A stretch of 46,913 nt of DNA from positions 1 to 46,913 of the forward strand of contig JAGWYZ010000002.1 in assembly GCA_018969115.1 (NCBI GenBank). The letters are read 5' to 3'. Both the position numbers and the translations under genes were made by a program. The notes under the pieces are model-generated. The model made no database searches, was not told the origin of the DNA, and saw nothing but the letters and a program-made list of their open reading frames with translations. The stretch is from Chloroflexota bacterium. Lineage in GTDB: Bacteria; Chloroflexota; Anaerolineae; J036; Brachytrichaceae. How positions within the stretch are numbered: the stretch's first letter is position 1; the number at the start of each line of letters is the position of its first letter. This document shows positions 1 through 46,913 of this stretch, one piece after another.

Positions 1-606
1 TTGGGACGCGATCAAATGAAGATGCCCGATCCTGGTCGTAAACGACGAAAGAAGTTACATGAGCTTTTGAGTGAAATACCTGATTTGTCAATCGTAATCG
101 ACACATTTGAACAATGAATTGAGCGTGCAAAAGATCATAAACAAGCAGATGTGCATTACAGTGGCAAGAAAAAGCAGCATACACCGAAAACGCAAGTGGC
201 GATTGATGTTGAAACAGGCGAAATCGTTGATGTGAGTGCAAGCAAACCTGGGCTACAAGCCGATATCAAAGTCTTGGAAGAATCTGGATTAATGAATAAG
301 CTACCAACTAGGGTCGGTGTAATTGGTGATTTAGCCTATATTGGGATTACTGATTTGCATCCAGAAGCGAACGCGGCAACACCAAGGCGCAAGCCGCGAG
401 GGAAAGAACGACCGCAGGAAGATATTGCGTTTAATCGCGAATTTGCACGTCGTCGTGTCGTCGCTGAGCATTCGATTGGTCGGATGCGTCGGTATTAAGC
501 ATTAGCTCAAATGGATCGAAATCACTTTAAAATCACGCAAGTCGCACTTGTGCTGTGGCCGGTTTGGCAAATCGTCAAACTCGGGCAGGCTTATATTACT
601 AGGTAA
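1..606 (+). pseudogene. Decayed IS5-like DDE transposase, 5' truncated by the window edge, two in-frame stops
   Basis: Frame 1 reads ...LSEIPDLSIVIDTFEQ*IERAKDHKQADVHYSGKKKQHTPKTQVAID...GDLAYIG...EHSIGRMRRY*ALAQMDRNHFKITQ...IVKLGQAYITR*. Typical DDE_Tnp_4/IS5 motifs continue across a TGA at 115-117 and a TAA at 496-498. Confidence 0.8.
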
Positions 607-696
607 TTTGGAGTAAGTGGCCTTGCGTCATTTGCTCTTATTTGGAATGTAATCTACTGATAATACCAGTTGGTGGCGGAAGTAATAAGCAATTAA

Positions 697-1065
697 ATCG
701 GCATTATGATCCAAAGCGTTAATGCCACTGGCGATGCAATCGGCGGCAATACTGCCGCACAACGCAATGTTATCTCAAATAACAACGTTAGCATCAATCT
801 TACCAATGGGGTCTCTGATCATATTATGCAGTTCAACGATATTGGCATCAACCCCAGCGGCACCAGTGCCATCCCAAATCAACTTGTAGGGGGCGATATT
901 GATACCAATGCCACCGGCAACCTGATTGCCGATAATCTCATTTCTGGCAACGGCATCAAAGGCATTGAAATACAAGACCCCACCACCGCCTTTAAGATTA
1001 TTGTGCGTAATAAAATTGGCACCAATGCCGCAAGCAAAATACCCGCTAAAACCTCGGAGGCCTGA
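697..1065 (+). pseudogene. Fragment of a right-handed parallel beta-helix (NosD-like) secreted protein
   Basis: ORF 706..1065 has repeats of the type GNTAAQRNVISNN / GNLIADNLISGNGIKGIEI / NKIGTNA; no full-length N- or C-terminus; 3' end runs into an inverted repeat. Confidence 0.6.
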
Positions 1066-1114
1066 GCCTAGGTTGCGGCTACAACATCGAACTGCACTGA
1101 GGCCTCCGAGGTTT
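1049..1114. repeat. Inverted repeat aaacctcggaggcct / aggcctccgaggttt, REP-like
   Basis: Perfect 15-bp arms at 1049-1063 and 1100-1114; core CCTCGGAGG resembles the palindrome inside the putA-like gene at 15806-15838. Confidence 0.75.
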
Positions 1115-1142
1115 ATATTCTATTTTGGGGTGATGCCCCTCA

Positions 1143-1985
1143 TTATTTTGCCAGCCAAGCAAACAAATTACGCGCAAAGGTGCGATTATCGACTTGATCG
1201 ATGTCGCTGCCGGGGCCGGGGCCATTGTGCAAGGGGTTGCGATCACACAGCCCAGCCAGCCGCCCAGCGCTGGCATTCACACGCACCCAAACACACGCCA
1301 CCACATCACCGGTTTGTATCTTGGCTTGTTCTTCGGGTTTAACGATACAGCCGCTGCGGGTGAGTGGGCTGCATGTTGCCAACACTTGCACTTGCGCCAG
1401 CGCCGCTTGGCTAATGCGAAATTGGCTGATGCCCTCACCTTGAATGGCCTTGACCCCATTCATCACAGGGTGCGTCGTCAGCACATCGCTGATCAAGGTG
1501 GTCGGCTGAAAATTATCGGGAAAGACTTCGATGCCGAATGGGTTGATAAAACCATTGTCGCTGGCCCAATTATTTGGCCCATATTGAAAATCGGCATAGA
1601 CCAACATGCTGCCGCCTTGCTCATAATATTGGTTGAGCGCGGCCAACTCGGCAGATGAAAATAGCCGCCCATTTGACCCCAACACAACCACGGTGTAACG
1701 TTTGAGTTGCTCAATTATGATGGTGTTTTGGGTTGTCAACACAAATTCATCGACCAGCAAATTTAAATCGCGCTCAAGCACTTCGCTGCGTAGCCGTGTA
1801 AAACTTTCGGGCACAGTGCCAGCATCACGTACCCGCGAATGTGGATAGCCATTATCGGGTAGGTGATCGCCTTGGATAAACAATACATTTTTGACTGTTG
1901 GCGTTGGGGGGGCGGGCGTAAGTGGTGCAGACGCACAGGCCATTAACACAAGGGCAAAAAATAGCTCACATGTTTGCACTTTCAT
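1143..1985 (-). CDS. Putative lipoprotein with ThuA/GATase-like fold (hypothetical)
   Basis: 280-aa ORF; N-terminus ...FFALVLMACASAP resembles a lipobox; later VKNVLFIQGDHLP...YTVVVLGSNGRLFSSAELAALNQYYEQGGSMLVYAD. Confidence 0.6.
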   Translation of the reverse strand: MKVQTCELFFALVLMACASAPLTPAPPTPTVKNVLFIQGDHLPDNGYPHSRVRDAGTVPESFTRLRSEVLERDLNLLVDEFVLTTQNTIIIEQLKRYTVVVLGSNGRLFSSAELAALNQYYEQGGSMLVYADFQYGPNNWASDNGFINPFGIEVFPDNFQPTTLISDVLTTHPVMNGVKAIQGEGISQFRISQAALAQVQVLATCSPLTRSGCIVKPEEQAKIQTGDVVACVWVRVNASAGRLAGLCDRNPLHNGPGPGSDIDQVDNRTFARNLFAWLAK

Positions 1986-2752
1986 GGTTTCTTTTGTTGT
2001 GCAGCTTGGGCAATGATGGGAGCAGCGAGTGCAGATACGCTGATCACTTTATCAAAGTCAAAATGCTTTTTGACATTTTCACCCAGCTTAATGTCAAACA
2101 TGCGAATAATGACACGAATATTTTTGTTTAGTTCACGCGCATCAAGTGCAATATCTAAATTGGTGAGGTCATCGCTGGTGCAGGCCACAATACACTTGGC
2201 ATCCATTACACCGGCATCGATCAACGTTTGGGTACGGCGGGCATCGCCGATGATGACAGGCACATGATTGCGTTGTAAATCGGGCAGCCATTCTTCATCA
2301 ACCGAGCGGTTGATGGCGGTAACGGCTTCGTGGGCTTGCAATAATTCATTAATGACACGGTAGCCGACCCGCCCAACCCCACATACCACAATATGATTTT
2401 TATAGGTGTGTGCCAATGCTAATTGCCTCTCTTGTGGATCTCGAATATAGTCTACAACATTGGCGGCCCCACCCGCAATGGCCCCAACGCCGCCGATCAG
2501 CACTGCCAAAGATGCGAGTTGCAGCCCGATTTCATCAGGCGCATCGCCCGGGCTGGCTTGCAGGGTGATGAGGTTAAGGGTGTAAAACAGGGCCTTTAGC
2601 CAATTCGATTGCGCCCCCGTGCCCCAAAAGATAATCGTGCCCATCATCACCACCCCAATTAAAATGCTTAACGATGATCGCACCCGCCACAGTGCAGCGC
2701 GAATGGTTTGCCAAATCACTTTTACACGTCGAATAATGCCGAGCGGGTTCAT
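1982..2752 (-). CDS. TrkA-N/RCK domain protein with N-terminal membrane (channel-like) region
   Basis: Two hydrophobic segments, then IVVCGVGRVGYRVINELL...VIIGDARRTQTLIDAGV (Rossmann RCK). Confidence 0.75.
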   Translation of the reverse strand: MNPLGIIRRVKVIWQTIRAALWRVRSSLSILIGVVMMGTIIFWGTGAQSNWLKALFYTLNLITLQASPGDAPDEIGLQLASLAVLIGGVGAIAGGAANVVDYIRDPQERQLALAHTYKNHIVVCGVGRVGYRVINELLQAHEAVTAINRSVDEEWLPDLQRNHVPVIIGDARRTQTLIDAGVMDAKCIVACTSDDLTNLDIALDARELNKNIRVIIRMFDIKLGENVKKHFDFDKVISVSALAAPIIAQAAQQKKP

Positions 2753-2754
2753 GG

Positions 2755-2916
2755 GAATTACGAATTATGAATTTGTGATGGTGAGGTGCGTATTCTACTG
2801 GCAAGTGGCAGGGATTGGGTCACAAGTCATGAGTCACGAGTCATCAATCATAACCTGTGACTCATGACTTGTGACCCAATCCTTAATCCCTCATCCTTAA
2901 TTCCTCATCCCTAACT
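2755..2916. repeat. Degenerate heptanucleotide-period tract containing a 26-bp inverted repeat
   Basis: Units in 7-nt register, e.g. GTCACAA GTCATGA GTCACGA GTCATCA ATCATAA CCTGTGA CTCATGA CTTGTGA CCCAATC CTTAATC CCTCATC CTTAATT CCTCATC from 2819; perfect 26-bp arms 2812-2837 / 2857-2882; also GAATTAC GAATTAT GAATTTG from 2755. Confidence 0.85.
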
Positions 2917-4161
2917 AACCACCACCGTCACACCTTCGCGTTGACGAATATCGGGCAATAGCGATGTGCCAATGCCGGCTTTGGTTGGGGCAAGAATATG
3001 TCCATTCTCGATAATGGGAATGTCAGTCACCATGTCGGGGTAGGTGATGTGTAAATAAGCCCGCACCGTTTCTTGAATGATGGCATTGGTGCAATTGATT
3101 GACAAATGAATACCAGCAAACAGGGTAAAGGGGCCGGTGCAGTCGTGCATGGCGACTGGGCGTTTATAGGCTTCGGCCATGCTGGCAATTTTTTTGCCTT
3201 CGGTGATGCCGCCCGCCCAAGTCGGATCGAGCATGATGATCTCGGCAGCGCGTTGCTCGAGCACGGGTTTATATTCGTAGCGCGTGGTCAAATATTCACT
3301 CGCCAGCACCGGCGCAGTGGTGCTGCGTTGCAATTCAGCCAAAGCCGCCACATCATCAGCCCGCATCAAATCTTCTAGCCAAAACGGCTTAAACGGTTCG
3401 AGCGCGTGCGCAATCTTTTTGGCAGCGGGCAATGACCAAAAACCATGCCCCTCGACCATAATATCCATTTTGTCGCCGACGGCCTCGCGTATTTTGCGAA
3501 ATGGCTCTAGTCCGCGATCAAGATCTGCATTGCTGATCATTTGCCCGCCCAGCGAGCGCAAATTCGGCTCAAATGCGCCTTTAAAGTTGCGCCAGTGCTC
3601 CCAATTGTTGGGTTGATGCACCACATAATCGAAGGGCCAAATCTTCATACCCGATATGCCTTCGCTCAACAATTCTTGCGCTAGTTCGGCGGGGCGTGTC
3701 ATAAAGCCAATTAAGTCTTCATACTTGCCGTCGGCTGGGCCATCGGTGCCATAGCCGGTGCGCCCGCCACGATTTCGCCCATAGGCTGGGCCACCGCAGG
3801 TATTGTAGGTGCGAATACGGTCACGCGCCGCGCCACCCAACAATTGCCACACTGGCACATTCATGGCTTGCCCAAAAATGTCCCACAGGGCGCAATCGAT
3901 AGCCGACAGCGCCCGCACTTCAGCCCCTTTGCCAGCAATATGGGCAATGACCTCATACAACCGTCGCCAATGTAGCTCAATTGCAAGTGGGTCATGCCCA
4001 ATCAACATAGGCGCGGCAAACTGATGAATAAATCCGCGCATGGCATCGGGCATGTAAAACGTGTCGCTCCAACCGCTGATGCCAGCATCGGTATGCACCC
4101 CGACAAACAAAATATTTGGGTAGTCAGGTAAGTGAATCGTTTCGAATTTGGTTATTTTCAT
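2911..4161 (-). CDS. Mandelate racemase/muconate lactonizing enzyme family (enolase superfamily) protein
   Basis: MKITKFETIHLPDYPNILFVGVHTDAGISGW...SAIDCALWDIFGQAMNVPVWQLLGG...VEGHGFWSLPAAKKIAHALEPFKPFWLEDL. Start at 4161 is preferred; the longer ORF start at 4188 lies inside an inverted repeat. Confidence 0.85.
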   Translation of the reverse strand: MKITKFETIHLPDYPNILFVGVHTDAGISGWSDTFYMPDAMRGFIHQFAAPMLIGHDPLAIELHWRRLYEVIAHIAGKGAEVRALSAIDCALWDIFGQAMNVPVWQLLGGAARDRIRTYNTCGGPAYGRNRGGRTGYGTDGPADGKYEDLIGFMTRPAELAQELLSEGISGMKIWPFDYVVHQPNNWEHWRNFKGAFEPNLRSLGGQMISNADLDRGLEPFRKIREAVGDKMDIMVEGHGFWSLPAAKKIAHALEPFKPFWLEDLMRADDVAALAELQRSTTAPVLASEYLTTRYEYKPVLEQRAAEIIMLDPTWAGGITEGKKIASMAEAYKRPVAMHDCTGPFTLFAGIHLSINCTNAIIQETVRAYLHITYPDMVTDIPIIENGHILAPTKAGIGTSLLPDIRQREGVTVVVS

Positions 4162-4177
4162 GATAAAAAAATGTAAT

Positions 4178-4258
4178 GCCGATGTCATTCTATCTCTAAC
4201 TCCAATGAGGATAGAGATAGAGGATAGAGATAGAGGATAGAGATAGAATGATATCGGC
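4178..4258. repeat. Inverted repeat with three perfect 13-bp tandem copies (GGATAGAGATAGA)
   Basis: Arms gccgatgtcattctatctcta (4178-4198) / tagagatagaatgatatcggc (4238-4258), 20/21 complementary; tandem copies at 4209-4247. Confidence 0.85.
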
Positions 4259-4273
4259 TGAAACTTATTATTG

Positions 4274-5206
4274 TTAAAAATCGACTGCGTTTTTGCCCTT
4301 TAGTTGCAAAATCGCCCGTGCTTCGTCAGGTGTGGCGATATCCAGCGACAATTGTGACAAAATATTGCGGGCTTTGCTCACCAATTCGGCATTGTTCTTT
4401 GCCAGTTGGCCTTTATCTAAATACAAATTGTCTTCAAGCCCCACCCGTACATTACCGCCCATCATTGCGCCTTGGGTGGTGAGCGGGAATTGATGCCGCC
4501 CGGCGGCCAACACCGACCATACATAATCATCGCCAAACAGTCGGTCGGCGGTGCGGCGCATAAATAACACATTGTCGGGGTCGGCCCCAATGCCCCCTAA
4601 AATGCCAAAAATGGTTTGAATAAAAAATGGTGGCTGAATGAGTTTTTGATCGACAAAATAGGCCAAGTTATACAAATGACCAACATCATAGCATTCTAAT
4701 TCGTAGCGAATGCCATGCTCGCCCAATTGGCGTACAATATACGCGACATCGGTAAATGTATTGCGAAAGATATTGCTTTCGCTGTTTAAAATGTAAGATT
4801 GTTCCCACGGAAATTTCCATTCTTTCACTTTTGCGGCCAAACGGTGCATTGAGAAATTCATCGACCCCATATTGAGCGAACACATTTCGGGTTTAAAACG
4901 CAGTGCCGCCGCCAAACGGGTATCGAGTGACATGACCACGCTGCCACCAGTGGTGATATTGACAACAGCATCAGTTCCAGCTTTGATTACAGGCAAAAAT
5001 TGCTCAAACGCGGCTGGCTCGCCCGTTGGCATGCCATCATCGGGGCGACGGGCATGTAAATGCAAAATAGCCGCGCCTGCTTTGGCAGCATCAATGGCTT
5101 GCTGGGCAATATCTTGGGGGCGATAGGGTAAATAGGGCGACAGTGTAGGCGTATGAATGGAGCCTGTAATGGCGCAAGAAATAATAACCTTATTTGTTTT
5201 TTTCAT
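4274..5206 (-). CDS. Beta-keto acid cleavage enzyme (BKACE, DUF849) / 3-keto-5-aminohexanoate cleavage family
   Basis: MKKTNKVIISCAITGSIHTPTLSPYLPYRPQDIAQQAIDAAKAGAAILHLHAR...GGNVRVGLEDNLYLDKGQLAKNNAELV is characteristic of the family. Confidence 0.9.
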   Translation of the reverse strand: MKKTNKVIISCAITGSIHTPTLSPYLPYRPQDIAQQAIDAAKAGAAILHLHARRPDDGMPTGEPAAFEQFLPVIKAGTDAVVNITTGGSVVMSLDTRLAAALRFKPEMCSLNMGSMNFSMHRLAAKVKEWKFPWEQSYILNSESNIFRNTFTDVAYIVRQLGEHGIRYELECYDVGHLYNLAYFVDQKLIQPPFFIQTIFGILGGIGADPDNVLFMRRTADRLFGDDYVWSVLAAGRHQFPLTTQGAMMGGNVRVGLEDNLYLDKGQLAKNNAELVSKARNILSQLSLDIATPDEARAILQLKGKNAVDF

Positions 5207-5327
5207 GGTATTTAAATTGTAGAGCCAAAATTACCAACCCAACATAGCTTCAAAATGTTATATGTGGATATGAATAAGTTTTCGCCAATGTCACTACACC
5301 TTTTTAATCTGCTCTTATCGAGATATA

Positions 5328-6386
5328 TTATAGGCGCTCTTGTGCTAACAATTCGGCTTTGCGCCCAACGCCCCAACGATACCCACCTGCATCGCCATTT
5401 TCGCGCACCACTCGATGACAAGGGATGACCACGCCGACCCGATTGGCCGCACAGGCATTGGCAACAGCACGGGTGGCATTGGGCTGGCCAATGGTTTGGG
5501 CGACTTGGCTATAGCTGCGGGTTTGGCCTTGTGGAATTTGGCGTAGGGCTTGCCATACCCGCGCCTGAAAAGCTGTGCCTTGCACATCGAGTGGTAATTT
5601 TTGCAAGCTATCATGGTTTTGCCTACCAGCAACATATTGCGCAACCGTTTGAGTCCAATCTGTTCGGGTATTGCTGGGATGGTGCTCAAGTTGGGCTGCT
5701 GGGTATTCTTCGCGCAAATCGCGCTCAAGTTGGGCATCATCATCACCAAAATACACTGCGCACAAACCGCGTTGGGTGCCAGCAATTAACATACGCCCCA
5801 AGGCACATTCGGCCAAACTATAGGTAATAACCATGCCACGCCCCCCTTTCTGATAAACGCTCGGGGTCATGCCAATAGCATCGAGTTGCTCATAAACACG
5901 GCTGGGCGTGTTAAAACCGGCTTCGTAGATGGCGGCGGTGCTCGACAACTGCTGAGGTTTAAGCACACTTTTTAGCCGTTGTAAGCGCAATGATTGGGCA
6001 TATTCAAGTGGCGACAGCCCCATCACCCGTTTAAAGGTGCGTTGCAAATGAAACGGACTGACATTCAGGGCTTGGCTTAGGGCACTTAAGCGGGCGTGCC
6101 CATTGCTTTCGATCCATCGCACCACATTCTGGGCCAAGGCCTCGGCTGGCAGTAACAATTCACGCGGGTGACAGCGTTTACAGGCGCGGTAGCCCGCAGT
6201 TTCGGCGGCATCACAATCGGCAAAAAACAACACATTTTTGCGCAAGGGCTTGGCTGGGCAACTGGGGCGGCAATAAACGCCAGTGGTGCGCACTGCCACA
6301 AAAAATTGTCCGTCATAATTGGCATCTTTTGTTGTAAATGCCTGCCACATTTCGGCTTCGCTCAGGGGTGTTAGGTTTTGCTGCAT
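5328..6386 (-). CDS. ada: Bifunctional transcriptional activator/DNA repair protein Ada
   Basis: N-terminal Zn/Cys domain YCRPSCPAKPLRKNV...YRACKRCHP, AraC HTH, C-terminal methyltransferase site ANRVGVVIPCHRVVRENGDAGGYRWG. Confidence 0.93.
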   Translation of the reverse strand: MQQNLTPLSEAEMWQAFTTKDANYDGQFFVAVRTTGVYCRPSCPAKPLRKNVLFFADCDAAETAGYRACKRCHPRELLLPAEALAQNVVRWIESNGHARLSALSQALNVSPFHLQRTFKRVMGLSPLEYAQSLRLQRLKSVLKPQQLSSTAAIYEAGFNTPSRVYEQLDAIGMTPSVYQKGGRGMVITYSLAECALGRMLIAGTQRGLCAVYFGDDDAQLERDLREEYPAAQLEHHPSNTRTDWTQTVAQYVAGRQNHDSLQKLPLDVQGTAFQARVWQALRQIPQGQTRSYSQVAQTIGQPNATRAVANACAANRVGVVIPCHRVVRENGDAGGYRWGVGRKAELLAQERL

Positions 6387-6442
6387 AACCCTATCATAGG
6401 CGAATGGGTGTTTTTACGCTATCGGTTTCTTGTGGTGATGAT

Positions 6443-6577
6443 GGGGTGCAGGGAGCAGAGTTGTAAAGGTGCAAGTGGCAAAGCAGCAAGTGGCAAATAT
6501 GCAGGTTACAAACTAACTTTGCTACTTTGCAACCTGCAACTCTGCTCCCTGCACCCTGCTACTCTGCCACCTGCCGA
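6443..6577. repeat. Heptanucleotide-period self-complementary tract downstream of the ABC gene
   Basis: Perfect 20-bp arms gggtgcagggagcagagttg (6444-6463) / caactctgctccctgcaccc (6537-6556); 7-nt register e.g. GCAACCT GCAACTC TGCTCCC TGCACCC TGCTACT CTGCCAC. Confidence 0.8.
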
Positions 6578-8382
6578 AACTGACGACGATACAAATCGGC
6601 ATACAAGCCATCAAGCGCTAACAATTCATCATGTTTGCCATGCTCGACAATCTCGCCATCTTTTAGCACCAACACCGCATCGGCATCACGAATGGTGGAG
6701 AGGCGGTGGGCGATGACGAAACTGGTGCGCCCTTTTAACAATTTGCTCAAGGCTTTTTGAATGAGCGACTCAGTATAGGTATCAACCGACGAGGTGGCTT
6801 CATCGAGGATGAGGATGCGTGGGTTGGCGAGAATGGCACGCGCGATGCCAATCAGTTGGCGTTGGCCTTGGCTGAGACCGCCGCCGCGCTCACCCAACAC
6901 TGTTTTATAACCCTCTTTCAGACGTGCAATAAATTCGTGGGCGTTGGCGGCCTTGGCGGCGGCTTCGACCTCGGCATCGCTGGCGTTTAAGCGCCCATAA
7001 CGAATGTTATCGGCGATGGAACCGGCAAATAGGAAGCTGTCTTGCGGAACCGCCCCCATTTGTTGGCGCAAACTGGCGCGGGTAAATTGTTGCACATCTT
7101 TACCATCAACTGAAATTTTGCCCGCCGATGGTTCGTAAAAGCGACTGAGCAAATTGATGATAGTGGTTTTGCCAGCGCCGGTAGGGCCAACAATGGCAAC
7201 GGTTTGCCCAGCTTTGGCCTCGAAAGACACCGCGTTTAACACGGGTTTGGCGGGGTCGTAGGCGAATGAGACATGATCAAATGCGATATTGCCTTGAATG
7301 GGCGGCATCGCACAATCGGGGCAAGCCTCGTTTTCATTAGGGCCGTCTACCAATTCAAAAATGCGTTCGGCCCCAGCAAATGAAGATTGAGCCTGAGTGT
7401 AAAACGTGCTAAGTTGTTGCAGCGGTCTAAACATAGTTTGCACATAAGCCAAAAACGCCACCACTGCGCCAATCGTAAGCTGGTCATTGATCGCCAACCA
7501 GCCGCCGTAACCAGCCACAATGGCTGTCGCCACCGTAGACAAAAATTCGACTAAAGGGTTAAAGGCCGAAGTAATGGCGGTGGCGTTCATATTGGCGTTG
7601 CGGTTAGCGGCGTTGCGCTCTGAGAAACGGCGTTGATTGGCCTCGGTGCGGTTAAAGGCTTGGGCCACTTTTACCCCAGCAATTTCTTCTTGTAGATCAG
7701 ATGATACATCGCCAATAGTGCGGCGGGTGCGGCGATAGGCGTTGCGGGCTAATTTCGAGAAAAAGTCGGTCGAGAACAGCATCACTGGGATGACGCTAAA
7801 ACTTGCCAGCGCCAACATCCAATTCTGAAAAAGCATGGCGATGATAGTAGCAAAAAGTGCCAAAATGCCGCCCAACATTTGAATAAGGCCTTGCCCTAAA
7901 AAGTTGTTGATGGTGTCGGTGTCGTTAACCAAGCGGCTCATGACATCACCGACTGGGTTTTTGTCAAAATAATTGAGCGGTAGCGCTTGTACTTTCTTAA
8001 AAATGTCTTCGCGCAAGGCCATTAAGGTTTTTTGGGTCACTACCGACATCGCCACAATTTGGTTGCGTCCGGTGATGAACATGATGGCGAAGATGACAAG
8101 CAATATGGCTAAACTTTGCCACAAGCCAGTGGTTAGGGCCAAACGGGTGGCACTATCGGCTGCGGGTCGCACAAATTGGTCAATCGAGCGACCTAGCAAA
8201 AATGGCCATGCTGCCTGACAAATGGCATTGAGGATAGTTAAAATAAGCACGCCGATGATTTCGCGTTTAAAGGGCTTGACATACCCCCATAACCGCTGGG
8301 CGGCATAAGTTTGATTTTTGGGTTTTTCGGCCTCGACTTGGGCCATGGATTGGATTGAGCCGTGTGGGCCACCGCGCATCAT
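6559..8382 (-). CDS. ABC transporter, fused permease/ATP-binding exporter (MsbA/MdlB-like)
   Basis: TM region, Walker A GPTGAGKTT, signature LSQGQRQLIGIARAIL, Walker B ILILDEATSSVD. Confidence 0.95.
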   Translation of the reverse strand: MMRGGPHGSIQSMAQVEAEKPKNQTYAAQRLWGYVKPFKREIIGVLILTILNAICQAAWPFLLGRSIDQFVRPAADSATRLALTTGLWQSLAILLVIFAIMFITGRNQIVAMSVVTQKTLMALREDIFKKVQALPLNYFDKNPVGDVMSRLVNDTDTINNFLGQGLIQMLGGILALFATIIAMLFQNWMLALASFSVIPVMLFSTDFFSKLARNAYRRTRRTIGDVSSDLQEEIAGVKVAQAFNRTEANQRRFSERNAANRNANMNATAITSAFNPLVEFLSTVATAIVAGYGGWLAINDQLTIGAVVAFLAYVQTMFRPLQQLSTFYTQAQSSFAGAERIFELVDGPNENEACPDCAMPPIQGNIAFDHVSFAYDPAKPVLNAVSFEAKAGQTVAIVGPTGAGKTTIINLLSRFYEPSAGKISVDGKDVQQFTRASLRQQMGAVPQDSFLFAGSIADNIRYGRLNASDAEVEAAAKAANAHEFIARLKEGYKTVLGERGGGLSQGQRQLIGIARAILANPRILILDEATSSVDTYTESLIQKALSKLLKGRTSFVIAHRLSTIRDADAVLVLKDGEIVEHGKHDELLALDGLYADLYRRQFRQVAE

Positions 8383-8432
8383 AGTGAGGTGATTTTACCC
8401 CCCATTACATACGGTAAAAATTAGAATAAATC

Positions 8433-8492
8433 AACCCTAGCCAACGGTTTAATGATGGGTAACTGCGATGTGTGCAAACGCTGGCTAGGGTT
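8433..8492. repeat. Imperfect inverted repeat upstream of the ABC gene
   Basis: aaccctagccaacg (8433-8446) / cgctggctagggtt (8479-8492), one mismatch; followed on + strand by acttttttct. Confidence 0.6.
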
Positions 8493-8810
8493 ACTTTTTT
8501 CTATTAGCCGAAATTTAATCGATCCAGCTAACCGAGAGGATATTCAACGTAATCTTCAATTTATTTCCCCTAATTTTTTTTCATTCTTGTTTATGCGGTT
8601 GTTAAGCGCGGGATATTTACATAACAAGGCTATTGGCTCGCATATCAGTGGTGGTGTCTTATGGCAAATACGACTTTAGACTGATTTTTAATGCGAACAC
8701 CAATGTGTTATGTCGGGTCGTGGCTACTGGTTGCACCAATGACAAGATGTATTACCCCGATGGGTATCATGGCTGGGGGGATTCGTTGAATGGTTGAATA
8801 GTTAGCTGGC

Positions 8811-8873
8811 GACTCATAAGTCACGAGTCATCAATCAACCAATCAACCATCCAACCAATTAACCAATTAACCC
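8811..8873. repeat. 7/8-nt period degenerate tract
   Basis: ACTCATA AGTCACG AGTCATC then AATCAACC AATCAACC ATCCAACC AATTAACC AATTAACC; overlaps the 3' end of the downstream CDS. Confidence 0.75.
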
Positions 8874-11800
8874 ACCAGCTAGCACCTCAGCCAAATGCAG
8901 CGCCCTGCGATCGGTGGTGTGTCCGATTTGTTGACGGCAACTGATGCCAGCAGCAACCACAACATCGTCATTATTTAATTCACGAATCGTTGGCGCAAGG
9001 CGATGCTCACTCATCTTGAGCGAGATGTCATAGTGTTCGGCCTCATAACCAAAGGTGCCAGCCATGCCACAACAACTACTGTCGATCTCTGTCACGGTTA
9101 CACCCGGCAAGCGTTTTAGCACATCGATCGTCGCTTTGCCACCCACTAACGCCTTTTGGTGACAATGGGTATGAACAACAATTTTTGATTTCAGAGTTTG
9201 AATTCTGGATTTTGGATCAAACTTATCAGATAACATTGCCCAGTTTTTGTTCACATAGTCATCAAACAGCACACATTGTTTGGCTACAACCGCGAGACGT
9301 GGGTCGTTGGGCAGCAAGGCAGCGTAATCATCGGTCACGGCTGACCAATCACTCGGCTCAATGAAGATGATGGGCAAGCCTTGTTGTGCCAGCGGGTAAA
9401 GCGCGTCGATGGCGTGTTTGGCGGTGGCGCGGGCCAATGGGATCATGCCTTTGGACAAGGCTGGGCGACCAGCATCGGTGACGCCCGGCAACACAACCTC
9501 ACAACCCATGGCAGCCAACACCTCAGCCGCCGCCGCCGCCACATGTGGGTAAACATAAGTGTTCATCGTATCGGCAAACAACACCACCTTCTCAACACCC
9601 TGATCTCCTCCTTCCTTCTCTTTATTCTTAATTCTTGATTCTTGGTTTTTGATTTTCAAAAACGGTTTGGCCGAAAAATGTGGCAAGGTGCGTTTGGCGC
9701 TAATGCCGAGCGTGCGCTCGAATAGGGCTTTGATCGGCGACGCGCTTAGCATGGCATTGGCCAAACCGGCCAGCGGGCCGCTGCTAAAACGTGCCAACAT
9801 ATCGATATTGGCAAACAAAAAGTCGCGCACGGGGCGTTGATTGTGCGAATAATATTGCGCCAAATATTCGGTTTTTATACGCGCCATGTCAACCGACGAT
9901 GGGCATTCGGCTTTGCAAGCCTTGCAGCCAACGCACAATTCCATCGTCTGATACAAACGTGGGCTAAACATGGCATCTTTGGGCAACAAACCCGATGATG
10001 CGGCCCGCAACATATTGGCCCGCCCACGGGTGGCATGTTCTTCTTCGCGGGTGGCAATAAAACTCGGGCACATCGCGCCAGTCGTCGTTTTGCGGCACAC
10101 CCCGGCCCCGTTGCACATCTCAATCTCCATGAGAAAAGGAGAGGAAGGTGCTGAGTGCTGCGTGCTAAGTGCTGAGTCATGACTCATGACTGGTGACTCA
10201 ACCCCTTGCCCACTTAATTCTTGGCTCTTGGCTCTTGGCTCTTGGCCCTCTCCCTCTCCCCAATGCAAATGCGTCTTAATCTCGATCGGTTTGTAGTCGG
10301 GGCCAATACGCAAATGATCGCCGATGCCAGCGGGTGGGCCATCGACGGTGACAAGGTTGCCGGGGTTAAACAGGTTGTCGGGGTCAAAGGTGTGTTTGAC
10401 CTGTTTAAACAACCCATACAAATCTTTGCCATAAAAACGCTCACTTAGCCAACTGCGTAACCGCCCATGCGCATGTTCCGAGGCCATCGCGCCGCCATAT
10501 TCGCCCAAAATGCTGCACACAAACTCGGCAATCAGCTTCATCTTTTCAACTTCGCTGCCGTGTTTCAGGTTGAGAATAGGCCGAATGTGCAAACAACCAG
10601 CACTGGCGTGGGCATAATAGGTCATTCGCACGCCCAAATCGCGGCAATATTGCTCGATGCGCCCAATATATTCGGCCAAATGTTCAGGCGGCACGGCAGT
10701 ATCTTCAACAAAGGGCAACGGTTTCCAATCACTGCGGGCGCTCATCATCAGCCCCAAGCCCACTTTGCGCACTTTCCACACATTGGCTTGTTTTTGTGGG
10801 TCATAAATCACATTAATGGGGCCAGTGCTGGCACCACGTGCGGCTAAATGGGCAATCAGACCGTCACATTTGCTGCGCAATTCAGCGTCACTATCGCCGG
10901 TATATTCAACCGCCAAAAAGCAAAAAGCCTCGCTTTGTAAAAAGGTTTTCTTAAGCCGTGCAAATTCGGGGATATTGTCGGCAAAACGCAGACTCATGTC
11001 ATCAACCAACTCAATCGCATCGGGTTGGGTTTCGAGCATGGCGGGGGTCGCCAATAATGAGGCCATAAGGTTGGGAAACTCGACAATCACCAGCGCCAAC
11101 TTTTTGGGACGCGGGACCAGTGCCAGCTTTAGCTCGGTAATGGTTGCCAGTGTGCCTTCGCCGCCGCAAATGGCATCCCCCAGAAAAAAAGCCGAAGGCG
11201 GCTGAATATGACCATAAGGCGGCACATGATTGATGCTGCCATCGCGGATAAAACGGGCGAGATTGTAGCCGCCACTGCGCCGCCAATGTTTGGGCGTGCC
11301 ATAGCGAATGGCGGCGCGGTTGCTTTCATCACTGAGCAAGGCGCTCATGCTGCGGTAAATGTCGCCTTCGCGCCCGCTTTTTTGGCGGTGCCAGTCAAGC
11401 TGGGCGGCATCGAGCGGTTTAATGTGTGCAATTGAGCCATCGTTGAGCAAGCACGTCATCTCAAGCACATGGTCTGCCGTCATGCCATACAACACTGAAT
11501 GCGCCCCACTGCTGTTATTTGACACAATGCCACCAACGGTGGCACGTTCAGCACTGGCTGGGTCAGGGCCAAATTGCAGCCCGTGCACCTTGGCGTGCCC
11601 ATTCAGCACATCAAGCACCACCCCGGGTTGTACCCGCGCCCAACGCTGTTCAGGGTTTATCTCAAGAATGTGATCGAGGTGGCGGCTGGTGTCGATGATG
11701 AGGGCCGAATTTACCCCTTGCCCACACAAACTGCTGCCGCCACCGCGTGGCAACAGCGGCATCTTATATTTGTGTGCCAACTCGACTGCGGCTTGCACAT

Positions 11801-11960
11801 CATCCATTGTTTTGGGGATGAGCACGCCGAGTGGCATGACCTGATATGGGCTGGCATCGGTGCTATAGAGCAAACGGCTGTAATGATCATCACGCACCTC
11901 GCCGGTGACATGACGGCGCAGCTCAGCTAAAAAATCGGAAATGGGTGTTGCGGTTTTCAT
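8859..11960 (-). CDS. YdiJ/GlcD-like FAD-linked oxidase fused to 4Fe-4S and CCG (GlpC-like) domains
   Basis: FAD-binding LLPRGGGSSLCGQGVN; MEIEMCNGAGVCRKTTTGAMCPS and LCVGCKACKAECPSSVDMARIK Fe-S motifs; HCHQKAL...SCCGMAGTFG CCG domain; 1033 aa. Confidence 0.93.
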   Translation of the reverse strand: MKTATPISDFLAELRRHVTGEVRDDHYSRLLYSTDASPYQVMPLGVLIPKTMDDVQAAVELAHKYKMPLLPRGGGSSLCGQGVNSALIIDTSRHLDHILEINPEQRWARVQPGVVLDVLNGHAKVHGLQFGPDPASAERATVGGIVSNNSSGAHSVLYGMTADHVLEMTCLLNDGSIAHIKPLDAAQLDWHRQKSGREGDIYRSMSALLSDESNRAAIRYGTPKHWRRSGGYNLARFIRDGSINHVPPYGHIQPPSAFFLGDAICGGEGTLATITELKLALVPRPKKLALVIVEFPNLMASLLATPAMLETQPDAIELVDDMSLRFADNIPEFARLKKTFLQSEAFCFLAVEYTGDSDAELRSKCDGLIAHLAARGASTGPINVIYDPQKQANVWKVRKVGLGLMMSARSDWKPLPFVEDTAVPPEHLAEYIGRIEQYCRDLGVRMTYYAHASAGCLHIRPILNLKHGSEVEKMKLIAEFVCSILGEYGGAMASEHAHGRLRSWLSERFYGKDLYGLFKQVKHTFDPDNLFNPGNLVTVDGPPAGIGDHLRIGPDYKPIEIKTHLHWGEGEGQEPRAKSQELSGQGVESPVMSHDSALSTQHSAPSSPFLMEIEMCNGAGVCRKTTTGAMCPSFIATREEEHATRGRANMLRAASSGLLPKDAMFSPRLYQTMELCVGCKACKAECPSSVDMARIKTEYLAQYYSHNQRPVRDFLFANIDMLARFSSGPLAGLANAMLSASPIKALFERTLGISAKRTLPHFSAKPFLKIKNQESRIKNKEKEGGDQGVEKVVLFADTMNTYVYPHVAAAAAEVLAAMGCEVVLPGVTDAGRPALSKGMIPLARATAKHAIDALYPLAQQGLPIIFIEPSDWSAVTDDYAALLPNDPRLAVVAKQCVLFDDYVNKNWAMLSDKFDPKSRIQTLKSKIVVHTHCHQKALVGGKATIDVLKRLPGVTVTEIDSSCCGMAGTFGYEAEHYDISLKMSEHRLAPTIRELNNDDVVVAAGISCRQQIGHTTDRRALHLAEVLAGGLIG
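9183..9217. repeat. Intragenic heptad tract (TTTTGAT TTCAGAG TTTGAAT TCTGGAT TTTGGAT)
   Basis: Five 7-nt units in register, in-frame inside the FAD/Fe-S oxidase, contributing KSRIQTLKSKI. Confidence 0.75.
9624..9658. repeat. Intragenic heptad tract (ATTCTTA ATTCTTG ATTCTTG GTTTTTG ATTTTCA)
   Basis: Five 7-nt units in register, in-frame inside the FAD/Fe-S oxidase, contributing KIKNQESRIKNKEK. Confidence 0.8.
10148..10260. repeat. Intragenic composite heptad tracts
   Basis: GTGCTGA GTGCTGC GTGCTAA GTGCTGA GTCATGA CTCATGA CTGGTGA CTCAACC (10148-10203) and TTAATTC TTGGCTC TTGGCTC TTGGCTC TTGGCCC (10214-10248), in-frame, encoding EGQEPRAKSQELSGQGVESPVMSHDSALSTQHS. Confidence 0.88.
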
Positions 11961-11975
11961 CGGCGTATATTATGC

Positions 11976-12048
11976 CGTGTTTGGCATGAGATTGATAAAA
12001 ATTTTTCAATAATGGGGAGGGATCCCAAAAAACATAATGCCAAACACG
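11976..12048. promoter_or_regulatory. Candidate operator-like inverted repeat in divergent promoter region
   Basis: cgtgtttggcat (11976-11987) / atgccaaacacg (12037-12048), perfect 12-bp arms between divergent CDS starts. Confidence 0.35.
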
Positions 12049-12065
12049 AAGCGATCGTGAGTTCA

Positions 12066-12114
12066 GCGAAAGAATTGCCTAAAGCACTTAAAATGCTTTA
12101 GGCGATTCTTTCGC
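12066..12114. repeat. Strong hairpin between divergent genes
   Basis: gcgaaagaattgcctaaagca / tgctttaggcgattctttcgc, 20/21 complementary, 7-nt loop. Confidence 0.75.
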
Positions 12115-12147
12115 CTCAGCTATCTTTTATCAACGATAATATTCGAT

Positions 12148-13479
12148 ATGTCTAATACATTTCATCGCAATTTAAAGCAAACCGTGCCGGTCGTGGTCAG
12201 TGGCCAAGGCATTTATTTGACTGATGCCCAAGGCAAACGCTATATCGATGCCTGTGGCGGGGCGGCGGTTGCATGTTTAGGTCACAGCCATCCGCGCATC
12301 ACCGAGGCAGTGCATCGCCAAGTTGACCGCTTGTCTTATGCCTCGACCGTATTTTTTACCACCTCCGATGCCGAGGCTTTAGCCAGCCATTTGGCAGCGC
12401 GTTCACCCGGCACACTCAATTGGTCGTTTTTTGCGTCGGGCGGTTCCGAGGCCATCGAATCGGCCATGAAATGTGCACGACAATATTTTGTTGAAATTGG
12501 GCAGCCACAACGCCAACACTTCATCAGCCGCGCCCAAGGCTATCACGGCAACACCTTGGGGGCGCTATCGTTAAGTGGCATTGCGGTGCGGCGTGCGCCC
12601 TATTTGCCCATTTTGTTGCCTACTACGCATCATGTGTCGCCATGTTACGCCTATCGGCATCAATTGCCTAGCGAAAGCGAAGAACAATTTGCCACGCGCT
12701 TGGCCGATGAGCTTGAAGCCAAAATTCTTGAGATTGGCGCAGACAAAGTGATTGGCTTTTTTGCTGAAACAGTGGTGGGCGCGGCCTTGGGCTGTGTGCC
12801 GCCGGTCAAAACCTATTTTCAAAAAATTCGCGCGGTATGCGACAAATACGGCGTGTTGCTCATTATTGATGAGGTGATGTCGGGCATGGGCCGCACTGGG
12901 CCATTATTTGCCTGTGAGCCTGAAGGCATCGCCCCCGACATTTTGGTCATGGCCAAGGGGCTGGGCGGCGGCTATCAACCCATCGGCTGTATGATGGTGA
13001 ATGCGCGTATTCACGATGCTTTGGTCAATGGGTCGGGGCAATTTGTCAATGGCTACACCTACACCGGCCACCCGCTGGCCTGCGCGGTGGCGCTTGAGGT
13101 GCAAAAGGTGATCGAAGAAGACTATCTGCTCGACAATGTAAAAGTGCGTGGGGCACAATTGCGAGCGCGGCTCGAGGCAACCGTCGGGCAACACCCCAAT
13201 GTCGGCAACATTCGCGGGCGCGGCTTGTTTCAGGGCATCGAGTTTGTGGCTGATCGCGCCAGCAAAACGCCTTTCGCGCCGAATCAGCTGATTAATGCCC
13301 GCATTAAAGCCGAAGCCATGCAACATGGTTTATTGGTTTACCCGACCGGCGGCACTGCCGATGGGGTTTCGGGCGATCATGTCATTTTAGCCCCACCCTA
13401 TATTTGCACCGCGCAAGAGATTGACGAAATTGCCGATTTATTTGACGCGACGGTTAATGCAGTTTTTGCGGCGCTATAA
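12148..13479 (+). CDS. Aspartate aminotransferase family (class-III PLP) protein
   Basis: FFASGGSEAIESAMKCARQYF...LLIIDEVMSGMGRTG...DILVMAKGLGGGYQPIGCMMV (PLP-lysine region). Confidence 0.92.
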   Translation: MSNTFHRNLKQTVPVVVSGQGIYLTDAQGKRYIDACGGAAVACLGHSHPRITEAVHRQVDRLSYASTVFFTTSDAEALASHLAARSPGTLNWSFFASGGSEAIESAMKCARQYFVEIGQPQRQHFISRAQGYHGNTLGALSLSGIAVRRAPYLPILLPTTHHVSPCYAYRHQLPSESEEQFATRLADELEAKILEIGADKVIGFFAETVVGAALGCVPPVKTYFQKIRAVCDKYGVLLIIDEVMSGMGRTGPLFACEPEGIAPDILVMAKGLGGGYQPIGCMMVNARIHDALVNGSGQFVNGYTYTGHPLACAVALEVQKVIEEDYLLDNVKVRGAQLRARLEATVGQHPNVGNIRGRGLFQGIEFVADRASKTPFAPNQLINARIKAEAMQHGLLVYPTGGTADGVSGDHVILAPPYICTAQEIDEIADLFDATVNAVFAAL

Positions 13480-13480
13480 A

Positions 13481-13981
13481 ATGTCTGTCTCAATAAACAC
13501 TTTTTTGCCGCATGAATGGCAACGCTATCGCGATTTACGTCTGCGTGCACTTGCCGATTCACCCGATGCCTTTGGCAGCACACTTGCCCACGAGCAACGC
13601 CGTACTGATGACGAATGGGCGGCGCGACTCATCAACGCCAGCACCTCACGGGCCGATTTGCCATTGGTAGCAAGGGTGAGGGGGCAAGCTGCGGGGTTGG
13701 CTTGGGCCAAAATCAACCCACTTGATCATAAGGTTGTCAACCTTTACCAAATGTGGGTCGCCCCCGAGTTTCGGCAATTGGGTGTTGGGCAACTATTGCT
13801 CAATAGGGCAATTGACTGGGCACGCGAGGTAAATGCCCAAAGCATGATGCTGGGGGTGACGTGCAGCAATTCAGCAGCGCTACGGCTCTATACCCGCACT
13901 GGCTTTGTCGCGGTGGGTGACCCTGAGCTGTTACGCGCAGGCGCTACACTATCATCGCAAACTATGCAGTTGTTTTTGTAG
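13481..13981 (+). CDS. GNAT family N-acetyltransferase
   Basis: NLYQMWVAPEFRQLGVGQLLLNRAIDWARE...NSAALRLYTRTGFV; start chosen just after the upstream stop. Confidence 0.85.
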   Translation: MSVSINTFLPHEWQRYRDLRLRALADSPDAFGSTLAHEQRRTDDEWAARLINASTSRADLPLVARVRGQAAGLAWAKINPLDHKVVNLYQMWVAPEFRQLGVGQLLLNRAIDWAREVNAQSMMLGVTCSNSAALRLYTRTGFVAVGDPELLRAGATLSSQTMQLFL

Positions 13982-13984
13982 GGG

Positions 13985-14003
13985 GGCGGGTCTATGACCC
14001 GCC
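13985..14003. terminator. Short GC-rich hairpin between convergent genes (terminator or REP-like)
   Basis: ggcgggtc-tat-gacccgcc, 8-bp stem, 3-nt loop, between convergent stops at 13981 and 14007. Confidence 0.4.
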
Positions 14004-14006
14004 GCC

Positions 14007-14498
14007 TCATTCACGTTGTTCGGTGCGAAATATTTGAAAACCACGCGCTTGATAATTTGCCAAGGCATTAGCATGGTCGTTTGTTGAGGTGTGCAACCAC
14101 ACCCGCGTTGCCCCATTCGCCCACGCCCTGCCCACAGCCAATGTGAGCATATGCCCGCCCAAGCCACGCCCAATAAAGGCAGGCGTTAGCCCAAAATAGG
14201 CAATTTTGATGCCGCCATCGGCTTCAGTTTGAAATTCAACATAACCGGCAGCAATAGTTTGCGCCCACATTACCCATGTTTCAATATGGGGCTGATGCAG
14301 ATAATCAAACCATTGTTGATCTGTCCACACCAGCCGATCAACCCAGTGAAAATTTTTGCCGACTGTATAATATAAATCGCGACTTAAGTTTGGGTCTGGC
14401 GGGTCTATTTTTTGAATTACAACATCAATTTTAGGCACGAGTGACGGGCGCAATTGGCTTGCGTCGGTCATTTCTAAATAGGTAATGGTTTCAGGCAT
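14007..14498 (-). CDS. GNAT family N-acetyltransferase
   Basis: IAYFGLTPAFIGRGLGGHMLTLAVGRAWANGATRVWLHTSTNDHANALANYQARGFQIF; start MPETITY avoids overlap with ridA. Confidence 0.85.
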   Translation of the reverse strand: MPETITYLEMTDASQLRPSLVPKIDVVIQKIDPPDPNLSRDLYYTVGKNFHWVDRLVWTDQQWFDYLHQPHIETWVMWAQTIAAGYVEFQTEADGGIKIAYFGLTPAFIGRGLGGHMLTLAVGRAWANGATRVWLHTSTNDHANALANYQARGFQIFRTEQRE

Positions 14499-14505
14499 AT
14501 GTGTC

Positions 14506-14886
14506 TTATTTTCCAACATAAGCCACAACATCAATCTCAATCATAAAATCGGCCAAAAGTTGGCTGCCAACGGTCGTGCGCACGGGGCGTGCCGCTGGAA
14601 AATATTCGGCATACACACGGTTATAACCAGCAAAGTCATTTAAATTTTGCAAATGGGTGGTCACTTTAACCACATCGCTCATTTGTGCGCCAGCCGCAGC
14701 CAACACCGCTTTAATATTTTCGAGCGTTTGGCGGGTTTGCCCTTCGATGTTATTGCCGACCAGTTCGCCCGTTTGTGGGTCTTCGGGACCAAATCCGCAG
14801 GTGTAAATAAAGTCACCCGCTCGAATTGCTTGTGAATAAGGCGAGCTGGGGATTGGCGCTTGGTTTGTCTGAATGATATGTTTCAT
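14506..14886 (-). CDS. RidA family (YjgF/YER057c/UK114) reactive intermediate deaminase
   Basis: MKHIIQTNQAPIPSSPYSQAIRAGDFIYTCGFGPEDPQTGELVG...VRTTVGSQLLADFMIEIDVVAYV. Confidence 0.92.
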   Translation of the reverse strand: MKHIIQTNQAPIPSSPYSQAIRAGDFIYTCGFGPEDPQTGELVGNNIEGQTRQTLENIKAVLAAAGAQMSDVVKVTTHLQNLNDFAGYNRVYAEYFPAARPVRTTVGSQLLADFMIEIDVVAYVGK

Positions 14887-15028
14887 GGGTTGATTATACA
14901 AAGCACGGCCTTAAACTAAGATTTTTGCCAACACCTTAAAAATATCAATGCTTTGATCTTAAATAAATTTTTGTATACAAATTGGCATACAATTAAGCAT
15001 ACAAACAAAATCATATTTCATCATTTTA

Positions 15029-15147
15029 GGACTTACGCACAACTTAACTTTTCTACCACGAAGAACACAAAGACCTCAAAGATTAAGCCAATTTCATATC
15101 TTTTCTTTGTGCCCTTTGTGGTGAAATTTTTTGATTCGCGTAAGTCC
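15029..15147. mobile_element. MITE-like palindromic element (TIR ggacttacgc) upstream of putA-like gene
   Basis: ggacttacgc (15029-15038) / gcgtaagtcc (15138-15147); inner arms carry 9-nt period units ACCACGAAG AACACAAAG ACCTCAAAG / CTTTGTGCC CTTTGTGGT. Confidence 0.65.
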
Positions 15148-15165
15148 CAATTTAAAAGGTGACCC

Positions 15166-18100
15166 ATGCAATTGACCCACAAATTTTCGCTCCCGTTAAT
15201 CAAACCCAAGCCAATACTGCCACCAACTGTTGTAGCGGCGCAAGCACTCGAAACATTGACGCAAGACTTAGGTAAACATTTATTGACGGCCTTGCGCAAA
15301 CATGGGCGGGGGGGCATTGCTGAATCGCTGTATGCCCAAATGTTGAAATTGAGCACCAGCGATGAAAAATTGAAGGTCGAGCTATTTCGCTTTGTCGATG
15401 TATTGCCAACGTTAAAAACCCCCGAAGCCGTGATGCAACATTTAAACGAATATTTGCGTCAGCCGGGTGTAAAGCTGCCGGCTGGCGGCAGCAAATTGCT
15501 AACACTGGCAGGAAAATTGCCCGGGGGTGAGCGGCTAAGTGAGCAGGTGGTGCAATTGGGGGTTCAAAGCATGTCGCAGCGCTTTATTGCAGGTAAAAAT
15601 GCGAATGAAGTGACGAGTAAATTATTGGCTTTGCGCCGGAACAATATGGCGTTTACCCTCGATTTGCTGGGCGAGGCCGTGATTAGCGAAACTGAGGCCG
15701 AAAGCTATCAGCAGAAATATTTAGACATTATTGCTGCCCTTACCGAGCGGGCGCGTAGCTGGTCGGCCAATTTGCAAACCGACGGCGTGCCTTGGGGGAA
15801 TACAAAAACTTCCGAGGTCTTGAAGACCTCGGAGGTTTCAACCATGCCGCGTGTCAATGCTTCGGTCAAGTTGTCATCGCTATATGCGCGGTTTGACCCA
15901 ATGGCAGCCGAGGCCACCGCCGAAGCGGTAAAAGCCCGTTTGCGCCCCATTTTGCGGCTGGCGCGTGAACGCAGCGCTCAAATTCACATCGATATGGAGC
16001 AATATGACTATCGTGATATGACGCGCCGTATTTTTATGGAGATTGTGAATGAGCCAGAATTTTGTGATTGGCGCGATATTGGGATTGTGGTGCAGGCTTA
16101 TTTGCGCGACAGCGAAGAAGATTTGCTATTGTTGTTGGCATGTGCCAAACAACGCGGTACCCCATTTTGGATTCGGCTGGTGAAAGGGGCTTATTGGGAT
16201 TATGAGACGATGTTAGCGGCCCAACGCGATTATGAGTCGCCCGTATTTGCCGAAAAATGGCAGACCGATGACAATTATGAGCGCTTGACCGAGATGCTGA
16301 TCGCCAATTATCAATATTTGCGCCCAGCCATCGCTTCGCACAATGTGCGATCGGTGGCCCATGCGCAAGCGGTGGCCCAACAACTTAATTTGCCTTTGGG
16401 AACGGTTGAATATCAGGTTTTATATGGCATGGGTGAAGCAATGGGGCGAACCTTGAGCGCCCAAGGCAACCGCGTGCGAGTGTATGTGCCATTTGGCGAA
16501 TTGTTGCCGGGCATGGCTTATTTGGTGCGGCGCTTGCTTGAAAATACCAGCAATGATTCATTTGTCAAACAAGTGGAATTAGATCATTGCGCGGCCAAGG
16601 CGTTGTTGGCCCCGCCGACTCGTAGAGACGTGCCGGTGGCGCGTCTTTCGCCGCCACCGGCGATAAAAGACGCGCCACCGGCGATAAAAGACGCGCCACC
16701 GGCGATAAAAGACGCGCCACCGGCGATAAAAGACGCGCCACCGGCGCGTCTCTACAGGAACAACCCATTGATTGATTTTGCCAAAGCTGCGAATCAAAGC
16801 CAAATGCAAACGGCCTTGACGTTGGTGCAAGGCCAATTGGGAATGACCGTGCCAATTGTGATTGGCGGCAACCGTGAAGCGGGTGAACAGTTGGTAGCGC
16901 GTGAAAACCCATCAAAGCACAGCCAAGTGGTGTGCCAAGTACAATATGCCAGTGTGGCGCAAGCCCAACGTGCGGTGGCCTTAGCCGAGCATTTGTTGCC
17001 GATATGGCGCGATGTAAGCGTGCGTGAGCGGGCCGATGTGTTGCGGCGGGTGGCGGCTGAATTTGAACGGCGGCGGCACGAAATTAACGCTTGGATGGTG
17101 ATGGAGGTGGGCAAGCCTTGGCGTGAGGCCGATGGCGATTTGGCCGAAGCAATTGATTTTTGCACCTATTATGCCGATGAGATGGCGCGATTGGCGCAGC
17201 CACGCAAGCGCAATGTGCCGGGTGAATGGAATGAATATAGATACGAAGCTCGTGGCGTATCGGTCATCATCGCGCCGTGGAATTTTCCGTTGGCGATTTT
17301 GACCGGCATGACGGTGGCGGCGTTGGTGGCGGGGAATACCGTCGTCATCAAACCTGCCGAGCAATCATCGCGGGTGGGTTACTTTTTGATGGAAGCGCTT
17401 GAGGCGGCGGGTTTGCCCAAGGGCGTGGCAAATTTTGTGCCGGGCGCGGGTGAAACGGTTGGCGCAGCGTTGGTGGCAGACCCGAGAGTCGCCGTCATCA
17501 ATTTTACCGGCTCAAAAGCCGTCGGCTTGCATATTATGAAAGAGGCCGCCGACATTAAGCCCGGCCAGCGTGAAATTAAGCATGTGGTGGCCGAGTTGGG
17601 CGGCAAAAATGCCATTATTGTTGATAGCGATGCCGATTTGGATGAGGCGGTGTTGGGTGTATTGCACTCGGTGATCAGTTTTGGTGGGCAAAAATGCTCG
17701 GCGTGTTCGCGGGTGATTGTGGTTGGCCCCAATTACGACGCTTTTTGTGCGCGGCTCAAAGACGCCATTCACAGCGTCAAGATTGGCGCGGCTGACGACC
17801 CCGCCACGTCATTGGGGCCGCTGGTCGATGCCGCCTCGCAAGCGCGTATTCAGCGCTATATCGAGATCGGCAAACAAGAGGGTAAATTGTTGGCTAGCAT
17901 CGAACCAAGCGCCGAGTTAGCCGCGCAGGGGCATTATGTGCCTGCCGCCGTGTTTACCGATTGCGACCCACGTGGGCGGTTGTGCCAAGAAGAAATTTTT
18001 GGGCCGGTGTTGGCGGTGCTGCGGGCGAGGGATTTGGACGAAGCCATGCGCATCGCCGATGACACGCCGTATGCCTTGACGGGTGGGTTTTACTCACGCT

Positions 18101-18321
18101 CACCAGCCAATATTGCGCGGGTGCGACGTGAATTTCGCGTCGGCAATTTATACATCAACCGCAAAATTACCGGCGCTTTGGTTGACCGCCAACCGTTTGG
18201 CGGCGGGCGCATGAGCGGCGTGGGCAGCAAGGCCGGTGGGCCAGATTATTTGCTGCACTTTGTGCTGGCCCGCACCATCACCGAGCAGGTGATGCGGCGC
18301 GGGTTTGCGCCGGTGGATTAG
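15166..18321 (+). CDS. putA: Bifunctional proline dehydrogenase / L-glutamate gamma-semialdehyde dehydrogenase (PutA-like)
   Basis: PRODH domain [16 protein letters not shown]...[11 protein letters not shown]; P5CDH domain [32 protein letters not shown]...NFTGSKAVG...[11 protein letters not shown]. Confidence 0.92.
   Translation: [1051 protein letters not shown]
15806..15838. repeat. Intragenic 33-bp near-perfect palindrome aaacttccgaggtcttgaagacctcggaggttt
   Basis: 16-nt arms around a single central base (one G-T pair), in-frame in putA, encoding the direct peptide repeat [11 protein letters not shown]. Confidence 0.88.
16622..16755. repeat. Intragenic inverted repeat flanking 4.4 copies of a 21-bp tandem repeat
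   Basis: Arms gtagagacgtgccggtggcgcgtcttt (16622-16648) / aaagacgcgccaccggcgcgtctctac (16729-16755), 26/27 complementary; ccaccggcgataaaagacgcg x4 at 16654-16737; encodes (DAPPAIK)n. Confidence 0.93.
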
Positions 18322-19004
18322 CCCAATACACCCATTTCGCGCAAAATGGTGGTGACAGGCGGCAATTGCCACAGCCATTCGACCCGCAATTTCAAGCCCG
18401 GCAACACCTGTGACTGGTATTCACCCGCATGGGCCTTTAATATTTGGCTAAATTCACCGTCTTCAAGCTGATAAAACGTGGCTTTTTGGTGCATCGGGTC
18501 AATCAACCAATATTCGGCTACGCCTGCGTTTTCATATTCATACAGCTTTTCGCCGCGATCCGTATCTACCGTTTCGGGTGAGGCCACTTCGATCACCAGA
18601 TCTGGCGCACCTTCGATGTAATTACTCCGAATGCGCCCATCGTTTGCTTTTGAGATATAAACTAAATCGGGCTGCCGCCCCGATGGGCGCTTGGGGAGTT
18701 GTACTTTGATGGGGGATGTAAACACCCGCCCCAATTGCTTCATTTCTGCAAAAATGCGCAACAATGTTAACAAGAAAGCAACAACATCTTGATGCAAAAT
18801 ACTTGGGGCACTCATTAAAATTACATCTCCGTCAACCCATTCCGCCAGTGTGTCTTCGTCGCACCACGTGATAAATTCTTCAAAGCTCATATGACGCGGC
18901 TGCACCACGTAACCATTGGCCCGTGGCACATAATCCATCAACATGGGTGGCGCATGAATTTTTACTTCGGCATCCTGTCCTTTTGAGGGAGTCGTTATCA
19001 TCAT
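18318..19004 (-). CDS. Uma2 family (DUF820) putative endonuclease-fold protein
   Basis: MSFEEFITWCDEDTLAEWVDGDVILMSAPS...GRQPDLVYIS...EGAPDLVIEVASPETVDTDRGEKLYEYENAGVAEYWLIDP. Confidence 0.9.
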   Translation of the reverse strand: MMITTPSKGQDAEVKIHAPPMLMDYVPRANGYVVQPRHMSFEEFITWCDEDTLAEWVDGDVILMSAPSILHQDVVAFLLTLLRIFAEMKQLGRVFTSPIKVQLPKRPSGRQPDLVYISKANDGRIRSNYIEGAPDLVIEVASPETVDTDRGEKLYEYENAGVAEYWLIDPMHQKATFYQLEDGEFSQILKAHAGEYQSQVLPGLKLRVEWLWQLPPVTTILREMGVLG

Positions 19005-19050
19005 AAATATAGCTTGACCATATCACATGAGCAAATGCAAACCAGTTTTT

Positions 19051-19103
19051 GCCGATTCCCGATACCTGCTCTGCTTACGGCAGGGCAGGTATCGGGAATC
19101 GGC
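19051..19103. repeat. Perfect 19-bp inverted repeat between alaS 3' end and Uma2 gene
   Basis: gccgattcccgatacctgc (19051-19069) / gcaggtatcgggaatcggc (19085-19103), 15-nt spacer. Confidence 0.8.
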
Positions 19104-19127
19104 ATACGTCTTTATTGGTCTGTCATT

Positions 19128-21851
19128 TTATTTTACTATGCGCCCCACCAAACCGGCTGTAAGCGCAAGCGCCTCGTCAAGTTTGCTGACATCTTTACCG
19201 GCGGCTTGAGCCAAGGTGGGTTTGCCGCCACCACGACCATCGACGACGGCGGCGATTTCACGGATGAGTTTGCCAGCATCTAACCCACGCTTATTGAGAT
19301 CGGGCGACACACCAACGACCAGCGCCGCCTTATCGGCAATAACCGCGCCGAGCACACATACCCCGCTGGCATATTTTTTGCCAAACCATTCGGTCATTTC
19401 GCGCAGCAAATCGGCATTTTCGGCGCTAACGCGAGCCGATAATACATTAATGCCGTTGACTTGCGTTACCTTGGCCAGCGATGTTTCAAAATGTGCGCGT
19501 GCCAATTCACGTTGGGCTTTTTCGAGCGCTTTTTGGGTTTCGCTCAGTTGTATGCTTAGCTTGCGCACGGCATCGATTGCCTGATCGGTGGGCACGCGCA
19601 AGACTTGGGCCACTTGGGCAATTTGCTCGGTTTGTTTGCGGGCCAATTCGACCACGCCGTGCCCAGTGACCACTTCGATACGGCGCACACCCGCCGCCAC
19701 CGCACCCTCGCTTACAATCAACGCGCCGCCAATATCGCCAGTGCGCGAGACATGCGTGCCGCCACACAATTCGGCGCTAAATGATGGCTCGCCGGGTTGA
19801 CCAATACGCACGACTCGCACCACATCGCCATATTTATCGCTAAAGAAGGCCATTGCACCACTGGCGAGGGCCTCTTTGTAGTTTTCTTGTGCCCATGCCA
19901 CCGGCATATTGACATAAATCGAGTCATTCAGCATGTCACCAACGGCTTCTAGCTCATCGGCAGTGAGCGCGGTGGTATGCGAAAAGTCGAAGCGTAGCCG
20001 GTCGGGCGAAACCGCCGAGCCTTGTTGTTGCACATGGGTGCCTAAAATGCTGCGTAAAGCACTTTGCAGCAAGTGGGTGGCCGTGTGGTTGCGGGCAATG
20101 TGGCCTCGGCGCAGCACCTCAACTTGCACATTGCACGATTCACCCACTCGTGGTTCACCCGCCAATACTTCACATTCATGCACAATCAAGCCAGCCACTG
20201 GCTTGCTCACACCTGTTACTTTTAATTGCCATGTGCCAATCGTGCTGTGAATTTCGCCGGTGTCGCTCACTTGCCCACCGCTGTCGGCATAAAAGGGCGA
20301 GGCAGCTAAGATCACATCAACCTTCTCACCCACCACCGCATTCGCGGTCGGCTCACCTTCGCGCAAAATCCCAACCAAGGTTGTGGTCATGGTGAGCGCA
20401 TCATAGGGGTTGTGCGTTACACCACTGGCAGGCAGTTTGCCCTCGGCCTTCAGTGTGTCGAAGGCTTCGGCATAAGCGCGGGCCGCATCAAAATGACCGA
20501 CAAATTTGCCGGATGAGGCCTTGCGTGCCACTTCTTTTGAGGCCTCACGGGCAGCTTCGTAGCCTGCCTCATCAATAACAATGCCTTTTTCACGTGCCAC
20601 ATCACGGGTGATTTCGAGTGGCAAGCCATAGCTTTCATACAGACGAAAGGCATCAGTGCCCGGGAGGATTGGGGATTGAGGATTAGGGATTGAGGATAAA
20701 TTATTAATCCCTAACCCTTCAATGACCTCATCGAGACGCGCCAAACCGGTATCGAGGGCGCGGGCAAAACGCTCTTCTTCGCCGTGAATGGTATTGAGAA
20801 TGTGGTCGCGGCGCGTGCGCAGGTCGGTGTAATAGCCGCCCATTTTGTCGATGACGGCATCACTTACTTTGTAGAGGAAAGGATCATTTAAGCCCAACTT
20901 TTGGCCATAGCGCATGGCGCGGCGCATAATCATGCGCAAAATATAGTTGCGCCCAACATTGCCCGGCAACACCCCATCACCAATGAGAAACGCAGCAGCG
21001 CGGGCGTGATCGGCAATGACGCGATATGGCACATAATTGTCGCGGCGTTGAGCATCGGTTTGCCCAGCTAGGGCTTGGGTGCGCAACATAATATCAGTGA
21101 ACAAATCGCTGTCATAATTATTTTCGCCGCCTTGTAATAATCGACATAGCCGCTCGAAGCCCATGCCGGTATCTACGCCGGTTTGCGGTAAATTATGCAA
21201 TTCGCCGTTTTCGGTGCGGTTAAATTGCATAAAGACCAAATTCCAAATTTCGACGGTGGTTTCATTTTGGTCATCGTCATTATTCACCCATTTGGCATCG
21301 TTATCACCATTTTTGCCCATGAAATAATGAATTTCGGAGTTGGGGCCGCATGGACCGGTTGGCCCCATCGACCAAAAATTGTCTTTTTCACCGAAGCGCA
21401 AAATGCGCGACGACTTGATGCCGACTTTTTGCCACAAGGCTTCTGATTCATCGTCATTTTTGTAAATGGTGAACCACATACGCTCGCGCTCAAGACCATA
21501 TTCGCCCTCAAGCAATTCAAGCGCAAAACGCATGGCATCGGGCTTGAAATAATCGCCAAACGAGAAGTTGCCGAGCATTTCAAAAAAAGTGTGATGGCGT
21601 TTGCTAGGGCCCACGTTTTCGAGGTCGTTATGCTTGCCACTGACGCGCATTACCTTTTGTGATGTAGCTGCACGCACATATGAACGCTTTTCTAGCCCCA
21701 AAAAAGCATTTTTGAATTGGTTCATGCCGGCATTGGTAAATAAAATGCTTTTATCGCCGTGTGGGATGAGTGACGACGAAGCCACAATTTCGTGGCCGTT
21801 GCGTCCGAAATAATTGAGGAATGTGCTGCGAATCTCGTTGCTTAACTTCAT
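19128..21851 (-). CDS. alaS: Alanine--tRNA ligase
   Basis: MKLSNEIRSTFLNYFGRNGHEIVASSSLIPHGDKSILFTNAGMNQFKNAFLG; HTATHLLQSALR; CGGTHVSRTGDIG. Confidence 0.97.
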   Translation of the reverse strand: MKLSNEIRSTFLNYFGRNGHEIVASSSLIPHGDKSILFTNAGMNQFKNAFLGLEKRSYVRAATSQKVMRVSGKHNDLENVGPSKRHHTFFEMLGNFSFGDYFKPDAMRFALELLEGEYGLERERMWFTIYKNDDESEALWQKVGIKSSRILRFGEKDNFWSMGPTGPCGPNSEIHYFMGKNGDNDAKWVNNDDDQNETTVEIWNLVFMQFNRTENGELHNLPQTGVDTGMGFERLCRLLQGGENNYDSDLFTDIMLRTQALAGQTDAQRRDNYVPYRVIADHARAAAFLIGDGVLPGNVGRNYILRMIMRRAMRYGQKLGLNDPFLYKVSDAVIDKMGGYYTDLRTRRDHILNTIHGEEERFARALDTGLARLDEVIEGLGINNLSSIPNPQSPILPGTDAFRLYESYGLPLEITRDVAREKGIVIDEAGYEAAREASKEVARKASSGKFVGHFDAARAYAEAFDTLKAEGKLPASGVTHNPYDALTMTTTLVGILREGEPTANAVVGEKVDVILAASPFYADSGGQVSDTGEIHSTIGTWQLKVTGVSKPVAGLIVHECEVLAGEPRVGESCNVQVEVLRRGHIARNHTATHLLQSALRSILGTHVQQQGSAVSPDRLRFDFSHTTALTADELEAVGDMLNDSIYVNMPVAWAQENYKEALASGAMAFFSDKYGDVVRVVRIGQPGEPSFSAELCGGTHVSRTGDIGGALIVSEGAVAAGVRRIEVVTGHGVVELARKQTEQIAQVAQVLRVPTDQAIDAVRKLSIQLSETQKALEKAQRELARAHFETSLAKVTQVNGINVLSARVSAENADLLREMTEWFGKKYASGVCVLGAVIADKAALVVGVSPDLNKRGLDAGKLIREIAAVVDGRGGGKPTLAQAAGKDVSKLDEALALTAGLVGRIVK
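20664..20719. repeat. Intragenic heptad tract in alaS
   Basis: GAGGATT GGGGATT GAGGATT AGGGATT GAGGATA AATTATT AATCCCT AACCCTT in 7-nt register; encodes part of GLGINNLSSIPNPQSPILPG. Confidence 0.88.
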
Positions 21852-21975
21852 GATAGTGCGCCTATTATTTGACTGTTATTTAAGTGCCAATATGAGGCTG
21901 ACAAATATGTCTAATTATACGGGGTCGCATACGATTGGTCTTAGCTGGTTATAATCGGGTTGAATTAGTTTAGAT

Positions 21976-23481
21976 ATGGATTACGACATCATCATCGGCA
22001 TAGAAACGCATGTCGAGTTAGACACCCATAGCAAAATGTTTTGCACCTGCTCGGCCAATGGTTTTGGGGCCGAGCCAAATGTGCATGTATGCCCAACCTG
22101 TGCCGGGATGCCGGGTGCATTGCCGGTCATTAATAAGCGGGCAGTCGAATTTAGCATGATGCTAGGCGTGGCGCTCAATTGCAGCATCAACCAGCATACG
22201 TTTTGGGAGCGTAAGAGCTATTGGTATCCTGATTTGCCAAAGGGATATCAGATCACCCAATATCAATATCCGATGTGCTATGACGGCTACCTCGAATTTG
22301 ATGTGCGTGATCTGAGTGGCGGCTGGAATGAACAAAGTTACCGCAAACGGGTACGTATTCGCCGCGCCCATTTAGAAGAAGATACCGGAAAATTGACCCA
22401 CGCCGGACGTTCCTCGTATGTTGATTACAACCGCAGTGGCGTGCCCTTGCTCGAAATTGTGACTGAGCCAGATATTTTTAATGCGCATGAGGCGTATGCC
22501 TATTTGAGCGCATTGCAAGACATTGTGCGTTATCTCGGTATTAGCACTGGCGATATGGAAAAAGGCGCGATGCGTTGCGAGCCAAATATGAGCTTGCGGC
22601 CAAAAGGCACAGATGCTTTTGGCACCAAAGTCGAGATCAAAAACCTCAACTCGCTTAGTGCCGTGCGTGGGGCGATTGCGTATGAAGCCAAACGCCAGTC
22701 GGCGGCATTGGATAAAGGTGAGAAAATTCGCCAAGTGACCTTAGGCTGGGACGATGTGCGTGGGGTGACGGTGGTGCAGCGTGAGAAGGAAGATGCGCAT
22801 GATTATCGCTATTTCCCTGAACCTGATTTGCCGCCGTTAGATGTAAGTGACGCATGGTTGGATGAGGTGCGGGCGCAAGTGCCAGAATTGCCCATTGCCA
22901 AACAAGCCCGTTATCAAAGCGAATTTGGGTTAAGCGCCTATGATGCAGTGCAACTGACAAATAATAAAGCGGTGGCAGAGTGGTTTGAAAAAGGGATATC
23001 GGCGGGAAAGGATGAAGGCCCTGTTCATCCTTCATCCTTCATCCTTCATCCTTTCGCAAAGCGCCTTGCCAATTTCATCATTGGCGATTTGACGCGGCTG
23101 ATGAATGCCAGTGGCACAGCCATCAACCAAATTAAGATAAAACCAGCCCAGTTGTTGGGGTTGGCAAAATTGGTTGAAGCGCAAACAATTAATAGCAATA
23201 CGGCTAAATTGGTGATTGAGGAAATGTTTAACACGGGTGCTGAGGCGCAAGCCATTGTGCAAGCCAAAGGCTTAGCGCAAGTGAGCGACAGTAGTGTGCT
23301 TGAAAAGACGATTGGAGATGTGCTCGCTGCAAATCCGAAAGAAGTGGAGAATTATTTGAAAGGCAATGAGAAGTTGTTGCAATTTTTGGTCGGGCAGACG
23401 ATGAAGGCCAGCAAAGGCAAAGCCAATCCGCAGATGATTCAGAGTTTAATGAAGGCCGCGCTGGAGAGGCGACGACTATAA
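21976..23481 (+). CDS. gatB: Asp-tRNA(Asn)/Glu-tRNA(Gln) amidotransferase subunit GatB
   Basis: MDYDIIIGIETHVELDTHSKMFCTC...VCPTCAGMPGALPVINKRAVE...RSSYVDYNRSGVPLLEIVTEPD; GatB/YqeY C-terminal domain. Confidence 0.96.
   Translation: MDYDIIIGIETHVELDTHSKMFCTCSANGFGAEPNVHVCPTCAGMPGALPVINKRAVEFSMMLGVALNCSINQHTFWERKSYWYPDLPKGYQITQYQYPMCYDGYLEFDVRDLSGGWNEQSYRKRVRIRRAHLEEDTGKLTHAGRSSYVDYNRSGVPLLEIVTEPDIFNAHEAYAYLSALQDIVRYLGISTGDMEKGAMRCEPNMSLRPKGTDAFGTKVEIKNLNSLSAVRGAIAYEAKRQSAALDKGEKIRQVTLGWDDVRGVTVVQREKEDAHDYRYFPEPDLPPLDVSDAWLDEVRAQVPELPIAKQARYQSEFGLSAYDAVQLTNNKAVAEWFEKGISAGKDEGPVHPSSFILHPFAKRLANFIIGDLTRLMNASGTAINQIKIKPAQLLGLAKLVEAQTINSNTAKLVIEEMFNTGAEAQAIVQAKGLAQVSDSSVLEKTIGDVLAANPKEVENYLKGNEKLLQFLVGQTMKASKGKANPQMIQSLMKAALERRRL
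23006..23055. repeat. Intragenic heptad tract (TTCATCC x4) with 13-bp inverted arms in gatB
   Basis: gaaaggatgaagg (23006-23018) / ccttcatcctttc (23043-23055); TTCATCC at 23024-23051; encodes KDEGPVHPSSFILHPF. Confidence 0.9.
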
Positions 23482-23489
23482 TTTGGTTT

Positions 23490-24593
23490 ATGAAACATAG
23501 AATTATCGAGCTGGACGGACTACGTGGTATTGCTATATTAATGATATTAATATGGCATTATTTCACTAATTTAAGTTTTTCTGTTCCCGATTATTTGACT
23601 AAATTTCTAACTAAATTAACTATGCTGACATGGAGCGGCGTTGATTTATTTTTTGTTCTATCTGGTTTTTTAATCGTTGGTATTCTCCTTGACAATAAAA
23701 ACTCAAAAAATTATTTTAAAGTGTTTTATATTCGAAGAATATGCAGAATATTTCCACTTTATTACGCAATGTGCATTATATATATTGCATTGTCACAAAG
23801 CGGAATTAATATATCTTATTGGTTGTTTAATCCTGCCATTCCTAGCTGGAGTTATCTTCTGTTCTTGCAAAATATTTTCATGACTATCCAAAACACTTAT
23901 GGAGGGCATTGGTTGGCAATTACTTGGTCATTAGCCGTAGAGGAGCAGTTTTATTTATTAATTCCTCTAATGATCAAGTTTTTTCCTAAAAATTTGCTCG
24001 TTAAGGTTTTTGTTATTCTAATTTTATCTGCTCCATTATTTAGAATTACCTTTAATCATTTTTTTAGCGGTTTAGCTGCTTATATCCTTCCAAATGCTCG
24101 GGCTGATTCACTTTTAATTGGCGGGTGTCTTGCTATTATATTTCGATCAAACCTAATGCCATTTATCTATTTAAGGTTTGAGCAGATAAAGGGAATCATT
24201 GTAGTTTTTATAGTAGGCTACTTTATATTTACATTTTTTGATTACAACGTTGGAACTGCATTTTCGCATATTTGGCTAGCTACTTTATCTGGTTTACTGC
24301 TGCTGCTTGCATTAACAGCATCAAATGATTGCAACTCAAAGGTTGGCGCTTTTTTTCGGCAAAAATGGTTACTTTGGTTAGGTACAAGGTCTTATGCAAT
24401 TTACCTTCTTCATCAAGGTGTTGCTGGATTAATTTGGGTTATTTTTATTGGTCAACAAGTCCCAATCATTACGCGCCGCTTAGATTATGGATTAGTCGGT
24501 TTATGTTTGCTTATTACTTTCATAATTGCAGAAATTTCATATCGATATTTTGAAAATAAATTTATTGCTTATGGCTATCGATACAAATATTAG
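23490..24593 (+). CDS. Acyltransferase family 3 (OafA-like) membrane protein
   Basis: IIELDGLRGIAILMILIWHYF...WSGVDLFFVLSGFLIVGIL...WSLAVEEQFYLLIPL. Confidence 0.93.
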   Translation: MKHRIIELDGLRGIAILMILIWHYFTNLSFSVPDYLTKFLTKLTMLTWSGVDLFFVLSGFLIVGILLDNKNSKNYFKVFYIRRICRIFPLYYAMCIIYIALSQSGINISYWLFNPAIPSWSYLLFLQNIFMTIQNTYGGHWLAITWSLAVEEQFYLLIPLMIKFFPKNLLVKVFVILILSAPLFRITFNHFFSGLAAYILPNARADSLLIGGCLAIIFRSNLMPFIYLRFEQIKGIIVVFIVGYFIFTFFDYNVGTAFSHIWLATLSGLLLLLALTASNDCNSKVGAFFRQKWLLWLGTRSYAIYLLHQGVAGLIWVIFIGQQVPIITRRLDYGLVGLCLLITFIIAEISYRYFENKFIAYGYRYKY

Positions 24594-26154
24594 TTTTAAC
24601 CGGATTAATGCAATATTTAACCAACGATTTCCGCATACTACCATTTGTGTCTTATTTGCACTTGTAATCAGTTGTTATTGTTTTAATCCCAATCTTAGTA
24701 GTTGGTTTGGGTTAATTGACGATCATGAAACTATCAAATATCTCGGATCTGATAGAGTACTGTATATATCAGAAATACCCGGTTTTTTGCTTGAGACTGA
24801 AGTTGGTCACCCATTTGAATCAAGACGATTCCGCCCAATTTATTATTCACTACGACTAATTGAAACTGCACTGTGGCGCGACAATGTAGCTATTTGGTAT
24901 GGCGTGCGCATGGCAGCTTTTGCAGCTTTTGTGTCACTCATGGCCTATTATTTTACTGGCTGGTTTGGCTGGGGATTAGGCGGGGCGCTGTCGTTTGCAA
25001 CTTTGGCTGCGCCATATTGGGCCGATATTTTTGGACGGCTTGGACCACCGGAAAATTACACTGTGCCTGCAATGGGGTGGGTGGCATTTGGCTTGTCAGG
25101 GCTGATTGGCACTGGGCGATCGGCTGGTGTTGGTTCTGTTGGGCGTTGGCTGGCGTTATTATTTGGCTGTTTGATCGCCATTGGAGTCAAAGAAAATTAC
25201 CTATTTTTGTTGCCGTTGCTGGTTTGGGCAGTATTTATTTTGCTTCAGGCGCGGCGCTGGCGGCTCGCTAGCTTGGCATTGTTGGTGCTGGTTTTATGTA
25301 CTATCACTATCTTTATTTTTTTGCTGGCTAATTTTGTGGGCGGCAACGATTTTTATGGCGATGATACGAGCTTGAAGGGACGGTTGAAATTGCTGTTGTT
25401 GTATTTTCGCTATTATCGCCCCGCGTTCAATTATGTAATTGGCGTGGCAGCACTGTTGGCGATGAATGTGATATTAGGCGGCTATCTGTGGTGGCGTAGC
25501 AGACGAGTGTCACCAGAGTTACGTTGGTTGGGCGTGAGCGTCGTGTGCTTAGGGCTGAGCGCCGTGCAGTATTTGTTCTATAAGGGCTTGTGGCCACATG
25601 GCACAAGTCGCTACGATTTTCCCGGGCTGATCTTTTTGGGTATCGCGGTGGTGTGTTGGTTGAAGGTTGGATTAAGGTTATTAAGATGGCGGTGGCTACA
25701 GATAGGATTGCCACTGATGTTGTGTTTGCTGTTGTCACTATTATCAATTGGATGGATACAAGAGGTTCGCCAATTGTCAGTAAATACTTTAAATAGAACG
25801 AATGTTTTAAAACAACGGCTTGATCGCATCGCTGAATTTACCCAACAAAATCCTACAATGCCAATTGTAGTCGTGGCAAATGACCCTTTTGATTTTGAAG
25901 CGGTAGACTCAATTGTTATGTTTTTTGATTTTAAGTCAATTGCAAACCCAAAGGTTATACGTATTGGCTTTCCTGTGCCTTATAAAAGTGAAGATAACAC
26001 AACAAGCAATTTGGCTCAACGTTTACAAGATCGTTCAATCAATGGCAATGGAGGGTATTTACCATTAGCAGAAATTGACTTAAGTAAGGGATGCATATCT
26101 TTTGGTCTATCGGGCTTGGAGTGGAGTGAATGTTTAGATTTAGATGGGTTATGA
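24574..26154 (+). CDS. Multi-TM membrane protein, possible GT-C glycosyltransferase
   Basis: Long hydrophobic ORF; ORF-track start 24526 overlaps the upstream gene, MAIDTN at 24574 is more likely. Confidence 0.6.
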   Translation, partial: AIDTNISFNRINAIFNQRFPHTTICVLFALVISCYCFNPNLSSWFGLIDDHETIKYLGSDRVLYISEIPGFLLETEVGHPFESRRFRPIYYSLRLIETALWRDNVAIWYGVRMAAFAAFVSLMAYYFTGWFGWGLGGALSFATLAAPYWADIFGRLGPPENYTVPAMGWVAFGLSGLIGTGRSAGVGSVGRWLALLFGCLIAIGVKENYLFLLPLLVWAVFILLQARRWRLASLALLVLVLCTITIFIFLLANFVGGNDFYGDDTSLKGRLKLLLLYFRYYRPAFNYVIGVAALLAMNVILGGYLWWRSRRVSPELRWLGVSVVCLGLSAVQYLFYKGLWPHGTSRYDFPGLIFLGIAVVCWLKVGLRLLRWRWLQIGLPLMLCLLLSLLSIGWIQEVRQLSVNTLNRTNVLKQRLDRIAEFTQQNPTMPIVVVANDPFDFEAVDSIVMFFDFKSIANPKVIRIGFPVPYKSEDNTTSNLAQRLQDRSINGNGGYLPLAEIDLSKGCISFGLSGLEWSECLDLDGL

Positions 26155-27539
26155 ATAGAAATATAACTAAAATTAATATGTTGTCACAACGGCAATTTTA
26201 TCTTCATTTTATGCTAGCAGGAATTGTACTGCTTATTATGATGTATTCTTCAACAGGGACTCTTGCAATATATGGTGCGACCTTGGATAATTCAACTTTA
26301 CCTCCGGTATTAACAGAACCTTGTCAATACTTACTTAATACAGATTGGGCGCAGTTTTATGCAACTTTTTCAATGCTTGACGGTGCTCCGCGTAACCAAT
26401 GGGAAACCAGCCCAATGTTGCGCAGGATCTTTTACCCTTTACTTAGCTACATTCCCATGAAGTTTATTGGCTGGTATCGTGGAGGATTACTGACTAATGC
26501 CATGATTAATTTAATGGGATTTATCACTTTTGTAATATTTGCTCGCCGCAAATGGGGGAATTTTTCAGGTGTGTCAGCCGCTTGGCTTTTAGTAACTTAT
26601 CCGGGCGTTGCTTATTGGATAGGTACACCTTTCTTACATGCATCGATTGTTCCGACTTCATTATGGATCGTAATTTTGATGTCAATGCTTTTTGAAAACC
26701 GTTCAATTACATCCACTGTGTTAGTATCTTTAAGCATTGGTCTTCTATTTTTAGCATACGATTTCTTTCCTATCTTTGGTCTCGCTATTACTTTCATGTT
26801 AAGTTATCAACGACGTTGGAAAGATTTAATAATTAGCTTATTTTTTGTGATAGCACCGGGGTTAATTTTAAATTATTGGCTTGTAGAGTATAAGAGCATA
26901 TCACTTATTAATGCAAATACGCAAACTTTCGCTTATTTTATTCAAGCTTATCTAAATTTTACAAATTCTAACTTAAGTGAATGGTTAGCAATCATCATTT
27001 ACTTACCTTGGTATGCACTGCATAATTTTTTATTTAGTAATTTTGTTTTTCTTCCGTTCACATTTTTAGTGTTGGTTATTTGGGGAGGATTTCAAAAACA
27101 CAAATTGAATGTCTTAGAAACTGCCATTCTTTTGGCGGCTATATGTTTATTTTTATTTATAAATCTTGCCCCACCTATACCTGATTGGTGGGCAAGAGGC
27201 ACAAACACCGCTCGATTCTATCAACCAATTTTTGCGGCAATGTTGTTTTACATTTGCCGATTATTTAGTACAGCTTCGGATGAAAATAAATCATCAAAAC
27301 AGATGTTAATACTTACTATATTATTGTGCGTTCTTGGAAATAGCGCTGTAGTGCTGGGGCCAATAACGGTAAACAGTCAATTCAGCAGCAGCATCTATCA
27401 TGAATTTTATAAACATGTCGGGTATAGCAAACCACTTTCACTATATGAGAATTTAATTACTTATGGACGCCGCCCATTAGGTTTCTGTGGTGTAGATAGC
27501 ACACGTAATCGTTGGATTGAAACGTTATTCGGCACATAA
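26151..27539 (+). CDS. Multi-TM membrane protein (hypothetical)
   Basis: Hydrophobic ORF; ATGA overlap with the upstream stop suggests the start at 26151. Confidence 0.65.
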   Translation: MNRNITKINMLSQRQFYLHFMLAGIVLLIMMYSSTGTLAIYGATLDNSTLPPVLTEPCQYLLNTDWAQFYATFSMLDGAPRNQWETSPMLRRIFYPLLSYIPMKFIGWYRGGLLTNAMINLMGFITFVIFARRKWGNFSGVSAAWLLVTYPGVAYWIGTPFLHASIVPTSLWIVILMSMLFENRSITSTVLVSLSIGLLFLAYDFFPIFGLAITFMLSYQRRWKDLIISLFFVIAPGLILNYWLVEYKSISLINANTQTFAYFIQAYLNFTNSNLSEWLAIIIYLPWYALHNFLFSNFVFLPFTFLVLVIWGGFQKHKLNVLETAILLAAICLFLFINLAPPIPDWWARGTNTARFYQPIFAAMLFYICRLFSTASDENKSSKQMLILTILLCVLGNSAVVLGPITVNSQFSSSIYHEFYKHVGYSKPLSLYENLITYGRRPLGFCGVDSTRNRWIETLFGT

Positions 27540-27821
27540 TCAAATTATGTATCTTGTTGATTGTTATTAGATCCAAAGATATACCTATAGCCTCACCATT
27601 CGCTGAAATGGAAAACCAAATACGAAATTAAGTATCATTTGTTACCTCAAATGGTTAAATCAAACATCTAGTCCTTCGATTATGTTAAGCAATTTTGATT
27701 TTGACATTTTAAGGTATCATTTCAAAAAATCAGGGGAAATAAAACTATTTTTTGCCAAACGTACTATCTTCCATTAATCTTTTGTGTAAACTAAACCATT
27801 TTTAAAAATAACTTAATAATA

Positions 27822-28622
27822 ATGCTAGGAAATAAGCTCCGTGAATGGCTAGCCCATCCACTAACACATAATATCGATATTGATGCACCCCAAACAACAC
27901 ATTTGCGCCGTCAAATTATTCAGCAAAAAGCACCATTACATGCAATTTATGATGAGTGGTACTTAGCTATTTCAAGTAGATTACCTAAAAAAGATGGACG
28001 AATTTTAGAATTAGGTTCTGGAGCTGGGTTTATGTCTAAATATATACCCAGCCTTATTACATCTGAAGTATTTAGTTGCCCCGATATTACTGCTGTTTTA
28101 GATGGAACTTGCTTACCTTTTCAAGATCATTCAATAAGTGCTATTGTAATGACTGATGTACTACATCACATACCAAACACTCGTTTATTTTTCGAAGAAG
28201 CATCCCGATGTATAAAAGTAGGCGGGGCGATTATTATGGTTGAGCCATGGTATACCGTTTGGTCAAAATTTATCTATACCCATTTTCATCATGAACCATT
28301 CCTTGTGAATGTATCTTCATGGGATATCCCTAAAATTGGCCCATTATCTGGAGCAAACGGCGCACTACCCTGGATCATTTTAAATCGTGACCGCCTTAAA
28401 TTTGCCAATGAGTTCCCGCAATGGCAAATAAATGAAATCCAGCTCCTAGGGGGACTACGGTATATGTTTTCTGGGGGGGTTAGTATGCGTTCGCTCTTAC
28501 CCGAGGTAGTATTTCGTCTCTTAAAAAAAGTGGATTGGTGGCAGGCTATACTGCCTTATACTGCCATGTTTGCTTTAATTGTCATTAATAAAGTTGAAAC
28601 CAGTGGTCAAAATATACGATGA
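27822..28622 (+). CDS. Class I SAM-dependent methyltransferase
   Basis: RILELGSGAGFMSKYIPS...LPFQDHSISAIVMTDVLHHIPNTRLFFEEASRCIKVGGAIIMVEPW. Confidence 0.88.
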   Translation: MLGNKLREWLAHPLTHNIDIDAPQTTHLRRQIIQQKAPLHAIYDEWYLAISSRLPKKDGRILELGSGAGFMSKYIPSLITSEVFSCPDITAVLDGTCLPFQDHSISAIVMTDVLHHIPNTRLFFEEASRCIKVGGAIIMVEPWYTVWSKFIYTHFHHEPFLVNVSSWDIPKIGPLSGANGALPWIILNRDRLKFANEFPQWQINEIQLLGGLRYMFSGGVSMRSLLPEVVFRLLKKVDWWQAILPYTAMFALIVINKVETSGQNIR

Positions 28623-30301
28623 AAATCTTTTTACGCAATAAATTACACTTTTTTACACTAGTATTATTAGGTCTGATAACCCATGGCATGCTCTTGCTAA
28701 ATGATGGCATTTATTGGGAATCATGGAATGATCATACACATTTTGTAACTTTAGGCGGCAATCCAAATGTAAATCGCGTATTAATAACTGAAGCAAATCA
28801 ATTATCACACGTAATATATCGAGATTTAGTCGCTTTTTTTTTTACTGATATTAATTTTGGTTTTAAATTCTTGTCTTTAATTAATATTATATTAAGCGCA
28901 ACATTGGTTTATGTACTTATATCTTATATCTCAATCATAGATCGCAATTTAAGGTTATGGTTAAGTGCCTTCATCATTACTATTCCTACACAAACATTAG
29001 GAGTCGATTATGTATTTTCTCGATATATGACAGATTTAACAATATTTTATGGTGCAACCTTATGTGCTATTTACGCAAATAATAAAACCTATTCGCAACC
29101 TTGGCGACTCTCAATCCGAATTGTAGCCTTATGTAGCTATTTTTTAAGCTTTTATACGGGATCGTTGCTTGTATATTATCTAATTGCATATTGTTATATC
29201 ATTTTTGTTGTGATACAACCATTAGACTCGATTTATGCTTTATCGAGGTTGCAATGCCTCAAGTGTATATCGATTACATTGTTTAAAAATGTAGATTTTC
29301 TTCTTTTGCCTATATTATTTTGGATCGTAAATCGCTTTATATTTCCATCGACTGCTGAATGGGTTACAGCTGTCAAATATAATCAAATTGACCTATCGCT
29401 ACTATTTCGTTACGATATTTGGATAAACTATTTTTATACAGGGACAATTGCCCTGGTTAAAAACGGATTACAACTCTCTCTTGCCCCGCTATTTTTTATA
29501 ATCTTAATATTAATTTATGGGTTTAAACAGGTCCAAAACAAACAATTTAAGCATAATTTGTTTTGGGGAGCCAAAGTATTATCATTGGGACTAATAACTT
29601 TAGCACTTGGTACGCTGCCCTATATTGCAGTTGGACGAGATTTAGTTACAAATACTATCTTTTCGTATTTTATGCGCTATTTTTTATTGTATCCACTCCC
29701 TATAGCCATTTGTTGTATTTCATTTTCACGCCTATTTTCAAAATATACATTGCTTGTCATATTATTGTCGTTTTCCTTTACGACAATTGATCTTTATTTT
29801 ATATATCAATCACGATTTGTTAAAGACTTGTCAGTTCGACAAAATATTTTAGCGACAAACCAGTTAAATCTATTTTCGATTGTTCGAATATCAGATCAAT
29901 ACCCTTTAGATGCTCGGTTTCCAGCTTATTTTGGACAAGACACTTTTTTTGAGAAAACAGCGTATCTGCGTTGGGTACTAAATGGACCGAAATGGCCGGT
30001 CGTTGCACAATTTGTAGATGGTCAGATTCTTGAAAAAAATAGTGTTATAGCTATGTGGCTCAGCAGTAGCCCTATAATAAATGAATATTTCCATTACCAT
30101 AAATTAGATATCCTAGGGTGTTACGGACAATTGGTGATTAGCAAAACTGATTATGCTCAAACACTAACCCCAGTTGGGATTTCGCTCCGTTATTGGTATT
30201 ATCGTTTTTTAAAGCCAAATCAATTGAATACATGGGCATCAACCTTGAGTTTAGTTCAACTAACAAAAATAGAGATGCCTATGGCTATTCATTGTACTTA
30301 A
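28619..30301 (+). CDS. Multi-TM membrane protein (hypothetical, glycan-cluster associated)
   Basis: 560-aa hydrophobic ORF, ATGA overlap with the methyltransferase. Confidence 0.65.
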   Translation: MKIFLRNKLHFFTLVLLGLITHGMLLLNDGIYWESWNDHTHFVTLGGNPNVNRVLITEANQLSHVIYRDLVAFFFTDINFGFKFLSLINIILSATLVYVLISYISIIDRNLRLWLSAFIITIPTQTLGVDYVFSRYMTDLTIFYGATLCAIYANNKTYSQPWRLSIRIVALCSYFLSFYTGSLLVYYLIAYCYIIFVVIQPLDSIYALSRLQCLKCISITLFKNVDFLLLPILFWIVNRFIFPSTAEWVTAVKYNQIDLSLLFRYDIWINYFYTGTIALVKNGLQLSLAPLFFIILILIYGFKQVQNKQFKHNLFWGAKVLSLGLITLALGTLPYIAVGRDLVTNTIFSYFMRYFLLYPLPIAICCISFSRLFSKYTLLVILLSFSFTTIDLYFIYQSRFVKDLSVRQNILATNQLNLFSIVRISDQYPLDARFPAYFGQDTFFEKTAYLRWVLNGPKWPVVAQFVDGQILEKNSVIAMWLSSSPIINEYFHYHKLDILGCYGQLVISKTDYAQTLTPVGISLRYWYYRFLKPNQLNTWASTLSLVQLTKIEMPMAIHCT

Positions 30302-30326
30302 TTTTATTAAAGTCAATAGTATCGTT

Positions 30327-30466
30327 GTAGCTTCTTAAATCTCAAAAATGTAATGTCGAAATCCCTCTATAGCTTTTGAGGGCAGGCTCTTTGCCTTGTG
30401 TCCAAAAGCCATAGGGGGATTTCGACAAAAGTTTATTTTATTTACCCCGTTTTATTGAAAAGTTAC
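30327..30466. mobile_element. Diverged copy of a MITE-like hairpin element
   Basis: Shares atgtaatgtcgaaat ... gatttcga.aaaa.tttattttatt.acccc.ttttattga with 42558-42709; internal 25-nt arms 30354-30378/30403-30427 with two G-T positions. Confidence 0.65.
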
Positions 30467-30483
30467 CTCTAAAACCTCTAAAA

Positions 30484-31935
30484 ATGTCTAATCTTTCAAC
30501 GCAATACCAAATTGATCGTATTTCACATTGGGATAGAATCATTGTTAATAATTTTTCTTCAAATGCCTCAAAAGCTTATCGACAGCGCTTAATCGAAATC
30601 TACCAACATCTTATCCCTTCAAACGCGAGCGTATTAGAATTAGGGTGTAAATCAGGTGATTTGCTCGCTGCTCTTCAGCCAGCTTATGGTATTGGTATTG
30701 ATTTTTCATCACAAGCCATTGAGCAAGCGAAACAACGTTACCCACAATTCACTTTTTTGTTAGCAGATGCACACGAATCTTTACAAGCCATCGATAAAAT
30801 AAAAACTAATATACAGTTCGACGTTATTATTTTATCTGATCTTGTGAATGATTTATGGGATGTACAAAGAGTATTTGAAGAACTACATAGGTTAAGTGCA
30901 CCGCATACACGGATTATTTTAAATAGTTATAGCCGTCTGTGGGAGATTCCTTTAGAAATTGTGCGGAAATTAGGCTTTGCAAATCCAGTGTTACCGCAAA
31001 ATTGGTTAGTAGTTGAAGATATTATTAACTTACTCTCGTTGTCTGGCTTTTCATCAATTCGTGCTTGGACAGAAATCTTATTACCAATTCCGTTGCCTAT
31101 TATCGCCCCATTTGCAAATAAAGTTTTAGCGAAATTACCCATACTACGCAACCTAGCATTAACAAATTTTATACTAGCTCGTCCACTACCTAGATTGTCT
31201 ATGACACAAACACTATTACCATCCGTTAGTGTTATTGTGCCAGCTCGAAATGAAGCAGGTAATATTGCCCAAATTTTTCAACGAGTGCCGCGGATGGGAT
31301 CTTTTACTGAATTAATTTTTGTTGAAGGGCATTCAAAAGATGATACTTATACAACAATTCAAACTTGTATTGCACAGCATCCAGAATGGCAAAGCAGATT
31401 ATTTCAACAAACTGGTGTTGGTAAAGGTGATGCAGTGCGTTTGGGATTTCAACAAGCTAGCGGTGATATCGTCATGATTCTTGATGCTGACTTGACCGTT
31501 TCGCCTGAAGATTTGCCACGTTTTTATAATGCATTGCTTTTAGGTCATGCAGACTTTGCAAATGGAGTTCGCTTAGTTTATCCGATGGAGGAAAAAGCAA
31601 TGCGTTTTGCGAATATACTTGGCAATAAATTTTTTAGTCTTGCATTCTCATGGCTCCTAGGACAACCTATTAAAGATACTTTATGTGGCACGAAAGTGCT
31701 ATGGCGTAAAGATTATCTGCGAATTGCGGAAAATCGGCATTATTTTGGCGATTTTGACCCTTTTGGCGATTACGATCTTATTTTTGGGGCAGCTAAACTT
31801 AATTTAAAAATCGTTGATATTCCCATTCGATACCGTGAACGCACTTATGGATCAACAAATATTCAACGTTGGAAACACGGTTGGTTACTATTACGAATGG
31901 TCGCGTTTGCTGCAAAACGAATAAAGTTTGTGTAA
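30484..31935 (+). CDS. Fusion: SAM methyltransferase (N) + GT2 family glycosyltransferase (C)
   Basis: VLELGCKSGDLLAALQPAYGIGIDFSSQAIEQAKQRYP then SVIVPARNEAGNIAQIFQRVP...ASGDIVMILDADLTVSPEDLPRFY...CGTKVLWRKDY. Confidence 0.88.
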   Translation: MSNLSTQYQIDRISHWDRIIVNNFSSNASKAYRQRLIEIYQHLIPSNASVLELGCKSGDLLAALQPAYGIGIDFSSQAIEQAKQRYPQFTFLLADAHESLQAIDKIKTNIQFDVIILSDLVNDLWDVQRVFEELHRLSAPHTRIILNSYSRLWEIPLEIVRKLGFANPVLPQNWLVVEDIINLLSLSGFSSIRAWTEILLPIPLPIIAPFANKVLAKLPILRNLALTNFILARPLPRLSMTQTLLPSVSVIVPARNEAGNIAQIFQRVPRMGSFTELIFVEGHSKDDTYTTIQTCIAQHPEWQSRLFQQTGVGKGDAVRLGFQQASGDIVMILDADLTVSPEDLPRFYNALLLGHADFANGVRLVYPMEEKAMRFANILGNKFFSLAFSWLLGQPIKDTLCGTKVLWRKDYLRIAENRHYFGDFDPFGDYDLIFGAAKLNLKIVDIPIRYRERTYGSTNIQRWKHGWLLLRMVAFAAKRIKFV

Positions 31936-31944
31936 CCTTAACAA

Positions 31945-34344
31945 TCAAATTGTGCTTTTGTTTTGACGTGCCGCAAAAATTGAAAATAACATCATGATTA
32001 ATAGGCTGAGCAAGCTAATCAATCCACCAATCTTAAATGATAGTGGGTCATATTTAAACACAACATGGCTTTTACCCAATGGCAATGGAATTGCATTAAA
32101 TGCATAATTTGCTCGGATCACTGGCACTTCTTGCTCGTTTACATAAGCTTTCCAACCAGGATAATAGGATGTTGTGATTACCAGCCAACTTTCTAACAAA
32201 TTAGTTTGAACATCTAATTTCACTTGGTTATTACGTTCTTCAATAATACGAATATTCTGTTGTTGATCTAACAAATCTGATGTATGAGTAGCATCACCAA
32301 ATGGTGATTTATTGATCCCTGAAATGACAACTGTGGTATTAGGGTTAAATGATGCTTCACCTAATCGTAAAAGTATATCTTTATTGTCATCGATATACTC
32401 TACTTGATCAACAATATGATATCGACTAGGTATATCTTTTAGTTCATACAAATTTAGATTCGAAGCAATTAAAGTTTTGTTAATATATTCAGACGGGCTT
32501 ATATCTTTTGCAAGATCATCTGGCATCAGAATGTAACGGATCCCCATTATTTGAAAACCTTTTAGGTTAAATTCTTGCACACAAGATTGTGTGGAATCTA
32601 AAAAATGACTTAATAGTTTAGGGGAAAATACAGTATCCATTACATCAAAGTTAAAAGGTGTTCGTATTTTATATGCAATGTTTGTGTCCGGAATTAAACC
32701 AGGTGAGTTGTTTTGCTTACAGAGCATAGCAAGGTAATTATTTTTTACATTAGCTTGTAAAGCTTGAGTTTGTTGTGTGTTTGGAAAAAATGCAGAGTTG
32801 GAGGTTATTGGGACGAAATGACGCATAAATAGTCCCGTTTGATAAAATACTAATAAAGGAATTATGATCAATAAAAGCTTTTTATAGAAAGGATTCACAA
32901 TAAACTGTGCTGTAATTATGATTAGTAAAGCGAATATAAAACTAATACCCAAGCCGAGCTGCCGGCTAACTCCATCGGTATTCCAAGATTGAAGCCATTT
33001 GCCATCTAAATCAGCACCGAAAAATTGCTTAAGTAACATATATGCCCCGATAGTTACAAAAACAAACAAGCCTACTCCTAATAACCCTTGTCTAAGTAAT
33101 TGTTTGATCAGCTTTTCGGTAGGATTACATATAAGATTAAATCCATAAGCAGCCAATATCGAAAAAGTAAATGTATGAATTGGTGTCGAGCGCTCCACAG
33201 GAATATAAGATAAACCCGGTATCAAATTAATGAAGACACCAATATCAATAGGCCTGAAACAATAAAATAAATAAATAATGGCTATCCCCCACCAAAATCT
33301 AGTATCTTTACTATACTTTAGCAAACTAATAGAATAAAGCGCTAAAAATACAACTAACCCACCTACATAAATTGTGTTCGTAAAAACATAAGTTGTGTTG
33401 TGTAACTGTGGAAAATAATAATTGGCAATAGATGGATTTCCTAATAAATCTGGATACATAAATAATGGCCAGAATGCAAGGTCGTTTCGCCCTCCATTCC
33501 CTTCAGAGGATCGATGATTCAGTGCACCACTCGTATGGGCGTATTCGATAAATGGAATAACTTGTATCGCACCAGCTAATGCAGCCAAAATACCGATCGT
33601 GATGAGCAAAGCTGATTTGTGTAATAGTTCACTTCGTTTTTTACAGTCACGAAAAAGAATATATAAAGAGTATGCACAAATAACTAATAAGATGCTATAA
33701 AAAGTCTCTGGGTGTCCTGCAAGTAACCCTATTAATAGGCTCAAAAATAGTCCCCATATAGTTGTTATTCTGGGTTTTTGACGAATGAGTAAATTGACAA
33801 AATATAAAGATGCTGGTAATGAAGGTAATACACTTGAATGTTGCCATTGCAGCCAAAGCATGTTATAGCCGCAATAGGTGAATGCAATAGCGCCTAGAAT
33901 TGCAGATAATAAAGGTAAGTTATGTTGACGTAAAAATAAAAATGTAAATAAGCTACACCCCACTAGTTTTAAAGCTACTGAAAATAGTGTTGCATAGCGA
34001 AATTCAAAGAGGTAAAATGGCAAGCTATATAAAGAAAATACAGCAGATTGATAATTTGCTAATTGTGGCACTCCAAAACCATTATAAGGATTCCAAAGGG
34101 GAAATTCGCCGCGCTGAAATGAATCTGTATTGAAAATCATCCATGAATGCATTTGTTGAAAAACATCACCCAGTTCAACATTACTCGACTCGAATCCAGT
34201 TTTAGTTAAAGTAAAAAACTGCCCAATATTAGCCGGCGAATAATAATAATTTTGGATATTTAGTATCGGTTTGCTTAAAAATATGACAACTAATGTGACC
34301 AACAATCCAATGGATAATACATAAAATAAAATAGATTTTTTCAT
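31945..34344 (-). CDS. YfhO family membrane protein
   Basis: 799 aa; NPYNGFGVPQLANYQSAVFSL, LLAGHPETFYSI, C-terminal LVITTSYYPGWKAYVNEQEVPVIRANYAFNAIPLPLGKSHVVFKYDP. Confidence 0.85.
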   Translation of the reverse strand: MKKSILFYVLSIGLLVTLVVIFLSKPILNIQNYYYSPANIGQFFTLTKTGFESSNVELGDVFQQMHSWMIFNTDSFQRGEFPLWNPYNGFGVPQLANYQSAVFSLYSLPFYLFEFRYATLFSVALKLVGCSLFTFLFLRQHNLPLLSAILGAIAFTYCGYNMLWLQWQHSSVLPSLPASLYFVNLLIRQKPRITTIWGLFLSLLIGLLAGHPETFYSILLVICAYSLYILFRDCKKRSELLHKSALLITIGILAALAGAIQVIPFIEYAHTSGALNHRSSEGNGGRNDLAFWPLFMYPDLLGNPSIANYYFPQLHNTTYVFTNTIYVGGLVVFLALYSISLLKYSKDTRFWWGIAIIYLFYCFRPIDIGVFINLIPGLSYIPVERSTPIHTFTFSILAAYGFNLICNPTEKLIKQLLRQGLLGVGLFVFVTIGAYMLLKQFFGADLDGKWLQSWNTDGVSRQLGLGISFIFALLIIITAQFIVNPFYKKLLLIIIPLLVFYQTGLFMRHFVPITSNSAFFPNTQQTQALQANVKNNYLAMLCKQNNSPGLIPDTNIAYKIRTPFNFDVMDTVFSPKLLSHFLDSTQSCVQEFNLKGFQIMGIRYILMPDDLAKDISPSEYINKTLIASNLNLYELKDIPSRYHIVDQVEYIDDNKDILLRLGEASFNPNTTVVISGINKSPFGDATHTSDLLDQQQNIRIIEERNNQVKLDVQTNLLESWLVITTSYYPGWKAYVNEQEVPVIRANYAFNAIPLPLGKSHVVFKYDPLSFKIGGLISLLSLLIMMLFSIFAARQNKSTI

Positions 34345-34406
34345 TGAGCAGTTTTATAAATTGACACTATATACCGTAATTTTATTACTATCACATAATT
34401 TAAGAT

Positions 34407-35510
34407 TTAAGGGTTTAAAAATTTATCCCAATCATCTGATTTACAAGTAGAAGCATTAATTAATTTATCTACTCCATCTGCGCTGAGGTGATTATCATCT
34501 ATAAAATCAAGATCTTTAAAAGAACATTCTGATGGATCATAAGACCCAACCATAGGAATGTTATGGATTTTTGCAAATTCAACATAATATGAATAAATTA
34601 CTTTTCGAATGGGGTCATTTGCAAAAACATTAAAGGCAATGGGGTGAAGAGGCGTTAAAATAAACGCGACACTTGCCCCGTCTGCCATCATTTGGTCAAC
34701 TAGCTTTTCAAATCGTTCAACCTGTCTCAATGACATAGGTCGATCTAATAGCCTAGTAGTAAGCAATAACGACTCTTTAAAGCGAGTAGCATCAAGTGGT
34801 TGCGTTCTTGTGAATGGTTTGACAACAGCGCTGCCGTCATGATTTAATGTTTCATGTAATCTAATCATCACGGGGGCCATCTCTGGATAGTCAGGTTTAC
34901 GGAATAATTGTGGAAACTGTAATTTCACTACATTTTGAAATGAACGTTGAAACAATTCAAAATTACCTTTAGCCATTGACCTCCCCATTTTATGCAATAC
35001 AATCACATTCTCAAGCAGTGTCAATTGTTTCATCCCATGAGCAAACAAATAAGGCTTTGTCGTTCGTTGTTCTTGTAAATACCAGAAATCGATACCTAAT
35101 AGAATTTTTTGGGGAATTTTATTGCCATTGTGATAAATTGCATAAATGTTTTCAATTGTTCCAAGATCACTACCCGCTACAAAGTGATTAAATATCTTTA
35201 AGTTACGGAAATTCTGTTGTTGTAACAAAGATGCGTGACTTGTGCCAAATACTACTAGTTCAGGAGCCACTGAAATTTTTCTTGCATATACTTGATTAAA
35301 TTGTTCTCGGTCCCATTTATTGGCATCTATCAGTGGGTCTAGACCCTGAATAAATTGGATGACGATGTTTTCATATGGGCTTTCACCTGTTGTAAAATTT
35401 TCAACATTTGTTTGTTTGGCAAATAATTCTGAATCAACCGTTGCGAGAACAGCATTACATCCTACAAATAATATAGTTATAGCAGTTATTTTGATTAATA
35501 ATTTCAACAT
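34407..35510 (-). CDS. SGNH-hydrolase-like secreted/membrane-anchored protein
   Basis: N-terminal hydrophobic anchor; VVFGTSHASLLQQ (block I-like) and FIDDNHLSADGVDKL (D..H block). Confidence 0.65.
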   Translation of the reverse strand: MLKLLIKITAITILFVGCNAVLATVDSELFAKQTNVENFTTGESPYENIVIQFIQGLDPLIDANKWDREQFNQVYARKISVAPELVVFGTSHASLLQQQNFRNLKIFNHFVAGSDLGTIENIYAIYHNGNKIPQKILLGIDFWYLQEQRTTKPYLFAHGMKQLTLLENVIVLHKMGRSMAKGNFELFQRSFQNVVKLQFPQLFRKPDYPEMAPVMIRLHETLNHDGSAVVKPFTRTQPLDATRFKESLLLTTRLLDRPMSLRQVERFEKLVDQMMADGASVAFILTPLHPIAFNVFANDPIRKVIYSYYVEFAKIHNIPMVGSYDPSECSFKDLDFIDDNHLSADGVDKLINASTCKSDDWDKFLNP

Positions 35511-35523
35511 TTGAATAATCTAT

Positions 35524-37005
35524 TTAAAACTGAAAATATACAAATTGTGGGCCTTCATCAAATTTGCCAAAAGCCAGAATAACAAACAATAATGCAAAAT
35601 AAATGGCCCAGCGCACAACTAAAGGCCAACGCATTAATACAATACGCGCACTTTCACGTCGTTGTAAAAAATGCCCAATTTCTAAAATGATAATGGCAAA
35701 AACAACGACAATATGATCATAGGTTGACCCCGGAAATGGATAATATGATTGGGCTGAAAATACAGCTGTTGATCCAGTCGTCAGCCATGTTCGAATCCCT
35801 GGTACAAGGTGAGTAATCACCCACATAGCATCTTTGATTGAACTAGCGCGAAAGAAAATCCACGCAAAACAAACCAGTGAAAAAGTCCCTAATATTCGCA
35901 ATCCATTTAATAAATAAGGTATACGGTCAAGTTTTGTAAATTCATAGACACGCATTCGCAAGTTACGTGTCCAAATGTCTACAACTTGATATAGACCATG
36001 CAAAGAACCCCAGATAATATATGTCCAATTTGCTCCATGCCACAAGCCGCTGATGAGAAAGACTAAAAATAAATTAAATTGCCATCGCCAACGTGAATTG
36101 CTTCGTCCTCGTAATGGGATAAACAAATAATCGCGAAACCAAGTCGATAGTGAAATATGCCATCGGTTCCAAAAGTCGGAAATTGATTTTGCGTAATAGG
36201 GCTGACGAAAATTTCGCATGAGTTTAAAACCCATAACTTGCGCTGAACCTAAGGCAATATCAGAATAACCCGAAAAATCACAATAAATTTGATAAGCAAA
36301 TGCAACTGTTGCTAAAACGAGTGGTAATCCCCAATAGTTATAAGGCCAACCATAAATGTCATTGACCCAAACCGCGAGTCGGTCGGCAATAACTACTTTT
36401 TTAAACATCCCCCAAGTCATTAATTTAAGACCATCTGTCACACGTTGATAGTCAAACTTATGCTCTTGTCGGAACTGCCATAATACATTTTGCGGGCGCT
36501 CAATTGGCCCTGCAACTAATTGTGGATAAAAAAGTACGTATAAAGCAAAAATGCCTAAATGTTGTTCCGCTTTTTGTTTGCCGCGATAGACTTCAATTGT
36601 ATAACTCATTGATTGGAATGTGTGAAACGACAAACCAATAGGCAATATAATTTCAAGACGCAAATCAGGCGGAGGGCCACCACGAATAAATGTTGCTAGG
36701 GCCGCAACATTATCAGCCATAAAATTAAAATATTTAAAGAATGCCAAAATGCTAATATTGGCAATCAAACTTAAGACAAGCCAGACTTTGCGTTGTTGCC
36801 CAGATGACCGCTCGATAAGCCTTCCGGCAGAATAATCAACTGCAATTACTGCAAACAAGATTAGAATATAGCGTGGAATAAACGCCATGTAAAAAACACA
36901 GCTTGCAAGCAGTAACCAAATCCAGCGGAACCGATGTGGCAACGCAAAATAACCAATCGTAACAATTGGAAAAAAAAGGGCAAATTCAAAAGAGTTAAAA
37001 ACCAT
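35524..37005 (-). CDS. MBOAT family O-acyltransferase (AlgI-like)
   Basis: FFPIVTIGYFALPHRFRWIWLLLASCVFYM...VAGPIERP...DFWNRWHISLSTWFRDYLFIPL...FLISGLWHGANWTYIIWGSLHG. Confidence 0.94.
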   Translation of the reverse strand: MVFNSFEFALFFPIVTIGYFALPHRFRWIWLLLASCVFYMAFIPRYILILFAVIAVDYSAGRLIERSSGQQRKVWLVLSLIANISILAFFKYFNFMADNVAALATFIRGGPPPDLRLEIILPIGLSFHTFQSMSYTIEVYRGKQKAEQHLGIFALYVLFYPQLVAGPIERPQNVLWQFRQEHKFDYQRVTDGLKLMTWGMFKKVVIADRLAVWVNDIYGWPYNYWGLPLVLATVAFAYQIYCDFSGYSDIALGSAQVMGFKLMRNFRQPYYAKSISDFWNRWHISLSTWFRDYLFIPLRGRSNSRWRWQFNLFLVFLISGLWHGANWTYIIWGSLHGLYQVVDIWTRNLRMRVYEFTKLDRIPYLLNGLRILGTFSLVCFAWIFFRASSIKDAMWVITHLVPGIRTWLTTGSTAVFSAQSYYPFPGSTYDHIVVVFAIIILEIGHFLQRRESARIVLMRWPLVVRWAIYFALLFVILAFGKFDEGPQFVYFQF

Positions 37006-37069
37006 ATATTACAGTTACCATTTAACCTCAATTTCAGATTCTTTCAGGTGCAATCAAAAACATAGTTAA

Positions 37070-37666
37070 TTAACCCTTAGTAGCTATGCAGGTTAGTGCT
37101 TCTAATCCATAAAAACTATATGACTGACGTGAGATTTGCCAATGAGCAGGAACCTGCTTGATTATTTCGCGTAAACAGCTTTCTGTTCTTACAAATCGTC
37201 CACGATCTGATTTACGAATACCCCACGCAATTGGTCGGTGCCAGCCTAGTTTGGGCAAAACTGAATCGACGATAACTACATGCCCTCCCATTTTTGTGAC
37301 CCGGTACATTTCTTGAATCGCGCTTTGGGCTAATTTGTCTGGCAAATGGTGCAATACCCCAATACACCAAGTCGTAGAAAATTTTTCATTGCTAAATGGT
37401 AAGTCACCAATAGAACCCACAATACCTAAGCCTGCGCTAAGGCAAAATTGTTTCATATAAGAAAGTGAAATATCACACCCAACGGGAGTAACATGCGCAG
37501 GCCATAAATATGATCGTGGGCCACAACCAACATCTAGTGCTGATTCTATTGGTGCTAATTCCGTAACAATTTTAGCAATATGCGTCTCAAAAAAATGTTC
37601 TCCACCGGGTGCAAATACAAACTGCGCTAAACGGTATATTAAAGGGTGTTCTAGGATTTGATACAT
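37070..37666 (-). CDS. Class I SAM-dependent methyltransferase
   Basis: ESALDVGCGPRSYLWPAHVTPVGCDISLSYM...WCIGVLHHLPDKLAQSAIQEMYRVTKMGGHVVIVDS. Confidence 0.88.
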   Translation of the reverse strand: MYQILEHPLIYRLAQFVFAPGGEHFFETHIAKIVTELAPIESALDVGCGPRSYLWPAHVTPVGCDISLSYMKQFCLSAGLGIVGSIGDLPFSNEKFSTTWCIGVLHHLPDKLAQSAIQEMYRVTKMGGHVVIVDSVLPKLGWHRPIAWGIRKSDRGRFVRTESCLREIIKQVPAHWQISRQSYSFYGLEALTCIATKG

Positions 37667-38613
37667 TAGGTTTTTGTTTTGCTGACCACTGGATCCATCC
37701 GAATTGCTTGTTCAATTAAATACCTTGGTCGCCGCCTTGACTCATCTAACGCTCGCCATAGATATTCACCCAAAATTCCTAACATCAACATTTGTAATCC
37801 ACCTACAACTAATACAACAACCATCAGCGATGACCAACCTTGTGCTGGTTCATTTAAGAATCGATTCGTGAGCACAACAAAAGCATATAAAAAGCCGAAC
37901 AATGCCATTAGAAAACCAATAACAGACATGACTCGAATTGGTAAAAAGCTAAAAGCTGTTATTGAATCAATGACGAGTTTCAGTTTTTTTGATACTGACC
38001 ACCCCGATTGCCCATGTAATCGTGCTTGTTTATCATACTCAATGGTTTGTTGACGAAACCCAACCCATGAAAGTAATGCGAGTAAACTAATGTTATTTTC
38101 ATCAAATTGATTTAATGCTTGAATAACTTGTTTATCTATTAAAAAAAAATCTGCCCCACGTGGTGGAATATTTTTAATTTTAATAATATTTCGCATCAGC
38201 CAATAGTAAAACCGCGAAAACCCAAGTGTTGTTTGAGTTTCACCTTCACGGTGTCGCCGCGCTGCCCAAACAACCTGCGTTCCGTTCTCCCATGCAGCAA
38301 GCATACTTATGATTAATTCAGGAGGATCTTGCATATCTGCCGCCATAACAACAGCGCATTGACCTGAACACAAGCGTAAACCTGCCATAACTGCGACATG
38401 CGAACCACAGTTTTTAGATAACCGAATCGCACTGATATTTTCATGGTTTTGAGCAAGTCTACTAACAACTTCAAATGTATGATCTGATGAATGATCGTCC
38501 ACTACGATCCATTCCCAGGGTTGTGCATGTTTTTGCAATACGGCTTGCAAATGTGTATGCAGGACGGGCAAATTTTCAGCCTCACAATATGCCGGAGTGA
38601 TGATAGAAATCAT
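37666..38613 (-). CDS. GT2 glycosyltransferase with C-terminal TM helices (DPM1/ArnC-like)
   Basis: MISIITPAYCEAENLPVLHTHL...WEWIVVDDHSSDHTFEVV...VVMAADMQDPPELI; two C-terminal TM segments. Confidence 0.9.
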   Translation of the reverse strand: MISIITPAYCEAENLPVLHTHLQAVLQKHAQPWEWIVVDDHSSDHTFEVVSRLAQNHENISAIRLSKNCGSHVAVMAGLRLCSGQCAVVMAADMQDPPELIISMLAAWENGTQVVWAARRHREGETQTTLGFSRFYYWLMRNIIKIKNIPPRGADFFLIDKQVIQALNQFDENNISLLALLSWVGFRQQTIEYDKQARLHGQSGWSVSKKLKLVIDSITAFSFLPIRVMSVIGFLMALFGFLYAFVVLTNRFLNEPAQGWSSLMVVVLVVGGLQMLMLGILGEYLWRALDESRRRPRYLIEQAIRMDPVVSKTKT

Positions 38614-38617
38614 AAAA

Positions 38618-39811
38618 CTAACTTTGGCACGCTGTCTTAAGTGTAGCAACGACGCTGTCTTGTTCAGCAAAAGTCATTTGAGGATAGAGCGGTAATACAA
38701 TTGCATGATCTTGTGCTTGTTCACTGCAAGGCAATTGTCGGCAAGACCCTAGTTTGCAATCACAGGTTTTGTTAAGCTTAAACGCGCATGACCACGCCTC
38801 ATTTGCATATGCAGGTTCGCGATGTGCACACATCACAGCCCGTCGAGTTGCAATACCATTATCTAACATGCTTTGCATGACATAGCGCTGGGCAACGCCT
38901 GATGGTAAATATAGACAATAACTTTGCCAATTGCTGCGTGCATAGTCAGGCTCGCTAGGAAGCATAAGTCCTGGGATTGCAGCCAATAATTCATGATAAC
39001 GATCTGCTAGTACTCGTCGTCGTTCAATAATTTCGGGTAATCTTTTAAGCTGTTCACGACCAACGGCAGCTTGAATATCAGTGAGACGATAATTAAAACC
39101 AACAGATAAATAATTTTCAAAAACAACTTCTTTTGCGTTATGACGCTGGGTATCTGGCACACTCATGCCATGTTGGCGCAACAATCGAAAATGTTTATCG
39201 TAATCTAAGTTGTTTGTTGTAATCATGCCACCATCGCCTGTTGAAACTAATTTGCGCGGATGAAATGAAAAGCAAGCAATATCGCTATGGGGTTTCCCGA
39301 TTTTTTCCCAATTTCCATTCCAATTAATTTCACTGCCAACCGCACAAGCGGCATCCTCGATAACAGGTAATTGATATTGGGTAGCAATAGCAATAATTTG
39401 TGCTAAATCGCACGGCATCCCAATTTGATGCACACACACAATACAACGGGTGCGTGGTGAAATGGCATTTGGAATTTGTAGGGGGTCAAGGTTAAAGGTT
39501 ACGGGGTCAATATCAACAAAAACAGGAATAGCACCACATGCACGTATGCTATTTGCAGTAGCAATGAAGGAATGACTCACTGTAATCACTTCATCGCCGG
39601 GTTTAACCCCTAATGTTAACAGTGCAAGGTGTAAGGCCGTTGTACAATTTGACACCGCGCAGGCGTATCGAGCACTGACATAATTCGCAAATTCATGCTC
39701 AAATGCAGCTACCTCTGGTCCTTGGGTTGTCCAACCGCTTAAGATTACCCGACGCGCTGCTGCGGCCTCTTCTTCGCCTAACCAAGGTTTTGTGATCGGT
39801 ATTTTTATCAT
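38618..39811 (-). CDS. DegT/DnrJ/EryC1/StrS sugar aminotransferase
   Basis: IPITKPWLGEEEAAAARRVILSGW...SNCTTALHLALLTLGVKPGDEVI...CFSFHPRKLVSTGDGGM. Confidence 0.93.
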   Translation of the reverse strand: MIKIPITKPWLGEEEAAAARRVILSGWTTQGPEVAAFEHEFANYVSARYACAVSNCTTALHLALLTLGVKPGDEVITVSHSFIATANSIRACGAIPVFVDIDPVTFNLDPLQIPNAISPRTRCIVCVHQIGMPCDLAQIIAIATQYQLPVIEDAACAVGSEINWNGNWEKIGKPHSDIACFSFHPRKLVSTGDGGMITTNNLDYDKHFRLLRQHGMSVPDTQRHNAKEVVFENYLSVGFNYRLTDIQAAVGREQLKRLPEIIERRRVLADRYHELLAAIPGLMLPSEPDYARSNWQSYCLYLPSGVAQRYVMQSMLDNGIATRRAVMCAHREPAYANEAWSCAFKLNKTCDCKLGSCRQLPCSEQAQDHAIVLPLYPQMTFAEQDSVVATLKTACQS

Positions 39812-39818
39812 GATTTAA

Positions 39819-40814
39819 TTATTCCCAGTTACGTGGTCTTTCGCTTTGTAACAATAGCTCTGGCGGTATATCCATTTGTAAATACCAAGTTTTTAAGGCC
39901 AACAACCCTGTTTGCAAAGATACTTTGGGCGCAAAACCTAATAATTTTTTAGCACGCAAACTGTTAGCATATAAACGTAAAACATCTCCGGGGCGAGGCG
40001 AATCATAAATAATATTAGGAATTACGCCCACGGCTTCCCCCACTTCACGAGCAAGTTCATTAATACTTATTTCATTTCCTTGCCCGAGGTTAATTGTTTG
40101 TCCAATAGCTTCATCACATATACCAGCAAGTAAAATGCCGCGCGCTGTGTCTTCAACAAATGTAAAATCACGTGTCTGTTTACCATCACCGAAAATAATT
40201 AAAGGCTTTCCTGCCATGGCACGCAACATAAATTTAGGAATCACCTCACCACTATCTCCTTCGTGATGACTTCGTGGCCCAAAGCTATTAAAAGGCCGAA
40301 CAACAACAGTAGGAAATCCATAACTTTCAAAATAAGCACGGGTGTAACATTCACCAGCTAATTTTGAAGCACCATACACCGTCATTGGATAAGTCGGGTG
40401 GTCTTCAACCATTGGTACGGTGCGAGCAGTTCCGTAAACTTCAGAACTAGAGACATAAACGAATCGTTTAACTTTTGCTTGATGTGCTATATCTAATAAA
40501 TTTAAGGTCGCTGTAGCATTCACAGCATGATTTTCATGTGGATTTTTTAGGCTATGGCGCACACCAAGGCATGCCAAATGAAAAACAACATCAACGTTAT
40601 TGCACAAAGATTTTACCAAATCAAGGTTTCGAACATCACCCTGTACAAACTGAACCTTTTCATTAAGCAATGCTTGAATATTTTGACTTTTTCCATTCAC
40701 TAAGTTATCTAAAATAGTAACACGCGCTTTGGTCTGAGCAAGTTGATGAACCAAATTTGAGCCAATGAATCCGGCACCACCAGTAACAAGAATTTGAGAG
40801 GTATGGTCGATCAT
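39819..40814 (-). CDS. NAD-dependent nucleoside-diphosphate-sugar epimerase/dehydratase
   Basis: ILVTGGAGFIGSNLVHQLAQTKARVTILDNL...SSSEVYGTARTVPMVEDHPTYPMTVYGASKLAGECYTRAY. Confidence 0.93.
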   Translation of the reverse strand: MIDHTSQILVTGGAGFIGSNLVHQLAQTKARVTILDNLVNGKSQNIQALLNEKVQFVQGDVRNLDLVKSLCNNVDVVFHLACLGVRHSLKNPHENHAVNATATLNLLDIAHQAKVKRFVYVSSSEVYGTARTVPMVEDHPTYPMTVYGASKLAGECYTRAYFESYGFPTVVVRPFNSFGPRSHHEGDSGEVIPKFMLRAMAGKPLIIFGDGKQTRDFTFVEDTARGILLAGICDEAIGQTINLGQGNEISINELAREVGEAVGVIPNIIYDSPRPGDVLRLYANSLRAKKLLGFAPKVSLQTGLLALKTWYLQMDIPPELLLQSERPRNWE

Positions 40815-40819
40815 GAGTG

Positions 40820-41515
40820 TTAGATTATATCGACATGATTACTATCACGCCAACGCAAAAAACGAGCAGGGACACCTGCAACAATGCTAAAAGGTGCAAC
40901 ATCTTCTGTCACAACGGCACCAGCACCAACAATGCTCCCTTTCCCGACTGTGACTCCTGGTAAAATAATTGACCCAACGCCGATATCAGCCCATGCTTCT
41001 ATTTTTACTGGCTTAATCACTAGGTCGGTTTTGATAATAGGTATATCAATTGGTAAACCTGTATGCATTGACCCAAGCACCTTAGCGCCCGGCCCCCAAC
41101 CAACATAGTCTTCAATCACAAGATGACGCGCATCGAAATAACTTTGAGGTCCGATCCAGACATGATTGCCGATAACACAACATCCATCCAATCTGCCTTG
41201 AATATAGGTAGATGCCCCAATAAACACATTATTTCCAAGCTCAAAAGTCTCAAGGTGCTTAAAACGCACGTCTTCCCCAATTTGAATTCCACTGCCAAAT
41301 TGTTTTGCAACCGCACGCCAAATACAACGGCGCATTAATTCATCAAATTTACTTGTATGATGAACAAACCTAGAATACTGTTCAATTAACTGTATTTGCG
41401 TATGGTTTTCTTTTAAATACTTACTAAAATTATGTTCAAATACTTCGTCGTCTTTGATCGACTTCCCATGAATAGCTCCAACAACATTGAGAAATTCTTG
41501 TGCTTTTAGGTTCAT
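40820..41515 (-). CDS. Hexapeptide-repeat (LbetaH) acyltransferase with N-terminal extension
   Basis: FELGNNVFIGASTYIQGRLDGCCVIGNHVWIGPQSYFDARHLVIEDYVGWGPGAKVLG...IGVGSIILPGVTVGKGSIVGAGAVVTEDVAPFSIVAGVPARFL. Confidence 0.9.
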   Translation of the reverse strand: MNLKAQEFLNVVGAIHGKSIKDDEVFEHNFSKYLKENHTQIQLIEQYSRFVHHTSKFDELMRRCIWRAVAKQFGSGIQIGEDVRFKHLETFELGNNVFIGASTYIQGRLDGCCVIGNHVWIGPQSYFDARHLVIEDYVGWGPGAKVLGSMHTGLPIDIPIIKTDLVIKPVKIEAWADIGVGSIILPGVTVGKGSIVGAGAVVTEDVAPFSIVAGVPARFLRWRDSNHVDII

Positions 41516-42552
41516 AAATTAATTGGGTAGCCATTCCGGCTTAAAGATTCTGATGCTGCTTCAAGGATACATATAACACGCAATCCAGCATTTCCATCTG
41601 TTATTGGCGTTTCTCCTGTCTGACAACAACCCACAAAATGCGCTGCTGCGACATGCAAAGCCTCAGTCATTAGCAATTGTGGCGCTATCATATCACCAGT
41701 TCGATAACCTACCCGGCGCTGATATTGGCTTTCAGTATCATTTGCAACCATAATCCCTTTGTCATATAGCTTAATCTTTTCGGTCGCATCAAGATCATCA
41801 TAAACGATCATCTTTTGGCTGCCACCAATCAGCGTGCGCCTAATTTTGATTGGCGAGAGCCAATTGACATGCACGTGCGCAATCAAAGGCGGAGACTTCC
41901 GATCAAAAAACAATGTGAGATAGGCCATATTCTCAGGTGCGCGCGGCACATGTGCAATGCCAGTGGCCGAAACAGCACTTGGCTGTAAACCAAGCAAATA
42001 ATCCATAATAGCAAGGTCATGCACCGCTAAATCCCATAATACACTAACATCTGATTGAAACAAACCTAAATTAACCCGCGTAGAATCATAATAGTAAATG
42101 TCGCCCAATTCATTTAAATCAATGAGTTGTTTTATTCTTCGCACGGCTGGTGTATATACAAATGTATGATCGACAAACAAAATGAGCTTGCGTCGTTTTG
42201 CTTCCTCAATAAGTAGCGATGCTTGCTGCGACGTGGTAGTTAATGGTTTTTCTATCCATACGTGTTTTCCGGCAGCTAATGCTTGCATTGCTAATGTAAA
42301 ATGGGTTGAAACAGGGGTGGCAATTGCCACTGCGTTTACTGAAGTATCGGCAAGCACGTGTTGATAATCTGATGTTGTTGCAATGCTTGGATGGTGTTTT
42401 GCCACCAATGCCAGTTGTTCGACACGTTGATCACATACATAGGCCACTTGACAATTATCGAGACCAGAAAAATTGCGAACCAAATTTGGTCCCCAATAGC
42501 CGTAGCCAATAATGGCGATATTAAATTTGCCCAGCATAAATTTATTTTCCAT
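41512..42552 (-). CDS. Gfo/Idh/MocA family oxidoreductase
   Basis: FNIAIIGYGYWGPNLVRNFSGLDNCQVAYVCD...AGKHVWIEKPLTTTSQQASLLIEEAKRR...VDHTFVYTPAVRRIKQ. Alternative start MLGKFN at 42537. Confidence 0.92.
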   Translation of the reverse strand: MENKFMLGKFNIAIIGYGYWGPNLVRNFSGLDNCQVAYVCDQRVEQLALVAKHHPSIATTSDYQHVLADTSVNAVAIATPVSTHFTLAMQALAAGKHVWIEKPLTTTSQQASLLIEEAKRRKLILFVDHTFVYTPAVRRIKQLIDLNELGDIYYYDSTRVNLGLFQSDVSVLWDLAVHDLAIMDYLLGLQPSAVSATGIAHVPRAPENMAYLTLFFDRKSPPLIAHVHVNWLSPIKIRRTLIGGSQKMIVYDDLDATEKIKLYDKGIMVANDTESQYQRRVGYRTGDMIAPQLLMTEALHVAAAHFVGCCQTGETPITDGNAGLRVICILEAASESLSRNGYPINL

Positions 42553-42557
42553 AGATA

Positions 42558-42709
42558 GTATCTTCTCAATAAAACGAGGTAAACCAAAAGATGTAATGTC
42601 GAAATTACTATATGGCCTTTGAGAGCAGAAGATTTTTGCCTGCTCTCAAAGACCATAAGTGATTTCGAAAAAAATTTATTTTATTCACCCCATTTTATTG
42701 AGGAGATAC
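42558..42709. mobile_element. MITE-like element with TIRs, internal hairpin and 8-bp flanking direct repeats
   Basis: gtatcttctcaataaaacgaggtaaa / ttcaccccattttattgaggagatac TIRs (4 mismatches in 26); internal arms 42597-42628/42640-42670; catagata at 42550-42557 and 42710-42717. Confidence 0.75.
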
Positions 42710-42727
42710 CATAGATACGACAAAAAC

Positions 42728-45088
42728 TTATTTTTCAAAACAAGAATTGTGAGATATAGGGATGTACTTTGTAATTTGCCAATCTGTATTGGCAATTTTA
42801 CTTGTCTGTTGAAATTTACTAAACATCTTAAGATGCCATTCACTAACTTCATTACTAGAAATTGATTTCGTTTCCCCAAATCTTAAATGTTCAAAAATCC
42901 AAAATACACTGCATTGCTTGCGGTTTAAAAACCGCGTTAAATAATTTTGTGCGCGCCCATAAGGCAAAACTGTTTCAAAATGATTGGGGTAAAAATAAAG
43001 CATTGGATTTTCATTTGGATCAATTGAATGGACATAACGATAGGGGTTAATAATCGTCCAATCTTTAATAATTACGTAATCTTGCTTGCCAACTTTAATT
43101 GCTTTTGCGAGTTCGGAAACTTGGTTGATTGAATCTAAATCTTCAGATTGGACTCGATGTAATGCAGGTTCAAAAAAATTGTTTTGCAGTAAATTCGTTG
43201 CTGTAGAACTCAAATATTGTTGAATACCAGCATTATCAGCAAATAAACCTACAGCGACGATAAAACCGAGCAGGTTTGAAATTAAGAAACGATAAACAAT
43301 AGATGCAATCATAGCAACATCGTTTTTCAATAGGTTAACCAATACTAAACCTGCGATTGCATATACAGGTAATTGAGTCGAGAACTTAGCTGCCGGACTG
43401 TGGCCCACATAGTAAGCTGTACTGCCCCAAACAGCACCAAAACAAACTAGACATATGCCAATGGCCTTGTGTCTACTATTATTTTGATAATAATTTAATG
43501 CAGTCGTGATAGTAAGTGTTAACAAAGCGACAGTTATGCTTATCGGTCCATCGCGTGGGAGCGGAACACCAAAACCAGTTCCCGGGCCGCTTGTACTGGT
43601 AAACTCCATTAATGCTGTCCATTCTGGCACCTCCCCTATTTTAAAAAAATAATATGTACTGATTAAACCCATAACCATGATTAAGCTTAATAATGGGTAA
43701 AACAAACGAGCTATAGAGAGCCACTTGTTTTTGTGGTGCAAAATTACAAACCAACTATATGCCGGGAGCCAAGTTGGCGCACAAAAAGCGAGGCTTTCTC
43801 CGCTCCATAATGCCCCCATAATCCAAGCCATATTGCCGAGTAACGCAAATTGATTGAATGTAATCCTGTTGTAATAATATAAGCTAACAATAAAAATTAG
43901 GATACATGGCCATAAGATACGAATCATACTGGATTGCGGCATCAGATGTGATAGCCAGTAATAATAATAATAGTCTGCCCCTGAATTTAAACGTGTCCGA
44001 ATAAATAAAGTTGCCAAAACAATTGCAAACGTAAATATTCGGTTTGACCAACTTTTATTGCCTAGCTGTCCTGCATAATAGATTATGAGGGCACCGATCA
44101 AATTTAGCAGTGCCATCGTAAAACTTAATCGTATTCCGCCATCTTGAATAGGTATTGCTGCAATCGTTAATATACTTAGAAAACCATAAGCAGATGGAAT
44201 ATCCCAATAAAGCCAAGACCCATCCCGAACCATTTGAGAAACCAAACCGAAATATTCGCGATTCATTTGGTAATCAAATTTAAGCGTTAACCCTGGGTTG
44301 ATTTCGAATGCAAAAAAAACAAACAAAAATAACACACAAACATCGAACACAATTCGTAATATTTTCGAAAAATTATGCGAAATTCTAAATACATTTAAAC
44401 TATATTCTTTATTTGGTTTTTGATATATATATGTTGCTCCGAAAACCACAACGATTAGCCATATCATGCGAACTAAAGCAACTGGAATATTAAATAAAGA
44501 TGGAAAAAGCCAGCGATCAATTGTGGGATAAGCAGCTTCAGCATCAATTATTTCTGGGATATAGGGGTGTGTCATCAAGCGCATTCCAAGTGACCAAAGC
44601 ATTGTAGTTAATGCCCATAATACGAATTTATCGTGAAGCGATACCAGATTTTCACTTGGTTGATTGCGCTTCCATAGTGAAAAAATTAAAATCGAATGCA
44701 AAGTTGAACACAGAATCACAATAACGAATTCAAGTGTTGCCCCAAAATAATTTTTAATTGTTGGATTTAAAATATGAGCCGTAACAACAAACAATATCCC
44801 ACTTATAGCAATCACGTAAGATATTCCAGTTACTATTTTTTTTATTAGTATATTTGGGTTGCTTAATCTTTTTATGACTAAAAAGGATAGACAGAAAAAA
44901 GGATAGATACTTCCTATTAAAACATACTGTATCCATTCTCGCAATTCCGCATCTATTTTTAGAGATTTTAAAGTTAATTCGCTAATAAATAAAATACATA
45001 TGCAAATGCTTAAAACATAAATTAGCAAGTTGGAGTTAACTTTTTTTCTAATAGGTAGTGTGTTTTTCAGGTTCTTTTTCAGGTTCAT
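42728..45088 (-). CDS. Large multi-TM membrane protein (hypothetical)
   Basis: 786-aa mostly hydrophobic ORF within the glycan cluster. Confidence 0.65.
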   Translation of the reverse strand: MNLKKNLKNTLPIRKKVNSNLLIYVLSICICILFISELTLKSLKIDAELREWIQYVLIGSIYPFFCLSFLVIKRLSNPNILIKKIVTGISYVIAISGILFVVTAHILNPTIKNYFGATLEFVIVILCSTLHSILIFSLWKRNQPSENLVSLHDKFVLWALTTMLWSLGMRLMTHPYIPEIIDAEAAYPTIDRWLFPSLFNIPVALVRMIWLIVVVFGATYIYQKPNKEYSLNVFRISHNFSKILRIVFDVCVLFLFVFFAFEINPGLTLKFDYQMNREYFGLVSQMVRDGSWLYWDIPSAYGFLSILTIAAIPIQDGGIRLSFTMALLNLIGALIIYYAGQLGNKSWSNRIFTFAIVLATLFIRTRLNSGADYYYYYWLSHLMPQSSMIRILWPCILIFIVSLYYYNRITFNQFALLGNMAWIMGALWSGESLAFCAPTWLPAYSWFVILHHKNKWLSIARLFYPLLSLIMVMGLISTYYFFKIGEVPEWTALMEFTSTSGPGTGFGVPLPRDGPISITVALLTLTITTALNYYQNNSRHKAIGICLVCFGAVWGSTAYYVGHSPAAKFSTQLPVYAIAGLVLVNLLKNDVAMIASIVYRFLISNLLGFIVAVGLFADNAGIQQYLSSTATNLLQNNFFEPALHRVQSEDLDSINQVSELAKAIKVGKQDYVIIKDWTIINPYRYVHSIDPNENPMLYFYPNHFETVLPYGRAQNYLTRFLNRKQCSVFWIFEHLRFGETKSISSNEVSEWHLKMFSKFQQTSKIANTDWQITKYIPISHNSCFEK

Positions 45089-45105
45089 TGGGAAGTAGTT
45101 ACAAA

Positions 45106-46913
45106 TTAATATTTAGAAAAATTCTTGATCATGTCCCACCAACGCCCTACCGAAAGGGCACAAAACATGACCCAGTTCAATTGTCCATTAAGGCCTAACA
45201 AATATCGTAAGGGCTGATTATTAATTGGTTTAAGCCGGCGATATTTTGCACACAAATCACGCCATCGTTTGCGATCTAAAAACCCCATTTCAATCAATGG
45301 GCTAGCTTCTAATTCATCTAAAGATTGATTTAAAATCCAGCTCACATAATTACGGGGGGGCGAAAAGGGACGTTTTTTTGCATCAAGCACTGCATCAGGC
45401 ACTTTGCCACGTAATATTTTCTTCAACAATGGTTTATTGGTCTCGAGGCTAAATCGTCGTGCTAAAGGCAAGCCAATAACTTTGTCGACCAAAGGATGAT
45501 CAAGAAACGGTACGCGAATTTCTACTGAATTGCCCATCCCTAGCTTATCACCAAGTTGTAAACCACTGTGGACGGTATAACCCCATAATAGTGTGGCGGC
45601 CACAGCATCGGGGCCGGGCGTGCCTAACGCCTGCAAATCATGAATGGGTTGATAAACAGTTGAAGACAAATGGCTTAAATGCGTGCCGGCAATTTGCTTC
45701 ACATAGTACTCACGCATTTGAGTCGGCAGTGAATCTTGATACCACACCCATTTTTGAAATTGCGTTGGCGTTAATTGGCTATGACTCGCACCGATTTTAT
45801 TATGCGGTGCATAGCCAAAAAATACTTCATCTCCACCGGTTCCGGATAAAAGCACTTTATAGCCAAGGGCATAAGCTTGATGATACAGCTCCCAATGTGA
45901 ACTTGCTGCCACATCTCCTACTGGTTCGTCACAATAGTTTACCAATTCATTAAAATGAGTAACATATTGAGATTCATCAATCATTACATCTTGATAAGGT
46001 AACCCTAAATATTGAGCCGTACGATGAGCCTGTGCACGCTCATCTGCATATGGGTTATCTTTATAACCAACACAAATACAAGTCAAATTATCTTTTGCTT
46101 TGGTTTTAGCTGCTAGCGCTGCAATAGCCGATGAATCAACCCCACTGCTTAATAAAATGCCAACTGGCACATCACTGCGAAGATGAATATTGACCGATTC
46201 TGCTAGCGTTGCTTCAATATCGGTGTCACTGTAATCGGCAATACCTGCAACACCCCCAAATTGGGGGCGCCAATAACGCTGAAATCGCACACCAGTTGCG
46301 TCCGCCACAATATATTCTGCTGGCAGTATGCGTTTAATTTGCTCGACAATTGTATTTCGCTGATCAACTGGATTTGTCAACCATAAAAATTGATACAAAG
46401 CTTCTGGTCGGATTGTTGGTGATGTAATACGAGCAGCACGCACGATAGCTTTTAGTTCTGAGCTTAACCATAAAATGCCATCTCGTTGATAGTAATACAG
46501 GGGTTTTTGACCAAACCGATCACGAGCTGCAAAAATCTTGTTGTGTTTAATATCCCACAAAACAAAGGCATACATGCCGCGCAAATCATCAAGGCAAGAT
46601 TCGCCTTTTTCTTCGTATAAATGTAAAATTGTTTCAGCGTCACTTCGCGTAGCAAAATGATGCCCGCGCTGCTCCAATTGCTGCTTTAACTCAACATAGT
46701 TATAAATTTCGCCATTGCAAATAACAACCAAACTTTTATCTTCGTTATACAGGGGTTGATCCCCTCCTTGTACATCAACAATGCTTAAGCGGCGCATGGA
46801 TAACGCCGTGTTAGGATGTTCATAATCACCTGTGCTGTCTGGTCCCCGATAAACCATTTGGGCACTCATACCACGAACATCATAAATCGCATCTGTTGGA
46901 AGACCGTTGGGGG
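45106..46913 (-). CDS. asnB: Asparagine synthase (glutamine-hydrolysing) family, 5' truncated by the window edge
   Basis: Frame stays open to the edge (PNGLPTDAIYDVRGMSAQMVYRGPDSTGDY); VICNGEIYNYVELK, GILLSSGVDSSAIAALAAK, LLSGTGGDEVFFGY. Confidence 0.92.
   Translation of the reverse strand, partial: PNGLPTDAIYDVRGMSAQMVYRGPDSTGDYEHPNTALSMRRLSIVDVQGGDQPLYNEDKSLVVICNGEIYNYVELKQQLEQRGHHFATRSDAETILHLYEEKGESCLDDLRGMYAFVLWDIKHNKIFAARDRFGQKPLYYYQRDGILWLSSELKAIVRAARITSPTIRPEALYQFLWLTNPVDQRNTIVEQIKRILPAEYIVADATGVRFQRYWRPQFGGVAGIADYSDTDIEATLAESVNIHLRSDVPVGILLSSGVDSSAIAALAAKTKAKDNLTCICVGYKDNPYADERAQAHRTAQYLGLPYQDVMIDESQYVTHFNELVNYCDEPVGDVAASSHWELYHQAYALGYKVLLSGTGGDEVFFGYAPHNKIGASHSQLTPTQFQKWVWYQDSLPTQMREYYVKQIAGTHLSHLSSTVYQPIHDLQALGTPGPDAVAATLLWGYTVHSGLQLGDKLGMGNSVEIRVPFLDHPLVDKVIGLPLARRFSLETNKPLLKKILRGKVPDAVLDAKKRPFSPPRNYVSWILNQSLDELEASPLIEMGFLDRKRWRDLCAKYRRLKPINNQPLRYLLGLNGQLNWVMFCALSVGRWWDMIKNFSKY

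Follow-up and report, generated by a model that had tools for sequence, protein, structure and literature searches.

The stretch of DNA analysed here (the window) spans 46,913 nt of contig JAGWYZ010000002.1, from a Chloroflexota metagenome-assembled genome (MAG; 4.6 Mb, 472 contigs, 94% complete). An open reading frame at 8859-11960 on the minus strand encodes a protein of 1033 aa with the Pfam domains FAD_binding_4 (residues 43-180), FAD-oxidase_C (285-535), Fer4_8 (612-690) and CCG (928-1012). By sequence, its closest solved relative is LctD (7qh2), and orthologues are present in many of the relatives searched. Judged from its sequence, the product is a fused FAD/4Fe-4S/CCG dehydrogenase of the YdiJ type (fused GlcD-GlcF, or D-lactate dehydrogenase-like). 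The gene and its 3' end carry several arrays of 7-nt units (heptads):

10131-10257, minus strand: site 1, in-frame heptad insert of 127 nt, about residues 569-610, directly ahead of Fer4_8
10148-10198, plus strand: mosaic heptad array GTGCTGA / GTCATGA / CTCATGA within site 1, read on the gene strand as SALSTQH...
10219-10249, plus strand: heptad array TCTTGGC x4 within site 1, read on the gene strand as EPRAKSQ
9591-9659, minus strand: site 2, heptad insert LKIKNQESRIKNKEKEGGDQGVE in the linker past the 4Fe-4S domain
9180-9225, minus strand: possible site 3, degenerate heptads DPKSRIQTLKSKI ahead of VVHTHCHQKA
8780-8880, no strand assigned: inverted heptad element over the 3' end of the gene (z -3.9, phase-preserving shuffles)

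A first-pass annotation of this DNA had described site 1 as an in-frame, stop-free linker peptide, derived from two abutting heptad tracts and lying between the FAD and Fe-S domains. Translation of the whole frame is indeed uninterrupted and passes through the site as HLHWG-EGEGQEPRAKSQELSGQGVESPVMSHDSALSTQHSAPSS-PFLMEIEMCNGAG, between the end of FAD-oxidase_C at residue 535 and the start of Fer4_8 at 612. Both unit types were recovered by Tandem Repeats Finder (GTGCTGA x4.3 at 10148-10177; TCTTGGC x4.0 at 10219-10246). The two tracts do not abut, but are the ends of one mosaic that shares a single 7-nt phase (10169 to 10218 is 49 nt, or 7x7) and is bridged by the drifting units GTCATGA, CTCATGA, CTGGTGA, CTCAACC, CCTTGCC and CACTTAA. 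The insert proper is narrower than the 10129-10262 first proposed, with limits set at 10131-10257 by comparison with the sister species described below. Identity at lag 7 across 10129-10262 is 0.60 (76/127 positions), a value reached by none of 20,000 Markov-sampled sequences; it falls to 0.52 at lag 14 and 0.44 at lag 21, with the remaining tested lags at 0.21-0.35. The TCTTGGC unit recurs at about 20 loci of the same genome (reversed control, no matches). The ends of the site form an imperfect inverted repeat (GGGAGAGG...CCTCTCC), and the hairpin signal is weak (z -2.2 with phase-preserving and -0.56 with dinucleotide shuffles). Rfam returned no match in the window, and an AlphaFold model of the protein run without an alignment was uninformative (mean pLDDT 35.7).

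We aligned 28 YdiJ sequences, including the window's own and 26 from outside the genus. Site 1 is occupied in only two of them: the window (127 nt) and the congeneric MAG 'Anaerolineae bacterium AQU-02' (166 nt; contig JAHBAL020000542.1 is an example of its contigs), whose enzyme is 85% identical to the window's over residues 1-783. None of the 26 orthologues from outside the genus has residues there. The first-pass annotation had proposed a lineage-specific insertion and named homologous residues in heptad-free orthologues as evidence against it; the alignment bears out the proposal. The lag-7 signal, the intact frame and the restriction to the genus together support a repeat-derived linker. 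AQU-02 carries other heptads at the site (TTGAGAG on the left, CTCAACT/CTCAACC on the right), which form a strong inverted pair with a predicted fold of -85 kcal/mol including flanks (z -9.7, phase-preserving shuffles). On our reading of this array, a single TTCAGAG unit stands at a position in which TTGAGAG would create a TGA in frame. Position, frame and hydrophilic character are thus retained between the sister species, but the units themselves are replaced and the sequence is wholly different.

Occupation of the same site in two species, together with the repeated striking of the site 2 linker within the family, could indicate a linker under selection for a function, such as spacing the FAD and Fe-S domains or providing a binding region. 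We consider this very unlikely. The sister species show no residue-level conservation at site 1, and their inserts differ by 39 nt in length. The remaining aligned orthologues do without the insert, and comparable inserts lie in many unrelated proteins.

Elsewhere in the gene, the site 2 insert spans 23 aa in the window against 60 aa in AQU-02, and the same linker holds heptad arrays in L021 and L023, two species from a different genus of this family. In-frame heptads occur in the YdiJ enzyme of species from two other genera of the family. In five of them (L012, L022, L025, L029 and L023) the heptads lie in the loop ahead of the second cysteine motif, and L025, from another genus, has heptad arrays at the site 3 loop. 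At the 3' end, the array at 8859-8877 provides the final residues and the TAA stop of the gene; the surrounding element has dispersed relatives in the window's genome, in AQU-02 and in another congener, G003.

The heptad genes of the window that were checked against orthologues all carry real inserts (3/3). Besides the YdiJ-type gene, they are alanyl-tRNA synthetase (AlaRS) and GatB:

20664-20717, minus strand: in-frame inverted heptad insert GLGINNLSSIPNPQSPIL in AlaRS (gene 19128-21851; z -4.9)
23024-23053, plus strand: in-frame insert TTCATCC x4 (VHPSSFILHPF) in GatB (gene 21976-23481)

A further congener, G002, is shorter in the AlaRS insert region. In GatB, AQU-02 is shorter than the window by exactly 7 aa (21 nt) and G002 by 13 aa. 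A candidate seed in GatB of AQU-02 (quasi-palindrome GATGAA...TTCAT) was rejected, as its 5-bp inverted repeat does not exceed chance. Heptad peptides were also found in ArgRS (DALR domain), UvrA (three sites), Mfd (three sites), PriA (ahead of the helicase domain), between the domains of a class II aldolase-SDR fusion, and in a MoeA fusion, a 2-oxoacid dehydrogenase E2, an RMKL-like methyltransferase and a glycosyltransferase. The same peptides recur across unrelated proteins (EPRAKSQ, SALSTQH, NPQSPIP, NPKSKIQ, STLNPQP and HPSSFIL).

All data come from MAGs, and the match to Mfd in AQU-02 is spread over two contigs near a heptad site, as would be expected if the repeats were collapsed or chimeric products of assembly. 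Such an artefact is extremely improbable. All inserts that were examined in alignments leave the frame intact, the YdiJ inserts occupy the same positions in two independent MAGs, and the frame and strand biases described below are unlike what an artefact would produce.

Five length differences between orthologues are exactly 21 nt: UvrA sites 1 and 3 (the window's genome and G003), GatB (the window's genome and AQU-02) and two in one further gene (L072:18437-19193, same pair). UvrA is 97% identical between the window's genome and G003 over residues 1-590; at one of its heptad sites the former has AAGGATG AAGGATT AGGGATG AAGGATG and the latter a single AAGGATG, and at the other the extra 21 nt belongs to G003. 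Each of these steps equals three heptads, or seven codons, as would follow if net length within a gene has to be divisible by three. Intergenic gaps between the same two genomes measure 7, 7, 14 and 84 nt, but also sizes such as 8, 13 and 45. The in-gene steps match what slippage in 7-nt steps, filtered by reading frame, would predict. A filter at the protein level is also visible in the observed strand bias: where the unit is stop-free both ways, the more hydrophilic strand is read in 22 of 26 in-gene arrays (p=5e-4). Units that can be read only by including Trp or Cys make up 2/51 in genes vs 51/186 between genes (p=1e-4).

The genome-wide load is specific to the 7-nt period. In 623 kb of the window's genome we counted 143 period-7 segments, with at most 18 for any other period from 4 to 13 (period 8: 18) and none in shuffles. 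AQU-02 and G003 have about 20-23 such segments per 100 kb, and G002, of the same genus, has none in 150 kb. Intergenic arrays reach 46-91 per 100 kb vs 0.6-5.5 for coding ones. These counts use gene calls from our own script, and all densities come from samples of the genomes; part of the sample for the window's genome was picked for the GAGCCAA unit or other repeats. In samples chosen without regard to repeats, the densities are 46 intergenic and 5.5 coding per 100 kb for the window's genome (385 kb; 43 and 16 arrays, respectively), and 83 and 5.0 for AQU-02. The coding census of G003 found no heptad array in 174 kb; a description of its genes as heptad-free was dropped, as its UvrA has degenerate heptads. 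The near absence of heptad arrays from G002 (samples L111-L120) makes this species a natural negative in the search for a cause.

Beyond the genus, tandem GAGCCAA was found in 3 of 298 genomes of the class (the window's genome, AQU-02 and G021, the last with one match, equalled by the reversed control), yet a GTDB-wide scan gave at least 117 stretches in Bacteroidota, Spirochaetota, Acidobacteriota, Pseudomonadota, Planctomycetota, Chloroflexota and others. Heptad invasion is therefore widespread, though patchy, and what it does to coding sequences may be a general phenomenon. Among the matches listed, 17 lie within long ORFs, which are mechanical ORFs and include two from AQU-02 itself; 14 read EPRAKSQ and 3 LALGSWL. 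Long GAGCCAA arrays occur in contigs of Salinicola, Dyella, Lysobacteraceae and Polyangiaceae (L201, L193, L175 and L158), in distant phyla.

Intergenic elements are mostly inverted: comparison of the left half with the reverse complement of the right half gives a median score of 16-20, whereas halves taken from different elements score 6, as does direct similarity. Two examples lie in the window:

2806-2911, no strand assigned: intergenic heptad hairpin (MFE -53.5, z -10.5)
6440-6574, no strand assigned: intergenic heptad hairpin overlapping the end of ORF 6559-8382 (MFE -72.4, z -8.5), with dispersed relatives

Most in-gene arrays have no inverted arm. Palindromy is clear in the intergenic copies, in AlaRS, in the AQU-02 YdiJ insert and in L022 and L029, and weak in the YdiJ insert of the window. 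Strong predicted hairpins between genes could mean that the arrays work at the RNA level, as terminators or attenuators, with the in-gene copies being misplaced examples or pause sites. This appears quite unlikely: across three genomes the arrays lie between 13 divergent and 13 convergent gene pairs, numbers that would differ for terminators. A terminator role was rejected on this lack of depletion between divergent genes.

Dispersed intergenic copies, a palindromic architecture and in-frame insertion into unrelated genes, as known for Rickettsia palindromic elements (RPEs; PMC10969869), would also be expected of mobile palindromic elements (MITE-, RPE- or REPIN-like) that are transposed as units by a trans-acting transposase, with the heptads as their internal sequence. 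We regard this as unlikely. The elements range from about 20 to about 370 nt, their units vary from one to the next, and comparison by eye revealed no common ends. A Y1/RAYT transposase (PF01797) has no match in the window's genome (94% complete) and is present in heptad-poor G002; it was rejected as the mobiliser, its distribution being mismatched with that of the arrays. Because the window's genome is without a Y1 transposase, the arrays are not REPINs.

Repeats of other kinds are present in the window. A dispersed palindromic, MITE-like repeat of about 125 bp (15027-15152; ends GGACTTACGC...GCGTAAGTCC, 8-nt periodic core, ACACAAAG-like) has dozens of copies in the window's genome, AQU-02 and G003, and none was seen in G002. 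A near-perfect palindrome at 19010-19128 (GCCGATTCCCGATACCTGC...GCAGGTATCGGGAATCGGC) has dispersed relatives in the window's genome and G003. Positions 1-660 share about 95-97% identity with the ends of several contigs from the window's genome, AQU-02 and G003 and are probably the end of an insertion sequence; no nucleotide match to the neighbouring genes was found in G003. A perfect 21-nt tandem repeat without an internal heptad (16652-16746; PPAIKDA x4.5, in a 1051-aa ORF) has fewer copies in AQU-02. Coding scores from a genome-trained model are far lower over 24500-46900 than over 1-24000, which suggests other codon usage or a foreign origin.

The best explanation, to which we assign a probability of roughly 0.8, is that the YdiJ peptide is a translated heptad-repeat insertion, a product of slippage among dispersed heptads that has been filtered by frame and by protein tolerance. 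Except for sampled G002, the genus bears a heavy load of dispersed 7-bp arrays, and most arrays have an inverted partner with which they could form a hairpin. Arrays would lengthen, shorten and swap units in 7-nt steps via replication slippage, and hairpin templating probably keeps both arms alike; that one arm templates the other is suggested because the arms are alike while units vary along each. An array within a gene would persist only when its net length is divisible by three and when it is read on a stop-free, preferably hydrophilic strand, presumably in a surface loop or an inter-domain linker. The YdiJ insert would be one such survivor, and the outcome would be near-neutral loops that are probably disordered. 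An empty site 1 was found in no close orthologue among the genomes compared; the insertion step itself may have been expansion of a seed or arrival from elsewhere. Several observations count against this explanation. The 39-nt difference between the two species at site 1 of YdiJ keeps the frame without being a multiple of 21, the hairpin signal of the window copy is weak, in-gene arrays mostly lack an inverted arm, and plain slippage would not obviously swap a whole unit family at a single site. A bolder and more doubtful proposal is a mutational engine particular to this lineage, which would assemble inverted heptad arrays and keep them uniform, working in 7-nt steps, and would continually supply essential enzymes with peptides that change by quanta of seven residues. 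It would act by hairpin-templated growth, perhaps tied to a particular polymerase or repair function that differs in G002.

Heptamers are over-represented among bacterial simple sequence repeats (SSRs) and are the commonest SSR class in many bacteria (PMC4692102; PMC4679880); a survey, as quoted in PMC4679880, suggested that 7 nt is the length that contacts the polymerase. The arrays described here have the period-specific 7-nt tandem structure of heptanucleotide arrays of the STRR (short tandemly repeated repetitive) or SSR type and, like those of Cyanobacteria, are dispersed, chiefly intergenic and patchy among relatives (PMC4692102). STRRs use one or three units in a genome, whereas the present arrays use many; here intergenic inverted hairpins are the rule, and presence in frame in core enzymes is recurrent. 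In the P6b stem-loop of the Nostoc trnL intron (TDNGATT and NNTGAGT classes), a hairpin of 7-nt repeats likewise sits at a fixed site, the unit class is repeatedly swapped with the structure kept, and single heptads are gained or lost (PMC4476775). P6b is one RNA locus, whereas the heptads here are genome-wide and include translated regions. TAACTGA repeats of marine Beggiatoaceae are also dispersed heptads with strand-dependent coding (LSVISYQ vs stops), and their author expected tolerance between modular protein parts (PMC4679880); unlike the present arrays, they comprise just one unit, lie mainly ahead of start codons and show no hairpin architecture.

The first-pass annotation had likened the outcome to RPEs, which are palindromic repeats found in frame in unrelated genes (PMC10969869). 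The likeness is apt, and stronger than was put, because inverted heptad hairpins make up many of the intergenic copies and several of those in genes, and the arrays share with RPEs insertion in frame into unrelated genes. RPEs form families of about 150 bp with a conserved peptide, whereas the heptads here vary in unit and length and have no consensus beyond the 7-nt period; lacking both family consensus and conserved peptide, the arrays are not RPEs. The enterobacterial repeats RU-1/2/3 are also intergenic and in frame inside genes (PMC2759123), but are fixed sequences of 103-168 bp and not heptad arrays. Heptad STRRs and in-frame RPEs are known separately, and their combination at this scale looks like a new variation on them; the open-access literature yielded no previous account of such arrays within genes of Chloroflexi, which does not prove absence. 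The present case joins both: its heptad hairpins are free of a consensus, numerous, placed in frame within core enzymes and changing in 21-nt steps.

The genus is thus a natural experiment on the heptad dominance of bacterial tandem repeats, with three heptad-rich species and one nearly free of them, arms that stay alike and coding inserts that shift in 21-nt steps. A translated-repeat origin accounts for the like peptides (EPRAKSQ, NPQSPIP, SALSTQH and HPSSFIL) across unrelated proteins, and provides a route by which non-coding repeats can turn into loops of essential enzymes, with no evident impairment of the protein.
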